Assembly: GCA_944548615.1 (NCBI GenBank)
Contig: OX155980.1
Coordinates: 64,737,595 to 64,801,594 of the forward strand
DNA from: Micropterix aruncella
Taxonomy: Eukaryota; Arthropoda; Insecta; Lepidoptera; Micropterigidae
DNA: 64,000 nucleotides
Direction of reading: 5' to 3'
Part shown: positions 1-64,000 of the stretch, piece by piece
Layout of the letters: the number at the start of each line of letters is the position of its first letter
Position numbering within the stretch: position 1 is the stretch's first letter
Translations under genes and position numbers: made by a program
Notes under the pieces: generated by a model
The model's database searches: none
Told to the model about the DNA's origin: nothing
Seen by the model: only the letters and a program-made list of their open reading frames with translations

Positions 1-200
1 GTTTCTTCCTAGCTCAATCAACCATTCCGTCATAATTTTTCTTCCTCGTATGGTATCTAACTTCACTTTTAATTCCGAATGTATTCTATTGTGTAGTCGG
101 ACAGCTAGAAAAGAAAAATGTCGTTGGGCGAATTTAGTTTTCATAAGGGGAACATCATGTTGCATGGCTGTAACTACGCGTGTTCTGATAGTGATTATAT
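1..200 (-). pseudogene. LINE ORF2 C-terminal relic (CR1/jockey group), cut by window edge
   Basis: Reading the minus strand from about 190 to 1 gives an open stretch with KTKFAQRHFSFLAVRLHN followed by a short basic tail. This resembles the last 60 or so residues of CR1/jockey-group reverse transcriptase proteins, where R-(S/T)-F-x-(V/A)-x-(A/V)-x-LWN is conserved. The same motif occurs in the minus-strand relic at 20400-20705 (KTKFAQRYFSCVAPKLHN), so both probably come from related elements. The rest of the element is outside the window. Inference from local similarity only. Confidence 0.5.
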
Positions 201-819
201 AGCCTTACTTTTAAATGTCTACAATATCTAAAATAAGTCACTACGTTACATTGTCTATTATTTATTTATGTGTATGTGTATATATTTATATATAAAAGTG
301 TATATGTGTATGAAAAATATCTATAATATATATAAAAGTATGTGTTCTAAATAAAATATCTATAATAACGTTCGTGTTTTATACTTGCAAATTTGCTAGA
401 AGGCAAGGCAATTTGTGTTAAGTAATAATCATAATTTCTTTTCAAATAAAAGGAAATGAGTAAGTATATGAGTGAGTGTAAATATTATACAAATGCGACT
501 TTATGACTTTTTCCAAATAACCGAACATACTCCAATCATCTCGCGGAATGCGAGAACATAATACCAATCATTATTACCCTAAGTTAAATATCAGTATCCC
601 TAGATACGTTATTTTTGCTTAATTACGTAGGCGGAATGATTAAGTATCTGGCCTACGATACTTAAAATGATCGCATATTTAAAAATTCTACAAAATTTCA
701 AAAAGGAGGTTTTTAACTATAAATGTAATTTGATATAACATAATTTTATAATAATTGATATGATGTAATGTAATTATAATTTATTTGAAATCGATGGAGT
801 GAATATTGTTAACAAACTG
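201..819. other. AT-rich intergenic sequence, nothing recognised
   Basis: Very AT-rich sequence with TATATA-type simple runs near 280-350. No supported reading frame, inverted repeat or recognisable element end was found. Confidence 0.5.
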
Positions 820-1029
820 GCAGTTCGTTAGGTTCGGCGTTTGCTAACTGTCGATCAAAAAAGAATTCGAATGCAAAACTATTAACAGCGTTTGGACCGT
901 TTTAATGGAAATAAATAGAGCAGATTTTTTTGAGGCGTTTTGTAACGACAGATCAAAAAAGGGTTTAGCACTATACACCAAACTCCAGAAAGCTGTCAAA
1001 ATGTGATATCGGCTAGGAAAGTGACGACA

Positions 1030-1470
1030 TGCGTATTTTGGGAGGCGGAAATTTTGCAAAATATTACTGGCGAATACTACGCTAATCTGTTACCACAGAC
1101 TACAGAAATTTCAGCAAAAAAACGATCCAAGACCTGATTTGATTAAAAAGAATCACGTTCCACTATATACAAGGCTATGGCGGAAATGAAATAATTATTG
1201 CACTATGATTTGTTGCACCATCCACCTTATTTGCCCGACCTAGCACCGTCAGACTTTCACCTGTTTCCCGAGCTAAAAACTTTCTTAGGTGGACCGAAAT
1301 TTGAAATGAATGACGAAGTTACGGCTGCTGTAGAGGAGTATTTTGCAGTCCTCGAGGAAATCCTTTTTATGGAGGGAATAACAGGCTTGGAGCGTAGATA
1401 GACTTTGGAACGTAGAGCTTAAAGGGGACTATGTCGAAAAATAAAAACAATTGTGACAGACACCCTAAAA
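1030..1470 (+). pseudogene. mariner transposase relic (C-terminal half)
   Basis: Three-frame reading recovers degraded mariner transposase motifs in order. GEYYANL lies near 1070. A K-R-x-DLIKK-like segment lies near 1125-1145. LLHHPPYLPDLAPSDFHLF starts near 1210, continuing into FLGG and AAVEEYFA with a final ERR near 1395. The PDLAPSDFHLF block carries the third catalytic Asp of the mariner DD34D triad. Frameshifts and stops separate the blocks, and the apparent start is only a TTG, so no functional protein is encoded. The N-terminal DNA-binding half and both terminal inverted repeats were not found. Tc1/mariner membership is secure; the subfamily is not. Confidence 0.8.
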
Positions 1471-1479
1471 TAATTTCCT

Positions 1480-3800
1480 TGCTAGGCCAGGTAATTATCA
1501 TCCCACCCTTGTATGCACGCGATGAGCCAATAGCCATGGGTTTAATTCGTGTCACTGCTATTAATTGAATCATAGCTCTTCTATTCTAAATTTAAATGTT
1601 TGCAAAAAAAAAACAATCCTGTGTTATTTATTCCTTAGAATTAATATTTCCTGTTAAGGTAAATTTTCGTAAAGTGAGAAACTCACGAATACACACGCGT
1701 CTATGTCAATGATTGTAGTTCGTCTATAAGCTTAGCCACTTTGTCTTCAAAAGACTTAGGTAGCTGCTCGGGTAAGCCATACTATACAAATGGATTCTTT
1801 TTCCCGGGACTTGCAATGATAGGTGATTATAATATTGTATGGCAGGCGGTGCGGCGCGGGCCCGGCGAGAATGTTGCGGTTCTGAGGAATTCCTTTTAAA
1901 GTAAGTAATCACCTTAATCACTTACAGCTCAGCTCACAGCGATTTGACAAGCTTCACTGGTTATATCTAGAAAGCGAGCCTCGATAGGAAGGACAAGATT
2001 GGTTTTATACGGAAAGGTACCAATACATTATATTTAAAAAAACGTTCATTTTCTTCTCAGTCCGTCATTCAGAAATGCAGCTTACACAGGTTTTTTGATG
2101 CTTTAAACTTGGTCTTAGTATGATTTAAAAAAAGCAGAACGACATGATCTTTTGCGAGGTCGGATGTTTGTACCTATAGGTATATTAACTTTGCTAAGGG
2201 TATATAGCTATCTGTGCAGTTATGGGCACTGCTCTTGTGTATCTATGCGACGATAGCTTCTTTCAAGAGGAAAAAAAATGATGCTTTATTTTCGTCAGGT
2301 TTTTCAGTTTCTGGCAGTATAATCCGATTTCACCACTCCTTCGAATACATCCCAGGCTCTCAACTAAGATCGATTTACCATGTTGTTCGCTGATGCGGAA
2401 TGAGAAGGTTTTAAGTGTGGGGGCAATTGGAGCCCGAGAAATTAGATAAACTTCCGATTGCCATAATGTACCCTTATTCTATCTAAACACAAACCCTTTT
2501 TTAAGCGGTTTAGAGGTATGGAAAGCAGCGACGGTAGCGCAGCGGTGAAAGGCCCGAAACACGATATGCTTTCAATCGTCGTAATGCCGTTTCAACATGA
2601 AATTTCGTGTGAACGCCTCGCCGCGGCATACTGACTGCCTCGTTGGCATGCCAACGCCCGCTCAACGTGATTTGGTTTATAGTCCGTTTATAAACCAACC
2701 GTGTAACCCCCGGCATGCGATGTGCGTTCTCTTCGTGGAATCTGATACAAAGTTAAACAATATTCATCGTCTGGAATAGCTACCCAAACACACGAAAAGT
2801 GCTATTTTAAGTACTATCTTATATACATTATATACAGGCGACATGTGATAGATGTGATGTGATGATAGAGTCTAGATATATGTGATTATGATTATTAGTG
2901 CCGATGGAAGGGGAGGGCGGTACCCAGGGCCCCTCTGCCGTGTGTGCTTTTCATTCACTAGTAGCTGACGACAAAGATGAAATCATGCGAAGAAATCATC
3001 ACATGAAAATAGGTTCCTTACCTTCAATACAAATTTACAACTTTCACTAGCCTACAACTTTGAACAGAGCTTAGTTTCAGAAGTTTAAGTGGTGTGGATA
3101 TCGAAACATTTAATTTTCATTAATTTACTATTTAAAAATCAGTTCTAGAATTAGCGTGGGTGGCGTCAGTATTCATATAAAATTTTAGTCAAAAAAAAAC
3201 ATATTGTTTTTTTTTGTTAAAGGAAATTTAAAGTAATTTTGTTACCGCCAAAACCGGAAGCAGACTTGTTTAAGTGTCAAATTATTACGCAAAACTACGC
3301 TAATATACGAGTATAAAAAAAGAAAAGATATTTCCGCAAAGATATTTCTGTTTGTCAAAAATCAGATTTAGCGATGCATTAAACGAAAATGTGTACAAAC
3401 ATACAAATTAATCGAACTACATAATTTTTATTGTTGTTTGATGAAATAATAATCTAATAGAAATTGGAAACGATCTTACGTCCACCATTTCCTCCGTGAA
3501 GACAATAAATATAATGCTGAAAAAAAAAGATAAGGTTTTATTATTTCATGCGGCAAGATCCGTTTCTTCCGATCCATAGTGGCTAAATATATATTTTTAA
3601 TTTTTAATAATCATAATAATGTATAGTATAATATAATATAATAATAAGAATATAATAAGAATAACCATAAACACTAAAATTAAAATTATTTATAAAATAT
3701 GGATACCGAAAAGTGTAAATCAGTACTGAAAATACACGTAACTATTACTTACTCCCTTATATAAAAACATTTGGTAATTAGGTGCTACTACCAATTGATG
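1480..3800. other. Unassigned intergenic tract
   Basis: No coding sequence supported. A short GC-rich island near 1845-1880 and a segment near 2525-2560 that loosely resembles a pol III A box (gtagcgcagcggtgaaagg) are the only deviations from AT-rich background. Small reading frames near 2510-2780 overlap on both strands and show no family resemblance. Confidence 0.4.
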
Positions 3801-3850
3801 AATCCCTCAGAAAATTTAAACTTAATTGCAATTAAAAAATCTTTTATTAA

Positions 3851-4440
3851 GCTATTGCATAGCTTTTATCGCGGGCCTAGAGGCCAGCGCGGCGACCGAA
3901 TGAAGAAATTTCTTAACGAAAATTAATGATTTTAAACTGATAATTACGTCTAAACGAGTAATGCTTACGATTCGAAAAAAAATATATGTTAAACAAGAAC
4001 ATTTTCTTAATATTCTTAGCTTTAAATATTTTAGATTTTGTTTATATTACATAGTGTAATTAATTTGTGAAATTAGGTCTAACCGAACACAAAAACGACT
4101 ACTACGCAAATACTATCTTGCTTATTATTATGAAACCTACACCATTTTAAAGATAATTTAATTATCTATCTTTTTATCTACGATTTTTCTCGAATAATCC
4201 GTTTTTTTTTTGCTTTATCGAATAAAAAATTCGTGCGCGGCGCTCTATCGGAAGACTTTTAAATTATTCCGAATCATTTGCTACCGCGGCCGCAAACGAT
4301 TCGGAATAATTTCAACGTTTTCCGATAGAGCGCAGTTATCTGATGTCAGAAAAAATAAAAAAAATAAAATAAATAAATAATTATAATTGCATAAGTTGTT
4401 AAAAATGCTATGCAATAGCTTTACCGCGGCAGTCCCCGAG
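3851..4440. repeat. Repeat pair flanking a GC-rich perfect-type hairpin
   Basis: The 13-mer gctattgcatagc at 3851-3863 is followed by a short GC-rich segment (cgcgggcctagaggcc). A related unit recurs at 4407-4419 (gctatgcaatagc) followed by ccgcggcag. Between them, at 4240-4333, is a long hairpin whose stems begin gcgctctatcgg and end ccgatagagcgc. The right stem also contains the reversed copy of attattccgaatc, and the loop contains ccgcggccgc. It looks like the fossil of a short foldback or MITE-type element. No target duplication was identified. Confidence 0.5.
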
Positions 4441-5389
4441 TGCCACACGTATTTTTTTTTGTATTAGTTTCAATATGTACCGAACAATTGATGTTACCTA
4501 TATAGTATGACGTGCAATACAAAAAAATGTACTGAAATAAAGTAACTGATCTGAACATACAGTATCCGCTTATTGCGAGCGTGCTAAGTGTTAAATTACG
4601 GTGATACTTTGGCGCGTTTCATTGTAAACGGACAAAGCACATTAGAAAAGCGTATATTGAGTCGCTCATCAACATTCATTGGCCATATACGCAACTTGAT
4701 CAAGCGCATTAACGCCCGCAAGCGTATCCTGCTGTATAATGTTAAACCCGGCGTTGGTGGAACCCCTTTTGAGGATATACAACGACGCGCATGTATATGT
4801 ACGATACGCATGAACTGAATGAGTCATTCTTATCTTCTGCCCGGCATGTGGAAATTGGTGTAAGAGACCACAACCGCTATAAAAAAGTTAAGTTAAACCG
4901 CTTTTTTTTGTTAAGTGTAATAAATATTACTCATACATATAAGTAAAAAGTTATCTTAACGCTAACATACCAGTAAATATTATAGAAAATAGTAAAAATA
5001 GAAAAAGAAACATAAGATGGAAGGCCAGTTTATGTTGTAACCTATATCTATAATCAATGTAATGGAATTGGTAAGGTATATTAAAAGGGAGAATCTGCAC
5101 ATTAAACAAGAAAAATAATTATTTGTCATTTTGTAAATTATACGAGTATTAGGAGATTTTTTCAAAATCTGAGTTTAAAATCTGCAACTATTTTTGATTT
5201 GGCCTTCGTTACTAACAACATAAATATTGAATATCGTAAAGTTGCAATAAAAATACTTTTATCTTGGTACCTAACGCCTAAATCAAAAACAAAGTGTAGG
5301 TGATATTCGACTCAGTTTTAACCTAAAATAATGTCATGTAATAAAATCTCCTAATCTAAAATTGCCTGAGGCAAAATAATCTGCAGATG
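4441..5389. other. Intergenic, one unassigned 76-codon frame
   Basis: Mostly AT-rich. An open frame at 4588-4818 on the plus strand is comparatively GC-rich and ends in a basic region (LIKRINARKRILLY), but I do not recognise a family and the opposite strand is equally open. Probably a fragment of an unidentified mobile element. Confidence 0.3.
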
Positions 5390-6440
5390 ATTTTTAGAAC
5401 TAAAGTTTTTCGCGTTATGAAATAGAATTTTCTAATATTCAAAAACATATTTCAAAAAAAAAAAGAAAATTATTTTTATTTGTTATTTTCTATTTCAGTT
5501 AATGACACAGAGTAAACCCTATTAGATACATTTAGCTAGTTACCATTTAGAATGATCGACTATAGGTAGGGAAATTATTTCAAAGCTTATTGCGACCAAT
5601 TCTTCGCCTATACCTTTATAGTTTCTTTGTTGCCGATGTAAATTTATGCAAAATATATAAATATTAAGTCCTTACCCAGGTAATTGTCGGTTTATTACAC
5701 TCGTGGTTTAAAGTTGATTGAATACTAGATTTCCTACTAAAAAATAACTAAAAGTACCTTAATCAAAAGATATTCTGTTATAGGTATGTCAATTACTTTT
5801 CCAAATGGTAGCAATGGATGCCACATTTTCCATAGTGAGGCTTTAAATGGGGCAATTAACTTGTGTTACGCATTAGCAGAACAAACTTACGAAATATGTG
5901 GTAATTATAGCTGTAATGGATTTCTCAAAATGTTAATTATCGTAAAAGACAATATTTATGCCGTAATTAAACATTGGTAGTCGCGTATGCATAATGGATT
6001 TGGCATATGATGTGTGATCAGCATCGCTGATTACGAATCCTCTTGAATCAAACACTCTCACGGATATATGAGATTATTTTATTTGAACGGCCATTCTGCT
6101 GTTACGTCACCGTTTCATTGAATTAATCGAATATAGTACTGTGGATGTACACTATTATAAGGCATATAAATTTCCAGTTAAAAATAGTCTCTCCAAAGAA
6201 TATTTAAAAAAAAACAAATAATATCATATTTACTAAACCTGAATGCAATTATGTCGAAAATATAAAGCCTTTAGAGGACTATATGACAAATGAAATAAAA
6301 TACTTCTGTTAATTTATTTTACAATATTTCTTAAAGTGCCCTTTAAAGATTTCATATGTATTCAAAAATGAATTTGGGAGAGTCAGGAATTTGGAAATCA
6401 TAATAGGAGTTCTGATGGTAATAAACCAAACCGTGCATTA
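5390..6440 (+). repeat. Left arm of large inverted duplication
   Basis: This arm matches, in reverse complement, 7728-8696 plus 14357-14605. Examples are gatcaGCATCGCTGATtacg near 6020 against the complementary segment near 8285; the short frame at 5786-5980 against the minus-strand frame at 8330-8539; and ttagctagttaccat near 5533 against 14428. Divergence with small indels (I estimate roughly 80% identity) shows the duplication is old. The arm is uninterrupted and so preserves the pre-insertion state of the LINE found in the other arm. It could be a foldback-type transposon or two copies of one element that landed head to head. Confidence 0.75.
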
Positions 6441-7057
6441 AACCAAAAAGTGTATTAACCTAATCAATAAATAAATATGTTAACAGATATGAATTTTAGC
6501 AATTAAATTAAACATATTATTAATACACCCAAGAACAATACATCTTAATTAAACTAACTTTATTCTTCGACATCTGGAAAGGTTTGGGTATTACATATGT
6601 TAAAAATAAAGGTTATCTAAGTAGATAATAATAAAAACAACATATTTAAAAATTATAAGTTCATAAATATTACAATCAAGTTGATAAAGCTTTTACTTAG
6701 GTTAAATATTAGTATTTTTAACGATCAAAACAGAAGAAAAATATATTTTCAATTATATGAATCATTTATTATGGAATATTACATGATTCATATAATTGAA
6801 TACGTCATGTAAGAAAATGTGAGAAATGAAATTTTTGGCGTTTGTATCTATAATGTTCTAATGTGATATTCATATTTTGTATAGGTTTGAGGATGTGAGC
6901 CTTTTTTCCAGGTATTTAATAGTATAATGTATGATATAAGAATAAGTCAACCTGCGTTATGAAACATGTACGAATAAATGAATTTACAAATAGATTTTGA
7001 ATAAAACTATAGATTATCGCTTTATATTATAATAAATTATATTTATTTTATATACAG

Positions 7058-7264
7058 GGGGAATTCCCCTAACGCCGGATGGCACCTAGTATCGGACACT
7101 AATAGTATCTCGACAAGTCTCTCGATCGATACAAAGACGTAGGAAAAGGAAAAGCGTACGGTCCCCGCACCCTTTTTACCCGTCTTTGTATCGATCGCGC
7201 TGCGACTTGTCGAGATACTAATAGTGTCGGACGCTAGGTGCCTTCAGGCGTTATGGGACTTCCC
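7058..7264. mobile_element. Palindromic MITE, about 207 bp
   Basis: The element is almost entirely a long inverted repeat with arms of about 75 bases. The left arm starts ggggaattcccctaacgcc; the right arm ends with the complement of tgggaagtcccataacgcc. Both arms contain tatctcgacaagtc and gatcgatacaaagacg or its complement. The GC-rich loop near 7140-7180 separates them. No coding capacity. It sits almost centrally between the arms of the 5.4-14.6 kb inverted duplication. No clear target duplication was seen, so the superfamily is not assigned. Confidence 0.75.
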
Positions 7265-7727
7265 ATAAATTTTCAGATAATAATCTTTCACACATTGTAT
7301 AACTAAGAAAACATGAAAGTCCGAGATTTTATGACGTATGCTTTAAGTTGATTTATTATGACACTACCAAAGTAAGGTTATTACCAGCGGTTACTTATTG
7401 CTTCAGATATACATTATTGCTTCAGATATACTTAGATTACAAAATTATTATGAAGGCGATGGATACAAAAAAAGCAAAAACTGATTAATGCTCTAAAAAT
7501 ATAAATAATGATAATGGAATAAATCGATTTATATCGTCATTTGACTTTTGTAAGCAAATGGTATTTCCAGGATCGAAAAATGATTCCTTGAAATTTAGGC
7601 AATAGTTCATAGTTCACAATTTAAATTATCAGCCAGTCAAAGCATAACACTACTAACTACAAATACTATTTAATGAAAGCTTTTAAAAGTAATAAAGCGT
7701 GAAATAAATGTGCTGTCCAAAATTATT

Positions 7728-8696
7728 TTAAAAAAACGGTTTGGTTTATTAACTTCAGAACTCTTATTATGTTTTCTAAAATCTTAACTCTCCTAATTTT
7801 AACCCGTTATTCATTTTCGAATAGATTTACTAACCAAACCACAGATCACCTAATTAACAAAATATGAAAATTACGAAAGGACACTCTAAAAAATGTTGGT
7901 AATAAAAATAAACAGAAATATTTTATTTTATTTTCTTTTTAAATTGTGGTTTTTATTGACGGCTCTCTGAAGCGATTCAGAAGTCAAGATTTGGGAAAAA
8001 AAACTATTTAATTTTTCATATAATCTTCTAAAGGCTTTATATTTTGGTAAAAATTGCATTTAGGTCTAGTAAATAATAAATTATTTTGTTAATTATTGTT
8101 TTATATTCTTTGGAGAGACTATTTTTACCTGAAAATGTATATTCCTTATAAGTTTGTACATCCACAATACTATATCCAAACATTTAAATAAAATAGAAAC
8201 GTAGTGGCAAAATAACCATTGAAATAAAATATCAATCTCAAATCTCAAATATCCGTGAGAGTGCTTGATTCAAGAGGATTCGTAATCAGCGATGCTGATC
8301 TCACATCATTGTCAATTCATTATACGCGACTACCAATGTTTAATTGCGGCATAAATATTGTCATTTATGATAATTAACATTTTGAGAAATTCATTACAGC
8401 TGTAATTACCACATACTTCGTTAGTTTGTTCCGCTAATGCGTAACACCCGTTAATTGCTCCATTTAAAGCCTCATTATGGAAAATGTGGCATCCATTGCT
8501 ACCATTTGGAAAAGTAATTGACATATAACAGATTACCATTTGATTTAAGTACTTTTAGTTCATTTTTAGTGAGAAATTTAGTATTCAGTCAGCTCCAATT
8601 TAGTATTCAGTCCCGAGTGTGAAAAAACGGTAATTACGTAGGCAAGGACTTAATATTTATATATTTTCCATAAATTTTCATCGGCAACATAGAAAC
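7728..8696 (-). repeat. Right arm of large inverted duplication (inner part)
   Basis: Reverse-complement counterpart of about 5621-6440. It ends abruptly at 8696 where a LINE begins. The homologous sequence resumes at 14357 on the far side of the LINE, so the original arm ran continuously from 7728 to what is now about 14605. The final gaaac at 8692-8696 is repeated at 14353-14357 and is the LINE target duplication. Confidence 0.75.
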
Positions 8697-9468
8697 GGGC
8701 TTCAAGTGACGGGTAGCAGTAACAGTAACATTGAAAGAAAAAGTGCTCCGAGGAAATAGCTTTATTTTTAATATTAAAAGTGAAAATTAAAACGTCTCAC
8801 CTTGATTTTTTTAAGTGATAATATCAGTATTGTTGAGTTCATATAAAATCAGTGCCTATATGCAACGCAGTGAGTAAATCCAGACACATTTTTATAATCC
8901 ACTCAACTGAAGATTTAAAATAACGATCAGGATAGGATAACATACTTGTTACCTTCTCGATATTATGGAACAACGCACTTTGTAAACAAATAAGTGCACA
9001 GCTCTACTCACAACACAATAAACACAGGCCAAATAGACGAAGGATTTGACGACTCGATATACAATCAATCAACTTATTTATGCACTCGTATCACCGATAT
9101 ATCGCGAAACCGCAAGCTGCTGTAATTTATGAAGGTTTTTCATATTATTTGGAACAGAAATCACGACGCATTTCGGAGCAGCCCGAGTGACACACGAAAT
9201 TTTTCAACAAACTAATAGTCCTACCCGCATAATAATATACGATCGTGCGCGAGCGAAACGGGCTTGTCTGTGGTATAAAAAAGTAAAGCCGGATCTACAT
9301 TTGAATTCTAATTGATTTAATTATTAATGACGTTGGCACTGCCACTGAAGATTAAGTGTAAATATTGATAGACAAGAGTCAGCGGTAAGGATTTTGGTAC
9401 GTGGAACTGCAATATATTATATATTATTATTTAGACATATTTGCAATTACGAAAACCTAATACATCCT
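8697..9468 (+). promoter_or_regulatory. LINE 5' leader / internal promoter region
   Basis: The non-coding 5' part of the retrotransposon, from the duplication boundary to the first ATG of ORF1. LINEs of this group carry their promoter inside the transcribed leader. A segment near 9275 (gtggtataaaaaagtaaagc) resembles a TATA element but is too far downstream to make a full-length transcript. No firm promoter motif can be named. Confidence 0.4.
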
Positions 9469-11067
9469 ATGGATTGCAATACAAGAATAACAAGAAGTAT
9501 GATGAAATTGACAGACAACATTTCAGACGGAAATGAGACTGCGACAGGACATAATCATGACACTACTATGAGGCCATTATCAGAAGCAACAGAAAAATAT
9601 GAGGCATTAAGCGAAGAATATGAGTCAATTAACAATGTAATAAAAACCTTGGGTTTACAGCTGGAAACCGCAAATAGCGAGAAATTGAAACTGATTAACC
9701 AGCATAATGACGACTATATGGAATTTGATAAAGTATGCAAAGATAATATTAAATTAAAAACACAACTGGCTAAGCTGAAATACGAAATGGACGAAGCAGT
9801 TAGTAACCATTCCAATGCCATATCAAGGCTTGCCGATTATGAAAGACAACGATCTGAGTTTAAAGATATCCACGATTATGTTACATCACTAGAGAAGAAA
9901 ATCGCTAAGTATGAACGGAAGGTCGCACTCTACTCCAACAAACAAGAGGAGCAATTATTCAACAGTATCAAAAGTGAAACCAAAAAGGACACTAAAATAT
10001 TAAAGATGACTAAATCAATCAAAGAAAAGGAAGCCGAATGTGCTTTACTAATCGAATCTTTAAAAGAAAAAGAGTCGATTATAGCAAATTGTATTTGTTA
10101 TAGGGCTAGTATCCCTTCTACCTCAACAAGCAATCCGTATATAGATAATAAGGACTTTCCCACGGAAACTAAACCGAGGAGAAATAAAGCCGCAAAAAAG
10201 AAAACAAGTTGTAAAACTGACGGCACCGGAAAACCGAAAAAATCTAGTGTCTGTAAAAAGACTATCGAACATCAGCATAAAAATCAGACAGACAATACTA
10301 AGAAGGATCTCTCGAAGATAACCAACGCTAAAGATAAAGACATCAACGTACCACGGCTTTTGGACATCGCAGCTCCCGCTAGAAAGAAATCGAGTATTGT
10401 GCGTCAGCCCAGCCTTACCGATATGACCACGAAAAAGAAGGGCAACAAAGATCGCGTGTCGAAACCAGAAGCACTAATCAAACAGAGAAAAGTGCTGATC
10501 TTGACAGATGAAAATGGCAGGATGTGTGCAGGACTCTTAAAAGCGATGCTCCCTAAAAACTTCCAAGTAACAAGCATTACAAAAACAAATGCACAACTTT
10601 TTGGGGTGTGTAATGTTACTAAAAATATGGTGTCAAACCTTGACAAAAATGACTACGTCATAGTAATGGGTGGCGTACACTACAGCTACCTTAATAACCA
10701 ACGTAGGAAAGAGCACACGCACTGTCTACTTGAAACCTGCTTAAAAAAATTGTTCGACTCGACAAAAAATACAAATATGGTAATGTGCAGCGTCCCTTAT
10801 AGACTAGACGATAATCGTAACAATTACGATATTTACGACATTAATACGAATATAAATTTAATTGCGCTGTCAAACAAAGATGTAACTTTTGTGCCACTAG
10901 CAGATAGTCTGGAGGAAATCGACTATGTTGTGAGAGGGTCGCACCTTAACTTAAGAGGAAAAAGAAAATTTACAGCAAATATTAAAGACGCAATCCTAAA
11001 TGATATTATGAACAAACAGCCGCCAAAAAACGGACCAGGACCACCGACGCCCCAAGGAAAAAGATAA
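9469..11067 (+). CDS. LINE ORF1 protein: coiled coil plus SGNH-like domain
   Basis: 532 residues from the first in-frame ATG at 9469; upstream in-frame codons offer only TTG. It is the presumed RNA-binding and chaperone-type protein of the retrotransposon. Residues about 35-210 are rich in E, K, L and Q with a heptad character, predicting a long coiled coil for oligomerisation. Residues about 235-340 form a basic, lysine-rich linker likely to bind nucleic acid. Residues about 340-515 resemble the SGNH/GDSL-like esterase domain of CR1-type ORF1 proteins: VLILTDENGR (block I), YVIVMGGVHYSYLNN (GGND-like block III) and GSHLNLRGK with the block V histidine near residue 492. Block I has TDE where an active esterase has GDS, so the catalytic serine is absent. 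No CCHC knuckles are visible. The stop TAA is at 11065-11067 inside the ORF2 frame. The frame is intact. Confidence 0.85.
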   Translation: MDCNTRITRSMMKLTDNISDGNETATGHNHDTTMRPLSEATEKYEALSEEYESINNVIKTLGLQLETANSEKLKLINQHNDDYMEFDKVCKDNIKLKTQLAKLKYEMDEAVSNHSNAISRLADYERQRSEFKDIHDYVTSLEKKIAKYERKVALYSNKQEEQLFNSIKSETKKDTKILKMTKSIKEKEAECALLIESLKEKESIIANCICYRASIPSTSTSNPYIDNKDFPTETKPRRNKAAKKKTSCKTDGTGKPKKSSVCKKTIEHQHKNQTDNTKKDLSKITNAKDKDINVPRLLDIAAPARKKSSIVRQPSLTDMTTKKKGNKDRVSKPEALIKQRKVLILTDENGRMCAGLLKAMLPKNFQVTSITKTNAQLFGVCNVTKNMVSNLDKNDYVIVMGGVHYSYLNNQRRKEHTHCLLETCLKKLFDSTKNTNMVMCSVPYRLDDNRNNYDIYDINTNINLIALSNKDVTFVPLADSLEEIDYVVRGSHLNLRGKRKFTANIKDAILNDIMNKQPPKNGPGPPTPQGKR

Positions 11068-13935
11068 CGGATTCTGAAGCTTCTTTCCTCAAAGTGATAC
11101 ACCAAAATATGCAAGGTTTAAGAAATAAAACTCTGGACGCTAGCCTGGAACTGGAAAACCGAAAGGCAAACATATTTTGTGTTAGTGAATCGTGGTTTAA
11201 TGAAAATGAACAAAATACTATTACTATATCTGGATTCACATTAGCGAGTTGTTTTACGAGAATCAACCATATTAGGGGCGGATCTGCCATATTTGTAAGA
11301 TCAGGTGTATCATTTAAAGTTCGTGATGATATTTGCAAACTGTCTGTTGAAACGATAATAGAAATTAGTTGTGTACAACTCCCTGAGTTCTCAGCTTACA
11401 TTCTCTGCTTCTATAGAAGCCCGCACGCAGATTTTCAAGCATTTATTAATATTTTAGAATCAGCATTAGATAAACTAGACAGTACTTCTACCATAATATT
11501 ATGTGGGGATTTTAATACTAACTTTGCTGAGAAATGTAATCAGGGCGATGCTTTAATGGATGTTTGTCTGTCTTATGATCTGATCAAAACCATCAATTTC
11601 CCAACAAGGACAACAGCCAGCAGTAGTAAATGTATTGATAATATTTTCACTAACTCAGAAGATTTTTCCGTTACCACAGCTTACTGCGGACTGTCAGATC
11701 ATAGCGGACAAATGATCACTCTAAAGTGTCACAATATTAAAAAAAATGCTGTACGCACTTATTATAATAGAAATGTAACAAAAAAGAGCCTTGACGAATT
11801 TCAGGCAGCCTTGATTAAAAATAATTTCGTCGTATCTACAGACAACTCACACCGAGCATACCATGACTTTTTAAAATGGTATCTGTCAGCGCTCGATAGC
11901 TCAATTCCTATGAGGCAGTCAACTCGAAAGCAATCAAAAAGTTTTAACGATTGGGCAACACCGGGAATTAAGATATCCAGAGCGCGTATGTTTCATTTAA
12001 ATGAAATTCAAAAAGAAACAAATGACAGCTTTGTCCTTGATTATATTAAATTCTATAAAAAAACATACAAAAAAATTGTTTGGGTTGCCAAGCAAAAATA
12101 CTTAAAAAATAGTATTGATAATTCTAATAACAAAATTAGGGCAGCATGGAATATCATCAAGAAAGAATGTGGCCGCAGTATGCCAGTAAATAACGGATTG
12201 CATCTCACAGTAGATGGTGAGCATATAGACGATGCGGGAACAGTCGCAGAACACTTTAATGATTATTTTGTTAATGTACCTAGAAATTTAAGTAATTTAA
12301 ATACAGCACACTGCACAGCTTCAAGCTTACTTTATAGCTACTGCAATAGAAACCCAATATCATTAGGGTTTTCTCCTACCACTTCCGAGGAAATAGTCAA
12401 AGTTGCCAAAGATATAAAATGTAAAAATTCAACTGATCTGTGGAATATCTCCACAAAAATCCTTAAGAGTTCTGTCACTAGCATCGCAGACGAATTGTCG
12501 GTTATTTTTAATCATTGTTTGGAATATGGATTCTTTCCCACGGAATTGAAACTGGCAAAAGTGATACCCATTTACAAAAAGGGATGTTGTGACAACATGA
12601 CTAATTATCGCCCTATATCGCTTTTGCCAGTTTTTAGCAAGATTCTTGAAAAAATTATTCTCACGAGATTGACCAATTTCTTTTCAGAAAATAATATTCT
12701 CAGCATTAAGCAATTTGGTTTCCAAAAAAATCTTTCAACCCAAGATGCCATTGCTAATCTCATAAAGAAAACACTACTAAGCCTTGACAATAGCCAAAAA
12801 ACAGTTGGCATTTTCTGTGATCTCTCTAAGGCTTTTGATTGTGTAGAACATTCAGTTCTACTAGAGAAACTAGAACACTACGGGATTAGGAATAGGGAAC
12901 TAGCGCTCATACAGTCCTACTTACAAGGTCGTACCCAGATTACGCAAGTGGGAAGTAGCAAAAGTACCCCACAAAGTATCTCCAAAGGTGTCCCTCAAGG
13001 CTCTATACTTGGCCCCTTTCTTTCTTTTTCTTGTTTATATAAACGACATCCCTGATTGCATTAGGTCAGTGGATGATGAGATTATCCTATTCGCCGATGA
13101 CACATCCCTTCTTTTTAGCGATAAAAATAGAGACGAGCTTGAAATAAGGATTAATGAAACGATAAATAGACTTGCTGTCTGGCTCCAAGTTAATAAACTC
13201 TCGTTGAATGTTTCAAAATCTAAAACAGTGTGTTTTTCTTTACGGCCGTCCGACTCTAATAATATAGCCTTATTCTTTGGAACAGACGAATTGGAAAATG
13301 TCTCTTCTACTAAATTTCTAGGTTTGCAGATCGACCAAAAATTGCAATGGTCCGATCACTTAGAAGAGCTTAGTAAAAAGCTGTGTAGGGCTGTTTACGC
13401 AATAAAAAAGATTAGAAATTTATGCGGCTTTGAGGCTGCTAAATCTGTATATTTTGCTTATTTTCATTCTTTGATGACATATGGTCTAATGTTTTGGGGA
13501 ATGGCAGCAAATTCGAAGAGGATTCTTATCCTTCAGAAAAGGGCTTTACGCAGTCTTTACAGAGCTTCTCCAAGAACTTCGTGTAAGCCGTTTTTCATCA
13601 AGTCGGGAATCATGACGATGTACTCGTGCTATATCCAACAAAATATTATGTTCGCTCGTAAGCACATATCGGATGTCCCGGCGAATAGCGATTTCCATCA
13701 ACACAATACAAGAAATAAATTTGATCTACATCTAAATCGGCACAGGCTTAGTAAAGTGCGCAACAGTTTCCTTCATCAAAGCCTGTGTTATTATAACAAG
13801 GTCCCAACACATATCAGAAGTCTTGGAGAGAACCAATTTAAAAAAGTCTTATTTAATGGCCTAGTCAAGAATCCTGTATATGACTTAAGAGATTTGGATA
13901 ATGCTGATTTCTTATTCCAGAGCATCCTAATGTAA
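11004..13935 (+). pseudogene. LINE ORF2: APE endonuclease + reverse transcriptase, one frameshift
   Basis: The ORF2 frame opens after a TGA at 11001-11003 and overlaps the end of ORF1 by 64 bases in the -1 frame. The APE-type endonuclease starts with IHQNMQGLRNK just after 11094; further endonuclease motifs are SESW, YRSP, GDFNTNF (about 11505) and GLSDHSG (about 11692). The reverse transcriptase shows IPIYKKG, NYRPISLLP, QFGFQKNLST, FCDLSKAFDC, KGVPQGSILGP, then YINDIP, LFADDTSLL (about 13088, catalytic DD) and TKFLGLQID. The C-terminal tail has ALRSLYRASPR. There is no RNase H, as in CR1/jockey elements. A four-base insertion in a CTTT-rich run at about 13018-13027 breaks the frame between GPF and LVYIND. 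The remainder reads on to the stop at 13935. No ATG precedes the endonuclease; the first, at 11109, would delete the catalytic Asn of QN. The copy is inactive, but only just. Confidence 0.9.
11025..11031 (+). promoter_or_regulatory. Candidate -1 ribosomal frameshift heptamer (A AAA AAC)
   Basis: In the ORF1 frame the codons are ccA AAA AAC at 11023-11031, an exact X XXY YYZ slippery heptamer in the required phase. A -1 slip leads into the ORF2 frame. That frame is closed upstream by TGA at 11001-11003 and ORF1 ends at 11065-11067, so the heptamer lies inside the only 64-base window where such a shift would work. No strong pseudoknot is obvious by eye. A weak stem pairs ggaaa near 11056 with tttcc near 11085. 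Hypothesis from sequence. Confidence 0.45.
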
Positions 13936-14356
13936 AATAACGGATAATTCATGATAATCAACTTTGCCAAAGAACGTAATTTTTATTTTTATTTTTATCG
14001 ACGACGGCTGTATTGCTAGATTTGACAATTAACTTAAATTTAGATATTTTTAATATACCCTCATCTATTTTCTTGACCATCATATTATTGCCTTGATAAT
14101 TATGACTACAGACATTGAGCTCTTTTTTTGATCAGCAATTCTGATTATTAGATTATTTTCTATTTATCAATGGTTTTCAAACCAATTATAATTTACTAAA
14201 ATTAATTTATATTGCCACAACTATATAATGATAGTTAATATTCTTTAATTAATTACATTATTTAAAATTTTAGAGACAAAGACGCATCCAAGTGTAGGAA
14301 AGCCTACCTACTGGAGCAGAAATAAATTGAAATTGAAATTGAAATTGAAATTGAAA

Positions 14357-14605
14357 CTTTAAAGGCAAATACTTGGTCGTAATAAGCTTTGCCATAATTT
14401 CACTACTTATAATCGATCATTCTATATGGTAACTAGCTAAATGTAGCTAATAGGATTTATTTTGTATCATTAACTGAAATAAAAAATATAAAAAAAAAAT
14501 TTTTTTTTTGTAATTATGCTTTTTGAGCATTAGAAATTTTTAATTCATAACTAGAAAAACTTTACTTTCAAAATTATCCGCAGCTTGTTTTGCCTCTGGC
14601 TTTTA
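14357..14605 (-). repeat. Outer part of the right inverted-duplication arm, beyond the LINE
   Basis: Reverse-complement match to about 5390-5620: ttagctagttaccat, gatcga(c/t)tata, aaagcttatt(g/a)cgacca and ttaatga(c/t)aca occur in both. Together with 7728-8696 it completes the right arm. Confidence 0.75.
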
Positions 14606-14990
14606 TTACTCAGAATAGGCGTTTTAATTTACAAGCTAAATAAGTAATAAACAATAAATTTGTAAGGCGGGTAGAGGGATATGAGGAAAGACGGGATGCA
14701 GCTGCGCTAAAACAACACATCGCATAATGTAAATAAAGTTTATAATTATAAATATTCCCATTATTATTATTTTACGAATAGTTAAATAAAGGTCAGAAGT
14801 TTCATGTATTTAAAGTTTTACTTAATAATCTTTTATATCTTATAAGTATGACGCAGATACATATCGATAAAAACAGGCCAATATAGATTTATGATATTTA
14901 GATTACAATTTTAAAATAACATATGGCTATGTCAATTATTGAGTCAGTAAGTTGATTACCCTCTAATCTCATGCCAATCGTGCGGCGCAG
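14606..14990. other. AT-rich spacer
   Basis: No feature recognised between the inverted-duplication arm and the first GC-rich R-family copy. Confidence 0.4.
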
Positions 14991-14994
14991 TACA

Positions 14995-15505
14995 AGGGAA
15001 GGGAGCAGGTACACCGTTTGCTATACAACTGTCATTCTGCTAATGGATATACTTGGAAGGGCTGCGTAATTGAAATAAAGACCTCTGGCGCGTCTGGACG
15101 GTTTGCCCACCGTGCGGCGTCAGCCAATCGACTGTGCACTTCGACTGATAACCTGGGGGGGGGGGTTCTGGAAAGTGTTTTTTTTTCCTATGGAGGAAGG
15201 GTTAGAGACAAATGGCAAATGACGCCAAGGTCCGCGACAAATTCAAACGGCATTACCGCTTACATTAGGTAGAGGACCGCGTAAGTGACCATGAACATGA
15301 ACACGACTTTAGCCAAAAGCTGGTAACGAGGGCGCTTGGCAGCCCACTGGATTATTAAGTATACGGTGCCGAGCGGTAAGGTGTCGGACTCTCGCGGGCA
15401 TGTTGGCGGGGTGGTCTCTAAGTCTCTACGTTCATCCCATGGCTGAAACAACGATCATATATCGTTATACCAGCCTGAGGTGATGGGATCGCACCTTTCC
15501 ACTGT
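14995..15505 (+). repeat. R-family repeat, degenerate copy 1
   Basis: Shares with the other R copies the segments gcggcgtcagccaatcgac, accgcttacattaggtagag, a tRNA-like stretch gccgagcggtaaggtgtcgg near 15370, and the end segment atcgttataccagcctgagg. The tRNA-like stretch resembles the A-box half of a tRNA-Ser/Leu gene, but no cloverleaf follows. No coding frame is shared between copies. Confidence 0.55.
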
Positions 15506-16950
15506 AATTATAATGTCGGTATTTTAATATTATCCAAGTTTATTGGTTTCATTTTTTTTATAATATCGTCGTAACGTGTAATTCATCTACATCACCATAT
15601 TACAAAGATAAAATTAATCCTAAAATTTTACCGATTTCTGAGAGATAACATTATACTATTAGGTAGATCTAATCAATTTTTAATTATTGAATCACTATGT
15701 ATATAGTGAGTTCGATCTTCCCCTTATGAATTAGTTTAGTTCACTCCACGCACCGGATGGTACTCGTAGAAATAAGTAGAAACCGTCTAACGAACTCCTC
15801 ATAGGTAAATAAAACTATTGGTCGGAAGAGATGATTTTAGTCGTCTCAAAGAGTAGTTGTATGAAATATGACATTACCTACTGTGAGGAGGCAGGAAGTG
15901 TTCCTATATAGAAACTCCTCGGTGATTAATGGTGGACCTGTCATTGTTTGGACCATTTTAGTTCTTTCAGTTAGGTTTCAGAATATTATACCCATTACCT
16001 AATAATAATAGGAAAATGGCGTATTGATATGTAAGCAGAGTGTTATACATTGGTAAGAATATTATTACAAGAATATACATTAGAAACATTATATAGAATA
16101 AAACAGAAACACGAATTCCCTAGTAAGTATATACCTATTATGCTACTTACCTGATTTCAGAATAGGTACTCCGTTTCGGTTTACTTAGGAGATAAGTTGA
16201 AAATATAATATTTAAAAAATCTACTTTAAGTTATTCAATGAAGCTAAGATGCGAGAATTATGTACATACATTTTAATTTAATTTGATGTAGATCATTTTA
16301 AAATCGTATTACTGTATAGTATTTAATGTTATATAATTTTATAATAATATTAGTTTTATGCTTTGTGTTATTATCCACGTGAATACAACAATAGTCAAGT
16401 TCACTTATAAGTGAACCCTTATTAAAAAACCACAAAGCAGCTTTTAATCATGATATCGGGGGACCTGTTCCAGTCACAGTGGCACGATACGCGAAAGCCT
16501 TTAAATCTAGCCCTTTCATGCGAGAGCCAATCGAGCCAATCGTCTACAGACCTTAACATGTCTAGACCATGTCAATCTCGAATATAGATATTCAGGCGTA
16601 GCTTTCGCACTACTTAATTTTACATATGTCGCAAGGTGAAAATAACGTTTTAGTTTCATAATTTAATATGGAATCAATGGATAGTAATGGAATAACATGG
16701 CTTCGCAGCGTTATTAAACACAGAGCTTCGCATATTTATCTGACCCCTTTGCACCCTTTTCTCCGCCTATCCGTATAGACAAGCGCTTGAAACACAGTCG
16801 CCGTAATTCAATATGGGAAGAATGAGAGCGTCGATGAGTTTTGAGCGTCGATGAGCGTCGATCGCCTGTGCGATCACCAGTTACTAACTTGTCACTCAAA
16901 CTGCAAATTACCGTCGAATATCACTCCTAGATTTGGACTATTTAGACATC
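15506..16950. other. Unassigned intergenic tract
   Basis: AT-rich with a mildly GC-richer patch at 16440-16620. No reading frame or repeat structure could be supported. Confidence 0.4.
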
Positions 16951-16954
16951 TACT

Positions 16955-17490
16955 TACTTGATATAAACAGGTAATGTACTTTATGACACTCGGAATGACG
17001 TAACGATTTTAACAATACTACACACTTCTAAACCGGTTCAAGCGTTTAGATGTTATGGGGGAATAAAGAAACGGAAAACATACAGACACGAACCCTGAAT
17101 ACTTTACACTCCTTTTTTGTTGGGCAGTCGTGTAATATAAAATCGTGACTGTAAATTGTATTTATAATTATTTTTATTACGGTTTTTATATGAACTATTT
17201 GTGGTTTATTTATTTATCCATATAGATACATGTATATTTCCGAAATGCACTAAATATGACCTTTCATTTGAAACTAAACACCATATATTTATGTTAATTT
17301 ATTGACATTTGGACATTTGACATTTATACAAATACTTACTTGATATTTGGACAGTTAAGGGACCCTATGTCACACACTCTTAAATCGGTTCAAGCGGTTC
17401 CAGGTGGAATCAAGAAATGTAAAACATACATAGATGAACTCTGAACACATTAGACTTCTTTTTTGGACAGTCGTGTAAAAAAACAAATTA
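16955..17490 (+). repeat. Diverged direct repeat, two units of about 170 bp
   Basis: Units at about 16955-17140 and 17320-17485 share in order a cttacttgatat core, a cggttcaagcg block, aaacatacagac/aaacatacatag, gaaccctgaa/gaactctgaa and ggcagtcgtgtaa/ggacagtcgtgtaa. About 180 bases separate them. They look like two copies of one short interspersed repeat in the same orientation; the family is unknown. Confidence 0.5.
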
Positions 17491-17565
17491 TATCCCACAA
17501 CGTAAGTGACTGCTTTGCCTTCAACCGGTTATATAACTAGCGAACTAACTACAGCCCCCTACCGA

Positions 17566-18441
17566 TCTAAGGGGCCCTTGCTGAGTTGGCCACGAAGACC
17601 CATTCTGTTCAGGGTTGGTCACACTCACTGGTCAACACCCATCCGACGGTCTCCACGCATGAAGTGCGAGCCTGAGTAGGACTCTGGCCTTATGGTTAGT
17701 TTCCCCTAGGAATCAATCTTCTGGCGCTCCTGGACGGTGTGCGCTCCGTGCGGCATTACCAATCGATTGCGCACTCTGACTAACAACTTAGGTTGTCGAC
17801 TACAGTGGGCGAGCCCGTCACCTCAGGAAGTTTTAGGGATTAGTCGTTCTATCTCCCTGGAGTGAGCGCAGAAAACTTGATGACAAAACAGTCCACCGTC
17901 TAGCTACGCCACAAGCCCGTAAGAGGCCAACGCTTTAACCGCGAGATAGCCACGAATGTTACCCAGCCGGCCTACACTCACGCCCTTACTTCCAACAGTC
18001 GAGGGAGTCTGGAAGCAGTAGGTACTGTTTCCTATAGAGCGGGGGTGGTTGCGGACCTTACGGCGACTGCTCTTGAAACGACCATCGGCTACCCGATCCT
18101 GGGTGAACAGCCAGGCAAAGGATGCCGTGGTCCGCGATAGATTCGGTTCACACCGCTTCACCGCTTCGTAAGGGAGAGGACCGCGCAAGCGACCTCGAAC
18201 TCGTAACCAATCGAGAGACTGAAGTAATCTGGTCGCAATTAGGAGTAAGGGCGTGAATGTATCCCGCTGGGTAGCACTCCTGGCTATCTCGCGGTTAAGG
18301 CGTTGGACTCTTACGGACTTGTGGCGGAGCTTGATGGTGGACTGTTTTTGTCCAAGTCTTCTGCGCTCACTTCAGGGAGACAGAACGGCTAATCGTTAAA
18401 ACTTCCTGAGGTGACGGGCTCGCCCGCTGTAGTTGACAACT
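17566..18441 (+). repeat. R-family copy 2, interrupted by an inverted copy of its own end
   Basis: Plus-orientation R sequence runs 17566-17793 (gttggccacgaagaccc start) and resumes at about 18003-18441, ending gtgacgggctcgcccgctgt. Inserted between is 17795-18002, a reverse-complement copy of the terminal 210 bases of the same family, so 17795-18002 and about 18225-18441 form a large hairpin. GC content is far above the surroundings. No intact reading frame; the frames on both strands reflect low stop-codon density. Confidence 0.65.
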
Positions 18442-18777
18442 CAAGTTAGCCCTCTACCGATATCTCCGATTCAAATGCAGATCTACATACAAACATATAC
18501 CTAGTTTGTAACGAATATTGTGCAAATTATGATTATGGTTACCGTCGCCTGTAAACAATATTATTACTAATATATGGTTTCCTTTAGGTAAACAATCTTT
18601 AAAGAACCAGGTAGAATTTCCATAGCTCCCGCTGCGTCATTGCCATGGATCGCATACATTACTTTCCGCGGCACAGAATACCCTTGGAGCTGAAAACGGA
18701 TAATTATCACTCCGAGCTCTGGAATACCCTAGGAAGGTCACATCGGTCCAGTTTTATATACGCTGTTCATCAACAAC

Positions 18778-19472
18778 TAGTGCTGTCAACTACAACGGGC
18801 GAACCCGTCACCTCAGGAAGTTTTAACGAAATGATCGTTCTTTTAACGAATCTCCCGTGAAGTGAGCGCAGAAGACTTAGGACAAAACAATCCACCGTCA
18901 TGCTCCTCCACCTGCCCGTGAGAGACCAAGGCCTTACGGCGAGGCACCGGGAAAAATAAACAGCTGGCAGCCTCGCCCCCTGACTACTAGTTTTGACAGG
19001 ATATCTCCGTCTGGAATTAAACTTCAGGATACCTCCGTCCTCCCGACTGGTTACGGGTCCGAAGTCGCTTACGCGACCTCTATCTGTTGTATTACAGCGG
19101 TATTTCAGTTCGAATTTATCGCGGACCTGGGCGTTTTTGCCCGTAAAGCCACACGGGATCGAGTGGGCCAAGGTCATTTCAAGAGTGGCATGACAACAGG
19201 TGAACATCCACCCCCGCTGCTTAGGAAACAAAGTATTTAATAGTCTCCAGACTCCTTCAGCAATTAGTCAGAATGCATAACCGATTGGCATCGCCAACCG
19301 GTGCGCAAACCGTCCAGTGGCGCCGGGAGAAACCGGTCCACCATCTCTGAGGCCTGAGACACGGGAGTCTTACCCGGGGTAGCCTTTCACTCGAAGAGGC
19401 TTCTGAATATGAGCTGAATCATGAGTTGAGCCGATCCGAGAACAAAATGGATCTTGTGGCCCAAGCTGCACG
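18778..19472 (-). repeat. R-family copy 3, near full length
   Basis: Minus-orientation copy. It begins at its family end with gtcaactacaacgggcgaac and finishes with the complement of gggccacaagatccattttg, the start of the family. At about 695 bases it is one of the two most complete copies, with 47045-47697. It contains the tRNA-like block gtgcctcgccgtaaggcctt on the minus strand near 18945. Overlapping frames on both strands are not conserved between copies. Confidence 0.65.
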
Positions 19473-19479
19473 AAACCGT

Positions 19480-19850
19480 TCACCAGCGCTGTTCATCAAC
19501 AATATTGTGAAATGTTTTCTGTACACAGTTTTTATTAATATTATATATGCAGACGACCTTAAAATATTCAGCTCAGATAACTCCTCGAACATATTCTCGC
19601 CGATCTTCAGAGGTTGAATGATTATTGTATGGTAAATAAACTCTTTTACATTTAGTTAAGTGTAAAACCATGACCTTCGCTATATCGCCGTAATCCTTAT
19701 GTTTATAGCATCGATAGAAATATTCTCTAAAGAATTTCTCAGTTCACCGACTTAGGGTCATTCCTGAGAGTATGGCCAAAGATGATTTTTTGGCCATAAT
19801 CTCAGTTTCAATCCGCACCGCGAACATCTCGAAATGTTACTAACTACTAG
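19480..19850 (+). pseudogene. LINE reverse transcriptase relic (YADD region)
   Basis: The plus strand reads LFINNIV...IIYADDLKIFSS near 19490-19580, the conserved FxNDI...YADD motif C of non-LTR reverse transcriptases. Degraded in-phase traces follow, such as FTDLGS near 19745 resembling the downstream F-LG motif. The stops and the missing flanks mark it as a short dead fragment directly abutting R copy 3. Confidence 0.6.
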
Positions 19851-20399
19851 ATTTTATTTGGAGGACCGGGGAGACGTTTAAGGATAACCGCGTAATCGTG
19901 CTTTTATTTATTTTTTTAGTCGCTTGATTACTTCTTAAATTGACTGGAGTACGGAAGCGTGACACGGAATCCTGGTCATAAAAGGAAGATTGCAGGAACA
20001 AGGCTGGTCCAAAGCACGGTGCTAAGAAGTTCACTCGAGGATTACTATGCCCAAAGGCATTTGTTAGCTGCCGTTCTTTGGAGGAAAGACAAATCTTACT
20101 TGATTTGTCTGTTGAAACTACCCAACTAGGTTGCCTGTACTAGGGTAGAGTTTTTTCTTTTGCAATAAGATGCGCACGTAATTTTATACTGCAATTAAAA
20201 ACTATGGTAATATGTTACATGTTAATAAAATGTCATTCATATATTATATCATACTACATTAATAAATATAAATATATACATATACCTATACATTATATAA
20301 TATATACATATACCTATACATTTACATAAACCATTTATATTTACATACACGTATTTATTAGTAATATATGTAATTATAATATTAAATTAAATTGATAAC

Positions 20400-20705
20400 A
20401 TGTCGTTTTAAACTAGCATATGTGTAAAAATTTCAGCTACCTTTTCTCTGCCAGTCTCAAACAGCCACAAAGTAATTTGTCCCTTTAACATTCGTAAGCT
20501 TCTGCATTGTTTTAACTTATCCTGAAAGTAATTGTGGAGTTTAGGAGCTACACAACTAAAGTACCTTTGCGCGAATTTAGTTTTGGTTTTTTTAATTAGA
20601 TGTTTAGCTGACGCGCAGCCTCTAGTTAGAATGTTGTGGTCAGTGATGTGTATGTTCGAATTGTTGAGATAATTAAGTAAGGTCCCTTTTGCATAAATCT
20701 GCAAT
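20400..20705 (-). pseudogene. LINE ORF2 C-terminal relic (CR1/jockey group)
   Basis: A minus-strand frame of 98 codons with HNILTRGCASAKHLI then TKTKFAQRYFSCVAPKLHN and a closing RMLKGQITLWL. This matches the order of conserved features at the very C-terminus of CR1-group reverse transcriptase proteins (a TR-x motif, an R-S/Y-F-x-x-x-A-P-xLxN motif, then a helical SLRxxK-x-L segment). The 5' part of the element is missing, as usual for 5'-truncated LINE insertions. Similar to the relic at 1-200. Confidence 0.6.
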
Positions 20706-20727
20706 GGAGGTTATAGATACCTGCATA

Positions 20728-20919
20728 CAAAGCATGTGTTTTTTTCATACATGGCAGTGGCACAGATAATTTAGGGCACTTTCTATTATTAACAGTTTAA
20801 CAGCTGTTCGCCTCCTTTGTGGCGCTCGATAGCACAGTATACTGTGTCGATAGTGCGACATTTGTAAATTATCTATGCCACTGCCATGTATGAAAAAAAT
20901 ACATGCTTTATATGTTGGT
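20728..20919. mobile_element. Palindromic MITE, about 190 bp
   Basis: Both arms contain ttcatacatggcagtggca (left near 20742) or its complement tgccactgccatgtatgaa (right near 20876), extending outwards to agcatgt/acatgct and inwards to gataattta/aaattatc. Arms are about 45 bases; the loop carries a second small palindrome (cacagtatactgtg). No coding capacity. No convincing target duplication. Confidence 0.7.
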
Positions 20920-21220
20920 ATCTACATATGTCGACAATTTAGTGTATTAATGACTAACAATTCCATAAATACATATCTTCTGAAACGTTTGTCATGCAAC
21001 TAATCCGATATAACAATTTGCGGAAGGCACACTGAAAAAAATCGTTTTACTAAACAGTTTAGCTATTTCGCTTTTAACTGAAGTTTAGAAAATAGCACCT
21101 AAACTACGGCTAGATTATCAAACTCTGTTTAGTTGTGGTTACATTTTATTTTTAGCTAAAATTTGGTTTTGTTACCAATTACTAAACGAATAGCAACTAC
21201 TTACTAAACTGCGAATTTTA

Positions 21221-21860
21221 GCTAAAGTTCTGTACCCTTAGCTAAATAACTTAGTTAAATGGGTGTAAACAAACATTCCAAAATGACCGTTACATTATTT
21301 AGCTGTATTAGCCAAACTTCAGTTAAACTAGCTGAAGTTTGTCTATTAATAACTAAACTACAGATTTTACCTAAAGTTTGATAGGTAATAGCTAAACTAC
21401 TTAGGTATTCCAACTGACCCAATTCAGCTTTAGCTGGATTAGCTAAAGTTCTGTACCCTTAGCTAAATAACTTAGTTAAATGGGTGTAAACAAACATTCC
21501 AAAATGACCGTTACATTATTTAGCTGTATTAGCCAAACTTCAGTTAAACTAGCTGAAGTTTGTCTATTAATAACTAAACTACAGATTTTACCTAAAGTTT
21601 GATAGGTAATAGCTAAACTACTTAGGTATTCCAACTGACCCAATTCAGCTTCAGCTGGATTAGCTAAAGTTCTGTACCCTTAGCTAAATAACTTAGTTAA
21701 ATGGGTGTAAACAAACATTCCAAAGTGACCGTTACATTATTTAGCTGTATTAGCCAAACTTCAGTTAAACTAGCTGAAGTTTGTCTATTAATAACTAAAC
21801 TACAGATTTTACCTAAAGCTTGATAGGTAATACCTAAACTACTTAGGTATTCCAACTAAA
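21221..21860 (+). repeat. 221-bp tandem repeat, about 3 copies
   Basis: gctaaagttctgtaccctta starts at 21221, 21442 and 21663, an exact period of 221. The copies differ by only a few bases, so the expansion is recent. Each unit contains many tagctaaa-like motifs and therefore multiplies the presumed transposase-binding sites at the left end of the CACTA-like element. Confidence 0.9.
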
Positions 21861-21923
21861 CACTTCAGCTCTCTTTGCCGAAGTTTATTTATCATTTGCT
21901 AAACAGTTCAGCTAGTAGTTGAG

Positions 21924-21960
21924 TATATAAGCATGATTTTCTTTTGGCGGCTCATTATTC
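21924..21960 (+). promoter_or_regulatory. Candidate core promoter of the CACTA-like element
   Basis: tatataa at 21924-21930 is followed about 28 bases later by ctcattattc (21951-21960), an initiator-like sequence. It sits just inside the left subterminal array and about 400 bases upstream of the ATG at 22330, with a GC-rich leader between. Motif-only prediction. Confidence 0.35.
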
Positions 21961-22329
21961 CTAGGCATTACAAGTGAATAAACGTGAGAGACGTCGTATT
22001 TACTACGTATTTCAACCGTTTGGTTGTCGCACGTCGCGTCGCCAAAAAGTGGGAGACGAAGAAGAACGGGTCGTCGGTCGTTCGATCCGGTTATTTGCTT
22101 GACACAGCCAGTCAGTGAGAACCACAGACACGCGGAAATTGGCGACAGCATCGCGGCGACGTTCATTCGACTACATTTCAAGAAATCGCGAATCGCGAGG
22201 CGTTTCGGCGGAAACGCGTGAAATATTTCGCCGGCACGTTTGTGACTGTAAAACCGTGCAGCATGCTCGAAGAACAAGCCTCGAAGCAAATCGAACGATC
22301 GGAAAAATCTTGTGTTGTTGTGATTCAAA

Positions 22330-23174
22330 ATGGCGGATCAATCGGTGGAGGACCTACTGGATTCTTGGGGAATGTCAAAATATAAGGACAATTTTAAAAG
22401 TAAGTACCTACTTCCTAAGTCTTTTATAAATATTCCTTTTAGCATACTATTCTGTGTTTTCGCGTTCCATTCTTTAACGTCACCCGACTATATTCACCAC
22501 GCTTATTCCGAATCTGCAAAATCTTTATTCGGTGTCAATAAATAAGCGAGAAATAGGCAGTAAAGCGTCAAACCCATACATTTCAGTAGGTTTGGTTAGT
22601 TTTTTACTTTCCCGGGTACCACTGGTAGGGAAAGTATTGTGATCGTGCGGGAAAAAAAATTAGATAACGACGGATATATCCATTTTGAGACCCCAAGACG
22701 ATTAAGACCATTTCCAGAAAAATGTCTGTCTATGTCTGTATGTATGTCTGTATGTAATCTCTCACGATACTGCCGAGCCGTTGAACCGATTGATTTGAAA
22801 TTTAGTATATAGGCATAGTCTCACCTGGAATGCACCCATTAGTTTTTGTCTGTCAACTGTCAAACCAAACTGTCACTGTTAAAAATTGACAGTAACTATA
22901 TCTCACCGAAAATTACTTGTGATATATCATTTTTTTATTAAAAAAATAGGTTTGTTTTTTATAGGCTTTTATAATTTCACCTGTAGGTATGTACCTCACT
23001 AAGTTACTTTTCTGACGACTCAGCTTACATTATTTTACCTTTATTCTAGAGGAAGGTGTCACGTTGGAGGCGCTGCATGTTCTATCCAAGGACCACATTA
23101 ATCGTCTCGTGCCGTGGGTCAAAGTTAAGGGTACGGAGTATAAGTCACACACAATACTTACCGAGGATGTATAA
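22330..23174 (+). CDS. Two-exon SAM-like domain protein inside the CACTA element
   Basis: Exon 1 starts at ATG 22330 and ends at 22399 before a consensus donor (GTAAGT). Exon 2 starts at 23050 after a pyrimidine-rich acceptor (ttattctag) and stops with TAA at 23172-23174. The joined product is about 60 residues. It begins MADQSVEDLLDSWGMSKY and continues in exon 2 with EGVTLEALHVLSKDHINRL. This W-G-(M/L)-x-x-Y-x-x-x-F ... (E)GV-x-LEAL-x-x-L-x-x-(D/E)-H/L pattern fits a sterile-alpha-motif (SAM) helical bundle. SAM-like N-termini occur in some transposon-derived proteins of animals. It may be the first exons of a longer transposase, as a candidate later exon lies just downstream in another phase, or a short stand-alone product. 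Splice sites are predicted, not proven. Confidence 0.55.
22600..22910 (+). repeat. Short interspersed repeat with GTCT/GTAT run inside the intron
   Basis: The stretch tgtctgtctatgtctgtatg near 22724, followed by gagccgttgaaccgattgat near 22774 and a ttgaaatttagtatataggc block, matches a module very common in arthropod repeats: a GTCTGT run followed by a GAACCGAT phrase. It lies within the 650-base intron of the SAM-like gene. Family not named. Confidence 0.4.
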
Positions 23175-23428
23175 TAGATGATTTAGGAGGTGTTACTTTC
23201 ATGGTAATTAGAAATATTTATATGTATAGCGACGAAAGGGTAATTTTTGAATGTGCTATGTTTAATACATTGGAATTTGATGATCATTTTAATAGCTTTG
23301 AAGTTGCGGTTCCCGATAATGAGAAAAAAAAAATAATTTTCTATGATTCACTTGCATGCCATGTTCCAAATAATATTACAATCTTGTCTAGCGGGCAGAG
23401 ATTTATAACACTAAGGTCTCAGTTGTAA
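23171..23428 (+). pseudogene. Possible transposase C-terminal exon fragment
   Basis: An open frame running through DDLGGVTFMVIRNIY to a stop at 23428, overlapping the end of the SAM-like exon in another phase. The layout (a DG/GG-x-V-x-x-V turn, a hydrophobic strand, a FECAMF segment, a final short strand region before the stop) resembles the C-terminal tail that follows the transposase core in animal EnSpm-type proteins. No catalytic core precedes it, suggesting an internal deletion. Assignment is tentative; it may simply be an unrelated short frame. Confidence 0.3.
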
Positions 23429-23742
23429 TTTAAAGGTGTGCATGTTTCGAATCACATAATTATTGTATTGTCTTACCAGAGAAAAATAATAGCGAGCAAC
23501 AACTTTTTCTGTGAATAATATGTTTGTTGCAATTCCAGATTGTTTGGTGTTATGATATGAAGACTCTGTGGCCGACAAGCTTCATTTCTGACGTCCGATG
23601 AACCTTGTAAAATTTAAACTGCCCTTTGCTAGCACAAATTCTAAAAAATAATTTGATAAGGTCCCCGGACGTCAGAAATGAAACATGTCGACCGTACGTA
23701 AAGTTGCCGATTGAATTTGTAATACAAGGTATGCAAAAAGAT

Positions 23743-24245
23743 GTACTGATTTCATTCGACCTTTCATAACAAACCGCTTTTACATACTGTACATCAATAT
23801 TATTAATGTTTTTAAGTTTACGCTGTTATTTGGCATTATGTAATATTTTAATTTTAGGGATTACGGAATTGTACTGATTTCATTCAACCTTTCATAACAA
23901 ACCGCTTTTACATACTGAACATAAATATTATTAATGTTTTTAAGTTTACGCTGTTCTTTGGCATTATGTAATATTTTAATTTTAGGGATTACGGAATTGT
24001 ACTGATTTCATTCGACCTTTCATAACAAACCGCTTTTACATACTGAACATAAATGTTATTAATGTTTTTAAGTTTACGCTGTTCTTTGGCATTATGTAAT
24101 ATTTTAATTTTAGGGATTACGGAATTGTACTGATTTCATTCGACCTTTCATAACAAACCGCTTTTACATACTGTACATAAATATTATTAATGTTTTTAAG
24201 TTTACGCTGTTATTTGGCATTATGTAATATTTTAATTTTAGGGAC
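23743..24245 (+). repeat. 128-bp tandem repeat, 4 copies
   Basis: gtactgatttcattc starts at 23743, 23871, 23999 and 24127: period 128. Copies are nearly identical (for example tgttatttgg versus tgttctttgg). The array is inside the CACTA-like element and directly abuts the inverted repeat at 24258-24472. Confidence 0.9.
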
Positions 24246-24257
24246 TATCAGTGTATT

Positions 24258-24472
24258 TGATTTACATAAGTCGACGTTTCGCCTGCTATGTCACAGGCTT
24301 CATCAGGTACCAGAGTACGGGCACCGGGGTGTATCTGGTGCCCGTTGTACCAAACATCAAACTAAGTTGGAAGTTAGGTACAATGGGCACCAGACGTCTG
24401 CTCCAGGAATTCCCGTGGTTCCTGATGAAGGCTTTGACGTAGCCGGCGAAACGTCGACTTATGCAAGTTAAA
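24258..24472. repeat. Imperfect inverted repeat, about 215 bp
   Basis: Left arm acataagtcgacgtttcgcc and right arm ggcgaaacgtcgacttatgc are near-complementary, followed inwards by cttcatcagg/cctgatgaag and then by gggcaccgg/gtgcccattg-type complementary blocks. Hairpin-forming, no coding function. The gaaacgtcgac...gatgaag wording is typical of a widespread arthropod repeat module of unknown type. Confidence 0.55.
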
Positions 24473-24648
24473 TCCACTGTTAATCCGTAAAATAAAAGAA
24501 GTGAGCATTGTGATTGTATAAAACGGCTATATATGTGTAGGCGGAGCATCGTGTTCTAATTACACGACATATCGGCACCTTTCTGTAATAATGTGAGTTA
24601 AAAAAATAAATACAACTAAATGTTTATTTTCTTTGATTTCAGTCTCCT

Positions 24649-24908
24649 CAGCTGAAAGCAACGAAACGTCTAGTGAGATGTAGCCAACAAGTGAATTTTG
24701 AGCCCTCACTTACAGGCCTACTCGCTATTGTGGGCGAGTAAGCTTGGTACAGTAGTGCCCAGCTGAGAGTTCCCATCTGCTGATGTAGTAAGGACATAAA
24801 ATATGTCCTTACTACATCAGCCAATAGGAATTCTCAGTTGGACAGTACTGTATGTGGGGCCCAGTTCATTTGGCTACATCTTACTAGATGTTTAGTTGTT
24901 TTCAGCTA
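24649..24908. mobile_element. Foldback/MITE-like hairpin nested in the CACTA element
   Basis: Outer arms cagctgaaagcaacgaaac and the complement of gtttagttgttttcagct enclose further complementary blocks (gagatgtagcc/ggctacatctt; gtagtgccca/tactgtatgt). A nearly perfect central stem has its tip at aaggacataaaatatgtcct (from about 24790). Total about 260 bases. Confidence 0.65.
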
Positions 24909-24969
24909 AACAGCGTAGCTGTGAAACCCAAACAATTTAGGTACACTTACAAACGTAGTTTAGCTACGT

Positions 24970-25396
24970 ATAACTGAACAGTTTGGCTATCTACTAATAA
25001 ACACTTTAGCTATGTATTACTGAACACTTTAGCTATCTTCTACTGAACAGTTTAGCTACCCACTACTGAACAGTTTGGCTATCTACTACTAAACACTTTA
25101 CCTATGTATTACTGAACACTTTAGCTATCTATTACTGAACACTTAGCTATCTATTACTGAACACTTTAGCTATCTATTACTGTACACTTTAGCTATCTTC
25201 TACTGAAGTTTAGCTACCCACTACTGAACAGTTTGGCTATCTACTACTAAACACTTTACCTATGTATTACTGAACACTTTAGCTATCTATTACTGAACAC
25301 TTAGCTATGTATTACTGAACACTTTAGCTATCTATTACTGTACACTGAAGCTATCTACTACTGAACAGTTTATCTATCTGCTACTGAACAGTTTTG
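24970..25396 (+). repeat. Minisatellite, 23-bp unit, right subterminal array
   Basis: Degenerate head-to-tail units of the form tttagctatctactactgaa plus cac or cag, roughly 17-18 copies. The core tagct(a) is the inverted counterpart of the tagctaaa motifs on the left side, as expected of subterminal transposase-binding repeats in a CACTA element. Confidence 0.85.
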
Positions 25397-25521
25397 TAAA
25401 ATTTTAGCTCTTTTCGTTTAGCTGTGGTACCTAATTGTTTAGGTGTCACCACAGCAGCTAAACTGTTTTGTAATTATTTACTGAATCTTCGGTAACTAGT
25501 TACAAAACAGTTTTTTCAGTG

Positions 25522-27086
25522 CATTAGCGTTATGACCTCGCCCGTTTGTCGCATCATTGCAATAAGCCGCCATTATTAGTAGCTTCAAAAATATGTGAAA
25601 GTATAATGTTAAGTATATACATATATTTAGTTTAGCATACATAGTACACACTCTGATAATTAAATGAGTGATCAGAATTTAATTAATTTTCAGAACGTCA
25701 TTAGTCTAGAATATAAATTTTGATTAACGTAAAATGCAATAAGTGTATGGATAAAACTCTAATAGGAAAGTTTCAAAGGTGTCATAATAGACACTTATGT
25801 ATTAATAAATTTAACTATTCAGCTGGTATCAAACTAATTTATTTATTATGTTGTCCCATTATGAGTCGAGGCCGCTTCCTGTGTTAAAGCGGATGTTTTT
25901 CTTATGTGACCTAGAAAAGAAAAAAAAATCGGCTGTTTTAATAAATATTTTTATTTATTAAAGCAACACTTTTGGAATGGGAAAATTGTATTTATTTAAC
26001 CCATTTCTAAATTTCTTTAAAAAAATCGGTAAAAGGAAATAAATAGGAATAAATTTTTCCCTAACTATTTTTAGGCAGTATATTTATTCTTCATTATCAT
26101 ATAAGTAATTTAGGGTACTACTTACTGAAACGCCCTACGCCAATGATATCCTAATATAATTAATTTCGTTCGGATTTTAAATTAAACGGAAAATTCAAAA
26201 GACTACTTCAAAATGCTACTTTATAAGGTGACAGAAAACAAAACCACATTTTTAAAAATATTTTTTGTTTCGAACAGTGGCGAAGGAAATAAAAAATGCG
26301 AAGAGAAAATGCTTCGAAATATCTGAACACTCAGCGTTTTTGGGCACCCGTTCGTATAAAAATCGAGTGATTCGCCTCAAGAAGGAAATCACCACATCAC
26401 AACACGTAATCGAAATAAAATATATAATTACGAATATTTAATTAAAAAACTTTAGGTATAATTAGACAAATGTGTAGAGTTTCATTTAGTAATCTTTTAT
26501 ATCTTTTTACTATTACCCAAAGAAATATCAATAGAAGAGAACCAATATATCACTAATGATTTCAGAATTCAATCATAAATATGTTTGTTTATACCTTACA
26601 TTGGGCCTTTGCAGCAGAATTATTTATTATAATAATACATTTACAGCAGAATCATTTATTATAAGAATGATTATACCCCCTTACGGAAAGTGCCTATTGT
26701 CTATCATTAAGTCTTTATAAATTCTTTATCGATTGAGTTGGAAAGAAATATTTTCTTTGTATCAGTTTTGAACGTTTAAAGTAATATAGGACTTAAAAGA
26801 TCAAATGAAACTCAGTTTTCGTCATTATAAGGCAAAGCATACATAAATAAGTAGAAATAACTTTTTAATATCTACCATTTACTACCCACAGATTAGTAGT
26901 TTACAAATTGAGTAGACTACTTTATCGCCAGTAATATGTACGACATGCAATATTTAAATATTTCGTAGTTTAATATTACTTCCAGGGGCATCTGAATTTT
27001 AACACGACATAGTTGGCTGACGATCGATGGATGAAAGCATTTAAATGATAGTGACACCGTACAAAAAGTCTTGGCATGGATAATCT
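25522..27086. other. AT-rich spacer
   Basis: No coding sequence or element ends recognised. A phrase near 26350 (gttcgtataaaaatcgagtg) has TATA-like character but no associated gene. Confidence 0.4.
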
Positions 27087-27857
27087 ATACTAATATTATA
27101 AAGAAGTAATATTTGTAAGTTTGTAAGTTTACCTATATGTTTTTATGTAAGGGTAATCCGATTTCAAAAATTCGTTCAGTGATGAAATGGTCTATTATCT
27201 ATGAGTGCTATAGGATATACGGATATATTATTGTGATAAATATTGGTTTTTAATACGAAATCTTGTTACCTGTAAATCAAGTCGGAGAAAATGAGCTGGG
27301 GATTTGCTTATCGGCGTGCGCTGACGAAACGGTTTAATATAATATGTGAAAACAATATATGACAAAAACATCGGCCTCAGAGAGATCTATAAAAAAATGA
27401 ATGACAGTATATATCCAACTTTTATATTAAAGCTACAGTAACTGCTTGTATGTCTCAAAAAATAAGAAAATATGTAGGCAATGATTGTTGAAGACATTAG
27501 CAATAAAATACGAATCCTTATCAAAATAAATTATTCCATTATCACTGGTGGGTAATACAGATAAAATTAGGTGTTTGCTGTAAGTTCTTAGGTGGTATAT
27601 TTATAAATATATCATGAAATTAGTAACGCTTGCAAGCACCCCTAAATACCTAGCAGGCGGCGGCTGCTGGCTCAGCAAGGTCAGCTTTCAGCGGAAGGCG
27701 GCGGTCTAGGATATAGATAGCGTGCATCTGATGGGGGACGTCTTTCACTATATGTCTAAAGGTAGCTTCGAAAATGGCATGTAATCGCCACTCTATTTAA
27801 AATAACAAATCCATTCGAAACTTTACGCGAAGCGAAGCCGCGGGCAACAGCTATTAG
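27087..27857 (+). mobile_element. Helitron-like non-autonomous repeat, plus copy
   Basis: Starts tctatactaatattataaag after an A, and ends gcgaagccgcgggcaacagc with a short 3' hairpin, the form of a large lepidopteran Helitron-like family (5' A|TC, 3' CTAG|T). Here the 3' terminal CTAG has decayed to CTAT. Internal landmarks (gtttgtaagttt, cggtttaatataatatg, a GC-rich gcggcgg block) recur in reverse order at 36333-37090. No coding capacity. Confidence 0.6.
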
Positions 27858-28059
27858 ACATATAATTTTAATGACACCCACAGAGCTGCAAATAATTAAT
27901 TAACATTTAGAAAATTACTACTTTTATTATGGTATCGTTTAATAGAATATCCATTATTTTATGACCAGTATCCATAGGTTTATTCAAACCAAAATATAGT
28001 AATTATATATAAACAATAAGAAACTGCAATGCGCCAAATTTTGATTATTTATTTCGTCT

Positions 28060-29059
28060 CGGGACAGTTGCGGCCCCGTACATTTGCGGCCCTCTTTTAA
28101 TTTTTCGAATAATGATAAAATTAAAGTGAGACATTTGCGGCCCTGACCCTATGTTTCCGGCTACCACCTGGGAAGTTTTTGTTTTACTATTTCAAACAAT
28201 CTACTGAAGGTTTTCTTCTGCCTAGTTTTGCAGTAGTGTAAACATTATATGCGCCACATCTTTGGATACGTATAGTTATAGATATCGATGGATTTTAAGC
28301 AGGCTATTTTAAATGTTATAAATAAAAATAAAATTTCGATTAAATTACTTACAGAAAGTATATTCCTACAACAATATTTTACAGTAGGTAATTGAAAAAT
28401 ACTATCATTACAATTATTAAAAAATACGAATTCTCGAAATAGGACATATTTATAAAGTAGAAATTATACATATTATTACAGTTAATTTTATTTATTCATG
28501 TAACTAATTATAGCTTTGTTTATAATGTCTTTTTACGTGCCTAGACCTAATGTATATAACTGTATATTATCGTTTACGGTTTTAAAACTAGCCGACTATT
28601 ATAATTATAAAGCATGTAAGTCTACGTGAAATTATCTTAAAATAATATTCTTACAATATAAATATTGTCAACTGATTTTCTATCGAATGGTAACAGTACC
28701 ATTACTTTATTTCTATGATAAGCGATTATGTGTTTCATTTCTCTTATTGTCGGCAAGATATGCAATGCGGCTTGTTTTATTAGGATTTTCGCAATATGGA
28801 TTTCTTGGTTGCCGGCTTTGGCTGCATAGCGGTAATGACCTTTTAATAACTCGGCCCGTTGGAAGGTAGGTAGGTAGGTACTTTCTAGTCTTTGATATAT
28901 CGAAATAATATTTCCTTTTCAGCGTTCAGCATTGGTTAAATGGTATTAGCCGGTATATAGGGTCAGGGCTGCAAATGTCTCACTTTAATTTTATCATTAT
29001 TCGAAAAATTAAGAGCAAATGTATCGGGGCCGCAAATGTACTGCGCCGCAATTGTCTCG
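28060..29059. mobile_element. 1.0-kb non-autonomous element with about 100-bp terminal inverted repeats
   Basis: The left end (from 28060) reads cgggacagttgcgg and the right end is the complement of cgagacaattgcgg. The match extends about 93-103 bases inwards (28060-28152 and 28957-29059), including ttttcgaataatgataaaat and a final ccctgaccctat. Each TIR carries two or three copies of acatttgcggcc, likely binding sites. The 800-base interior is AT-rich with no convincing gene; the small frame at 28687-28869 has no family likeness. No clear target duplication, so the superfamily is unknown. Confidence 0.75.
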
Positions 29060-29475
29060 GATTCATTTATTGTTATAAATCGTCTTAAAAATAACCAATA
29101 TAATTTCACAAGATACTGATATCGACATAATGTTTATTTGGGCAAAGGCATGTTGTAAGACTAAAACGAGATTTGCTCAGACTGGTGCTTCTGCAGTGAA
29201 ATTATAAATTAGGGAATAATTAGGTAAACAGTTAATTAGAGCAAAAAAAAACAATTATAAACAATCTGAAAAATTGAGGGAATAGATTGGTACCCATGGG
29301 TACGCCGACGACCTTCAGCACCAAGCTGGAAACAGATGGCCGATACTCTTTACTTGCGGTCAGTCAATAAGAATGGAACCGGTCTATTGTAAAAGGCGTA
29401 AGATTATAAATCACAAAATAACAAGAATTATTTTAATCCTCTTAGTACACTACTGGTTCCTAATGGTTCCGTGCA

Positions 29476-30120
29476 CCTTGGGTGGTGTTGGCCAAAAACC
29501 TACGTCATCTTGCCTGCCCAACTCATGGATTAACTCCTATCTGGTAGCCTCCTCGAAAAGGGGCTTACCCTGTCAGGGCCGCTGTGAGCTTCTGCGTCGG
29601 CTGTAATCCTGCAGTCGGAGGCGGTTGGGATCAGAAGATCGCGGATTTGAGGGAATATCTTGAGCGAAACTGGGCAGTTGGTACACTTTCCGGTTTTCTG
29701 GAGACGTACGTTTCCTATGACAGCGGAGCGTCATTGTCGACCTGACATCTTCAATCCATAAATCGGTCCGTTAGCCACCCGACCCCGAGTTACCATGGCG
29801 GGCAAATAGTGTCGCGGTCCGCAAAATATTCAAACTGAATAACCGCTTACGTCAGGTTGACACCGCGCAAGCGACCTCGAACCCTTACCAGACCGGACGA
29901 CGGAGAAATCCGGCCAAAGCTGATATTAAGGGCTGAGGTTGGCCTGCTGATTTCACATTCCAGTGCCTCGCGGTTCTTAGTTCTTACGGTTATTTTGGCG
30001 AAGCTATGAAGTGGACTATGTTGTTTTTGAGTCACTGTGTAATCACTTCACGACAGAACGAATGATCTATATCGTTATAACAGCCTGAGGTGTCGGGATC
30101 GCCCGTTGCAGATGACAGCT
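29476..30120 (+). repeat. R-family copy 4
   Basis: Aligns by eye with 47045-47697. Shared blocks include ggtagcctcc near 29546, accgcttac near 29840, cgcgcaagcgacctcgaac near 29863, gtgcctcgcggt near 29965 and the terminal gttataacagcctgaggtgt followed by gcccgttgcagatgac. No shared reading frame. Confidence 0.6.
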
Positions 30121-30129
30121 ACAAAGTAT

Positions 30130-30780
30130 ACTCTACTATCTTCGCAAGAATAGACGCTTCGCTGAACGCAGCCAGTAATTTAGAAAGACCTGTGGTTTAA
30201 ACGGGCAGTTCTCGATGTTTTTATAACTATGTTGCACTAACGGCTTACGTGTTTTTAACTTGCGTGTTGGCAATATTACCACTGCTATTTAATGGATGAT
30301 ATTCTGAGCCGTCGCGTCGGCTAGAAATAAGATAAACCATCTATATTGCATGCACAAACGAATGCGTTTCTGAAATTGAACTGCCTTTTAATCAGGTTTA
30401 GCTACATGATTTGATGGTCAATTTAATAATAATAATAACAGTATTAATTCTATTATTTTTAGCAATAACCTAATATCATATGTATGCAATTTTAGCAATA
30501 ACCTAAGAGGCTTGTAAGAAATTGCTAATGTGAAGTTGATTTATTTATCATAAATTAACTATACTTATCAATACAAATGTTCCAAATTTTAAGTTTGCTT
30601 CGATGCTAGAGTAAAATCGGTACCCACATACCCGATTTACATAGCCCCCTCAAAAAATAAATAAATACTATATTAAACATTAATATAATATATTAACTAA
30701 ACAGATATTATACTGAAAAATTAAACTAAACTTTATCTTATACTAAATAAACTAAATCAAACTTAATCATCTAAGATGTG
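30130..30780. other. AT-rich spacer
   Basis: No supported feature. Confidence 0.4.
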
Positions 30781-30784
30781 ACGA

Positions 30785-31275
30785 ATTTATTTACGAGCGA
30801 ACTCGTCTAACTGGTCGAGCGTCCGGGTACAGCCTTCGAGGGCACACTTCTTCGTACATGCCATGCATTGTTCTTGTTGCATGTCTCGACTTATTCATGG
30901 ATGTCATGTATTGTACCTATCCTCGTAGATTCCTGATGCTCTATATGGTGCGTCGCAATGGAGCCAAGAATTTTTATCATCCCTGTCAGTTACCGATGAT
31001 AAATTTACACTAGAGGTTTTTTTTTTGGTGTGTTTTTAATGGCTCCAATTAAGGCTGACATTATTTTATTGTTCCACTCTACAAAATCTGTCTGCTCCAG
31101 ATCTGTTTCCTACAACTACGATGTATTAGTATGCAATATTTTAAAGTCGACTGAGAAACGTGGTACTGATTAGCTGCCCATTTGTAGTCCGTTCTCCTAC
31201 TTAAAACTTCTAAAATGGTCTTCGACATATTCGCCACCTCCCATAACTCTATTAGCAGTTCTTCTGTAAGAACTT
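30785..31275 (-). pseudogene. Possible psq-type helix-turn-helix transposase relic
   Basis: The minus strand from 31275 reads a degraded segment containing ILEVLSRR followed by YKWAANQYHVSQSTLKY, which resembles the A-A-x-x-Y-x-(V/I)-P/S-x-STL core of psq/pogo-type DNA-binding domains. Further along, at about 30890-30800, a short open stretch has a cysteine-rich CMACTKKCALEGC segment ending at a stop. Intervening stops show it is dead. Family call is weak. Confidence 0.3.
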
Positions 31276-31279
31276 GTCG

Positions 31280-33480
31280 TCTCTGTTGCGATACGAAAAG
31301 ATGAGCAAACGATGTTTTCTTAACATATTAGGAATAAAAAGTAATTGGTCCAAAACCGGGTACTACCTGGTTTTAACCGAATATATTTTGCCCAGAGGAA
31401 GGACGGCAACAAAATATTTCGCCAAAAAAACACCCGATATTTATCGCTTAATACGCACCCAATATTTACAAGCTAGAACACTACCGATGGCGGTGGTTCA
31501 ATATGTTAAACTTATCCTTACCTTATTTTAATTATTCAATCCACAAGCACATAGATTTTGATTAAAATAACATGAAACTCAGTCAAAACCACAGTATATA
31601 CTGTGGTCAAAACTGAGAAAATTTGTCGGTGCATTGCGTCCGACATCTGTTGACATGAAATTCGACAAATGAAATTCACTGCCGCTAAATGGTGACGGCA
31701 AATACGCACGCTAACACGAAAATACGAATTGAGATACGAAAAATAATTAACTTACCTGATTTTACCCGTTTTGATCGGTTCTCCCCTATTCGTTTTTGAG
31801 CTGTATTTATAACGATTTCGATTTTAACATCTCACCCAATCGATTGCCATTCTAGACGCTCGAGAAACATCTGACAGCAACCGTTAATTTGGTAAACAGG
31901 TGTTACAAGTTGAAAATATGAATGTCATAATAAACGTTATTTTATTGACTGGCACCCCCAGAACAAAACGGTATTCAGGCCATTGAATTGACGGCGCTGA
32001 AGTTAATTAACCACGGTTATACCAATCGGAAAGTTAACTCAATCTTACTCGTAAAGTCGTTTTCTAAAATCGTCAGTGTTTTATGCGTTTGAAAAAGACA
32101 AAGAAGAAGAATTCTGTAGAAAAAAAAAAATATTTCCATTTCTTAAGAATATAGCGTTTTACTATTATTATGAAATGTGTGGTTTATGCAAAGTTTCGAG
32201 TACATTACATGTTGGGTGCTTAACTTGTGAATTTACATATCTGCCTGTTTTTCGCAATAAATAGCACTCAAATATTTCTGACCCGTATAATCAAAACCGG
32301 TCTTGTGAAGGACTAGCATAACCGCAGTGCGATATATGGGAAAATAAATCTTTAGATAACTGCAAACGAAACAAGGTTAAAAAAATGATATATAGTTTAA
32401 AGATATGTCCTTTAAAAAAAGTGTAACGTATGATGGCGCAAAGTAACTTTACCATTAATTATTATATGTAGGGGCCCTTGCTGACTACACCAGTATCCTT
32501 ATTAGGAAGGGTTTTATAAAATTATTACCCAAAACAAAGAGATCCAAAAAAGTGTATTTAAGGATTTAAATATTATTTTATACTACTCGTGTATTCTTCT
32601 ACGGAAGGGCAATGATAGTCATAACTATCTTCTCTCTCGAGGATATTTAAATGAAATAGAGATGTTTGGCGTATTATGATCGTTTTTTTTTACTAACCCT
32701 CCATCATCCTTGCATTATCAATTGTTGAACCCTTCGAAGTCCGTTTCCCATCGCGCGAGGACTTCTAAATTATTCGGATACTAAAGTATCCATTTACCAT
32801 GACAATATGTAGTTCTGTATTTTTTCATACGGTACATAGCTTAAAATTCGATTCTATTTTCGTACACGAAATTCGAATTCTCCCTATTTCAATATGATCA
32901 TCACAGATTCTTGAAATTTAACCTATATTGTCAGTGTCATGCCTGAACACCAATGTACAAATTTACACTTCTGAGATAATCGCGTTTGAAAATTTTTATT
33001 TACGAAAATTTGGAACAGATTTCAACTACGGCGATAAACAGGTGGCTTGTTTCAACCACTTCAATGCAGTTCTCACATTATCCACTTCGGCATAACATTC
33101 TTCGTTTTATTGTGAGTGCGCCTGTGTTTTGGCATGACAACGACGATATATCGGTACATACATATAATACTAATTTCAGGCAGAAATGTATAGAATATAT
33201 CCAATACGCCGATCTGCGCAATGCCGCTCCGTAATGGTCGGGTCTCTCGCCTCCCTGAGCACGCCTCTGAAATCGACTACTTTTTTGCCAACTGCTGTTG
33301 CGCGTAATCTGCACAGAGATTTTGAGGTCATCGGCTTCGCACCAGAAGTGGGCAAGCTACCTACTCGCAAGCCGGACGAAAAACACAGTAACTATCAAAT
33401 TCCACTCTTTGAGAATTTCGAACTGATTCAAACGTACTCTTTTTAAATCAATTAACTGTGAATGCTGGAGACATCACTTA
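31280..33480. other. Unassigned tract
   Basis: Several short frames (for example 31274-31531, 32986-33234, 33186-33446) exist on overlapping strands with no domain likeness. No element ends identified. Confidence 0.35.
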
Positions 33481-33839
33481 CCTAGGATTTATTATATAAT
33501 ACAAAAATAGGGTAAGGGTTTCCTTTTAGCACCTGAAATTCGATTGTTTTGGCAACAGAAACCCTTGAACACATTGGAAAGGTATCGATTCATTTAAAAA
33601 GTTTTCTACTTGAGATTAAATGGGTATATAGTAAATGGGGATATAACTAATCTTTGAGATTAAATGGGTGATTGATTGTTTGATATTTTAATGGATGACT
33701 TATTAAAATTATTGATTCATTTTGATTTTAAATGAGTGAGATTTTATATGATCGCATACGATTTTTGTATATTTTCGTTGACTTTCACCATGTAATTTCA
33801 AATTTCAATCATTTCATTTCAAATTTAATCATTTCAAAT
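33480..33839 (+). repeat. Simple-sequence-like AT-rich stretch
   Basis: Irregular recurrences of gagattaaatgggt (33610-33670) and of atttcaaattt/atcatttca (33795-33840) immediately before the LINE fragment. Possibly decayed microsatellite. Confidence 0.4.
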
Positions 33840-35268
33840 TTCTCGGCAGAAAAATCACCCATCAGGGAAAAGACGTCTCGGGCGATCATGTTATAGAGCA
33901 TTTCAAAAGTTGCCTGGCGAAAATAGATGCCTTGCTAATTTCTGGCCCTCGTAAGGCCTGGATCTATGACAATTATCTAACGTCACATTTGTCATGGCCC
34001 TTTCTTATTTACGATTTTACCAAAACCCAACTGTCCCGTCTAGATGCGCTGGTGACAGCTAGTTTAAAATCCTGGCTGTCCTTAGCCAAACCAGCTGACC
34101 CCTCGACTCTCTTCAGGTCCAAACAAAATTTTGGGCTAGCGCTTAAACTGCCCTCTCTGCTCTACGCCAACTCCAGAATAACCAAAAATTCGATTCTGTG
34201 CAATTCCAAAGTCCGGCAATATCGAAGCACGTAATAAGTGGCCGTAGTGATTCAAATGATCTACAAGCCCGCGTAGACTTCCACAAAAAGTTCCTTACTG
34301 GAATCAGCCAGAATGGCACTGGTCTGGGGTATGGCAGTACAACCACGAGCGACGTGGACTTGAAGAAGTCTCTTTTGCGGGGAGATTACGACAGCAAGAG
34401 TATGGCTCATGCTATTGGCCTTCAATGCCAGAATGATTGGACAACAATTGGGGACTTTTGCATTCCGCCTCCAATGCACTGGAAGGTAATGCTCTATGAC
34501 TGGACGCCAGAGATGGTGAAATTTTATTTGAATGCCTTTCAGCATACACTTCCAGACCCCAGTAACCTCGCTCGTTGGAGCTTTGCCGAGGATAGTTCTT
34601 GTCCCCTCTGTAGCAATACCCCTTGCACAGCTAGACACATTCTAGCTGGCTGCAAGGTGGCCTTAGATCAAGGACGGTACACTTACCGCCATGACAAAGT
34701 TCTCGCTGTTATTCGCGAGGTAATTAGTCTCTCAGTGGCTCGTGCCAACAAGGGTTTGACAGTATCCTCCAAACCCCCAATACAGTTTGTGCGGGATGGC
34801 TCTAAAGGCAAAAAACATTTAACTACAAAACCTTTCTCAATAATCGAGAAAGCTACAGATTGGATTCTGGAGGTTGATTCGGTCTCTAAGCAGTATAAAT
34901 TCCCTGAAAGTCTCGGATGCACAGCCCTCCGTCCAGATATAACTCTTTACTCTCTATCTCGGAAGGTGGCTCTTATTGTAGAATTAACTGTTCCATGGGA
35001 ATCAAATATCCCAAAAGACCACGAGTACAAATTAAATAAATACCATGATCTCGCAAATGCCGTAACCCGGAACGGCTTCACTGTTCACCTTCACGCGGTG
35101 GAAGTTGGCGCTCGTGGCCTGCCAGCTAAATCTCTATTTCACCTCTTTAAAGATCTTGGCCTTTCCAGAAAAATAATCAACTCTTTCTTAGAAAAATTAT
35201 CTAAAACTGCGATTTGCGCATCTCAAATTCTATGGCTTCGAAGGGGGAGTGAATGGGTGGCAAGGTGA
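33840..35268 (+). pseudogene. LINE ORF fragment with restriction-like endonuclease, 5'-truncated
   Basis: Coding homology starts at FLGRKITHQGKDVSG (33840), the reverse-transcriptase F-LG motif, so palm and fingers are missing. The thumb-like part reads in one frame to about 34232. A frameshift near 34198-34235 then leads into a 356-codon frame ending at 35268. That frame carries a CCHC zinc motif (C135-x2-C138-x8-H147-x4-C152 in CPLC...RHILAGC) and a PD-(D/E)xK-type endonuclease: RPDITLYS (D247), then VELTVPWE (E262/E268), a KYHDL block and VEVGARGL. This order (RT, CCHC, restriction-like endonuclease) is that of site-specific R2/R4/Hero/CRE-type elements. Such enzymes nick the target DNA to prime reverse transcription. 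The clade is not assignable without a search. Confidence 0.8.
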
Positions 35269-35430
35269 ACGCTCACATGTGGCAAGACAGCTGTCCTAAA
35301 CCTACCACAGCCGGTTCGTAAGTCCGGAATCCACTGCTCACCCTCCAGAAGTGTAAAAAATTGTATTATGATGGGCCCGACTCCGGTCGGTGAATTCCAT
35401 GGCAGCTCCGTTTGTATTTATTTATTAATA
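35269..35430 (+). other. 3' UTR of the endonuclease-bearing LINE
   Basis: Relatively GC-rich sequence (cctaccacagccggttcgta; gggcccgactccggtcggtg) between the stop codon and the return to AT-rich DNA near 35420. Typical in length for a LINE 3' UTR. No poly(A) tract follows. Confidence 0.45.
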
Positions 35431-35551
35431 TTATTTAGGAGTATAACACATTCAAACATTAATTAAAATGGACTTTTAATTAAAATAGACCATAATTAAA
35501 ATATGTTTAAATGTAGGTACTTTAAATCTAATAAAAATTACTACCGTGTGG

Positions 35552-35590
35552 AATCATATACGGAAGGTCAATGATCTTCCGTATATGATT
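35552..35590. repeat. Perfect 15-bp-stem hairpin
   Basis: aatcatatacggaag, a nine-base loop, then cttccgtatatgatt. Perfectly complementary arms in unassigned sequence. Could be a transposon remnant or a recombination structure; function unknown. Confidence 0.7.
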
Positions 35591-35594
35591 TAAA

Positions 35595-36330
35595 GTCATA
35601 TAATTCGTAATATTTTAGCAATTGCGATCCATACGAAGTGATATTTTCGAGTTTAAATGGTACCGACCCTTAACATATAACTTGGCATATAGAAATCGGT
35701 CTATGGGTGCTTTTAGTATCCTTGCCGTCTCTGATGCAAAATGTAGATGTAGTACATGTATAAACACTTTTAAATATTGGATTCCTTATTTACTTTGTGT
35801 ATATTGTATTACCAACTCAAAATGATGAGTACCTGCAACGAGCTCTTGGATTATAACGACATTTGAAGCAAATACTGCACTCACTTGCCAAAGGAAATGA
35901 CAATAAAAATGTTAACGGCAAGTTCTCGCGTTAACCCTTTCCCCGCCGCGACCGCAGTTGACCGCAATAACACCATCCGTCCCAGCTCAAAAATCCCATT
36001 TCAGCTAACCTAAAGTTACGACCTATTCTTGGTAGAGCGAGCAGATTTAGCGGAACGCTTCTAAGAATACATATATTTTATGCCTTCACCAACGCTTTGT
36101 GTTTTTGATAAACCATTGTTAGGTACGAGTAGTCTCCGGGGAGTGTGAAGAAGACTGAGTGAGAGCTATTTAGATGTGAGTGAGGTCGGGAAATATAGAT
36201 ACCCAGTGACAGGCCAAAAGACACTTCCCTTGAGGATGATATTGGCATTCTTAAAAATGATTCTATTGTAAATAATATTTGCATAGATAGCCAAATACAC
36301 AAGGTATAAAGTTAACAACCATTTATAGCA
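35595..36330. other. Unassigned tract
   Basis: Short frames only (35622-35825; 36078-36302 on the minus strand) without family resemblance. Confidence 0.35.
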
Positions 36331-36332
36331 TA

Positions 36333-37090
36333 CTAGCTGTTGCCCGCGGCTTTGCTTCACGTAAAGTTTCGAATCGAGTTGTTAATTTAAGCAAGGTGGC
36401 GTTTATTTGCCTTTTTAGACGGTACCATTAGATACTTATAAAGTAAAAGACGTCCTGTTCTCGTCTTGTTCTTAGCCACCCGCCGCCTTCCGCTGAATGC
36501 TGACCTTATTGGGCTAGTCGCCGCCGCGCCGCACAGCCCCCGCTATGTATTTCAAGGTGATTGCCCGCGTTACTTATTTCATGATATCTCTGAAACTATT
36601 CAACCTAAAAAGTTACAGTACATGGCTAATTTTATCTCCATTTAACACCCGTGACGATGGATTAATATATTATTATAAGGAATCACATTTTATTGCTAAT
36701 GTCTTCAACAAGCTTTAACAACTTTTTTCTTATTTTTTTGAGTCATAAAAGCAGTTATTGTTGCTTAAATAGAAAAGTTTGATATATGCTGCCACTGATT
36801 TTTTTATAGGCCGATGTTTTTGTTGTATATTGTTTTCATATATTATATCAAACCGTTTCGTCAGCGCACGCCAATAAAGCAACTCACCAGGTCTTTTTCT
36901 CCAACTTGATTTACAAATATCGTGATTACGTATTGAAAACCAATATTTTTCGCAATAAAATATACCCTATAGCACTCGTCGATAATGGATCTTTCTTTCT
37001 ATTAGTGAAGGAATTTTTGAGATCGATTAAGTAGTTTCGGAGATTACCCCCTACATACAAACCTACAAATATGCAAAACTCAGTAAAAAT
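36333..37090 (-). mobile_element. Helitron-like repeat, minus copy, 5'-truncated
   Basis: On the minus strand it ends gcaaagccgcgggcaacagCTAG followed by T, the canonical Helitron-type 3' end with the family's GC-rich terminal hairpin. Internal blocks match the plus-strand copy at 27087-27857 in reverse order. The TC 5' end is not present, so the copy is truncated. Confidence 0.6.
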
Positions 37091-37332
37091 CCTCAAAAGG
37101 GCGTTTCTTGTTAGGATCATTTAGAGATAGAGCTATAAAAAGACTAATTTTCTTCTGGAAATCTTGGAGGGAGATTTTAAAATTGAAAACGTTTCGAAAG
37201 TTAACTAGTGTCTTTAAAAGAAAGAAAAAAACACTCGGTTAATTTTTTCTGAAATATTTACTTAAAAAGCAATGATAAAACTAAAGAATTTTGACAGTTT
37301 TCCGATCCCTTTAGAGAAAGAAGCAGTAGGGC

Positions 37333-37600
37333 GGTGTCAACTACAACGGGCGAACCAGTCACCCCAGGCTTGTATATGATCGTTCTTTCGGCCGTGAGAT
37401 GAGCGTAAAGACATAGACAGTCTTACTATCTACAGTACCTGTCTGTGCTATCTAGCTCCGCCAGCTAGTCCGTTAGAGTCTAACGCCTTAGAAAGAGAGA
37501 CATTGTGAGACACTGAGAAGCACCCAGCGTCCCTCTAACTAACAGTTATGGCCGGATTTCTCCCGCCTCTCGACTGGTTACGGGGTTGAGGTCCTCTTCT
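37333..37600 (-). repeat. R-family copy 5, truncated
   Basis: Minus orientation. Starts gtgtcaactacaacgggcg (the family end), has tatatgatcgttctttc near 37373, the tRNA-like block on the minus strand near 37475, and stops after ctggttacggggttgaggtc near 37590, retaining under half the family length. Confidence 0.55.
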
Positions 37601-38266
37601 TTTTATGTGGTCTTCATCTTCGTATAGTATTATCTAGCATTTTGCCAGTTTTCCCCCATGTCTTCATTATATTTTGCTTGTGTCCATCATGTTTCCTACC
37701 GAGCCCCTGAACGTGATATTTGATTCCGACCATTAGGTATTATAATTATCCTTATAATAATCATTAATTTCTGCTCGTTAATTTCTTCGTCAAACACAAC
37801 TTGATGTTACCTTGACGGATCATTACAAAAAAAAAACAGTAAAATTGATGTTTCGCAAAGATGAAATACATTTATATTTACGTATCATTACCTAATTACC
37901 TAGTTATAACAAGTTTAAAATTTAGAATGAATCAAACTCATTCTTACGCATATGTTCTTCTGACTTTAGCGGGTTCTTTCTCGCGTAGGCCAAGAGATTC
38001 TAAGAGAAAGAAAGACAGCCATCTCCGTCAGCCTGTGTATCCACGCCCTTCAAACGCATCGGCCTTGTAATACTAGGCTATTGCAGGTATATTTCCGGCC
38101 TACAACCTATCGATTTTCGACACAATTTCCTCACACATAAGGGTTTTCTCTATGGGATCGGCCCATTATTGTACATCGACAGCCCATAGTTTACGGATCT
38201 GAAGTCTTGTTTAGGTACCGTCTCTCTAAACTTGCTACCGTCTCTCGACAAATTATACGTACCTCA
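37600..38266. other. Spacer before the Helitron
   Basis: Contains a 69-codon plus-strand frame at 37861-38070 with a hydrophobic start and a basic RRPRDSKRKK patch. I do not recognise it. Confidence 0.3.
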
Positions 38267-38534
38267 TCTTATATATAAAAATGAATCGCCGTGCGTTAGT
38301 CTCGCAGGATCTCGGAAATGACTCGACCGATTTGAGTTATTTTTCTTTTATTTTGTTTAACTTGATTCAGGGGTGGTTTACAAAAAAAAAAATTATGAAA
38401 AACTCAAAGAAACAACTGAAAATCGAAATTGGTCATTTTGGGAACATTGGCCACTTTCTAGATGGCTATCGCGGCGATCGTATTTTTTGACAGCGCGTTA
38501 TACATAAGTGTTATTCATTCCGTACAATGTGTAA

Positions 38535-38950
38535 AATTTAAGTCGAAAAAGTAAAAAAAGTCGAACAAAAAAGTCAAAAGTCAAAAAAGTAAATAAATTA
38601 AAAAAAAACGAAAAAGTCAAAAAGTTGAAAAAGTAAAAAAGTCAAAAAAGTCGAAAAAGTCGCAAAAGTGAAAAAAGTCTAAAAGTCTAAAAAGTAGAAA
38701 AAGTCAAAAAGGTCGTAAAAGTCAAAAAAGTCGGAAATGTCAAAAAAGTCAAAAAGTCGAAAAGTTAAAAAAGTCGAAATTGACAGAAAAGTTATAAAAG
38801 TTAAAAAAGGCCAAAAAGTAGAAAAAGTCGAAAAAGTCGAAAAAGCCGATAAAGTCGAAAAAGTCAAAGTCAAAAAAGTAAAAAAATCGAAAAAGTAGAA
38901 AAAGTCGGAAAAAACGAAAAGTCGGAAATCGAAGTCAAAGTCGATTTCGA
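38535..38950 (+). repeat. Degenerate (aaaaagtcg/aaaaagtca)n minisatellite
   Basis: About 400 bases of 8-11-base units, mostly aaaaagtc followed by g, a or t, changing to tcgatttcgatttcgat at 38940-38958 and then a G-rich run (ggggtgggagggggaggggg) at about 38985-39008. The phenylalanine-rich minus-strand frame over it is an artefact of the repeat. Confidence 0.85.
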
Positions 38951-39166
38951 TTTCGATTTTCGAGTTTTAAAGGGTGTCGCTAGGTTGGGGGTGGGAGGGG
39001 GAGGGGGTTGTTGTTGTAGGATTAATGATATTAATATTCAGATGAATTACGTTCCTGGCTACTTTACAGGAAAGTCTTGGGGTGACACTGTAAAGACCTC
39101 ATGGAAATTTCGATCGATTTGAGTGAGCGTGAAAACAGTTCCGTGTCGTTTTACAGTGTCCATTAC

Positions 39167-40020
39167 AATGTCGAGAAGAAGAGATAACATAGGTCGACGA
39201 AGTCAGTCAAATGTGCGGCAAGCTACGTCAAGTGCAAACCGCACTGATGTGAGATGTTTCCATCATCTCGGCCGAAATACAAGAAGAAGCTGTTAATCCG
39301 AAATTGCTTGCAGTGGTGCTTAAGAATATGATATGGACTTCGCGAAGTTTATAACAACATCTCGCCCTGTATGCTCGATAGTAACTGTTCCAGGCGTTAC
39401 CCTAGAGACCTGATTCCATCACAGGCAATGAAGGATACGCATTGTATCGTCGTCGATCAGTTGCGGACAATGGGCGATCTGCAGTTGTGAAGGTCAAAGG
39501 GCAAGATGTAAATATAGTCAATCGTTAGATTGTGCCTTATTGTCCAAGGCTTTTAAAACGCAAATCAAAGGTGGAATAGTACTGCAACTTCATCAACTCG
39601 ATAAATTACATAATATGCATATACGTAAAATAAAGCGATATGGCTGTTTTCGCTGTGAGGAATTCAAATGAGGTGTATCTCAGTATCAGACGTGTCGCTA
39701 TGTCAGCAGCAACAAGGCGATTTGGCGCATCTTTCCTTTGCGACATTCGAAAGACAATCTGCAGTTGTACACTTGGTACTTCTGGAAAGCGGAATTTAGA
39801 TTCCCCGTGCGACTGGCATTCACGATGACAAATCACGCGTGTTGGAAGTTTGCGGAATTAACTTGGAATTTCCGTATTTCGCGCATGGACAACTGTATGT
39901 CCCGTGTTCGCCAAGCCATCGGTCGGAAAACCATCATTTTTGTTTATTTACGCGCCGGAAAACAAAACGAAAAACATATTTTACCAGAATGTTTTGTGTT
40001 GAATGTGAACTGCATTTATA
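39167..40020 (+). pseudogene. Helitron Rep/helicase gene remnants
   Basis: Near 39171 the plus strand reads MSRRRDNIGRRSQSNVRQA, the characteristic arginine-rich start of lepidopteran Helitron proteins. About 600 bases later, the pif1-type helicase C-terminus appears split over frames: RFPVRLAFTMT (about 39795), then LEVCGINLEFPYF and HGQLYVPCS (39842-39910), then FVYLRAGK or a frame-shifted equivalent (39945). In intact proteins these form the last helicase motifs, F-x-F/AFAMTINKAQGQT and L-x-G-x-LYVA-x-SR. Almost the whole Rep and helicase core is deleted, and the rest is frameshifted and not functional. Confidence 0.7.
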
Positions 40021-40229
40021 TATTATCATGTGAATTAAATACATTGAATTTATTTCAAACACAAACGACTTTCATTTAATCACCAAACGAAACTCAAACC
40101 GTACATGATTCGGCCATATTATAGATTTCAATGAATTAGATTTGGTAGGTTCATTAGGATTAATAAACGCTTATGAAGAGTTAAAATCAAATAAATTTTA
40201 GGTGGTACGAAGTTCACCGGGTCATCTAG

Positions 40230-43200
40230 TATTTTAATAAATAAGTGGCTAAAATGTAACAAGAACCAAATAAAAAAGAATTGTTTGAAAGGTCAAATTT
40301 CGCTGTTTTCTGTACATAGTCGTTTAAGTTTTTGTTTTATCGTTTCTCACACAGGAACGAGACAAATATACATCCCTTCGAAAAATAATATGACATTAGT
40401 GAGTATTTAGGTTAAATATAGAATAAGACGACTACCAGTGTGAGCCACCGTTTTCTCAGGTTTTAGAGTCATTTAATTGGGTGATTTTATTTTCTTTATT
40501 ATGATAATATATTAAAAATCAAGCCTGTTGCTATATTTTGAGCCAATGTTACTCGGAAATGGCATTCCTTAGGTAGACAAGACTATGTTTTACTATTTAC
40601 TTAATTTTATTATTTACATAAAAATAATTTGAATATTTTAGAAATCTCACGAAGTTACTAATAGTGAGTTTTAATTATTAATTTATATACCAATAAAAAT
40701 GAAGTATTATTTACAGAATATATTTAGTATATGAATATTTGATCGTTTTAATGTATTTATTAATGTAATGTATAATATACGAGTATACATCTTTACTTTT
40801 TATTGGTATAAATCAGACAAATGCATGATTTTACAAAAAAGCTAAACCAAAAAGAAATGTGAGGTCGTAATTTTAAAAAATGTTTTTTCAATTACGTATA
40901 TTTCTTTTATATTACTGAAAAAATACTGTCTATCGGAAAGTTAAACAAAAGAAATGCCTTTTCTCGGTAGCAAACATTTAAATTAAAATTTTAAAACATT
41001 TCTAACAGTTTTTTTTGTGTAGAAACATCTTCTGTCGAAAAAATAATAATATCAAAAACATAGCATTGTGAAAAAAAACTTTTTTTTATATTTTAATGTC
41101 AATTGTCATATACAGAACCATCTACTGAACGGGCGCTCACTAATTAAAACTAGCTGTATTTATACAGGGAAATGTAGATCCCCATATGTCTGCTTCTGCG
41201 GCATAGCATAGAATACCTAGTCTTAATAATTTATAATTATATTTTTACATTACTCTACCACATATTTTGCATAAATTAGAAAAAAACTCAAATATAACCG
41301 GTTTCTTTTCTGTGGGGTGCGGCATGTCGAAAGTTTCGACCGTTCATACATAAGCACTTTTAGATCTCTGAAAACGTATCATGTACAGAACTGCTGTAAT
41401 AATACCAGCTTCCTGTAAAATGCACGCATCCAACTGTTTAGAGTCATACAGTCCGAGAACCGATCGTAGCATACCCTATCTCCTCGTGCACCCGAACGAA
41501 ATAATATATAACAAGTGAATGACTTATGAAATCACTTATACAAGTATGGTGGTTCTGAACTAAGTGAGATGTTAAAATAGATAAATGAGGTATAATATAA
41601 AGTCGGCTTAAAGTGAATATCGGTTTGAGCCACCGTTTTCATATTTTTAGAGTCAGTATCATTCAATGATATCTTCATATTGCAGTAATTAAAAATCTGA
41701 TTTGGAATCTTGAAATCCTTGCCGAGTCACAATGAGTCACTATTTTAATATTTCCTTTCTTTTATCAGGAAATTAAATTAAAACAAAAGTTAAATAGAGA
41801 CTTTTGTTTCCTTTCACCACGTTAACCTTTCATTGGATGTTACTCATATATGGCTAGAAAATAAAGAAACAGTAGCTATTTGTTTCATGAAGTTCTATTA
41901 GGAATTTAGACATTTTGAACCATCTTCCCGTAACAAAATAAAATCCTGCAGTTTGCTCTTTTACGCCATGGGACGAAAATAGTCGGAAAACATTGACAGC
42001 TTTGTGGGCCTTAAAGCCTATTGATGTGCAAAAGGCTTTTACCTTGACTTGACCAAAAGGCTTCAGGGTGATATTAACATTCTTACAAATAATTTTGCTA
42101 TAAGTTATATATGGATTGGTAGATATTAACCCAAGATACGATGTTAAGAAGCATTTATACCGCAGTATGTTTTAGGTAGCGAGAACCCTATTGGGACATA
42201 CGGTAAAAATGATCTACAAGGTTTTCTTGTGATGTGCACAAAACAAGACTACTGAAATCAACAGACGCTCACAGTTTGTATAAGGTGCTTTGGCAAGCTA
42301 TCGAAAGACATGAAATTAGAACTCCCACAAATCCTCATATAGAAGTATTGTCGTATTCATATCATCTGTAATAGTCGTGTGCTTCGGTGGCCGATTTTTC
42401 AGCGACAGCGTCGGATTACAAAATCATCGGCGGCGGTGGCGTTTTGTCGTGTATTCGGAGTGTAGTTGATTGTGGAAACTTAGATAAATAGATAGTTTTT
42501 AATATCTCCATTTTCTTCTTTTATACTATCTTCTGAGGTATCATCATCTGGTGCATCACAAGGGTCTTCAGAAATATTCTTATATATAAGGACTGGAACT
42601 CCACTATAAGAAGTTATTTAACTATGTCTTCGAAGAAAATGGTACACGGACGTAGCTCAATCCAACATCTTAAACAATTTATTTACGATAACTGCTGTAA
42701 GACTTTCGATCGAGTTACCACTGATCGCTTGTTTATCTCCTACAAATGCCACTTTCAAAGTTCGACTAAAAGTCATTTTTTTATCTCTGCTATCCTAAAA
42801 GTTTTTAGATTAGCGTGTAGGTAGTCCTAATTTAATTTATAATATTAGCATAGATGGCCAATATCGTTTCAATGAAATATGGGCTGACTGGAACATATTG
42901 CTGAACGCTAGTACCAAACTCGATTTTTTAACTAATTAAGAGTATTACTGTTATTATTTGTCCTAGTTAAACCAAGTCTGCAAATTTAAACAACTCAGGT
43001 ACGTCTTTCTAGGGTAGGGAGTTGAGAACGGCAGTCCAGAGAAGACAGGAATTTTAACTTTAATTTCGAGAAACACTCGTAACTTCTAAATTTCATTGAA
43101 AATTTACTGCTAAATACATTGTGTGACTTTTACCTCTGAAGAACCTTGGCGCAAGACAGCCGCATGCAACGGATTACCGATATTGACGTGGGCTACGCAA

Positions 43201-45150
43201 CATTAGGCTTCGGGAACATCTGCATATAGCCAGAGTTGCTTTTTATTTATGATCTGCGGTCTGTTTTTATGGTTGTGTATATTCGTATCGCTCGATGCAA
43301 GCACGTATGGCATTGCCAATATCGGGCATACATGAATCACTCAAAACATCGATAACAATGAAATCAGACTGGGAATTTCGAAGCATTAGCGGAAAAATTG
43401 GATAATTAACTCGCTGTTGTGTTTCATCAAACAATAATAAAACCTTGATATTATATGACATGATCTAGTTACAATGTTGTTGGATAACCTGATCCTCACA
43501 ATGTATTGTTCACAGTTTCTGTATTGAAAGTTGTAATTTTTATTAATTTTGTTTATGTCTAATAACCAGTTGGTAGGCATTCCTCACTTAGTTTAATCCA
43601 ATTACGTAGAACCAATGAACTATTTACCAATGACAATGTTAGGTTGACGATAACAATGTTAGCGAAATGAAATACGGAAAAACGCAGAGGCAAACTCGCC
43701 AAAATTGTTTTTTTTTCACCAACATTATAACGGCCCAGCACACAACAAGTCCAGAGTTGCGATGACTGCCATCAAAAAAGCTGGTTTTGAATTACTGAAA
43801 CATACTCCACAATTACCGGACCAGTAATTTCTATATATTTCCAATATTAAAGAAACATCTTCTCAGACGCACGCATCGATATTTGCCGCATCCAGATTTG
43901 CAGCAACGCAGTTTTGGCAGATAGAGTTGCAACATCTAGATTGCAAGAATTCCACAGCGTCAAGGTTTGCAGCATCAAGATATGCAACATCGAAGTTAAT
44001 AATAACATCATTTACATTTGCGGCTTTGTCTTATTTTTGTATGTCCGGGGAATATTTAGGCTACGGCCATATTAAAATATTAATTTATCAGTTTATTCTC
44101 ACTAAAAACGGATAAAAATAAACAAAACTTGTCCTTCCTTGTAAAATGGCCACTAAGAAGCGATTGAAAATTATATACGGTCTACTTTCAAAGGCAGCTT
44201 TTATCCCTTTCTTATGGAACGGATAGCGACTGCTTTAAAATCAATGAGGGTTTCATGCAAATATTGCGTGTGTAATGATTACATTACATTACATAAACTA
44301 TTAAGTTTGCGAGACACCATTTTGGAATTACCCTAAACGGTGAACATTATGCAGTACGAATGTCATTGCGCTTCATTCGTCATCCGCATGAACTTTGTAA
44401 TGAAAAGCAATGTTTAAGAGTTTAGTGGCAATAACTAAAATTATTGTCGTAACATCGCTCGATATGATTTAGGTAATCTACAATTTGCAAAAAATACCTA
44501 ACTTGATATTCTTTTTTTTTAAACATGATTGGTGATATTCCACGAGATGGCTATTTGTGTAAACTGGCTGGATAAAATAAATAGGTTCATCTATAATTTT
44601 GTTTTTTAGAAAAGTCGAAAAATATGCAAATGTATTGAGAAAAAAGACAATATGGGGTTGGGCACCTACCTATCACGATATACCTATAGACAATATTAAT
44701 GATATTTTCGAGCCAAAGAGAAACAAAAACAACTTATACACATACCCCATAATAATATAATCAACAAAGCTTATCTGTCAACAACTGTTTCCCATCACAT
44801 GTCCAGCGGGCTGCACAGCCGCACACTTGAAAACCCGGCGTCGTATTTCAATGACTCTAAATATTGATGGCTCTTTTTAAATTTGGCTATATAAAAATAT
44901 ATGAGCCTAGTTCATCCCAGGACCAGACCGCTCCAAGTGACTTCTCAAAAATAATTCTCAAACAAAACCAATAAGGCAAAAAAAAGTTTATATTTTTTAA
45001 GAGTTTTTAAGTTACAATAAATTATTCTAAATAAAAAACGTAGTTGAAAGCTATCAAAAAATAATATTTTTTAGGCTTTTGTTGCCGAAAAATTAAGAAA
45101 TATTTTAACTACTTTAGGATATGCAATAATGTTCAACTTAGTAACGTAGG
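40230..45150. other. Long AT-rich tract without recognised genes
   Basis: About 4.9 kb with only short frames. A loosely repeated phrase, tgagccaccgttttc...tttagagtca, occurs at 40441 and 41625, suggesting an old direct duplication. At 43875-43990 a degenerate tandem of ttgcagcatcaagat-like units is visible. A 64-codon minus-strand frame at 43267-43461 (FDETQQRVNYPIFPLML...) looks protein-like but matches no family I know. Confidence 0.35.
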
Positions 45151-45156
45151 CGTAAA

Positions 45157-45360
45157 TCAAAAAAAAATGTTTTTACCCTATTTTTTCTCAAAATAAAATA
45201 TCTTTTCAAAAAATGTCTTTTTTAGGATTTTCTAAAAAGGGCGGTTTATGTTGACAGTCAAAAAAAAATGTTTATAACCTATTGTTTCACGAAAAATAAT
45301 TCTTTTCAAAAAGTGTCTTCTATCGGATTTTCTAACAAGGGCGGTTTATGTTGAGAGTCT
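45157..45360 (+). repeat. Tandem duplication, about 101 bp, 2 copies
   Basis: tcaaaaaaaaatgttt begins at 45157 and again at 45258; both units end with aagggcggtttatgttga followed by cagtc or gagtc. Diverged by roughly 15-20%. Confidence 0.75.
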
Positions 45361-45539
45361 GCAGCGAGCATTTTGTGTTGGCAACCTCTGTCAAATCTGT
45401 TGTTTATTGTACGTCACTGATGCCAAATCACAAAGGCAACTGATGTCACTGGCCACTGATGACGTCACTGATGCCAAATTACTGGATTGAGAAGCACGTT
45501 AAAACTTTATTATCGAAATGAGTGTTCGTTAGTGCATGG

Positions 45540-45815
45540 CTATCTCTCGCGGAGGTGACGTAAATTGGTCACCAAGAGCGTTCGATTTGACCCCGCTAGA
45601 TATTTTCTTGTGGGGTTTTCTGAAGTCCTAGATCTATGCTAATAAGCCGCAATCGACCGATGTCCTCAAACTTAACATAGCCCTTGACCACAGTTCCCAG
45701 GACATCGCTCAAAATCAGCCGGATCTATGCCGCAGTCATTGAAATTTATACCTCTCTGGTTCGTGCCACCGTGCGAAGCCGCGGCGGATATTTAAACGAA
45801 GTCATATTTAATCCA
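45540..45815 (+). pseudogene. Tc1/mariner-superfamily transposase C-terminal relic
   Basis: Reads RGGDVNWSPRAFDLTPLDIF then LWGFLKS (45548-45630), the block containing the last catalytic Asp in W-P/S-x-R-S/A-x-DLTPLDFFLWG-type transposases. It is followed after a stop by NKPQSTDVLK, ALDHSSQDI and RSH*N. In-frame stops and absent upstream catalytic residues mark it as dead. It differs clearly from the mariner at 1030-1470 (DLTPLD versus DLAPSD), so it is another family. Confidence 0.75.
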
Positions 45816-46750
45816 AGGGTCTTTCATATAAAAAAATAAGTTCGAATACCCTCATACACAGCTTGTTTTATTGCACATCGCCTGTCCTTATTGAAAAACC
45901 TTAGTATGAAAAAAGAAAGTTCTTTTTTTTGTTTTATGTACAGTTACTCTTAAGGAAAATAGGTGCGAATCACCCCAAATATAAACGACATGTTTCTTTC
46001 CCATTAAAAAAATGTTGACTACTTTCTAAGGATTTAAAAAATCAATAAAACATTTTTCAGGATTTAATCGATAGCTCTAAACAGATCGGCGACAGGATTT
46101 GACAAAATCAATATTATGTCAAATATACCATTCAGCAGTGACTCGTTCGCCATTGAAAACACACCTCTCGATGAAGTCTCGATGTATGCATCTCGACAAC
46201 ATCTCTTTCTGTAATAGCTTTTTAATCGATTTTGAATTTGACTAAAATGTATTGACTATTTCTATTATTAAGTAGGCACATATTAATTATACCTTGACTA
46301 TTTTTACCTATTTGCAATATAATCACTAAGACATTTTATTTTACTTTTTGACAATCGTCACATTTTTTTTGTTATTTTTGACATTACATTTATTAATTTT
46401 ATACTAAAAAACTTATTTTTATCGGTATTTTAAAGAATTAATTACTCTGTGTTTTTTATCTGGTAAACTAAATGGTGAGACTCGATTTAAATCTACAATA
46501 ATACCTTCTTTATTCTTATGAGTAACCTTTTATGTTTTGATTATTAATAGAAGAATTTGATCATTAATGAAGAATTCACTCATCTCGGCCAAATGTAAAT
46601 GTAATACAACTGTCTATACAACTATGTATTAGTTTTTAGGACAATCAATTATTTGAAGTCGACGAATATGTTTATTAAGGGCACATAATTAATTATGTAT
46701 AAAGTACCAGGAAATGAAAATATCGCGGTGGATTCAAGTCGGAAGGGGAG
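45816..46750. other. AT-rich spacer
   Basis: No supported feature. Confidence 0.4.
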
Positions 46751-46754
46751 AGAT

Positions 46755-46865
46755 TTCGGATAATTCAAATTGAATGACCCGCTTCGCCCGAAATCGAAAA
46801 TATTCAGCCATTGTGTCCTTCCAGTTCTAACGTATGCGGGAACAAAGAATCCTTAAAGCCGACAT
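46755..46865 (+). pseudogene. RTE-type LINE relic, very short
   Basis: The plus strand reads LRPKSKIFSHCVLPVLTYAGTK, matching the K-x-x-(I/V)F-x-QCVLP-x-(L/M)TYG-x-E-T block downstream of the reverse transcriptase in RTE/BovB-like elements. Only about 35 codons remain. Confidence 0.5.
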
Positions 46866-47044
46866 AGTATTAGGCTTATTTACACCTATTTAATTGCCGT
46901 TTTTCACCCTGGTTTTTTGAGCACGACTTGTATTAGAATTCCAAATCTAAACTAATTTTAATTCAAAGCAATGTTATTAATTTCTCAAAATCATTTATTC
47001 ATTCATCTTACTGTCGTTTGTTATTGCAGTGTTATCTCGTGCAG

Positions 47045-47697
47045 TTGGGCCACTAGAACCCGTCTCGTTTTGGGTCGGCACAATTCACGGTTCAGTACCT
47101 ACTTACCCGGTAGCCTCCGCGTGAAAGTTCGAGCCTGAGAAAGGTCTATTGATACCCCTGCAACTGAGTATGACGGTGGGTCAGTCTCCCCGCGGTGATG
47201 TTCTTCGGGTGCAACTGGGCGGTTTGCGCATCGTGCGGCATCAGCCAATCTACTGGACAGTCCGGCTAATAACCGGGGGAGTATGGAAAAGACATACGGT
47301 TTCCTAAGAAGCGGGGGTGGGTGTTGACCTTTTGTTAGCTGCTCTTGAAACGACCAATCGGATACCCGATCCCAAGTGAACAGACATCCAAAGGATGCGA
47401 CTTATATTAGGTATTATTGAATTACCGCTTACATTAGGTGGAGGCCGCGCAAGCGACTTCGATCCGTCACCAGGCTGGAGGCCGAAGGATTTCGGCCAAA
47501 TCTGGTAGCCAGGGGCGAGGCGGTCCGCTGGTTGCTTTCTAGTGCCTCGCGTAAGGCGCTGGCTTCTGACGGGCGAGTTAGCATACCTGGATAGTAGACT
47601 GTGTTGCCCCTAAGTCTCTACTCTCACTTCAGGTTCAAAGAACGATCATATATCGTTATAACCTCTAGGGATGATAGGTTCGCCCGTTGTAGATGAC
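47045..47697 (+). repeat. R-family copy 6, near full length
   Basis: Runs from gttgggccactagaacccgt to tcgcccgttgtagatgacat. Internal landmarks in order are tttgcgcatcgtgcggcatc, tttcctaagaagcgggggtg, gctcttgaaacgaccaatcg, accgcttacattaggtggag, cgcgcaagcgacttcgat, the tRNA-like gtgcctcgcgtaaggcgctg and atatatcgttataacctc. All recur in the same order in copies 2-4. GC-rich against an AT-rich background. Confidence 0.65.
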
Positions 47698-47749
47698 ATC
47701 TCTAATGTGTTGTTTATTATTGCTCGGATTTTTCGTGTAAGTTCAGTCA

Positions 47750-48045
47750 TGGAAAAGCTCAAAAAAATTCGTTATTTGCGAATAGAGGTGCTGTGCCGGC
47801 GCTATCCGCTAGAGCATCTTGCGGTCCGGCACAACGATTAAGGCAAATGTCTCGCAATCTATCGAGAACTACAAACAGCGATCTAGAAGCTCCTGATTAA
47901 AAAACCAGTAAATTCCCCTTCCAGCAGCAGCTTCTGCACAACCACCCACGTCTACTCACATCACAGCAAATAGTCGCAAAGTTGCAGGAGTTGCCACTGG
48001 ATACTCTTCGTCACCCACCGTACTCGTCAGGTATTGCTCGAATAT
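47750..48045 (+). pseudogene. mariner-type transposase relic
   Basis: Near 47950-48030 the plus strand reads TSQQIVAKLQELPLDTLRHP then PYSSG, matching the mariner segment T-x-x-x-(V/I)-x-x-L-x-E-L-x-x-x-x-L-x-HPPYSPDLAP, truncated in the catalytic motif. Upstream sequence (47755-47790, EKLKKIRYLRIEVL) may be the N-terminal portion. Too short to place in a subfamily. Confidence 0.5.
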
Positions 48046-48085
48046 ACATCTAGTATTTCTAAATTTGGTTATTTGTAGGAATACG

Positions 48086-48205
48086 CGGTAACGACAGTGG
48101 TCACGTTGAAACACTGGTTCCCGTCAGATCACCGGAAGTTAGGCAGTGTCGGGCGTGGTCAGTACTTAGATTGGTGACCGCCTGAGTACCGCCAAGTGAT
48201 GTTAT
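48086..48205 (+). pseudogene. 5S rRNA-derived sequence (pseudogene or 5S-type SINE head)
   Basis: About 118 bases align by eye with animal 5S rRNA along the whole length: an acgac...cacgttgaa start, then ggttcccgtcagatcaccg (gene: ggttctcgtccgatcaccg). Then the internal pol III promoter follows: A-box aagttaggcag, intermediate element tcgggcgtgg, C-box region agtacttagattggtgaccg, and the end gagtaccgccaagtg. Roughly 15-20% of positions differ from the animal consensus as I remember it. The 3' strand of helix I does not pair well and no terminator T-run follows at once, so it is not a normal 5S gene. Either a dispersed 5S pseudogene or the head of a 5S-derived SINE; the next 150 bases could be its tail. 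Confidence 0.75.
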
Positions 48206-48559
48206 AAAAGCTAGCCGCCTGTAAATTAATTGTCATTAGACATTAATTTGGATCGTTACCTACTGTAAAGGGTATAGAGGTTGTAAACAAAACTCTGTAA
48301 ACGAGAGTTTTACAACATCGCCACCCAACTCCTATTAAAATGACAAAACTACATAGATAATAGGGATAAATAGTTCAAATAATTAAACATATATTTTTCA
48401 TACAATTTTTTAGTATTTCGTTCGAGGAACGGCCACTTCATAAGTGCATAAAATACTGCATAAAATAAAAGTTGTGCAAAGTGATATGCAGATCCATATT
48501 AGTCATAACACTGTGATTCATAACAAACATCTGTCGGTAAATGACGAGATCAAATTAAA
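48206..48559. other. Spacer, possibly tail of a 5S-derived SINE
   Basis: Contains a small palindrome (aaaactctgtaaacgagagttttac near 48290-48315) and otherwise AT-rich sequence. No gene. Confidence 0.35.
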
Positions 48560-48687
48560 ACACTATTTTTTATTGTTTTGAAATATCTTCTTCTTCTTCG
48601 TCCTCTCCTATTCACATTATTTGGGGTCGGGTCTCCTCACTTTTCTGCGCCAAGTCAAATGATCTTAGGTTGTCGGTTTGGATAATT
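48560..48687 (-). pseudogene. 3' end of an RTE-type LINE relic (part interrupted by the transposon)
   Basis: The minus strand reads LRSFDLAQKSEETRPQIM then a stop and a run of gaagaagaagaag, resembling the last residues and simple-repeat tail of RTE-type LINEs. It continues the reading of 51174-51440 once the intervening transposon and one AATT are removed. Confidence 0.5.
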
Positions 48688-48973
48688 GAAGGGCTGAAAT
48701 TCTAAAGGGTCTAAGTGCCAAAAAGTTAAAGTCGAGATATAACAAAAAAACTGAATAAAACAAACATTTTGTCGAAATTATTATTTATTTCAATTGAAAT
48801 ACAAAGAAAATTATATTCTTAGTCATGAGACTCCGCCGCCAACCTCTCACACCAACAAATATTTAAAGAAAAAGTATTAAAGTTCCAAAGTCCTGAAATG
48901 TCCTATGTAGGTAACTGAATAATAATAAAAAGGGTCTAAGTGACATGACAACAGTCCTTTAAAATGTGTATTA

Positions 48974-50575
48974 TCAAGCTTCTGTTTTATTGATCAAATC
49001 ATCATAAAATGGTTGGTGTTCAGCAGGTATATACGGCATCATCTGTTTTAGGTCAATTAGTTTTTCTTTTGATATGTTATTCTTGGCAGGCAATATTGGA
49101 AGTACCATATCCTTCAGTTGAGAGGGCATTTTTCCCTTTTTAAAAATGTTGATGGTGTCCCAAGGTATAGGATCATTGAAAGATTGCATTAAATCAACAT
49201 ATGGTAGCCGGTTTTTCTGGATTCTTATCCATGACACAGTTGATATTTTCAATTTTGTTGTATTCAGGAACTCCGTGGAGGCTTCATTGAGGTCTTTAAA
49301 ATCATGTTGGTCCAGTGTTATAGGTTCGAATGGGTTTTTGTGACACGATTCACGTATCATTTTTTCGATATCTGCAGGTTCATAGCATTTGACCACTTTT
49401 TTTCTCTGTTCTATCTGTGCAAAGTCACGATCACATGACATGAAAGAGTGGCCACTGACCAAGTATTTATGATCTATGATATCGAACACGCCATTGGCAA
49501 CTAAATAAATAAGAATAAATAACACCATCCGGTTTTTATTCTGGCCTATGCAGTTGTCGCTCCAAATTACTATTTTTTTTTTTAAAGTATTGGCAGACAT
49601 TATATTTAAAACCTTCAACAGTGAAGAACCAACTTCATTACCTCCTCTTCCGGCATATGATTCATTCCAGAGGCACATGTATGCTTTTTGGTTGTCAGCA
49701 ATATGAACGCAAAGGTTGTAACACGAGAGCTGTCTGCTATAAAACATCTGACTATGAGTCAATGTCGGTATAAAAATGACTTGTTGCATGTCCATAGCCA
49801 TTGTCAACGTATCGCTCGTTGGGGATTGGGATTTTACCGAATCCGCTTTCATTGTATTTTGAGCACTTTCAGCTTTACGGTGATGGTTTTCTAGCTCGAT
49901 AGCAGTATGAGTTTTTTGTCTTCCTTCAGAGCATTTCAGTTTAGCATGAAGAAGATCACACTTTGAACAGGTATCTGTTCGTGGGCGTCCAAACTTCAAA
50001 TAGGGAAAATGCTTTTTGAAGGTTGTAAAGTAATATCTGTAGGTCACAGGCGAGTCTGGGTATTTTTCTTTGAATGCCAGGTATAAACGGTGAATATTAA
50101 GATCGGGGCTTAAATAATATTTTTGAGTTTCATGTCGACTGTAGTGACTTTCTTGAGAAGGGAAAGACTTAATATGATGCAGTACTATCTCGAAAATTTC
50201 AGCAGTGAATTTTCTGGGCTTGTTTCCGGATCCCCGCTTGTCTATGAAAATCACTTCTCCGCGCTTCTTTTTTTCCACCAAAGTCTGGACTTTCTTATGC
50301 GAAATGGCAAAAACAGCTTGAAAAGTCTGACGGCATACCTGGACATGGTTCCCAGTACCGTCTGGCAGAGTATAAGCTACTGATGTTTGTCTGCGACTGT
50401 CTACAGCGTTGGTGTATGTACCGTGTCGCCTTCTTCCAACTGGAGTTATTTGAATGAGCCCGAGAAGATATGTTCCTTGCTTAATAGCGTCTCCAATTCT
50501 ATAGTATTCCATCATAAGGGTTTCTCTCCTCTCGTGTAAAATTTGCCCACAATGAAATTTACACTTGCAGGCAAC
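48974..50575 (-). CDS. Putative transposase, DUF7869-like, main exon
   Basis: Exon 2 begins at 50575 just after a clear acceptor (ttatttcag) and ends at the stop near 48974, giving 533 residues. The open frame continues into the intron to 50632, but those codons are not expected in the protein. Order of motifs, numbered from 50632: cysteine/histidine cluster [10 protein letters not shown] (21-30), [11 protein letters not shown] (133-143), [20 protein letters not shown] (162-181), RTDTCSKCD (218-226) as a probable zinc knuckle, MAMDMQQV (D281), [13 protein letters not shown] (D359), and [15 protein letters not shown] (D401/D403). Three acidic positions on predicted RNase H-like strands suggest a DDD/E transposase. 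This layout matches the multicopy insect proteins usually annotated as uncharacterised or DUF7869-containing. A role in cutting and joining the element's TIRs is inferred from its position between them. Confidence 0.8.
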
Positions 50576-50737
50576 CTGAAATAATAATATAGTTTTTAAA
50601 TAGAAGCACATTATCCAGTGAATGAAAACCACCTTACATTATTTAATTACTAACAGACGAAACGTCGCGTATATTTGCCCAACGATGCTACGCAACTGTA
50701 AGTTATTAAATAATGATTATTAAAAAATAATACTAAC
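50576..50737 (-). other. Predicted 162-bp intron of the DUF7869-like gene
   Basis: Minus-strand donor gttagt after ctgaaagag (exon 1 ends 50738) and acceptor ttatttcag before gttgcctgc (exon 2 starts 50575). Both exons are in phase 0 across this junction: exon 1 ends KIPKKTLKE and exon 2 begins VACKCKFHC. The donor is a little weak (GTTAGT). Confidence 0.6.
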
Positions 50738-50994
50738 CTCTTTCAGCGTTTTCTTTGGAATTTTAATCTTTTTTGATGTTATAACTCCTCCCCGCACAAA
50801 CGACGCTTCTTCCGTTGAATTTTCACATTCTCTTTCCGATTTTTCGCAACATGTGTGTCTGAAGTCGAAGGCACCGGCGTAACGTCCATCTCCATAAACT
50901 TGTTAATTGCCACTGAACGATAGAAAAGACGGCGCCGCCGCGTACCGGTCGCAGCTTGCGCCAGAGCACACACACTCGCCTTTCCGATGCACAC
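50738..50994 (-). pseudogene. Exon 1 of the DUF7869-like gene, frame-broken
   Basis: Upstream of the donor the spliced frame reads ITSKKIKIPKKTLKE and stays open back to about 50905, but without an ATG. The ATG-containing frame (MEMDVTPVPSTSD starting near 50896, followed by a basic KENVKIQRKKRRL) stops at GEEL near 50780, just where the other frame becomes meaningful. Restoring one base near 50780 would fuse them, so this copy probably carries a one-base deletion in exon 1. Alternatively there is another small intron. Acidic/serine-rich then basic N-termini are common in such proteins. Confidence 0.5.
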
Positions 50995-51173
50995 GCATAG
51001 TGGAACATAGACCCGCTCCTTGCTTTAACAGCTTGTGTGTAGTAGTGGGGCGGAGTTAGACACTTAGACTCTTTTATACGACATTGGGCTTGGCACATTG
51101 ATTGTATTTCCGTGAAAATATCGGTTTGAGATTTTTTGGCACTTAGACCCTTTAGAATTTCAGCCCTTCAATT

Positions 51174-51440
51174 GGGCTTTCTTTAGGTCTCTTTCGATGT
51201 TGGACCCCCAGACCTGTGACAGGAGGCCTCTTCCTTTCTTTTGCTCTTAGCAATTTGTACCACATTGTCGTCGTTTTGTCTTTTGACATGCCCATACCAG
51301 CGTATACGGTTTTCGGTGATCTTATCTGCGATTGGTGCAGCCTTAAAGCTACCTCGTATGTGTTCATTACGGATTCTGTCCAGCCTAGTTACACCTTCGA
51401 CCCACCTGATCATCTTAATTTATTGTTTTACTTTGTATAA
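51174..51440 (-). pseudogene. RTE-type LINE C-terminal relic
   Basis: The minus strand reads MIRWVEGVTRLDRIRNEHIR then GSFKAAPIADKITENRIRWY then GHVKRQ, the conserved R-x-R-N-E-x-I/L-R...W-x-GH-x-x-R block near the end of RTE/BovB-like proteins. It is cut at 51173 by the DUF7869-type transposon and resumes at 48683. Confidence 0.7.
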
Positions 51441-51861
51441 TATATATGACGTATTCCATATTTACTGAAGCAAGCAGAATTCTTGCTAAGCTATTTGCTG
51501 GTGTAAATAATCCAGTACAAATTTAGCGATGTACGCTATAAACGATGTATGCAAGCATTGTAGATATGCATATTGACGTAATTCTAATAATGATTCATCA
51601 TTGAAACGTGCGCCAAAGCTGGCCTGCTTTCCATGAATGAAGTCACATAATTTTCCAGTATCTGCTGACAATGAAAATCATTGAAATAGTAAATTTTAAC
51701 AGTCGACATTCAGTTAAATCGAATCAATTAAACTGACCTAATATTATTATTTATTAGTATTTTTCTAATTAATCATTGGTCTTCTCTACCTGGTTTCTTT
51801 CTTGATTTATTTTATATTTTTTTTCATTTATTTACCTACGTTTACAAAAAAAAATGCATAA
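51441..51861. other. Spacer
   Basis: No supported feature. Confidence 0.4.
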
Positions 51862-51863
51862 TA

Positions 51864-52239
51864 TGCAGGGTGAGTTTTAATTAACCGGCATCCTTCAAAG
51901 GGGTGAATCAGTATGAGCAAATAGGCAACTTTCAATTAAAAAAATTTAGGAAAAAAAATTTTTTTTTTATATTTTTAATTACAAAATTTAAAGTACTTGA
52001 CTGTTGAACAAAAGTTTGGTGAGAGTTTGAGCGCGCTGCGCTATCTAGCGTTAGATAAAATATCGCTTATAAACAATATTACCGATATAGGTAGGTATAC
52101 CTATTTATCAGGAAATGAAATTTTCAAATTTTTTAAAATCATTTTTGTTCCAAAAATACAAATTTTATCAAATATTGCTTACTTACTCGTATTGATTCCC
52201 CCTATTTAAAGATGCCGGTTAATTAAAACTCATCCTGTA
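51864..52239. mobile_element. MITE with about 40-60-bp TIRs and TA target duplication
   Basis: The left end reads tgcagggtgagttttaatta followed by accggcatcctt; the right end is the complement of tacaggatgagttttaatta and accggcatcttt. TA flanks both ends (51862-51863, 52240-52241). TA duplication and a CAGGGTG-type end suggest Tc1/mariner ancestry. The frame at 51997-52209 fills the interior but looks non-coding (long poly-F/K codons). Confidence 0.7.
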
Positions 52240-52244
52240 TATTA

Positions 52245-53960
52245 AGTGTCCTTAATAAATACACGTTTGTTATAAGGGTGGCCTAATTTTTGTGCTACAA
52301 TAATGCTGACATTTAGTTAAATCGAATATGTGCTGATGAATATGTATATTGGCAACAATAGCTATGTTAACTTGACAGTAGATCGTTGTTTAGGTTATAT
52401 AGTAAAGTAAATGAAAAAAGAAAAAGTAGGTATATCTTGAGTAAACCGTGGTAATAAGACCTACTTGAATCCCAAATCCAGCTTTAAATTGCCGTGAGGG
52501 CTGCTTTCTTCTTGTATTGGACACAACACCAGGATATCAGGTAAAGTATCGTTGTTCAAAAGAAGGTAACGTTTCTTTGTGCGAAAGCAGTTCTTTTGCC
52601 GAGCAGGGGGGAGGCGGCATGTTTGCTATAATATCCCAGAAATTATTCGATTTGGTACGATCGACCCAGTCGATTATACGATACCACTAATAGGAAATGT
52701 GGAACATTTTAGAGATTTCTAAACATTTCTGTTAGACTGCATGTAGGTCACGGTCGATTACCCGCACTATTTTAAATCCATCGTCATGAGCGTTGGCGTA
52801 GCCTTAGAGTTTTTCACCCGTTGCAGCCCAAGAGTAAAAAGAGAAAAAATATGTTTTAACTAGTTGGTTATTAAGAGCGGCGGAAAGAGTATAAAAATAT
52901 TTATTCACCTATTTAAGTCGATTATTATTTGAAAGAACCCATTTTGTAAATTTCTAAATGCTATCACAATTTTTTTGTTTCTCTCTGCTATCAACTCTCG
53001 ATTTAAGTTTCTGGCCGTTTCAAAACAGGACAAGGAACTCTTCTTGAAGTAAATTGTACTAAAAATCGATCGCTTGGTACTAAAACCACCGGCGAGAGTA
53101 CAAGACTGTTTTATAATCGTACCCGTATCCATGTTTATTAATTTTCGGGACCAGTTGGCCCAAATGCAATTATAAATAAGCGTCTAAGCGACAACGCCTC
53201 CGTCCGTGCTTGTCGGGTGCTTGTCGACGCCACTGATTAGGTAGCTGAACCACCGCGTAACATGGTGGCTAAAGACTGTGGGTGTGGCTGCCTGACTGCT
53301 TCGGCTGACTGTGACAGGTAGCTCCGTCCATTCTGTGACAGAGCGTTGCCAGTCAGGATTTTGTGAATGACTCTGTCAAATGCTTCATATATTTTAATAG
53401 TTTAATGTACAAGTCGTGCCGCGGCGATATATTTTCATATAAATATTTGTACCTTTCATGCATCTACATAGCACAGGTATGTTCGAGCTAAAATGTGGAG
53501 TTTATTATCATTTTCAGCACGTTGCCATCTCGGTGGATCGTGGCCAATAATTTAGGTCAGTGGAGTACCTGATTTCATACATTTTAAATACTTGAAATAT
53601 AAACTGGCAATTTTAATTAATCAGGACGCAATTTATAAATCACAGTATATTTGTCTCGTTATAGCATCCACGCGCGACATTGTGTTAGAAAGAGAACGAC
53701 ACAAAACCAGTATGCTTATAAATGAGTTATTACGAAGTAGCAAACTACTGAATTATAGAAGGGACCCTTTCTCATGAAAAAACAATTCTCCTGTCATAAT
53801 TTTGGTCTCGATTTATGTACGTAAAATTCAAGTTTCAGGTGCCGGAAGAAAGATTTCTGGTCGTATACTATGTAGGTATTCTTTATTGGAAAAATCGCCA
53901 TTAAACGCAACACTATCGTACACCGTAATAGTAAACTATGTAAGCACCTGAATATCTGTA
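52245..53960. other. Unassigned tract
   Basis: A GC-richer patch at 53165-53345 contains tcgggtgcttgtcgacgcc and gtggctgcctgactgcttcg, without recognisable coding. Otherwise AT-rich. Confidence 0.35.
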
Positions 53961-54225
53961 GCTACCTACAGCCCAGACACATAAACAATAAAATATTAAA
54001 CTGAGGTAATGTTATCTGTAGTTATCTCTTGGTTTATTATGCATTCTGTTTTGACGGCACAGTAGCATGACGTGAATTCTCTTTGAGCGTAAAGAAAGGG
54101 CGTCAAAATAGGATATGAGGAAGGGTGAAGGGGGGTGGAAGGAGGTACGTAAGTGGCTTGCTTTTGTGAACTGTGCGACGCGCGACGGTGCGAGTGCATC
54201 CGTGGTACATTCCCCCCTCTTTATT
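53960..54225 (-). mobile_element. Possible solo or partial LTR of a Gypsy-type retrotransposon
   Basis: On the minus strand, aaagaggggggaa (a polypurine-tract-like sequence, about 54207-54219) is immediately followed by TGTACCACGGATGCACTCGC, a TG start of an LTR. About 160 bases later comes cataataaaccaagag, a poly(A)-signal-like AATAAA. A CA end lies somewhere near 53960-54010. No internal coding region and no second LTR is present in the window. Call rests on arrangement only. Confidence 0.35.
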
Positions 54226-54559
54226 GTTAGAGACCACCACAATAGCCACGATGCAGTAATAATAAGTTACAACAATGAGGTATTCTAACTAGGTCTTATG
54301 TCAGTCGATAGACTTGTTTGGAGACGGGTTAACGCTAACGTGTCGGCTGCAATGAGAATGGAATGGCATAATAGAAATGAAGTCGGTCAAGTGTGAACAT
54401 TTTCGCGGCATCTCTGCTCGTTTGCTGTGTCTATTTGTAACCAGTAATAAAAATAAAAGAAGGTAATAATAATTAATCGCTAACTGCAGATATGTCAGAT
54501 TGTATGCACCTGGAGATTGTTGTTAAGTAGATTACCGATTACATCTAAATATTGAGATC

Positions 54560-55375
54560 TTTATATGAAACCGCGAAAACAATCGTCCAAGACACGATCA
54601 TAAAACCAAAGCGAACCGATTGGAGAAAGGAGTGGTAGAGGATATCATTTACTCGAAACTGCTCACCAGTACCCTAGAGGGCGTTCCCAAAATATTAAAG
54701 TAGGAATGATACGGCATCAGCATCATCGCGCACGTATTTCGCATCTAAAGTTTGCAGCTGATATAATAATATAGTCATCTAGCAGAGACCCTGAAGGAAC
54801 TCTGAAAGATCCTAACGAGATATTCCAATGAGTGAGTCTCCATATAAACATGGTTTAAACTAAAGTTAACTGTTAGAATCAACCTTTAAAGTTGTGGAGA
54901 AATACGTCTACCTAGGGCAGATCATCAAGCTCAGTAGACTAAACTTCGGCAAAGAGGCCGACAGGCAAGAATACGACCGGGGTGGACAGCATTCGGAAAA
55001 CTCCACCTCATCTTTAAATCTGATATTCTGCAACGCCTGAAGACCTAAGTGTCTCCATCTACATATATAGCATCTCGTTGATGCATCATTTTGTAATGAC
55101 GCATGGTGCGAAAACTTGCACCTTGAATGTGGGTCACATCCACAAATTGAAAGTTGCTCAGCGAGCTACGGAAAAAGTTATGCTCGAAATCCTGAGATAT
55201 GAGATCATGAACCGGAATGTAGAAATCCGCCGAAGAACCAAAGTGGTGAACATAGCTCAGAAAAAAGTAAGTTGAAATAGCAGTGGTCCGGTCACATATG
55301 CCGAAAAACCAACAACCACTGGGGCAAAGGGTCCTTGGATGGAGACTTCCAGAGTCCATTATGCGGATTTAACTC
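54560..55375 (+). pseudogene. RTE-type LINE relic (reverse transcriptase palm to C-terminus)
   Basis: Frames must be switched repeatedly. Landmarks in order are a reverse-transcriptase motif trace (KFAADIII near 54745; FADD degraded to FAAD), KVVEKYVYLGQI near 54890, RATEKVMLEI near 55170, EIRRRTKVVNIAQKKV near 55225 and QWSGHICRK near 55285. These match RTE-type proteins (Y-LGQ, R-R-x-T-x-V-x-D/N-I-A, W-x-GH-I-x-R). Many stops and shifts: long dead. It is in the opposite orientation to the RTE relic at 48.6/51.2 kb. Confidence 0.65.
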
Positions 55376-55379
55376 GATA

Positions 55380-57655
55380 CATGTTTGAATTTTCAAGAAG
55401 ACCTTAGCCGCTTTTTTATTTAATCGAATTAAGTTATATCTTTAAGAATTAATCACTATAAACATTGATTTGCTTACACAAATAACAGGAACCGAATAGC
55501 AAAACCTTCCCTATTGCTTACCAAACCTTACCTATTTGATTCTGTCACCCAACTGGGGCTAGCCCATTTTAGGGTGGACAGGAGAATTGAATCAAATACA
55601 AAAGCTACTCGGTTCCGTTCACCAGAAGAATGATTGTAATCCTTCATCGTAATTCTTCATCATGCAATCGTTCACTAGAGCGTCCCACAGCCCGGAAACC
55701 GGGGACAGCATAATGCTTCTCTTCAGACGTCACCTGCTGTATCTACACCTGCAGTCGCCGCCACCAGGAGACGAAATAAAAGGAAGAAGGTCATCATTAT
55801 TGACTTTTACAAAGAACTATGTAAATATCGTCATTCTATCGACTTTCTATCGATCAAACCTATACATATATCACCTTATATAGCCGTGGTATATAACTAG
55901 TGAAAATAATGCCGGCCCTAAAATAATACGAGGTCATTGGAGGTCAATAAAAGTCTGGTAGGGGTAATATGGTGGTCAATTATAAACCGAATACAACATA
56001 GTTACCTATATACAGAGTCCTACCATTTTCGAAAAATTATTTTTTGTTTTTCTATAAGTTAGGTTGTTCACCCGATTTAAGCAGAAAATGCGTCCTTAAT
56101 TGAATGAAACTCTTTAAACTTATTAAAAGAAAATTTACATTTTTTCTACCATTTACATACATTTATAATTGTTTTTATTTGAAGTAATACACATTTGAGG
56201 TTAAAAAACTTTTACCTTAAAATATTTCTATGAGTTTAATTGAAATTAGAAATCATTTTTCCTGATTTAAATCGGAAAAAAAACAAATTTTCAAAAAAAA
56301 AAACTTGAAAATGGATTTTGTTCATAGGTAAATGTGTTTAATCAATTTGTTATTGGCCGCCCTATTACCCCACCAGATTTTCTATCGAGACACCAATAGC
56401 TACTCCATCTAGTATGCCGCAAAGAATTTAGAAGCTCGCACCCTCTATATGAGTAGCCAAACTGCATCGTCTTGATCAAATTATTGAGTTAATAAACTCG
56501 GAATTTAGTTAGGGTGAACAACATGAAAAGAAAAGCTTAATGGGACGAAATCTATGAACATTCTCGGCGACACCAAGTCTCACGGTCGCTTGTAGGTATT
56601 AATGCTAATGGTGATAGTGGCAGATTGAGCCGTATCAATAACGCATGATTGGTTTATTCGTGGATCCGATGACGTATGGTAAACTTCAACAGGATCGCAT
56701 GGTGCTGAAACGAAATCGAATATCAAACTTGAACGAACTTTTAGCACTCGCACGGAAGTCGTTCGAAACGCATTAACTCGCCCGTATCACTCGCTATATG
56801 AAGACTTACCATGTTTTATGATGCGTTTTGTTGCCCGGTCGTAGCCACGGACTTATAATATGACGAGCTGTAGTACCGCGCCACAGGGTCGTTCTTTATC
56901 TATTAGTCCCGGGCCTGCTTGTAAAAACAATTATGTATATAAGAAGAAATGTTAAAATATTCGTCATTTATAGTATTAATGATTAAACATCTTTTGGGGG
57001 GGGGGGGGCTGTATAGCCTTTGATTCTTTGAAATATATTAGGCTCGGGAAGAAAAGACACTATCATAGTCGTTAAAACTGGCAGGAGGTGGATGGATTGG
57101 TTTCTGTCCTGAACAATACGGTCCTTCAGCCGTCACAGTTAGAATGTACCTACGTCACATCTTTTTCTAGAGCTTGTCGAAAAATTTTTACTAAGCGCCG
57201 TCTATTATAAATATGGGAATGCGGATATTTAGGGAATAAACCATATTTAGGAAAAAACCGTATCAGAATTTGTTCCATGATTCGATAGCATCATACACAC
57301 AAACAGGCATCCAGACACACAAATCGGATATTTATTTTGATATCGTTTGGTTATGCGTTCCTAAATTAGTAATAAATCACTCAAAATCAAAGACCAATAG
57401 ATAGAAGTTGCGTTTTATAATATGTATATATAAAAGAGATGGCCATAGCCTATCACTATCATTAATGGCAGGTTTTTTTTGTCCAGGGATGATTGAGGTG
57501 AATGGCGATCCTGCTTACCTTATCATTGCCGACCTAAGCACATGTACACAGTATACTATGCACATTAGGGGTAGTCGTGACCCCGTTTTCAGGGGTTTGT
57601 GTGCGGCTTCCGTCCGTTGCGGTTTCTAAGACTGGTTTCCCAACTGAGCTGGTTG
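55380..57655. other. Unassigned tract
   Basis: No gene supported. A run of 13 G residues occurs near 56996-57008. The frame at 57408-57629 overlaps an opposite-strand frame and is not recognised. Confidence 0.35.
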
Positions 57656-57658
57656 CAG

Positions 57659-57685
57659 GATCTCTCTCTCTCTCTCTCTCTCTGC
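57659..57685 (+). repeat. (TC)n microsatellite, about 13 units
   Basis: Uninterrupted tc dinucleotides. Confidence 0.95.
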
Positions 57686-57689
57686 ATTG

Positions 57690-58593
57690 ACTGGTGGCCA
57701 ATAGATACATAGGTGGACGTTGCATAAGGGTGTATTTAATGATTTAATGGCATAATATCATGCCATTTCAATGGACCCGAAAATTAGGACTAAATGCGAA
57801 TAGCCGATCCGGATAACCCCCATTGCATTATCATCATCATCAAGGGACGATTTCCGAGACCCAATGGGTTGTCATTTTTACATAAATAGTTAGTTTACAC
57901 AGAATTTAGGCATTATGATGAAAACAAACTTATGAGAAGTGGCATTATGATCGTTCGTATTACAAGTGGAAACAACTCTTATATTCGCAGTAAAAAATGA
58001 CAACATTATAAAATTCACAGATTGAAAAAGAAGAATCCAAATTTAGCCGAAATATAGATTTTGGCAAAAATAATGAATTAATGTCAAAGTATTTGAAATT
58101 CTTGAGAATAAGAGTACCATTAATAATAAAATTGATATTTAAATTTTTTGGGACATTTAGTAATTTTAGATTAATCAAGGTTTACTAAATATCTTCCAGT
58201 GATAAAATCGAACATGTCTTTTTTAGAGTTAGGTTATTCAGTTGAATAATGACATCACTAAGCGTTACTCCAGAACAGCTAATAATTGTTACATATTTTT
58301 GGTTACATTACATTTATTAAAAGAAATAACTTAAATGCCTGATATTATTTTAGTTGAATGTTGAAAAATTAGATTTTTTAAAAATAATTTCACAATGGCT
58401 TTAACAATTTGATAGCCTAATATAGTGCGCATCGCGGCATCGTAACTATTACTGGTAAATTGATTACCAAACAATTGGACGGGTTGCGTTTTGCTTATGA
58501 ATTAGGAGGATATATGTATATACAAAAATATCTAACAAAATGGAGAATGAGAGGTATGAAGGTTCGTAAACCTATAGAAACTCCGTAAAAGTC
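57690..58593. other. AT-rich spacer
   Basis: No supported feature. Confidence 0.4.
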
Positions 58594-58978
58594 GATTTGG
58601 CTATCGTTGACAGCAAACGATGTCTGCGAATGATCAGGAATAAATTAAAATATTATCGGTCAGTAATTTAAACGTCGCTTCAGATTTTACCCGTATACAG
58701 CTTGCTGCAGTGCCCTTATCTTTTATTATGTATAGACTAACGATAGTGTTTTCAGGTAACAATATACACAATGAACAATTAACGATTGAACGATTTGGCT
58801 ATCGTTGACAGCAAACGATGTCTGCGAATGATCAGGAATAAATTAAAATATTATCGGTCAGTAATTTAAACGTCGCTTCAGATTTTACCCGTATACAGCT
58901 TGCTGCAGTGCCCTTATCTTTTATTATGTATAGACTAACGATAGTGTTTTCAGGTAACAATATACACAATGAACAATT
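58594..58978 (+). repeat. Tandem duplication, 198-bp period, essentially identical copies
   Basis: gatttggctatcgttgacag starts at 58594 and 58792. By eye the two copies match base for base for about 186 bases, up to atgaacaatta. The last 12 bases of the first copy (acgattgaac region) differ from what follows copy 2. Very recent duplication, or an assembly artefact. Confidence 0.9.
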
Positions 58979-58979
58979 A

Positions 58980-60600
58980 AACGCCATGCAGTGTTTTCTC
59001 GCCTGGCTTTCGAAAAGATACGGTCATATGACTTTTTACTTTTTCTAAAGACTCATTTTTTGTGTTTTATATGGGTTTATATCCGCGACAGATTCCAGTT
59101 TAGGTTTGTTAAATATTTGACAAAATGAGTGATTCGACAACTGTACCTGTACCTATTCATCGGCATAAGTACCTATACCGCATCAAACACATATTTTAAA
59201 TGCCACTGTTTGGACAAGTAAGCCAATATTTTGTATTTTGTTGAACAATCCCCGGTCTTTATTTGACATAGCAGTACTTTACGATTTTATGAAGTTATTC
59301 TTATATTTTTAACATCTGCCTTATAATCAGATTAATTTACAGACTAAGTTACTTTGATGAGTTTTTGATATTTGAATTATGTGAAATTGTTTAAAGCTAT
59401 TGCATAGAGTTTCGTAATGTAAAATGTATGCGTTAGGAAAGCTTCTAAAACTATTTGCAACATCTTACCAAACGCGTTCTGGCGAACGTGAACTTTTCGA
59501 CTAATATATCAAGCTATCGACCTCATATAATTTGATAAAATACACGCATTTATCTTTACGCTGCGTGTGATAACTTCCCATCGCTCAAATATATCGGCGG
59601 GGCCGCGAGATATTAATATCTATCAAAAATAAATAAAACTGTGAATAAATGATAGAGAGCCGAGTATTAGCAAGGCAACCAAACAAATACGCTGACGCAG
59701 CCGGCACTAATGTTCCCATATGCTCAAAAAGACACTTATTTCTCGATATTTCAAACGTACAAAGAAAAGTAAGGCCTTCATGAAGCAGTTTTATACCTTC
59801 TTACTCCCCTCAAAGACAGGTAAAAGGGACTTGATCGCCGATTTAGCCGCTCGCTCTTTGTTCATTATAAGGTACCACAAAAAAGCGTACAAATGGAACC
59901 CTATCGGAGAGACTTCGTCGTATGTCCGTCTGTCTGTCTGGTTTGCCTAGATATATGTCACCATTCATTATCTCGACTAGTTTTAAAACCATCAACATGT
60001 AACAATCTCAAGAGTCAACATTACAAAAAAATAACGTAAAGAATAAAGGAAAATCAAAAAAGGGTCTGTGATTGACATATTTCTTGAGAAATAAACAAAT
60101 CTATGTACGAAAACCAACGTTGATTTCTCGTCAAGGGAAAGTATTTTAGGGAAAATATAAAAACGATTAGACACGCATTGAGATACACTTATATGTAGAA
60201 TTGGATTTGCAAGTTAAATTTAGAAAATTTTATTTAATTATTTTATTTTATTTAGGATAAGTAATTTTCAATTATTATCTTACATATGTACATACGTAGC
60301 AACAGAATATAAACTTAATAAAGCACAAAATCAGAACTACTACGCACTGCCAGATATTGCCTGGGTTACCTAACTAACCGGGTTACATATTTTTGTTTGC
60401 ATCAACTATTTATTTGTTTTACAAATCTAAGAATATATCTTCATCACAGACTGTGCCTTCACTCAGTCGGCCGTTGCACTTATTTACTTAAACTGTATAT
60501 ACTCCTAAACACAAGCGTACTTAGCTATTTTTTTATTATTTGTTGAGTGGGGCTTTTCTAAGGTCTTTATAAGCCTTGTAATACTGCGACCATTCCTGAT
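58980..60600. other. Unassigned tract with a common repeat module
   Basis: Around 59860-59950 the phrase gtaccacaaaaaagcgtaca, then ggaaccctatcgg and cgtctgtctgtctgg, resembles a module frequent in arthropod repeats (a short frame followed by a GTCTGT run). No gene otherwise. Confidence 0.35.
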
Positions 60601-60614
60601 CTATTGTGTTCGCC

Positions 60615-61764
<1,150 letters not shown>

Positions 61765-62035
61765 TATTGTTAATATTTGATTGGTTTTTCGTAAAATTTC
61801 TTTTTTTAAGAATTCGTTTAAAGGATGACACTTTGATGAAAAAATAAAAATAATAAAAGCCACTTACATAGCTGGAAGGTTTTCCCGGACTGGATTGGGA
61901 AATGCTTATTTTAAATGAGATATATGCCTGGATGAGCACCACTTTCGACAGTGCAATGTAGGTTTAATGGGGATCCCTTTATCGCTAACGATCGCCCTTC
62001 ATCCACATCTCAAAAACAAAGCGTATCCTTTGCAT
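61765..62035. other. Non-repeat island between TA tracts, adjoining the gap
   Basis: About 270 bases of ordinary sequence that do not continue the flanking LINE. Could be an insertion or a misjoin at the assembly gap. Confidence 0.4.
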
Positions 62036-62235
62036 NNNNNNNNNNNNNNNNNNNNNNNNNNNNNNNNNNNNNNNNNNNNNNNNNNNNNNNNNNNNNNNNN
62101 NNNNNNNNNNNNNNNNNNNNNNNNNNNNNNNNNNNNNNNNNNNNNNNNNNNNNNNNNNNNNNNNNNNNNNNNNNNNNNNNNNNNNNNNNNNNNNNNNNNN
62201 NNNNNNNNNNNNNNNNNNNNNNNNNNNNNNNNNNN
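62036..62235. other. Assembly gap (200 N)
   Basis: Exactly 200 N. Probably a placeholder of arbitrary size inside the TA-rich region; distances across it are unreliable. Confidence 0.99.
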
Positions 62236-62443
<208 letters not shown>

Positions 62444-62720
62444 GGTGGTTGGCGTAGTTCTTATGGAGGTTGATATCCGCACATTCAATAATGGCGTATA
62501 CCTCCGCTTGGAATATGAAGGCGTATTTCCCCAAGTTTGTACTTCTTTCGAAGTTTGGTCGCTCTCCATATATACCGCAGCTTACGTCAAGTCCTGATTT
62601 AGACCCATCAGTATACCATTTAAGGCTACCGGCCTCCCAATGAAGTTGGTTTTTTAGCCAGTCGTCTCTGGTCGGCAGTTGCCCTGTAAAAGTTTTCCAA
62701 AGTTTAGGATTGGAAGCATG
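62444..62720 (-). pseudogene. LINE ORF2 RNase H N-terminal half
   Basis: Minus strand: a TRDDWLKNQLHWEAGSLKWY lead-in, then TDGSKSGLDVSCGIYGERP, then [24 protein letters not shown] carries the first catalytic Asp and AEVYAI the Glu of RNase H. The reading runs straight into the TA array at the position of the next motif (S-D-S-Q). It is the upstream half of the gene at 60615-61316. Confidence 0.75.
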
Positions 62721-62759
62721 GTTTTTCTGTTATAGGCTCTGTTTCTATTTTCGTTGTAA

Positions 62760-63640
62760 CCTTTGCGAATACACAAAAAGTTAGGAACTAATTGTTAACT
62801 GTTGAACGCCGTCCGAGCGAGACAGATCGGTGTTTTCCCGGAATTCATTGCCTTTGCACATAGCAGCAAATAAACCCACGATCACAACAAGAAAGACAGG
62901 GCGAGAAAGGAAGAGTCATGCTTGCGGCACATAGCCTAAGAGATGGTGAATACAAATCAGATAGTTTTATGATGAATATACTTACTGTATTTTATTATTT
63001 GTACTATGAGCCCGCATCACAATATGGTCCCGGGAATATTAAAAATGCAAAAAAATTGGTGGGCATCTCGGATTTTAAATCTGTAAAAAATATGAACAAG
63101 GTTGTAAAATGATCCCGCAGTTTAAGAGAAACTTTTTTTTTAGTTTTAGCAAATATATCTTGATGTATTTTTTATTTCTAGGTAGGGATTTGAAACTTAC
63201 GCATCACCTGGAAGAGGCGAGTGCGCGCCGCACGTTTCTATCTGCGCAACATTTTAAATAATTTATTATTTTTTTATTAATGCTATGATTAATAATATTA
63301 TGTGCTTTGGTTGCATTTGGCATACATTTTTGTTAGTGTAGTCTTTTGTTTCAGATTCTGTTGCTTTTCATTTCAGATATGTTGCTTAATAATCATTTTA
63401 CTCTGTAAACTAAACTATTCGTTGTAAATTACGTTGAAAACTCCGTTGAGGAAATTACAAATTTTAAAAGTATACGTTGCTGGGACAAAATTTGCCCTGG
63501 ATCGAATGCAATGTCAGAATAAGCAAAAAGGGGTTAAAAAAATGGTAAAGCAAGGCCTGCCAAGTGGCAGTGTAAATAGTAGTTATAGAGTAGTAATTAA
63601 AATATAAAATATACATATTATTTATACCAACAGAATCGGG
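62760..63640. other. Unassigned tract
   Basis: A 64-codon plus-strand frame at 62918-63112 is not recognised. AT-rich otherwise. Confidence 0.35.
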
Positions 63641-63654
63641 AATTAACCCACCGG

Positions 63655-64000
63655 GCGGGGGGGGGGGGGTTGCTTCCCGATTCCGTTGGTATTTACTGCC
63701 AGAAATTTGGGCCTAATTTTTAATTCCAATCTTTCTTTTGCGGAGCATATTAGCAAGAGAGATGGATGGGGTTTTGCACGGCTCAATGCCTTGTACAGAA
63801 TCCGGGAGTACCTCATTGTCAATGTCCGTATCGTAGTCGTCAATGCTCTGATTTCATCGGCCTTGGACAATTGCGACTGTGTATGTCTTTGTATAAGAAG
63901 ACTGAGCGGATGCTGCAAATAATTCAAAATGTTTGTGGGAGATTTTGCTTTCATTTTCATCCCTGTCATCATGTATCGCCATTTGCCAGCAGAGCCTCCA
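63655..64000 (+). pseudogene. LINE reverse transcriptase C-terminal relic, runs off window
   Basis: A run of G residues (63656-63669) precedes a plus-strand frame reading ARNLGLIFNSNLSFAEHISK, then FARLNALYRIREYL, matching the V-R-(N/D)-LG-x-x-(F/L)-D-x-x-L-x-F-x-x-H-I segment and following helices of CR1/Daphne/jockey-type reverse transcriptases. A shift later the reading continues QIIQNVCGRFCF and HHVSPF near 63920-63985. 5'-truncated and frameshifted; continues beyond the window. Confidence 0.65.

Follow-up and report, generated by a model that had tools for sequence, protein, structure and literature searches.

Does a gene that lies alone between perfect inverted repeats encode the enzyme that moves them, and if so, to which of the known groups of DNA transposons does the element belong? 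The question is raised by positions 48688-51169 of a 64,000-nucleotide stretch of the Micropterix aruncella genome, referred to here as the window, which make up an element of 2,482 bp with perfect 37-bp inverted ends and the 4-mer AATT duplicated on either side. We consider it virtually certain that this is a DNA transposon, and it is most likely a DDD cut-and-paste transposon of a new family in the Sola superfamily, in the Sola2 group by description.

Structure of the window copy

The repeat finder pairs 48684-48724 with 51133-51173 as arms of 41 nt that are 100% complementary, and it returns 41 nt instead of 37 because AATT is its own complement. With 3 mismatches allowed, a 21-nt pattern for the ends occurs at 2 places in the window, exactly the two element ends, and the largest count across 100 shuffled versions of the window was 0. 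According to the list of open reading frames the DUF7869 gene is the sole long gene in this copy. It appears as a minus-strand frame at 48974-50632 (552 aa, GTG start), of which 48974-50575 is the exon-2 part, and the predicted product of two exons on that strand is a transposase of ~586 aa (53 + 533). The features, with the means by which each was located, are as follows.

48684..48687, no strand: target-site duplication AATT, left copy (inverted-repeat search; flank comparison)
48688..48724, plus: left terminal inverted repeat, 37 bp, perfect (inverted-repeat search; genome end-pattern matches)
48704..48717, plus: 14-bp motif AAAGGGTCTAAGTG within the left terminal repeat (motif search)
48929..48942, plus: subterminal copy of the 14-bp motif, oriented as the left end (motif search; shuffles)
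48974..50575, minus: exon 2 of the transposase gene, 533 aa and stop, containing the entire DUF7869 match (ORF; Pfam)
50576..50737, minus: predicted intron, 162 bp, GT...AG, phase 0 (splice prediction)
50738..50895, minus: predicted exon 1 from the first in-frame ATG, 53 aa if intact (copy comparison)
51061..51074, minus: subterminal copy of the 14-bp motif with 1 mismatch, oriented as the right end (motif search)
51133..51169, minus: right terminal inverted repeat, 37 bp, perfect (inverted-repeat search)
51140..51153, minus: 14-bp motif within the right terminal repeat (motif search)
51170..51173, no strand: target-site duplication AATT, right copy (inverted-repeat search; flank comparison)

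In element coordinates, the 14-bp motif lies at 17 and 242 on one strand and at 2375 (the copy with one mismatch) and 2454 on the other. Two internal copies at ≤2 mismatches were seen in 0/300 shuffles of the interior, and the subterminal copies are probable candidate binding sites for the transposase.

Sequence before the CxC motif is similar, by eye, in some insect homologues (P0033, P0040, and P0113). In the window copy exon 1 is out of frame because of a 1-bp deletion near 50780, which is absent from 39/39 aligned copies. Owing to this frameshift the window copy is probably unable to produce its own transposase, and given its intact ends other copies could still mobilize it. The description of the locus as a complete transposon in the earlier note thus holds for the DNA structure, that is, the 37-bp ends and AATT, but not for the gene.

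The right flank of the insertion (window 51183-51413, minus strand) encodes a stretch that resembles the C-terminus of a non-LTR retrotransposon protein, and the insertion may therefore sit in an older repeat; within the window, no empty site corresponding to this copy was found. Elsewhere in the window, at 23763-24158, four exact 12-mer matches with 128-bp spacing hint at a tandem array of 128-bp period.

Copies, target sites, and age of the family

The earlier note had proposed that other copies with both ends, and empty sites with one AATT, should be sought in the host genome; further copies, and empty sites with one 4-mer, are present in the assembly (1.08 Gb, 742 contigs). With as many as 3 mismatches allowed, a 32-nt pattern for the ends matched 88 forward and 88 reverse places, compared with 0 places for its reversed control, and a DNA search returned at least 40 full-length copies at ~100% identity (40 of 99 candidates scored). 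For closer comparison we assembled 60 copies, consisting of the 40 best DNA matches, which include the window copy (the other 39 were fetched with 400-bp flanks), and 20 more picked by hand from end-pattern and protein matches, many of them for looking defective. All 60 were thus selected for possession of ends or full length.

Identical 4-bp flanks border 59/60 copies, the 4-mers being AATT (48), ATTT (3), AGTT (3), AAAT (2), ATAT (1), AACT (1), and ATGT (1), with a single unmatched pair, AAGT/AAGC. A matched AWWT is therefore present at 54/60 sites, and AGTT (three sites), AACT, ATGT, and the unmatched pair make up the other 6. In the first set of 40 the target 4-mer begins with A and ends with T in every case (40/40), element size is 2,482-2,483 bp throughout (40/40), and identity between the two flanks extends to 4 bp at most in 39/40 copies and to 6 bp in one, which lies in a TA repeat.

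Gene copies without these ends, which the earlier note had named as evidence against its reading, did not appear in a test less tied to selection by ends than the 60-copy set: among the protein-match rows on contigs C1-C23 (45 of 82), both ends were exact in 42, one in 3, and neither in 0. In L033 and L046, which have one exact end each, the other end is present too; the third such row is C19:11660332. For the left ends at C3:19547604, C3:36659160, C13:19071492, and C21:799063, the nearest 4 kb contains no protein match among those listed. Among the first 100 of the 176 end places, paired ends enclose copies that are full-length, nearly so, or longer, and short derivatives with internal deletions (MITEs) were not seen there. 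Two unusually long copies were noted, L076 (5,602 bp, with ~3.1 kb of extra DNA inside) and L077 (2,728 bp, with 245 bp extra).

The two flanks of each of the 60 insertions were joined and compared with the retrieved sequence, window included; junction-spanning matches were obtained for 8 insertions, and 8 pairs from 7 of these were inspected. The clearest empty sites, each with a single 4-mer, are L034 vs L005 (98.2% over 218 bp), L081 vs L003 (96.8% over 93 bp, the left 26 bases being aligned and not inspected in print), and L075 vs window 18916-19370 (86% over 473 bp). Older pairs (77-87%) are less clean, as in L043/L069, where AATT faces AACT.

The 40 best-matching copies differ from their majority sequence at a mean of 1.075 of 2,483 bases, 11 of them at none, and the mean pairwise difference is 2.15, in a set that is biased toward the most similar copies. 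This near-identity indicates that the family has been mobile very recently. Much of its coding capacity is also preserved, with exon 1 open in at least 55/60 copies, exon 2 open at full length in 46/60, and both exons open in at least 43/60. The first and last of these counts are lower bounds, since L022 failed only on a missed anchor that carries a substitution.

Fifteen protein-match rows share one break in exon 2 ("3 TAG, 1 TAA"), and in all ten that were fetched (L067-L076) the exon-2 reading frame is cut short at residue 334. We had considered a sister subfamily of 94-95% identity; this was dropped, as the six broken copies aligned as DNA have nearly the same sequence as the others apart from one base less at a T run at element position ~885, and the stop at 334 is shared. 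They may be the progeny of a single defective copy mobilized in trans, or the shared break may come from repeated homopolymer slippage or from assembly error.

The DUF7869 protein and its bacterial relatives

A Pfam scan of the element's protein gave DUF7869 alone (E 2.9e-18); at E <= 1 it likewise gave no Gypsy-integrase-like core, the trait of Ginger elements, although remote kinship could escape such a scan. The protein search found 235 relatives, and those named among the 120 listed come from insects and one spider and bear uninformative names, the most similar of these being from the butterfly Euphydryas editha (74% over 54% of the query). An alignment of the query with 68 of the 120 listed relatives (69 sequences) has D262, D340, D382, D384, E389, C203, C206, and H231 invariant, in the numbering of the 533-aa exon 2. 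The candidate aspartates of the earlier note, D281, D359, and D401/D403 in the 552-aa frame, correspond to D262, D340, and D382/D384 and are all invariant here. In a joint alignment with bacterial relatives D262, D340, and D382 remain invariant but D384 and E389 do not. The catalytic triad is thus probably D262/D340/D382; the lack of conservation of D384 (the former D403) in the bacterial relatives favors D382 (the former D401) as the third aspartate. The N-terminal cysteines (CxCxxxC, later VC) and a CxxC...H group are mostly kept as well, and these groups may bind zinc.

An RNase H-like fold had been anticipated, and the predicted structure does have an RNase H-like core, the closest solved folds being Mos1, SETMAR, and retroviral integrases. 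Foldseek against the PDB gave no match at E <= 0.001 (best 2.7e-3). The one BFVD match at E <= 0.001, a mismatch-repair ATPase, was set aside on its TM-scores of 0.15 and 0.16. By sequence, the single protein had no match in the PDB, and a profile had three chance-level matches (E 0.75-1) to an oocyte protein, with no mariner chain and no retroviral integrase chain at E <= 10.

Bacterial relatives were recovered at 11 loci from 39 stretches found by a pattern scan. Pfam DUF7869 was detected in 6/6 of the bacterial proteins scanned, and the insect and bacterial profiles align over 509 columns at 99.8% probability (hhalign). In sulfur and other bacteria an inverted repeat surrounds the gene at 8/11 loci (L056, L058-L064); none was found at L057, whose contig starts within the gene, or at L065 and L066. 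The flanking 4-mers at these eight are AWWT in 15/16 cases, a count that leans on the choice of junctions, which were placed visually where the G-rich end starts. Flank pairs are identical in 3/8 (L056 ATTT, L059 AATT, L060 AAAT), and contig stitching across collapsed copies would explain the mismatched ones. The end pair of L062 also encloses, by position, a second, unrelated transposase-like gene.

When the L058 protein was used to search eight genomes, each gave one match, and in the phylum of Desulfocicer a match was present in 1/297 genomes, the query's own, so the distribution is patchy. With the bacterial profile as query, 601 relatives were found; many of the 120 listed are on 2-3 kb contigs, and not one of these 120 is called "transposase". 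One DUF7869 protein, P0191 from Candidatus Magnetoglobus, is named "chaperonin", which is probably a misannotation. Plasmids and phages searched with the bacterial protein gave no match, and in viral contigs DUF7869 was confirmed in 0/18 pattern stretches for the insect profile and 0/26 for the bacterial one.

Taken with the ends and the genomic copies, the invariant triad and predicted fold support the proposal of the earlier note that the DUF7869 protein serves a DNA transposon, and it is almost certainly the element's transposase. Two rival readings were weighed. The near-identity of the copies could reflect segmental duplication or assembly error; we give this hardly any credence, since the 12-14-bp flanks vary among copies (by eye), the 4-bp duplication borders nearly every copy, and empty sites are present. 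It could also be argued that the element is non-autonomous, with DUF7869 a passenger or host-derived gene moved by another transposase, for the window copy is frameshifted, 15 rows (10 of them fetched) are broken in exon 2, and gene-broken copies with intact ends exist. This is very unlikely, as the window copy holds no other long gene, most copies have both exons open, the predicted RNase H-like fold comes with an invariant triad, and the bacterial homologues too lie between inverted repeats at like sites.

If the DUF7869 protein is the transposase, it would bind the 14-bp motif in each terminal repeat and just inside it, pair the two ends, and cut the element out. The 3' ends of the element would then be joined across a 4-bp stagger at A-W-W-T sites, and gap repair of the stagger would produce the 4-bp duplication.

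Placement among known transposons

Sola3, piggyBac, and Kolobok elements target TTAA and were ruled out, this 4-mer being found at 0/60 copies. Zisupton has an 8-bp duplication according to the relevant part of PMC12730594, and the KDZ group was ruled out on duplication length, given the identical flanks of 4 bp in 39/40 copies and 6 bp in one. Sola elements are described, in the portion of PMC10741241 that deals with them, as having DDD transposases, 4-bp duplications, sizes of mostly 2-9 kb, and TIRs of 11-1124 bp, and as occurring in bacteria and metazoans. The insect element agrees with this account in its 4-bp duplication (59/60 copies, with empty sites), its 37-bp TIRs, its size of 2,482-2,483 bp, and its probable DDD transposase, to which the invariant D262, D340, and D382 and the predicted RNase H-like core point. 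For Sola2, the pertinent text of PMC3627910 reports duplications of 4 bp that are AT-rich (AWWT) and regards this length as in keeping with that family. The AWWT duplication at 54/60 sites agrees, and Sola, which the earlier note had put forward as the first comparison, was well chosen to this extent. Membership of the Sola2 group is likely, Sola2 having been compared by published description and not by protein sequence.

That very limitation leaves some room for DUF7869 as the hallmark of a superfamily of its own, separate from Sola, which would unite transposons of arthropods with a large group of bacterial insertion sequences that lack annotation, all with AWWT targets and a 4-bp stagger. 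The term DUF7869 was not found in the literature searched, and NCBIfam has no real match for the insect protein, and for four bacterial proteins has one match far below cut-off (E 0.19). We nonetheless regard a separate superfamily as rather unlikely, because duplication length, AWWT target, DDD triad, size, and occurrence in bacteria and animals all fit Sola and Sola2 as far as the descriptions in PMC3627910 and PMC10741241 extend.

Under the favored assignment to Sola, DUF7869 very probably represents the catalytic core of such a transposase, which supplies a function for a Pfam domain of unknown function; the named insect and bacterial relatives among those listed are mostly called "hypothetical" or "uncharacterized". 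The relatives in bacteria point to a gap in the annotation of insertion sequences. Sola-type activity itself is already in print, as Sola insertions from moth hosts have been reported in a baculovirus, in the passages concerned of PMC4735498 and PMC8634313; the useful addition would be a sequence-defined, naturally intact family, with dozens of near-identical host copies with both exons open that make Sola-type transposition directly testable.

Among known systems, Mos1/mariner and SETMAR are among the closest solved folds to the predicted catalytic core, but mariner duplicates a 2-bp TA (PMC10741241, in its treatment of that group) and the insect element 4 bp, on which ground Tc1/mariner was ruled out. 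The prokaryotic DUF7869 elements (Desulfocicer, Thiomargarita, Desulfobacterales, and others) resemble the insect element in triad, inverted repeats, and AWWT sites. They differ in that their proteins are 17-24% identical to the insect one and 628-659 aa long (four full-length ORFs), and in that both ends start with GGGG in 5/8, whereas the insect ends start with GAAGGG. With Sola2, as far as it is characterized in the relevant parts of PMC3627910 and PMC10741241, the element has in common AWWT duplications, a DDD transposase, inverted repeats, and a range across bacteria and animals. It departs from the Dictyostelium representatives described in PMC3627910 in protein length (888 aa in DFa-2 against ~586 aa) and in its 37-bp TIRs, those of the Dictyostelium Sola2 families being 12 or 13 bp.
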